14,093 bases of DNA from contig PMJN01000029.1 of assembly GCA_003157445.1 (NCBI GenBank), positions 1 through 14,093 of the forward strand, given 5' to 3'. A model generated the notes under the pieces. The model searched no databases, was not told the origin of the DNA, and was given only the letters and a program-made list of their open reading frames with translations. Shown one piece after another: positions 1-14,093 of this stretch (positions within the stretch are counted from its first letter, which is position 1; each line of letters begins with the position of its first letter). The stretch is from Micrococcales bacterium. GTDB taxonomy: Bacteria; Actinomycetota; Actinomycetes; Actinomycetales; Dermatophilaceae. A program made the position numbers and the translations under genes.

Positions 1-457
1 GCCTGGCCTCGGTCACGTCGCGGGAAATAGTAGATGCACCAACTATGACCCCATCCGCGTTACGGATTGGTGAAACGGTGAGCGAGACCGGGAATAAATT
101 CCCGTTCTTTCGGACACGCACAGTCTCAAAACAATCGACGGGCTGGCCCAATCTGATCGCGGCCAAGACGGCCGTCGTTTCATGGGTCCGATCGTCAGGA
201 TTCAAGAGGGTGACGGACTTGCCGAGCATCTCCTCGCTGCAGTAGCCGAACATCTTCTCTGCGGCTGGGTTCCAGCTCGTGACGATCCCATCGAGCGTCT
301 TGCCGATGATGCCATCGTTCGAATGCTCGACAATTGCCGCCAGCCGGTCCGACCGACTCCGATTATCTTCTGCCTTATTGCGGTCACTCACGTCTTTGAT
401 GACAGCGATCCCAAATCGCCCATCCTGCGTGTTGCTGGGCCGGTCAACAAGGGTCAT
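1..457 (-). pseudogene. PAS-domain sensor protein, truncated remnant (runs off left edge)
   Basis: Read on the minus strand this encodes the last strands of one PAS domain (ending in GRFGIAVIKDVSDR) and then a nearly complete second PAS domain: IVEHSNDGIIGKTLDGIVTS, WNPAAEKMFGYCSEEMLGKS, VRVRKNGNLFPVSLTVSPIR and a closing ASTISRDVTEAR. PAS domains sense ligands or redox state and normally control a linked output domain; none is visible because the frame leaves the window at base 1. The first ATG (457-455) is only two codons after an in-frame TAA (463-461), and the code there begins in the middle of a PAS fold. The N-terminus therefore looks lost by truncation rather than being a true start, and there is no convincing ribosome binding site. 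The PAS assignment is secure; intact function is unlikely. A related PAS remnant lies at 3590-4313 on the other strand. Confidence 0.7.
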
Positions 458-732
458 GCCTTAATCCTGTCGTCCCCGAAGACAGCCCTCCAGAAAATTG
501 GTCAAGTCTTGAAGCATCGAGGGGAGATCCGGCCGTTGAGCTGACGGGCCTCTCAGCCAATCAGCCGATACACGAGCGCGTAACCATCAGCCGAGGTAGG
601 AGACCGGACCAGACGTCCGATGGTGAGGACTCTCTGAACTGCGTTGAAGCCGCCGGCTTCGCCGGTGATCGCCCCGCAGCCCTCAAGCTCAGAAGAGAGA
701 ACACCAGGGGCATCGGCCCGTGTCAATGCCCA
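458..732. other. Stretch without a confident gene
   Basis: Lies between the two minus-strand remnants. A 57-codon minus-strand frame (about 723-553, possible TTG start) directly follows the GPP34 stop codon and has protein-like composition (for example FNAVQRVLTIGRLVRS), but no family was recognised and no ribosome binding site is seen. It could be the debris of a following gene. Nothing else was recognised. Confidence 0.4.
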
Positions 733-1291
733 TCAAGCCACCGTTGCTGAGGTCGCCGCCGTGATAGAAGCCGCTACCCCAGCCATCATGGCCTCGACCG
801 CCTGACACACCGCCTCAAACGCCCAGTCGCTCTCCGATACTTCCTTCGCCGTCGCCTGGAGCTCCATGCGGCTCAGGCTGTACTCCTTCAGGTCGACGAT
901 CCTGTGCTCCGACTTGTGGGCGTGCAACAAGGAAACGAGCGCCGCCGCCCTGGGGTCCGGCGTCGTCCTTTGCATCAGCACCTGCGTGGGCTGAAGACAC
1001 ACGTGCGGCTCGCGCTCGGCTCTGGCGGCCGGCCAGCGATACACGGGAGAAGCCGATCACCTTGCTCCTCTGCGCGCAGGACATCCTCGGCAACCAGCCG
1101 GGCGTTCAGCGCGGTCCGCAGGTGCCTCTCGAGAGCGTCGACCACGGCCTTCGGCTTCTTCCCCTGACGGGTACTGGTGATCCCGAGTGCTCCGTCGAGG
1201 ATCGGGTCCCCGGTCCTCGACTGTCGTGGACCACGACGTGTCTTCTGTCATCTAGGCCCATCTGCTCCGACACGGTGAGGTCGACGAGGTC
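733..1291 (-). pseudogene. GPP34 (GOLPH3/Vps74-like) family protein, frameshifted remnant
   Basis: Three minus-strand frames join into one GPP34-like protein. The first piece carries LVDLTVSEQMGLDDRRHVVV. The second has GDPILDGALGITSTRQGKKP, then ALERHLRTALNARLVAEDVL and a GDRLLP end. The third carries VYRWPAARAE, PRAAALVSLLHAHKSEHRIV and AKEVSESDWAFEAVCQAVEA before a TGA at 735-733. The ALVSLLHA and AKE(V/I)xExDW blocks are hallmarks of bacterial GPP34 proteins, which in eukaryotes bind phosphatidylinositol-4-phosphate; the role in actinobacteria is unclear. About 185 codons remain, compared with roughly 210-230 in intact relatives, and the N-terminal LLLLDDxxG region is not found. Two frameshifts (near 1205 and 1045) and the missing start indicate a pseudogene, or indel errors in the assembly. 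Only the last 90 or so codons form one open frame. Confidence 0.72.
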
Positions 1292-1720
1292 GCACCACCA
1301 AGGACAACGTCGACCTGTGCGACCCCATCTCACGACGGCTGCAGCACTCCTCGCAAGCCGCTACCTGGCGCCCGCCGGACGATCCGCTTTCGGAGATTGC
1401 TACATCTGTTCGTCGGCGCTCTCGGCCGCGCCGTCGAACGCTCTTGGGAACCGGCCGGGCGCAGACGGCATCTCGAAGCTGGGACGACCAACCGGTGAAA
1501 CCCTCGACGCCGACGAATGAGATCGTTGAGGCCGCGGCAACGGCAGCAGCGGTCTTTTGCGCCGCGCGTGACGACTAACGCAAGTCCGCTCAAAGCACTT
1601 GCCTCAGAAGCCGGCGAGTCGTAAATGGCCCTGGCGCTTACGTTCCTTGGCGCTGTCAACGCCATGGCTACGTGACGACGGCGAGCACAATCGGCGCCCG
1701 AAATTGAGACCTCCACTGGG
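1292..1720. other. Stretch without a recognisable gene
   Basis: Several open frames exist on both strands, but all are rich in Arg/Ser/Ala/Pro without motifs, which is typical of chance frames in GC-rich DNA. No tRNA, repeat or terminator was recognised. It may contain the unrecognisable 5' end of the GPP34 remnant. Confidence 0.4.
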
Positions 1721-1975
1721 TAATCGGACAAAATTGACCGATTGTTCTTTTTGGGACAAAACGGTCGAATCATAACCAAGTATAGATATGCACCTGCCGC
1801 CGCTAAATTAATCGTGCCGTCTCCGTTCCATAGCTTTGAACGTTTACCAAGTCTTTAATAATCGCATCAACTCTCTATACCGAAAATAGGAGAACATATA
1901 TACATCCAGCCGTTACCGTGACGACTTAACCTGCTACGTAGCGACCACGTTTTACCACACAAAAGGGTATATATC
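1721..1975 (+). promoter_or_regulatory. AT-rich leader of the RWS-repeat peptide gene
   Basis: The base composition drops abruptly to AT-rich, unlike the rest of the window. It holds GGACAAAA twice (1726-1733 and 1754-1761, 28 bases apart) and an imperfect inverted repeat with GACCG (1736-1740) facing CGGTC (1762-1766), which could be an operator. Promoter-like boxes are present but ambiguous: TTGAAC at 1836-1841 and TTTAATAAT at 1854-1862 are too close for an ideal spacing, and CTATAC at 1875-1880 is another possible -10. AAAAGGG at 1961-1967 sits 8 bases before the ATG and is the likely ribosome binding site. The regulatory role is inferred from position and composition only. Confidence 0.4.
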
Positions 1976-2146
1976 ATGCGTAAGTTCCTTGCCACCTCAT
2001 TGACTGTTGGCTTCATCGCTCTTGCATCGCTGGTTGCTTCCTCATTCGCCACTTCCCAGGCAACGGCCTCGGCGCGATGGTCAACCCCAGTGGTTGCCTC
2101 GGCCCGGTGGTCAGCTCCTCACCCCGACTCGTCGCGTTGGTCGTAG
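1976..2146 (+). CDS. Secreted RWS-repeat peptide precursor (56 aa), family unknown
   Basis: I do not recognise this gene. It encodes 56 residues starting MRKF. Residues 4-25 are hydrophobic and behave like a Sec signal peptide, and TSQATA (26-31) fits a signal peptidase I A-x-A site. Cleavage there would leave 25 residues: S(A/S)RWS at 32-36, 42-46 and 52-56, separated by the spacers TPVVA and APHPD. The repeat period is exactly ten residues (30 bases: 2069-2083, 2099-2113, 2129-2143), and the last repeat ends at the stop codon. The repeats use different synonymous codons (Arg CGA, CGG, CGT; Ser TCA and TCG), so the peptide rather than the DNA looks conserved. ATG 1976 follows AAAAGGG at 1961-1967. 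No cysteines are present. It may be an exported multi-copy signalling peptide, an antimicrobial or a RiPP precursor; no modifying enzyme or receptor is visible nearby. That it is a gene is fairly likely; its role is unknown. Confidence 0.68.
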   Translation: MRKFLATSLTVGFIALASLVASSFATSQATASARWSTPVVASARWSAPHPDSSRWS

Positions 2147-2221
2147 AGCCTTCGGCGGCTATCAGACTTACAAGACAAGGGCATGCAGAATGCTTGTACG
2201 CCTGCTGAGAAAGAGATCTAT

Positions 2222-2238
2222 GCCTCTTGCTAAGAGGC
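2222..2238 (+). terminator. Hairpin downstream of the peptide gene (possible terminator)
   Basis: A perfect 7-bp stem, GCCTCTT / AAGAGGC, with a 3-base GCT loop lies 76 bases after the peptide stop codon. There is no following T-run, so intrinsic termination is uncertain; it may instead stabilise the 3' end of a short transcript. Confidence 0.4.
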
Positions 2239-2699
2239 GGTCGTCCCCGCTGGCTCCCGGGCCCTGCTCATGGCGGACAACGCCATGAGCCTCAGAGTGA
2301 CCTTCAGCCCATACTTGAGGGGATGGGCACGGTTCAGTCCACAGGACCCAATAGATCTGATTAACGGCCAGGATGTGGCTCGTCTCAGCACCACTGAGCC
2401 CACCACCCATAGGTCCTTGCGATACGCAGGATCGTCCGTGGTCGTCGCATGAACCTATTGCATCTTCACCTAGTCCCCCTATCTTGTTATCAACGGCGGT
2501 CCAGCAGGGACCGCCCCCGTGAATGGGGTTGGCACATGAACCATCCTGGTGGTTCCAGGAACGGTCGGGATCGCGGTTCCTCTTTGTTCTCGCACAGCGG
2601 GGCACCTTGGCACGACCTCGAAGCGTCAAGCCACCATCTTCCTGTCGACCGTCTTGCCGGCCTCGTCTGCCGCACGGACTCCGCCCGTGCGGCTCGACG
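2239..2699. other. Stretch without a recognisable gene; contains an 8-bp hairpin
   Basis: Open frames here on both strands lack motifs, and the long minus-strand one is antisense to the coiled-coil gene. A strong hairpin, GGCGGTCC / GGACCGCC with a 5-base loop, sits at 2495-2515, and a weaker one (GAACCA / TGGTTC) lies near 2539-2556. Neither has a T-tract. No RNA family was recognised. Confidence 0.4.
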
Positions 2700-3170
2700 A
2701 TGAAAGCGGACGCAAGGCAAGACGAGGCGGAGGCGGCCGAACGTGCAAAGGCAGCCACAGAAGCAGTGCTGGCTCTCGCACAGAAGTTGCATGATGAGTA
2801 CGTGGCCGAGGGCCAGAACACTCGCGAGAGACTCATCAGCGAAGGGCAGTCACGCCACGACCAGGCTGTTGGTGAAGCCACGGCGAGGCAGGACGAGCTT
2901 CTCTCGACCGGTCAGGCCAAGTACGACGAGTTCGTATCCGCCGGCAAGGCCAAGCATGACGAGCTGATCGCTGAGGCCGAAGCACTGGTCGTCGAAGCCC
3001 AGCAGAAGAGGGCCGAGGTGCTTGCGGGGCTCGGTAGCGAGCGTGACGTGCTACAGAAAGAGATCGAAGAGCTGCGAACCATCGAGCGTGACCACCGCGC
3101 CCATCTGAAGTCCTACCTCGAGGGCCAGCTGATCAAGCTGGAGCAGACCGGCGCCGACGAGACCAGCTGA
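2700..3170 (+). CDS. Coiled-coil protein, Wag31/DivIVA- or Scy-like C-terminal region, probably 5'-truncated
   Basis: From ATG 2700 it encodes 156 residues that are almost all charged heptad-like coiled coil. The middle contains a run of roughly 11-residue units each with a (H/Q/Y)D(E/Q)(L/F) core: RHDQAV, RQDELL, KYDEFV, KHDELI. The end, including LQKEIEELRTIERDHRAHLK followed by SYLEGQL, resembles the C-terminal block of actinobacterial DivIVA/Wag31-type and related cytoskeletal coiled-coil proteins, which organise polar growth and septation at the inner membrane. Family members are usually 250 residues or longer and begin with a DivIVA N-terminal domain that is absent here, so this is probably a fragment. 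No good ribosome binding site precedes the ATG, and upstream in-frame codons do not look coding. The coiled coil is certain; the family is an inference. Confidence 0.6.
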   Translation: MKADARQDEAEAAERAKAATEAVLALAQKLHDEYVAEGQNTRERLISEGQSRHDQAVGEATARQDELLSTGQAKYDEFVSAGKAKHDELIAEAEALVVEAQQKRAEVLAGLGSERDVLQKEIEELRTIERDHRAHLKSYLEGQLIKLEQTGADETS

Positions 3171-3266
3171 CAGCGAAGGCCGGCAGGCTCTCGCCCGCAT
3201 GGTCTTCGTACCCAATGAGGATCGCGCTGTCCAGGTTCACCAAAGGGGCAGCACTGCTGAGGCAAT

Positions 3267-3473
3267 GTGGTGCGTCCTCGGGCCTGGGCACGACTGGATG
3301 CCCCGCAACTGACTCTGTTGGATGCGGCCATGGCCGGCGATGTCGAGGCTGCGGCTGCCATCCTGAAAAGCGTGCAGGCACGGGTCCCCCCGAATGGGCT
3401 TGAACCTGCCAGGGATGGCTTCGGGGTCAAATCGGGGACGCCGCGGACAGTTGTCATGCATTCACCGCGGTGA
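3267..3473 (+). pseudogene. Possible phage-type small protein remnant
   Basis: The middle of this frame reads LTLLDAAMAGDVEAAAAILK followed by SVQARV and NGLEPARDG. That resembles the pattern (LDAAxxGDxxAVxxxLxIxxRRxxLLGLE) at the end of small helix-turn-helix or DNA-packaging proteins of actinobacterial prophages. The part before about 3300 is not convincing and no ribosome binding site is seen. It sits between a truncated coiled-coil gene and a broken PAS gene, which suits mobile-element debris. The similarity is from memory of the pattern and is weak; it could be a chance frame. Confidence 0.28.
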
Positions 3474-3589
3474 CCTGACCGTGCCGCATGCTTGGGGTTG
3501 CATGCCCCAGTGATGTCTCTCCCGGATCTGCCGGGAAAATTGACCAGAAAGGGGAGAAACGCTCACCTGCGTGTCTTGAGGTCAGCTTC

Positions 3590-4313
3590 CGTCGTAGCGT
3601 TTCTGTCATTGTCCGAGTCACGCGCTGGAACACGCCCGCCGAGAGGATGTGCGGCTACTCAGCTGAGGAGATCACCCGCAAGTCCATCCACGTGCTCAGT
3701 CCGCCGGGTCAAGTCGGCGAGATGCACACCATCCCGGCCAGGATCCGGGCCGGCAGGCCTGCCGAGCGCCTCGAAGTCACCCGCGTCCGAAAGGACGGAT
3801 CGGCGATCACGGTCTCACTTACCGTCTCAGCGATCCACGACCAGCGCGCCACGATCGTCAGCGCATCGACGATCGCCGCGACCTGACCGAGGCAACACAG
3901 GCGTTCGAGGCCGCTCGGTCCATGATTGAGTTGAGTTTGGACTCCCTTGTCGCCATCAGTTCCGAAGCCAAGATCACCGACGCCAACCAGGTCGCGGTCA
4001 AGCTCGTCGGCGTCTCTCCCCCCCGCGAGCAACTCATCGGGATCTCCTTCTCCGACAACGTCACCGACCCTGCCAAGGCCGAGATCTACCAGCGGGTGTT
4101 CACGAGCCGATGGCCGTGGACTACCCGCTAACCCTGCGCCACAGGGACGGGCGCGAGACTCTCACCGAAGTCCTGTACAACGCCTTGGTCTACCGGGACA
4201 CGAGCGAAAACGTGCTCGGCGCGTTAGCCGCGGCCCGCGACGTGACCGCGCAGATGCAGGCCCAGAGGGAAGTTGTCGAGCGGCTGGCCGAGCTCGAAGA
4301 ACTCCAGCGGCTC
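3590..4313 (+). pseudogene. PAS-domain sensor protein, two frameshifts and truncated 3' end
   Basis: Three consecutive plus-strand frames make up one multi-PAS protein. The first (to about 3874) has WNTPAERMCGYSAEEITRKS and RVRKDGSAITVSLTVSAIHD, ending near ASTIA. The second (about 3874-4110) continues RDLTEATQAF, SLDSLVAISSEAKITDANQV and LIGISFSDNVTDPAKAEIYQ. The third (about 4105-4313) has YPLTLRHRDG, NVLGALAAARDVTAQMQAQR and then ERLAELEELQR, the start of a coiled-coil linker usual before an output region. The frame is then cut by the integrase-tail block beginning at 4314, so the C-terminus was lost at an integration or deletion junction. With two frameshifts it cannot be functional as written, barring sequence errors. 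It resembles the remnant at 1-457 but lies in the opposite orientation. Confidence 0.7.
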
Positions 4314-4463
4314 GCCTCGGCAACGAGTTTGGGGAGGGGTCCTATGACCCCGTTGCCGTACTTAAATGGATTGGCCATGAAAGAGGCCTCTTCCGACGAC
4401 CGGAGGGGCCTCTGGCCTGGGTGGAGACACGGGGAATCGAACCCCGGACCTCCTGCTTGCAAA
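4314..4463 (-). repeat. Attachment-site block, copy 1: integrase 3' tail + 3' half of tRNA-Ala(TGC)
   Basis: Matches 6188-6341 with scattered differences. On the plus strand the first part (4314-4350) encodes RLGNEFGEG, the tail of the same integrase as in copy 2. The end (4422-4463) on the minus strand is the 3' half of a tRNA-Ala gene: anticodon loop TTTGCAA (anticodon TGC), the anticodon 3' stem, the T-arm with TTCGATT loop, the acceptor strand TGTCTCC with the U70 expected of tRNA-Ala, and discriminator A. Identity between the copies stops at the anticodon loop, as expected for tyrosine-integrase crossover in a tRNA gene. The 5' half of the tRNA is absent, so this is an attachment-site remnant and not a working tRNA gene. 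Confidence 0.75.
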
Positions 4464-4550
4464 GTCGCGGCCGAGTCGCCATCTGCCGTCGCTGAGCACG
4501 GGCGCGGCACACCTGGTGGGTCTGAAGGGCGCCTGATGGTGGGGTCGTTG

Positions 4551-4571
4551 CCGTACTTTTCTGGAGTACGG
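4551..4571. promoter_or_regulatory. Inverted repeat upstream of the toxin-antitoxin operon, copy of an att-block hairpin
   Basis: CCGTACT / AGTACGG form a perfect 7-bp inverted repeat around a 7-base spacer. The 25 bases at 4547-4571 differ by one base from 6227-6251 in attachment-site copy 2, and a decayed version lies at 4352-4366 in copy 1. The CCGTAC half-site also occurs twice in the promoter of the antitoxin gene (4630-4635 and 4641-4646), so it may be an operator for the antitoxin, an integrase arm site or simply an integrase terminator hairpin. Confidence 0.45.
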
Positions 4572-4620
4572 CTGTGGGCTCAGCCGCACGCGTGGAGTTC
4601 TGCCGATCGCCGCAACCCTC

Positions 4621-4661
4621 TCGTAAATACCGTACAAATCCCGTACACTGGTTTGCGGAGG
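4621..4661 (+). promoter_or_regulatory. Promoter/operator and ribosome binding site of the toxin-antitoxin operon
   Basis: CCGTAC occurs at 4630-4635 and again at 4641-4646, 11 bases (one helical turn) apart, which is a usual spacing for ribbon-helix-helix operator sites. TACACT at 4644-4649 is a plausible -10 box overlapping the second site, so binding there would repress; no clear -35 is seen. CGGAGG at 4656-4661, seven bases before the ATG, is a strong ribosome binding site. Autorepression by the antitoxin, alone or with the toxin, is inferred from the family. Confidence 0.5.
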
Positions 4662-4668
4662 TACCACT

Positions 4669-4938
4669 ATGACGACGACCAAGAGGCGCCGCTTCGAGTT
4701 GCGCACCGACGAGGCCACAGATCAACTGATCTCTGAGGCGGCAGATCTGCTCCACGTCACCAAGTCGGCGTTCGTCGCCGACGCGGCCCGCCAGGCTGCG
4801 GAGAAGATCGTCGCCCGCTCTGACGTGACCCTCATGTCGCCGGTGGTGTTCGACACCATGATGGCGTCCCTGGACGTCCCCGATGAGTCCCCCGAGCTGG
4901 CCAAGCTGGCCAAGCTGCCAAGACTGATCACTCAGTGA
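4669..4938 (+). CDS. TacA-like antitoxin (DUF1778, ribbon-helix-helix)
   Basis: This 89-residue protein has the layout of DUF1778 antitoxins. An N-terminal ribbon-helix-helix DNA-binding domain (about residues 6-45: a basic RRRFELRTDE strand, then two helices through LLHVTKSAFVADAARQAAEK) is followed by a short C-terminal tail (about 55-89, including PVVFDTMMASLD) that in this family wraps the partner acetyltransferase. The tail is expected to neutralise the toxin, and the N-terminal half to bind the operon promoter. The ATG at 4669 has a clear CGGAGG ribosome binding site seven bases upstream. Its TGA overlaps the GTG start of the toxin gene (GTGA, 4935-4938), indicating translational coupling and an antitoxin-first operon. 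Length and order are normal for the family. It looks intact, unlike most neighbours. Confidence 0.9.
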   Translation: MTTTKRRRFELRTDEATDQLISEAADLLHVTKSAFVADAARQAAEKIVARSDVTLMSPVVFDTMMASLDVPDESPELAKLAKLPRLITQ

Positions 4939-5468
4939 TCTCGCCGGTCTACCGCGTCACCAAACTGACCCCCAGGTTCGACCTGAGAGATTTCGACTGC
5001 GGTGAGCCGGCCTACAACGAGTGGCTCGTCCAGCACGCCGTCAAAGCCGTCCAGGCCGGCTCCAGCATGGTTTACCTGCTGCTGGAGCAGGTGGACCCGG
5101 GCGCCAAGGAGCGGGTGGTCGGCTATTACGCGATCTGCCCGACCGTGGTCGTTCGAGACGACATGCCCAAGTCGCTGCAACGCGGCGTGCTGCGCGCCGC
5201 GCCCGCGTGGCTGTTGGCCAAGCTCGCCCTGGACAGGTCGCTGCGCGGCGACAAGGACCACCATTGGGGTGCTCAACTCCTTCGGGAAGCACTGGAGAAG
5301 ATCGTGGCCAGCGTCGAACTGGGCGGTGGCCAGATCATCGTGGTCGACGCCGACAACCCCGGCTTGACCGCCTGGTACTCCCATCAGGGATTCAAGTCCA
5401 CCGGCGGCCAGGACCTGCGGCTCTACATGAAGGTCGCCACAGCAAGAAAGTATCTCGAACAAAGATAG
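4935..5468 (+). CDS. TacT-like GNAT acetyltransferase toxin
   Basis: This 177-residue GCN5-related N-acetyltransferase is encoded directly after a DUF1778 antitoxin. TacT-family toxins transfer the acetyl group from acetyl-CoA to the amino group of charged tRNAs and so block translation. Visible marks are the opening FDCGEPAYNEWL (about 20-31), strand VVGYYAICP (61-69), the helix LAKLALDRSLRG (94-105), the pyrophosphate-loop region ending GAQLLREAL (112-120) and a C-terminal WYSHQGF (147-153) whose Tyr148 corresponds to the conserved catalytic tyrosine. The loop normally reads (Q/R)GxGxG/A; here RGDKDHHWGAQ appears to carry extra residues and lacks the usual short glycine pattern, which could weaken acetyl-CoA binding. 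The start is GTG 4935, overlapping the antitoxin stop by four bases. The pair lies between two attachment-site copies, suggesting it arrived with, and stabilises, an integrated element. Confidence 0.88.
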   Translation: MISPVYRVTKLTPRFDLRDFDCGEPAYNEWLVQHAVKAVQAGSSMVYLLLEQVDPGAKERVVGYYAICPTVVVRDDMPKSLQRGVLRAAPAWLLAKLALDRSLRGDKDHHWGAQLLREALEKIVASVELGGGQIIVVDADNPGLTAWYSHQGFKSTGGQDLRLYMKVATARKYLEQR

Positions 5469-5769
5469 CCGGCGGACGAAAGCCCATCCTGCACGGTGTG
5501 GCAGCGAGAGACCTCGCCACCGGACCTATGGTCACCAGTAGCGGATCCTGCTGCGGTGACGGCCGAAGGGCCAGCAAGGTTCAGGACCTATGCCGGTGGC
5601 CGAAGAACAACACTGACGATTCTGGTGAAGCGCAGCAATGGAGTTGGTGCTTAGCAGATTGCCTCGCCTTCGCTTTGAGCACCGCGAGAGACAGTTCGAT
5701 AACAGGCCACTGTCCGGCCTGCAGGGCTCCTAGTGCCGGGCGCAAGCCCACAAGGCCCAATGTGAACCT
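5469..5769. other. Stretch without a recognisable gene
   Basis: Lies between the toxin gene and the integrase fragment. The only notable structure is an inverted repeat, CAGGCC / GGCCTG around a short spacer near 5703-5722, without a T-run. No promoter or coding signal was recognised. Confidence 0.4.
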
Positions 5770-6222
5770 ATGGCCGGTCTTCGCCGCTCTACCATTCAGG
5801 AATGCGTCAGTCTGACACAGCCTCCGGTCCCTGCATCATCGCTGCCGCTCCCGGACATCTGCACCCGTGCTCAGCGCGAGGTGACCGAGGCGCGCGCTCG
5901 GTTGGCGGCCGGCGAGGCATGGATGGGGTCGGGCCTGGTCCTCACGACCGGCTACGGCACGCCAATCGACCCTCGCAACTTCCAGCGCTTCTTCCAGGCC
6001 CGGGCGACGAAGGCTGGAGTGCCGGTCATCCCGATGCACGCAACACGGCGAACGTGCGCGTCCCTGCTCGTTGCCCTGGACGTCCACCCGCGGGTGGCGA
6101 TGACCATCCTTCGGCATAGCAAGATGGCCGTGACGATGGACATCTACGCCCAGGGGTCCTCATCGTCGACCAAGGAGGCGCTCAAGCGCCTCGGCAACGA
6201 GTTCGGAGAGGGGGTCCCATGA
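5770..6222 (+). pseudogene. Tyrosine recombinase/phage integrase, C-terminal fragment
   Basis: The frame keeps the C-terminal catalytic half of a tyrosine integrase: GTPIDPRNFQRFFQARATKA, then HATRRTCASLL with the H-x-x-R pair (His90, Arg93 of this frame), LRHSKMAVTMDIYAQ with His116 and the nucleophile Tyr126, and the usual tail KEALKRLGNEFGEG. The N-terminal SAM-like domain and the first catalytic arginine are missing; homology appears to begin only near residue 27 (about 5848), and the preceding residues look non-coding. The stop at 6220-6222 overlaps the attachment-site block, the usual place for an integrase next to its att site. It should be inactive. The element it served used tRNA-Ala(TGC) as its target. 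Confidence 0.85.
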
Positions 6223-6341
6223 CCCCGTTGCCGTACTTTGCTGGAGTACGGGCATGAAAGAAGCCCCATCCGACGAGCGGAAAGGGCCTCTGACCTGGGT
6301 GGAGACACGGGGAATCGAACCCCGGACCTCCTGCTTGCAAA
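6188..6341 (-). repeat. Attachment-site block, copy 2: integrase 3' tail + 3' half of tRNA-Ala(TGC)
   Basis: Second copy of the block at 4314-4463, about 1.88 kb further on. It contains the last codons of the integrase fragment, a perfect hairpin CCGTACT / AGTACGG (6231-6251), a GC-rich stretch with facing GCCC and GGGC runs, and the tRNA-Ala 3' half on the minus strand at 6300-6341. Beyond the TTTGCAA loop the sequence differs from copy 1 and no tRNA 5' half follows. Both copies therefore look like distal ends of integrated elements, with the intact tRNA gene expected elsewhere. Confidence 0.75.
6231..6251 (+). terminator. Hairpin just after the integrase stop
   Basis: A perfect 7-bp stem (CCGTACT / AGTACGG) with a 7-base loop begins 8 bases after the integrase stop. 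No T-run follows. It may terminate integrase transcription, but the same motif at 4551-4571 is upstream of the toxin-antitoxin operon, so a protein-binding role is equally possible. Confidence 0.4.
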
Positions 6342-6796
6342 TCGCCGACCACCAATCGTCTGGGTCTCCACCGTGCTCGATCCGAGGTCCCTGAATGGCC
6401 TGGTGTACCTATCATCGGACCGGGCTACTGGCACGACCGTGGCACGGCAGCAGCAACTTCCCCTGCGGCCTCTTGGTCCCGAAGCCTCGTGGACGCCTAG
6501 ATCCGTGTTTGGAATTCTCGCCTGACGTGCTGGCTGGCTCTCCCTGTGTCCGTCCGAATCCACCGGGATCTGTGCCGGTTGCCACTCAGATAGTCACTCA
6601 GTTGTGCCAGATCCGCGGGAAAACTCCGCAAACGAAGAAGGCGAAACTGGCCGGCCGGGCGACGAAGCCGTCTTCGACGCCACTTACTTAGATCCTGCCT
6701 ACACAGGCGCAACCGATCGGCTGGTCGTGGCCCAGCATCTCCATAGGGATCAGTCGCGCTACAGATCGCACTTCCAAATGGAGCCTCTATGCTTTA
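6342..6796. other. Stretch without a recognisable gene; holds repeat copy A
   Basis: Apart from the repeat at 6469-6600 nothing was recognised. Plus-strand frames from 6604 and minus-strand frames from 6712 are open but lack motifs. Confidence 0.4.
6469..6600. repeat. Long direct repeat, copy A
   Basis: Aligns without gaps to 11743-11874. The best-conserved parts are CCCGAAGCCTCGTGG (6478-6492), CTAGATCCG (6497-6505), GACGTGCTG, AATCCACC and TAGTCACTCA at the end. On the minus strand both copies share a short protein end of the form QHVxREx(Q)xRI followed by the same TAG stop, so the repeat may preserve the 3' end of a gene. Copy A begins about 130 bases after attachment-site copy 2. Confidence 0.6.
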
Positions 6797-6799
6797 GTG

Positions 6800-7594
6800 A
6801 TGCGCGTTCGGTCCACTCCGACCCAGGCGATCCGAATAATCTTGCTGTTCGGCATTGTTACGCTGATCCAGATGGCATGCGGTGGTCCCAATTGTGGATC
6901 GGCCGTCAACTGCACTCGGGTGTTGTTTATTGGCGACAGTTACACCTACGTCAATGACCTTCCCACGACATTTGCGTTACTCTCAAGTTCCGGTGGACAT
7001 CCGGTTGAAACCGGGACCGACGCACAGGGGGGCGCGACGCTCGCCGACCATGCTGCCGCCGCCTTGACCACTACGACATTGAACTCCGCGAAGTGGAATA
7101 TCGTTGTGCTCCAGGAGCAGAGCCAGGGGCCGTCGAGCGAGTACTTCAGGCAGACGCAAATGTATCCGGCCGCGCGCCAATTGGTCACCCAGATCAGAGG
7201 CGTTGGGGCCCAGCCTATGTTCTTCCTCGCATGGGCTCGGCGTGACGGCTGGCCCGAGAATGACATGCCTAACTACGCGACCATGCAGACCGCCGTTGAT
7301 CAGGGATACCTCACCATCGCCAATGAGCAAGGGGCGCCGGTAGCACCGGTGGGATATGCATGGCAAACATTGCTGGCGCAAACCACGCCGTCGGACCTCT
7401 GGCAATCCGACGGCATTCACCCCACATCAAAGGGTACATACCTGGCAGCGTGTGTCTTCTACGCGACCATCTTTCGGGCGAGCCCGAAGGGGTTGACGTA
7501 TCACAGTGACCTGTCAGACGCCGACGCCGCCACAGTGCAAGGGATTGCGTCTGACACCGTTCTCGGCGACCCCCAAAAGTGGGGACTGCACTAG
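6800..7594 (+). CDS. SGNH/GDSL-family hydrolase, probable lipoprotein
   Basis: A 264-residue SGNH-hydrolase-like protein, probably an esterase or acetylhydrolase acting outside the membrane. Block I is VLFIGDSYTY (residues 41-50) with the nucleophile Ser47. GGAT (77-80) fits block II, IVVLQEQSQG (101-110) resembles the block of DUF4886-type members, and DGIHPTSKGTYLA (204-216) is block V with Asp204 and His207. The N-terminus has a hydrophobic segment IRIILLFGIVTLIQ (11-24) ending MAC at residue 27, a reasonable lipobox, so it is likely exported and lipid-anchored. ATG 6800 is preceded in frame by GTG 6797; neither has a good ribosome binding site. The substrate is unknown. The gene stands alone, inside the repeat-bounded segment. 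Confidence 0.85.
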   Translation: MRVRSTPTQAIRIILLFGIVTLIQMACGGPNCGSAVNCTRVLFIGDSYTYVNDLPTTFALLSSSGGHPVETGTDAQGGATLADHAAAALTTTTLNSAKWNIVVLQEQSQGPSSEYFRQTQMYPAARQLVTQIRGVGAQPMFFLAWARRDGWPENDMPNYATMQTAVDQGYLTIANEQGAPVAPVGYAWQTLLAQTTPSDLWQSDGIHPTSKGTYLAACVFYATIFRASPKGLTYHSDLSDADAATVQGIASDTVLGDPQKWGLH

Positions 7595-7608
7595 TGCCTC
7601 GTCGCGGA

Positions 7609-7646
7609 TTATCCTTGGGGCCGTGGATAAGGGCGTAGGGCCACGG
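7609..7646 (+). terminator. Nested inverted repeats after the hydrolase gene
   Basis: TTATCC (7609-7614) faces GGATAA (7625-7630), and CCGTGG (7621-7626) faces CCACGG (7641-7646). The two hairpins are mutually exclusive. There is no T-tract. They may be a weak terminator for the hydrolase or a switch in front of the following HNH gene. Confidence 0.35.
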
Positions 7647-7692
7647 CTCGGTAATAGTGCGAAATCATTTCCGAACGTCGGTGCACGGTGCC

Positions 7693-8375
7693 ATGCTCGG
7701 GACCATGAACGAATGGACGCTCGGCCAGTGCGCAAACTGTGACAAACCCTTGGACCAGGGTGCCCCACCAACGCTCTACTGCTCCGAGCGGTGCAAGGGA
7801 TATGCCAGGATGTTCGCTACTTCCGAGCCTGCCGTCGACACGGTCGGATGGGGGACCCAGACGTCCGTGAGGCTCTGAATATGCGCATGGCTCATCTCGT
7901 TGTGGGCGGGTACAACAGCAAGCATCGGCGCCTGGAACCTAAGATGCACGCCGCTGTGCTAGCGGCAAACGACGGTCTGTGTTGCCTCTGCAGCAAGCAA
8001 CCGTCGACCGAGGTTGACCATATCGATGGGCCCAGCGGGAACCGCGAAGACCTGCAGGGTCTGTGCGACAAGTGCCATCACGACAAAACCGCGCAACGCT
8101 TTGAGGGCCTAACTTCCCCATGTTCGTATCCCGATAACCCCTCGGCATGCCTACGGCGATACCCCTGGGGTGCTCAGCTCGCTGTTCATCTGGTTGAACT
8201 GGTTCGACAAGTCATGGCCTTGCTGCAAAATGACCAAATAGATGAACGCTACGGAGATCACACCCAGGATGCTGAGGATCAGTCCGGCAACAGCCAGGCC
8301 CCGACCCGCTCGTGCACCATTGCGGGTCTCTCTCATGGCATCAACCGACAGGCCCAAGCCAACAAGGCTACCTAG
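7693..8375 (+). pseudogene. HNH endonuclease with N-terminal zinc ribbon, frameshifted
   Basis: Two frames join into one HNH protein. The first (from ATG 7693 or 7705) has a zinc-binding pattern: CANC at codons 9-12 from 7705, and YCSERCKGYAR carrying the next two cysteines. After a one-base slip near 7810 the second frame continues VRYFRACRRHGRMGDPDVRE, then LCCLCSKQPSTEVDHIDG and NREDLQGLCDKCHHDK, the CxxC...DH...N...CxxCH core of zinc-stabilised HNH nucleases. Such enzymes cut DNA and are common in phages and mobile elements. The frame continues after the core but becomes antisense to the convergent DUF2510 gene and ends at 8375, so the natural C-terminus seems replaced. A single base error would restore the join; otherwise it is inactive. 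No slippery heptamer for programmed frameshifting was found. Confidence 0.7.
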
Positions 8376-8549
8376 GCCACCGAGCCACAGAAGGCTGAGA
8401 ATGAACCCGGCGATTGCGCGGCCACTGAAGGGGCGTCCCTGAGCCTGAGGCACGAACGCACCCTGCGCGAAGTTCCCGGTCCACGCTTGGCCATCCCAAT
8501 ACCTCTGCTGACCATCAGGCTGTGGATACCAAGCGGCTGGGACAGTCAC
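8151..8549 (-). CDS. DUF2510 + DUF4190 domain membrane protein
   Basis: 132 residues. Residues 7-24 (WYPQPDGQQRYWDGQAWT) are a classic DUF2510 motif, a short tryptophan-rich domain nearly confined to actinobacteria. Residues 44-108 form a DUF4190-like region with two membrane segments (about 44-68 and 85-108) separated by a loop with charged residues (RETRNGARAGRG). Function is not established; such proteins are small inner-membrane proteins with a cytoplasmic N-terminal domain. The start is GTG 8549-8547, with GGGAGAGAG a few bases upstream as ribosome binding site. It is convergent with, and overlapped by, the HNH frame. It looks complete. Confidence 0.88.
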   Translation of the reverse strand: MTVPAAWYPQPDGQQRYWDGQAWTGNFAQGAFVPQAQGRPFSGRAIAGFILSLLWLGGLGSLVGLGLSVDAMRETRNGARAGRGLAVAGLILSILGVISVAFIYLVILQQGHDLSNQFNQMNSELSTPGVSP

Positions 8550-8724
8550 GACTCTCTCCCTTCAACGATGATGAGCTGAATCAGTTTCAGGTGTGCTCTT
8601 CTGGCATCCAAATGCCGCATGCTCACTATCATGCTGGCGGCGGCCATTGAATAATCCTCTGTGCCCACACAGTCCAGTTTGCTCAGGAGTGCGTTGTTGC
8701 CACATTGGATGAGATCGATTTTGA

Positions 8725-8759
8725 CCGAACGGCTAACAGATGTGGCCGAACGGCTAGCA
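8725..8759. repeat. 14-base direct repeat, 21-base period
   Basis: CCGAACGGCTAACA at 8725-8738 is repeated as CCGAACGGCTAGCA at 8746-8759 with one difference. The 21-base period is two helical turns, the spacing expected of two binding sites on one face of the DNA. It lies about 180 bases upstream of the DUF2510 gene start. A regulatory role is inferred only from spacing. Confidence 0.45.
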
Positions 8760-8959
8760 TCAGGTTCTGGGTGCGTGAGTGACCAGCAGGGGTGAGTGTG
8801 TCTTTCGGGGGGCGAACTTGTCTAAGAAGAACTTGAGAGAACGCGCGTTACTCGCTCTAGAAATGCCCGCACAGGCTCATCGTGGGAGCTCACCCGGGCC
8901 CGCCATAAACCAGGACCGTACGGCAAGCCTCTGAGCAGCACAAATGCCCCAGCAAAGAC

Positions 8960-8973
8960 TTCTAGTGCTAGAA
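8960..8973. repeat. 14-base palindrome
   Basis: TTCTAG and CTAGAA flank a central TG, giving a perfect 6-bp inverted repeat. Another CTAG occurs at 8982-8985. It could be a dimeric regulator site; no further support. Confidence 0.3.
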
Positions 8974-9049
8974 CTCAAGAGCTAGCCCCGCACCTACTTA
9001 GCCGACGACGACGGAGGACAAGGTCATTCGCGACGCCTTCCTGGCACGG

Positions 9050-9256
9050 GTGGACCGCGAACCGCCATTGCGTGCAAGCGACAACGACGAAACCTGGAAG
9101 GGGCGGCAGCCATCGCTATTCGCCCAGACGAGAGCATGGTGCCACCCGCCAGTGGATGAGTTCGAGTCTGGGAGTTTCGGCGACGGCTCCACGGGGACGG
9201 AGGAGGACTACGAGCACGGCATCTACATGCAGATGCTTGCTGACCGGGTCGCCTGA
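9050..9256 (+). CDS. Small hypothetical protein
   Basis: A 68-residue frame from GTG 9050 to TGA 9256, rich in acidic and polar residues, ending EEDYEHGIYMQMLADRVA. In-frame codons continue upstream to about 9003 (TEDKVIRDAFLARV) and also look protein-like, but no standard start is found there except the GTG, so the true N-terminus may be missing. No family, signal peptide or membrane segment was recognised, and no good ribosome binding site is seen. It may be a real small gene, or a 3' fragment of one. Confidence 0.35.
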   Translation: MDREPPLRASDNDETWKGRQPSLFAQTRAWCHPPVDEFESGSFGDGSTGTEEDYEHGIYMQMLADRVA

Positions 9257-9361
9257 CTTCCCGCCCGACCCCGCTGTCCAAACGCTCCCAGCAAGGCGGC
9301 TAGACGCCAGTCTCGCGAGGTCAAACCGCCACGATTGTAGATCGCGGGCGCATTCTGCTTA

Positions 9362-9817
9362 TTAGGCTTTGCCGGTTGAATCGAAATAGCCTGGGCTCAA
9401 TGCCTCGATACGCTTAATTACTTCATCGAAGTTCTTCCGCAATTCACGGAGATGACGTCTGTCCTCCTCGGCGGTAGCTCCAGAGCCAAATTCGAATTCC
9501 TTTTGGGTCTGAATTGCCCAGATTTGTATCGCGAAGGATCCGAATGCGAGGATGGATCCTACTACTAAGGCAACGCCGAGCTCTCTGGTCGATTCGAGCA
9601 ACGCCAGAACTACACCCAGCAAGAAGCAGCATCCACAGAATGTGATGAAGACTCCCGTGACGGCCCCAGAGTTCATAGATCGACGGAGGTGAATTGGGCC
9701 GTACCTCAACTGCCACATCGTTGTCTTCTCCGAAAAGAAATCGTTGTATTCCTTCGCGGCTATGTCCCGTTCCTGGAGAAGGGTGCGCAACTCGGCATCT
9801 TCGTCATGACTAGTCAA
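9362..9817 (-). CDS. Two-TM membrane protein, unknown function
   Basis: 151 residues. An acidic N-terminal helix (1-30) is followed by two hydrophobic segments, about 51-74 (GVFITFCGCCFLLGVVLALL) and 81-102 (ending FAIQIWA), and a charged C-terminal helix (about 115-140, EEDRRHLRELRKNFDEVIKR). It is probably an inner-membrane protein with both ends in the cytoplasm. The start is TTG 9817-9815, chosen because AGGAG lies seven bases upstream (9825-9829) and the frame fits. No family was recognised. It is transcribed divergently from the three-gene membrane cassette at 10321 across roughly 500 bases. Confidence 0.75.
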   Translation of the reverse strand: MTSHDEDAELRTLLQERDIAAKEYNDFFSEKTTMWQLRYGPIHLRRSMNSGAVTGVFITFCGCCFLLGVVLALLESTRELGVALVVGSILAFGSFAIQIWAIQTQKEFEFGSGATAEEDRRHLRELRKNFDEVIKRIEALSPGYFDSTGKA

Positions 9818-10320
9818 TGGTCGACTCCTGTCGGGTCAGAGGCGCGATGATGCAAAACTGAGGCAGTTGACCTGTGACAGCGTGCGACAAACGCACGACC
9901 CGCTGCGGGAGGCAACACACGATCTTGGTCAGCATCTTGGTTGCAGCGAGTGACGAGAATCGGATCCGCACTTTGAGCTTGGGAATGGTAACTATGCCTG
10001 CGTGAGCGCACGGTGGACAGGGTCAGAGCTACCCCTATCTGACCGTGAGTGCCCGCCAGGGATCGTTCGCTGATCGTTAGCCCACGCCAGGGTCAGCCGT
10101 GAACGTGGGAGTCTTGGGGCTGGTAGTAGCCCAGCTTCTCTAGAGGCGAACTACCTTCGGAGTCCAGGAGTAGGAGACCATCTGGACGAGTTATTGCGGC
10201 GCGCCAGCACCATTGTGCTGCCGATACTCACTCTGCAGGATTCGAACTTCGCTAGCCTTCGTAGCGACCCGAACCAAAAGTGAAAAGTGGGGGCTCAGGT
10301 TGAGAACCAGATTTGGCCGA
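9818..10320. other. Divergent intergenic region
   Basis: Separates two divergently transcribed membrane-protein genes and should hold both promoters, but no clear -35/-10 pair was identified. A short direct repeat GATCGTT occurs twice around 10061-10078, and CCAGGG(A/T) recurs near 10055 and 10088. The minus-strand frame 10011-9814 has no motifs and overlaps the TTG gene's ribosome binding site, so it is not called. Confidence 0.4.
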
Positions 10321-11181
10321 ATGGGACTGCCCTCTGTCTTGGTCCGGTGGGCAGTAGCGGTCACAGTGATAGTTCTTCTTGTGCTCGATCTCCTACTCCG
10401 ACCCGTCGCGACCTACTTTGCAGCGCACGCGATCCTGTCAGGCTGTCTGACCAGTGCCTTGTTTCTGGTCGTTGGCTACTGGATCGTTGACGAACTTCTG
10501 CGGGTTAACGAGTGCCAGCGCTGGGCTCGGGTCAAGGGTGTAGGGCTCGTGGCACTTAGCCGAGGTGTGCTCAATCAGCGGCGTGCCATGGCGTTCTGTG
10601 TATGGCAGCGAGATCCGTTCACTGATGCCGACTTCAATCCAGCACCTGCCCGATTCGACAACCTAGAGGGCGCAGTCGTCGATGTGCCTTGGCCAGAATC
10701 ACAAGAGGACTATGAGGTCCGATTGAAGGCACTCCTCCAGTTGGACGCCTGGCGCCGCCCGGCCTACTTGTTACTCCGTGATGCGAGCCACAGCCTGTCA
10801 CGACTGATTGGAAGGTGGGCAGCCGTGCTCGCTGCCTCATCAAACGGCGTTGGGGTGCTCACCTTGATGAGCGGACAAGCGGCTGCTCTGGACGACCTCC
10901 TTCGACGCCTGCGGGACGAGTTTGACGCATCCGGCGTGATACCGGCACCGGTGGCGTCACAATTCTGTTCGGAGTGGATGGTCCAACAAGCCAACGCCAT
11001 TCTGATCTATGAATGGCTGCACACCGAGGCAAAACAGATCTCATTTCAGGGCACCGCTCGCTCAACTTTGCCGCCGAAGTGGAGGGCCGCATTACCAGCG
11101 GTTCCATCCCCGAGCAGTGACGTGATCTTGCTGTCCCTCGGCGAGGACGGCGCCATTTCGCAAGTCACACTCGAAACCTAA
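10321..11181 (+). CDS. Membrane-anchored protein, first gene of a three-gene cassette
   Basis: From ATG 10321 this encodes 286 residues. Two hydrophobic segments lie near the N-terminus (about 7-29, including VTVIVLLVLDLLL, and about 36-57, SALFLVVGYWIV), followed by a soluble domain of some 225 residues with mixed helices (for example LDDLLRRLRDEFDASGV). The N-terminus before 10321 is open but does not look coding; TTG 10300, with GGGGG six bases upstream, is the main alternative start. No family or catalytic motif was recognised. The TAA stop is part of TAAGGAG, the ribosome binding site of the next gene, so the two are almost certainly one operon. Confidence 0.65.
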   Translation: MGLPSVLVRWAVAVTVIVLLVLDLLLRPVATYFAAHAILSGCLTSALFLVVGYWIVDELLRVNECQRWARVKGVGLVALSRGVLNQRRAMAFCVWQRDPFTDADFNPAPARFDNLEGAVVDVPWPESQEDYEVRLKALLQLDAWRRPAYLLLRDASHSLSRLIGRWAAVLAASSNGVGVLTLMSGQAAALDDLLRRLRDEFDASGVIPAPVASQFCSEWMVQQANAILIYEWLHTEAKQISFQGTARSTLPPKWRAALPAVPSPSSDVILLSLGEDGAISQVTLET

Positions 11182-11189
11182 GGAGTGCA

Positions 11190-11647
11190 GTGTCACGCCC
11201 TGACACTCAGGGGCAGGGTTGGCGATCGGGACGCTTTGTTGTCGATGAGTGGAGTCAGATCATCCAGCCCACAGCGCAATTCTTGCAGGTCAATGTCCCG
11301 GGACACCCGTTTCGAGTGGAGGGCGAAGTGAGTCCCACGGGGCAGGCTCCTTCGGCGTGTGTCAACGCCATACTCAGCACATGGGCGATCACATTCCGGC
11401 TGTCATCTGTTTCTTTGTCGCGCTGCTGGCAGAACTCCTCGGCGGCTTCGGCGTCGCCAGTGCTGCGTTCGGCGTGCGCCAGGCGAAGAAGATACCGACC
11501 ATGGTCGAAGACGGGGAGGGGTTGTTCGTATACAACAGCGATCAGGTGGACGCTCTGGTCAAGGCTCAGGCACTGCCGGTCGGGTCGCTCGTGGTCTTGG
11601 CCATCGGTATCGTGGCCGGCTTCTTGGGCAACCTGCTGTCACTATGA
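11190..11647 (+). pseudogene. Second cassette gene: soluble N-part and two-TM C-part in different frames
   Basis: GTG 11190 follows AGGAG at 11181-11185 and opens a frame with natural-looking sequence (GWRSGRFVVDEWSQII, LQVNVPGHPFRVEGEV) to about 11380. Beyond that this frame turns to Arg/Ser/Trp-rich noise. The good coding then moves by one base to the frame starting MGDHIPAVICFFVALLAELL (ATG 11381), which has two membrane segments (about 6-30 and 67-88 from that ATG) and ends at TGA 11647. Either one gene carries a frameshift (or sequence error), or two genes overlap heavily; the second ATG has no ribosome binding site, which favours one broken gene. The product would be a small membrane-anchored protein of about 150 residues. 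Family unknown. Confidence 0.5.
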
Positions 11648-11907
11648 GCCAGCACCGTCCGTTGGATGACGCTGCAGGCGCTCCGGATTGGCTCGATTGT
11701 GCTGAGCCGGCGATTATGGGTGGAAACGGCAACTGTCCGTTGCCTCTTCGTCCCGAAGCCTCGTGGCTGCCTAGATCCGCGCTTGCGACTCTCGCTCGAC
11801 GTGCTGAAAGTCTCCGATGGCGTCCATGTAAATCCACCAAGATGTGCAACGCGTGTCACTTAGCTAGTCACTCAACCGGTTCCGTTGTCCACCTGTGGGC
11901 GGGCTGA
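11644..11907 (+). pseudogene. Third cassette gene, cut off by repeat copy B
   Basis: ATG 11644 overlaps the preceding stop by four bases (ATGA), a strong sign of translational coupling. The first 28 or so codons (MSQHRPLDDAAGAPDWLDCA, then EPAIMGG) look genuine. From about 11727 the frame is made of repeat-copy-B sequence and continues to a TGA at 11907, so the original 3' part has been replaced at an insertion or recombination junction. Product unknown. Confidence 0.4.
11743..11874. repeat. Long direct repeat, copy B
   Basis: Same orientation as 6469-6600, with a constant offset of 5274 bases and no gaps across 132 positions. Similarity extends weakly about 20 bases to the left (GCAAC block) with a two-base gap. 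It interrupts the third gene of the membrane cassette, so it marks a junction. The minus strand encodes QHVERESQARI and a TAG stop matching copy A. Confidence 0.6.
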
Positions 11908-11950
11908 GCCCGGAGGGTTCTAGCTCGGGCCGTCCACAGGTGGGCAACGG
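11882..11950. repeat. Large hairpin with 17-bp arms
   Basis: CCGTTGTCCACCTGTGG (11882-11898) faces CCACAGGTGGGCAACGG (11934-11950); all 17 positions pair if one G-U pair is allowed. Each arm contains a near-palindrome (CCACCTGTGG and its complement). The 35-base loop holds further self-complementarity (GGGCT / AGCCC and GCCCG / CGGGC). It starts eight bases after repeat copy B. No T-tract follows. It could be a strong bidirectional terminator, a cruciform recognised by a recombinase or replication protein, or part of a small mobile repeat. Confidence 0.65.
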
Positions 11951-11996
11951 CTGCGGAGGTTCCGTCCGTACGGTCTCGGCATCGACACGTAGTGCC

Positions 11997-12332
11997 TTAT
12001 TGCAGAAGCGACCAGCCACTGGCAGCGACACCGAGCACCACACCTGCAACGATCAACCAGAAGGCCCAAGAACTGCCACTTGGACTCACGTCTTCGACAT
12101 ATGGCGTGCCGTCCTCGTCGCGCATCAGCCGGAGTGTGCTCGCCGTCCGCTGTTGATGCAGGGCACCAAGAAAGCTGACTAGGCCGCCCACAACGACTAG
12201 GACGAAAGGTGCGAACTTCACGCGCCAATCATGACGGCTCGACGGCTGGGTGTCACGGGCGGATACCACTTCGTCAGCCTGCGGCCGAGCAACGATGGCT
12301 GACCCTCGGCTTCGGGCACAAGGGGCACTCAA
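11997..12332 (-). CDS. Small two-TM membrane protein
   Basis: The convincing part begins at GTG 12221-12219 and is 74 residues: a first membrane segment (about 4-21, FVLVVVGGLVSFLGAL), a polar middle (STLRLMRDEDGTPYVEDV), and a second segment (about 53-71, FWLIVAGVVLGVAASG). The longest frame starts at GTG 12332 and adds 37 residues of low credibility; no start has a clear ribosome binding site. Topology would place the polar middle on one side of the membrane. No family was recognised. It stands alone between the large hairpin and a gene-poor stretch. Confidence 0.6.
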   Translation of the reverse strand: MSAPCARSRGSAIVARPQADEVVSARDTQPSSRHDWRVKFAPFVLVVVGGLVSFLGALHQQRTASTLRLMRDEDGTPYVEDVSPSGSSWAFWLIVAGVVLGVAASGWSLLQ

Positions 12333-12753
12333 AGTCGATGAAGACGGTACGCGACGACCGTGTCCAACCTCATCGACCCCGCGTCGGGCAAATGCGGCTT
12401 CGTGACTTAGCGTGCCCGCGGTCGAAAGGCTCCTACGGTCTGAGGTCCGCGCATGGACGGTCGAGGACGGCGCGCCAGCGCCGCCCGCAGGCCTGCGCCG
12501 CGCAGCGGCGCCTTGATCTCATAGAGGTAAATTCAGCAGTGCAAGAGAAGACGTTTTGCCATGTGCCAGGTTCAACGTGCGCAGATATAGGTATCAAGTG
12601 TCCTTTAACAGCGTCAAACGTCAGATGATGTGGCTTGATGGGTCCGTTGACGAAGTGCTACCCAAGGGTGCTACCGCCGAACGATGCTCTGACCAGGGGG
12701 AATACGCACAAGTAGCAGATAGCACCCCGACGGCCAGGCATCCCGAAAATGCC
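12333..12753. other. Stretch without a recognisable gene; contains a GC-rich hairpin
   Basis: A perfect 7-bp stem GCGCCGC / GCGGCGC with a 3-base loop lies at 12495-12511, preceded by the palindrome GCAGGCCTGC (12487-12496). Plus-strand frames through here lack motifs. The right part (about 12530-12750) has lower GC content. This stretch also contains the 3' flank of the HAD gene. Confidence 0.4.
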
Positions 12754-13479
12754 TCACACAAGATTTCCGAGGCAGTCATCGGTAACCGCGCCTTCCACCA
12801 CGGCGCGCGCGAGGTCGCACATGTTGGTGACGAGCGCATCCGCAAAAGCCAGCGCCTCGACCTTGTGTGGCTTGTTGGCATAAGCGATGGCGCGGATCAC
12901 AGCCGTACGCGACGCCTCAACGTCCGACACCGAGTCGCCCACCATCACAGCGTCCGCAACATCGGTGCCTAGCAGCCCAAGAGCCTCAAAGAGCAGATGC
13001 GGGTTCGGCTTCATGAGACGCACGTCGTCGCTCGATCGGCCGACGACGTGCTGGACCAGCGTCGCGAGATCGTGGGCATCGAGGTAAGCCCGGACCGCAG
13101 GACGAGAGTTGTTGCTCACGATGACGACGGGCAGAGCGGCAGCCCTACACGCCTCAAGGAAGGCACGTGCCCCAACTGTCTCGCGCGCGCTCTGCACCGC
13201 CGCCAGTTCGGCCCTCGCTAACTCATCTTGAGCGGTACGTGCCCCGACGGGTGACACCAATGCCGCCTCATGCAGTACGACCATCGGGTCATCCGACGTC
13301 AGTCCGGCGGCAGGGAGAGCGACCCCTGCCGCGATCAGAGCCGACCGCAACCCATTAGCAACCTCTCTCGCTGGCTGGCCTGCAAAGAGGTCACAGACCG
13401 GCCCGTCGAAGTCGAGCAGAACGCAGCTTGCCGAGTGAAAGAGTGCCGCAAGCTGGACGCGACTCGACAGCCCGGTCAC
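12754..13479 (-). CDS. HAD-superfamily hydrolase (phosphatase-like)
   Basis: 241 residues with all four haloacid-dehalogenase motifs: motif I LLDFDGPVCD (21-30; nucleophile Asp23, acid/base Asp25), motif II VIVSNNS (119-125), motif III Lys157 in LMKPNP, and motif IV MVGDSVSD (179-186), whose acidic residues bind magnesium. The cap lies between motifs I and II (about 30-110), as in the phosphoglycolate phosphatase-like subfamily. It is likely a cytoplasmic phosphatase of small metabolites; the substrate is not evident. The start GTG 13479 was chosen because it overlaps the stop of the upstream regulator gene by four bases (GTGA), a normal coupling arrangement; a longer frame begins at ATG 13509 inside that gene. 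It looks intact. Confidence 0.9.
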   Translation of the reverse strand: MTGLSSRVQLAALFHSASCVLLDFDGPVCDLFAGQPAREVANGLRSALIAAGVALPAAGLTSDDPMVVLHEAALVSPVGARTAQDELARAELAAVQSARETVGARAFLEACRAAALPVVIVSNNSRPAVRAYLDAHDLATLVQHVVGRSSDDVRLMKPNPHLLFEALGLLGTDVADAVMVGDSVSDVEASRTAVIRAIAYANKPHKVEALAFADALVTNMCDLARAVVEGAVTDDCLGNLV

Positions 13480-14093
13480 GCCACGTACTCGCGGCTGACG
13501 GTGGACCATATGGAGTCAAACCAACGCTGGAATTGCTCGACGTACACGGCACCTGTGCTGTCGGCCCCAGTCGATGCCTGGTGTAGCAATACCGCGTCCT
13601 TCCCGGTCAGGTCCCACATGTCCTCCGTCTCTCCACCGATGGACACGGCGTGACGATCGACGGGATATAGCCCGAAGAACACTTCGTCACCGTTAAGGAT
13701 GTAGGCCTTGAACAGTGGAGCCACACTGTGGCAACGGATCTGGACGCTCGCTTGCTCGACCAAGCCGAGCGAACCCAGCTCCTCGACGGAATGCGTGAGG
13801 GCTCCCAAACTCCGGTCAGCAATACGTGCAGCCCGCTTACGGAAGGCGGGCGAATCCTCCAAGTCTTCGACGCGACAAGGAAGCGCCCACGGGCGCTGAG
13901 AGTCCGGAAATAGGATCCGAACGGCGATCGACTTCGGACTAAGCCGCCCAGCTCGTACGTGGTCGAGCGGTTCCTGCATGGCACCGACCAGGGTCTCGCC
14001 GGACAAGCCCGCAAAGTCGACCGTCACATGGTCCGCCTTGAACGCACGCTCGACGTGAGGTCGCAGCTCGACGGGACGCTCTGACCGTGCGCG
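13476..14093 (-). CDS. Probable transcriptional regulator, C-terminal ligand-binding part (runs off right edge)
   Basis: The frame enters from the right edge and continues for 205 codons to TGA 13478-13476, so the N-terminus lies outside the window. Visible sequence includes VELRPHVERAFKADHVTVDF, GLSGETLVGAMQEPLDHVRA, SIAVRILFPDSQRPWALPCR, VAPLFKAYILNGDEVFFGLY and a C-terminal EQFQRWFDSIW. This matches my recollection of actinobacterial proteins of GntR-like or other winged-helix type in which a DNA-binding domain precedes this region, often next to a HAD phosphatase gene; the DNA-binding part itself cannot be seen here. The four-base overlap with the HAD gene indicates one operon. GTG 14027 is an internal codon, not the start, because coding clearly continues upstream. 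Confidence 0.6.
   Translation of the reverse strand, partial: RARSERPVELRPHVERAFKADHVTVDFAGLSGETLVGAMQEPLDHVRAGRLSPKSIAVRILFPDSQRPWALPCRVEDLEDSPAFRKRAARIADRSLGALTHSVEELGSLGLVEQASVQIRCHSVAPLFKAYILNGDEVFFGLYPVDRHAVSIGGETEDMWDLTGKDAVLLHQASTGADSTGAVYVEQFQRWFDSIWSTVSREYVA

Follow-up and report, generated by a model that had tools for sequence, protein, structure and literature searches.

The window, by which we mean the whole stretch of DNA analysed, comprises the first 14,093 bases of a contig of 21,257 bases (C66) in a 3.8-Mb assembly that is 69% complete. At positions 1976-2146 of the forward strand, 1,975 bases in from the contig start, lies a short open reading frame that translates to 56 residues: MRKFLATSLTVGFIALASLVASSFATSQATA followed by SARWS TPVVA SARWS APHPD SSRWS and a stop codon. 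The gene and its surroundings comprise the following features.

1700-1975, plus strand: AT-richer stretch upstream, a possible promoter region (GC by windows)
1961-1967, plus strand: AAAAGGG, a putative ribosome-binding site 8 bases 5' of the ATG (read from the sequence)
1976-2146, plus strand: putative precursor gene, protein P0001, 56 aa, ATG to TAG (translation; full-length homologue P0002, 80% identity)
1976-2068, plus strand: signal-peptide-like part, residues 1-31, the last three ATA (hydropathy, -3/-1 rule)
2069-2083, plus strand: unit 1, SARWS, first residue 32 (translation, codons)
2084-2098, plus strand: spacer 1, TPVVA; VPVVA in P0002 (translation, P0002 alignment)
2099-2113, plus strand: unit 2, SARWS, first residue 42 (translation, codons)
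2114-2128, plus strand: spacer 2, APHPD; TPQPA in P0002 (translation, P0002 alignment)
2129-2143, plus strand: unit 3, SSRWS, first residue 52, followed at once by the stop codon TAG; SARWS in P0002 (translation, alignment)
2222-2290, plus strand: two perfect downstream hairpins (2222-2238 and 2266-2290), possible terminators without a T run (folding)

Translation bears out the arrangement described in a first-pass annotation of this DNA, namely three S(A/S)RWS pentapeptides at residues 32, 42 and 52, five-residue spacers and a stop right after the last unit. The same annotation had proposed a signal-peptide-like start with an A-x-A site directly before unit 1. Hydropathy and the -3/-1 rule support this proposal, as the protein begins with MRK, the best 15-residue hydropathy (2.03) falls on residues 11-25 and the rule is satisfied at A29/A31, although it allows other cuts too, for example at A25. 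The predicted mature part of 25 residues contains 3 Arg and 3 Trp but no Lys, with a net charge of +2 (+3 in P0002), and its tryptophans recur with a period of 10 residues. Pfam found no domain in the 56-aa protein. Around the start of the gene the GC content drops to 0.48 (1601-2000) and 0.51 (1801-2200), against 0.59-0.67 in the flanking windows on both sides, and no sigma-70 consensus was found in a scan of the upstream stretch. A terminator scan found none, and the folding z of the whole hairpin stretch (-1.29) was not significant.

The three units are encoded by TCG GCG CGA TGG TCA, TCG GCC CGG TGG TCA and TCG TCG CGT TGG TCG. The earlier statement that the repeats differ by synonymous codons therefore holds for units 1 and 2, whose differences are synonymous only, whereas unit 3 additionally changes A to S. 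Unit pairs 1-2, 1-3 and 2-3 agree at 13, 12 and 11 of 15 bases, compared with 5 of 15 for the spacers (Fisher p 0.008, 0.025 and 0.066, respectively). Because the spacer DNA is dissimilar, we rejected a DNA tandem repeat as the origin of the SARWS units, and the contrast between units and spacers within the gene suggests selection acting on the units. Searching the window with the two-unit DNA pattern gave two occurrences, and none of 200 shuffled versions contained it. At the protein level, we counted triplets of 5-mers that recur at a constant spacing of 5-12 residues, each at least 4/5 like the next; such repeats arose in 6 of 100,000 whole-protein shuffles and in 7 of 200,000 shuffles of residues 26-56. 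Three other loci (L116, L084 and L099) also carry three SSRWS at period 10, but these derive from near-perfect 30-base DNA repeats, for which reason we set them apart from the peptide gene; open frames cross these repeats on both strands.

A search of 5.8 billion proteins returned a single match, P0002 (E 6.9e-18), which is likewise 56 aa long, is identical to P0001 at 45 of 56 residues and comes from a single metagenome contig of 2,019 bases. The two proteins have in common the frame, the junction of ATA with the following S, three S-x-R-W-S units, both spacer lengths and the C-terminal end. Since P0002 retains all of these, 1976-2146 is probably a real gene, and the search for homologues with conserved repeats that the first-pass annotation had set as a test was answered positively, by this one protein only. 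Of the 11 differences between the two proteins, 6 are in the signal part (31 residues), 4 in the spacers (10 residues) and 1 in the units (15 residues), the last being S53A, which turns SSRWS into SARWS. This deficit of unit changes is not significant relative to all other positions (1/15 vs 10/41; p 0.25) or to the spacers (1/15 vs 4/10; p 0.12). Thus, the earlier claim that selection acts on the peptide is suggested by the DNA contrast within the gene and not significantly by the comparison with P0002.

As far as the databases searched can tell, the gene is very rare. An alignment search for further relatives added none beyond P0002. In its own genome, the two-unit pattern gave no second copy, and the next match after the gene had an E of 0.007. 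Weak matches were found in 9 of 186 family genomes (E 0.0017-0.009) and 5 of 396 order genomes (E 9e-5 to 7e-4), the window's own genome not counted in either; among these 14 loci only L247 had two units, in a 488-residue frame that we judged to be chance. Across approximately 85,000 species genomes, a back-translated scan yielded 596 pattern-matching stretches, none confirmed as a relative, and a three-unit DNA pattern yielded 57 loci, none judged a short precursor by translation, with the proviso that genome pattern scans may miss relatives whose spacing differs or whose arginines are encoded by AGR. Loose and mid-strength DNA patterns matched 186/186, 136/394 and 30/186 family and class genomes; for the loose pattern that matched 186/186, a reversed control gave comparable numbers. 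Part of these matches, 134 loci and then 50 more, were translated. Among the latter, 3 were the window gene, 45 had fewer than two units, and two had two units but were judged chance (L247, and L157 with a 37-residue open stretch). No match to plasmids or phages was obtained by tblastn. In viral contigs, 29 stretches included no confirmed relative and 4 pattern loci included no short precursor on translation. An artificial SARWS-context query produced 709 candidates, none at E <=10, and there was no Rfam hit at gathering score and none among PDB sequences.

The peptide gene lies in a stretch that appears variable. At the far end of the contig, tRNA-Ala and tRNA-Ile genes (L253 5976-6401) adjoin an integrase and two HTH_17 ORFs; the intact tRNA-Ala(TGC) gene, integrase and HTH_17 ORFs of this array occupy L253 4702-6401. 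Two more copies of the tRNA-Ala 3' end are present at window positions 4420-4463 and 6298-6341, within a duplicated block (4313-4463 and 6187-6341), and an integrase piece (5770-6222) adjoins them. The region resembles a series of integrative-element remnants, and the peptide gene is located beyond the outermost 3' end copy. In a genus relative (G001), a stretch compared with the window (C74:1-8000) is alike only at window positions 2425-2682 and 2745-3224, no peptide gene was found in G001, and a conjugation coupling-protein gene (TraG/TraD type) lies approximately 600 bases past this stretch. The peptide gene therefore occupies a variable and possibly mobile region.

Several further features surround the gene. 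Upstream there is a C-terminal piece of a GPP34 (Golgi phosphoprotein 3-like) gene (733-1044, minus strand), apparently a remnant, and 611-711 and 807-871 are 91-94% alike to another contig of the same genome (C440). A PAS domain is encoded at the contig end (2-457, minus strand), and a PAS-type stretch at 3618-4312 has many diverged copies in the window's genome and genus relatives. Downstream, a coiled-coil ORF (2700-3170) has a weak likeness to Wag31/DivIVA (NCBIfam E 2.6e-23, below cut-off) and no Pfam match, with similar stretches in 3/3 genus relatives. At 4669-5468, a TacA1-like antitoxin gene (Pfam PF08681) is followed by a 177-aa ORF without a Pfam match that probably encodes its acetyltransferase toxin partner.

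These data bear on whether 1976-2146 is a gene at all, rather than an open frame that arose by chance or the remains of a decayed gene. Its location in variable DNA surrounded by gene remnants (the GPP34 and integrase pieces), its atypical codon-position GC (0.51/0.68/0.63) and the lack of a confirmed relative in the sampled family and order genomes are what a fragment would lead one to expect. Against this, P0002 retains the full frame and pattern, repeats of such quality seldom arise in shuffles and the AAAAGGG is well spaced from the ATG, and we regard the absence of a gene as highly improbable.

The reading that we favour, tentatively and by analogy, is that the gene encodes a multi-copy secreted peptide precursor with a signalling role, similar to the Phr propeptides of Bacillota. 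In this model, the product would be exported by the Sec pathway and cut by signal peptidase after ATA (residue 31), which would free a net positive peptide of 25 residues in which two variable spacers separate three S[AS]RWS units. The 25-mer would then be trimmed by extracellular proteases into multiple copies of a single short peptide, which might act on a receptor encoded elsewhere, as Phr propeptides do. The passages cited here describe Phr propeptides as 50-120 aa long, with several copies of the pheromone (up to eight reported) after a Sec signal, one of them typically C-terminal, and with conserved pheromone regions in an otherwise variable remainder (PMC11343458). In Phr105, 4 residues separate two identical copies, whereas the spacer of Phr3T is 14 residues; for both, export, cutting and trimming are established, and extracellular proteases such as WprA, Bpr and NprE help to release the copies once signal peptidase has cut (PMC11343458). 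Thus, the earlier statement that no described bacterial family has such a layout does not stand for the layout itself, which Phr propeptides match in these same passages (PMC11343458).

The likeness to Rap-Phr (RRNPPA) systems extends to a short precursor with predicted Sec export, a repeated short peptide with spacers and a C-terminal copy; the layout of P0001, with its 56 aa, hydrophobic start, -3/-1 site and C-terminal unit, fits that of an RRNPPA propeptide. In favour of the precursor reading are this match to Phr in length, Sec-type start, short spacers and a last unit flush with the stop; the retention in P0002 of the ATA-S junction, three units, 10-residue period and C-terminal RWS; and the likeness of unit DNA but not of spacer DNA. 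A further point is that some Phr systems are on mobile elements (PMC11343458) and this contig is rich in integrative-element remnants. Nonetheless, P0001 comes from another phylum, its unit contains a Trp and has Arg as the third residue, there are three copies, and no sequence relation to Phr was found. RRNPPA signalling is described for Bacillota, and one paper's introduction describes the signals of Actinomycetota as typically enzyme-made small molecules (PMC10075063), which counts against the precursor reading, as do the single homologue and the non-significant unit conservation relative to P0002 alone.

The first-pass annotation had also called for inspection of the neighbours for a receptor, protease or modifying enzyme, and none was recognised. 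Among the contig ORFs scanned, Pfam identified no TPR receptor, peptidase or transporter, apart from one AI-2E transporter-like match far below the family cut-off, and this too counts against the precursor reading. No receptor-type HTH domain was found in the neighbouring ORFs scanned on a contig that starts 1,975 bases upstream; the only such domains recognised are in the two small HTH_17 excisionase-like ORFs, approximately 16 kb from the peptide gene. Because no receptor was recognised nearby, in a difference from Rap-Phr, and because the upstream contig end conceals some of the surroundings, we hold the signalling role only tentatively.

Cyanobactin-type multi-core RiPP precursors carry several short cores in one precursor, as P0001 does, and such repeated short cores count in favour of a second kind of precursor, in which the units would be enzymatically modified, for example by Arg-Trp crosslinks. 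We consider this very improbable, as P0001 starts with a Sec-type signal and not with the usual RiPP leader or recognition sequences, and no modifying enzyme was recognised with Pfam and NCBIfam in the selected contig ORFs scanned. What was first described as a multi-copy exported peptide remains the best reading, helped by a homologue with conserved units, while the suggestion of a multi-core RiPP found no support. We assign neither RRNPPA nor RiPP membership, since the ORFs scanned yielded neither a recognisable receptor nor a recognisable modifying enzyme. KEX2 sites are dibasic. In the passages cited, fungal alpha-factor-type/KEX2 precursors resemble P0001 in their repeated identical or near-identical motifs, which in that case are released by proteolysis (PMC6339444), but these precursors are eukaryotic and have KEX2 sites, which P0001 does not.

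The 25-mer might also act uncut, as a cationic, Trp/Arg-rich, membrane-active peptide of the antimicrobial type, with the RW pairs active and the spacers merely spacing them. Its 3 Arg, 3 Trp and net positive charge, together with the signal-like start, would suit such a role, and the lack of a confirmed relative elsewhere fits a fast-changing competition factor. However, the Arg/Trp density of the 25-mer is low for antimicrobial peptides of this kind, no immunity or transport gene was recognised beside the peptide gene, and the role needs neither an exact 10-residue period nor a flush C-terminal end, so that an intact cationic peptide seems unlikely.

A motif pattern scan for SARWS revealed that the unit is also present in much larger proteins. 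In five actinobacterial lineages (L097, L108, L109, L125 and L131, L125 as a fragment only), S8 subtilases end in tandem SARWS. Pfam Peptidase_S8 matched in 3/3 tailed proteins scanned, and L108 is 56-69% identical to other SARWS-tailed subtilases. Tailed subtilase loci comprise L097, L108/L210, L109, L125, L131, L211, L212 and L214-L243, although L234 looked like an unrelated repeat. In most tails displayed, Trp recurs about every 5 residues in lineage-specific flavours (SARWS, SGTRW, SGSQW, SGHTW, SSRSW and TGASW). The tail was matched in 27 of 394 genomes of the class sample at E <=1e-8, and in the 186 family genomes the tail query gave 15 matches at E 0.001, of which G003, G089 and G087 were strong (E <=1.3e-41) and the rest weak (E 3e-7 to 1e-3). 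At 5/6 SARWS-type loci examined (L210, L211, L097, L131 and L109), the subtilase gene has a GAF-GGDEF-EAL-related gene as its direct neighbour on the same strand, whereas the distance is approximately 5 kb at the sixth, L212; the domains were confirmed by Pfam in L097, L109, L210 and L131.

The tails resemble the peptide in their tandem SARWS and, in L097 and L131, in ending with RWS at the stop, and they suggest another role for the peptide: SARWS may be a surface-interaction motif, and the peptide may bind the partner of the subtilase tails, or bind or decoy the tails themselves. The five lineages, the two shared endings and the occurrence of a SARWS-tailed subtilase in G003, which belongs to the window's genus (100% match), speak for this view, and a unit common to peptide and tails within one genus is suggestive. 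On the other hand, P0001 has no Peptidase S8 domain, the tails belong to large proteases with a unit period of 5, many flavours and Trp in nearly every pentad, and Trp in the peptide recurs only every 10 residues. Moreover, the tailed subtilase was not found at E 1e-10 in the three other genus genomes, including the window's (G000, G001 and G002; 69-87% complete), with only a weak tail-like match in G001 (E 2.3e-4). Because the tails were found by searching for SARWS, the overlap may also be due to chance, and we consider such a role unlikely. A related proposal, an actinobacterial signalling or surface system in which the small exported SARWS peptide and the SARWS-tailed subtilases (next to cyclic-di-GMP-type GGDEF-EAL genes in related genomes) use one pentapeptide code, for example with copies of the peptide taking up the site where the protease tails meet their partner, is distinctly unlikely. 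For many small exported proteins no role has been assigned, which favours yet another function, such as a spacer, adhesion or protease bait, but we judge this improbable.

Among the open-licence literature matches listed, titles and the opening parts of abstracts describe neither this gene nor the subtilase tails, and include no multi-copy exported precursor in actinobacteria. The analysis draws attention to the subtilase tail, for which a family model was found in neither Pfam nor NCBIfam in the three proteins scanned, and the unit that it has in common with the peptide provides a concrete partner hypothesis. If the precursor is genuine, SARWS and the 25-mer would be cheap synthetic peptides for direct tests. 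To our knowledge, bacterial precursors of multi-copy exported peptides have been described mainly in Bacillota, and a genuine actinobacterial example would extend this layout to another phylum.
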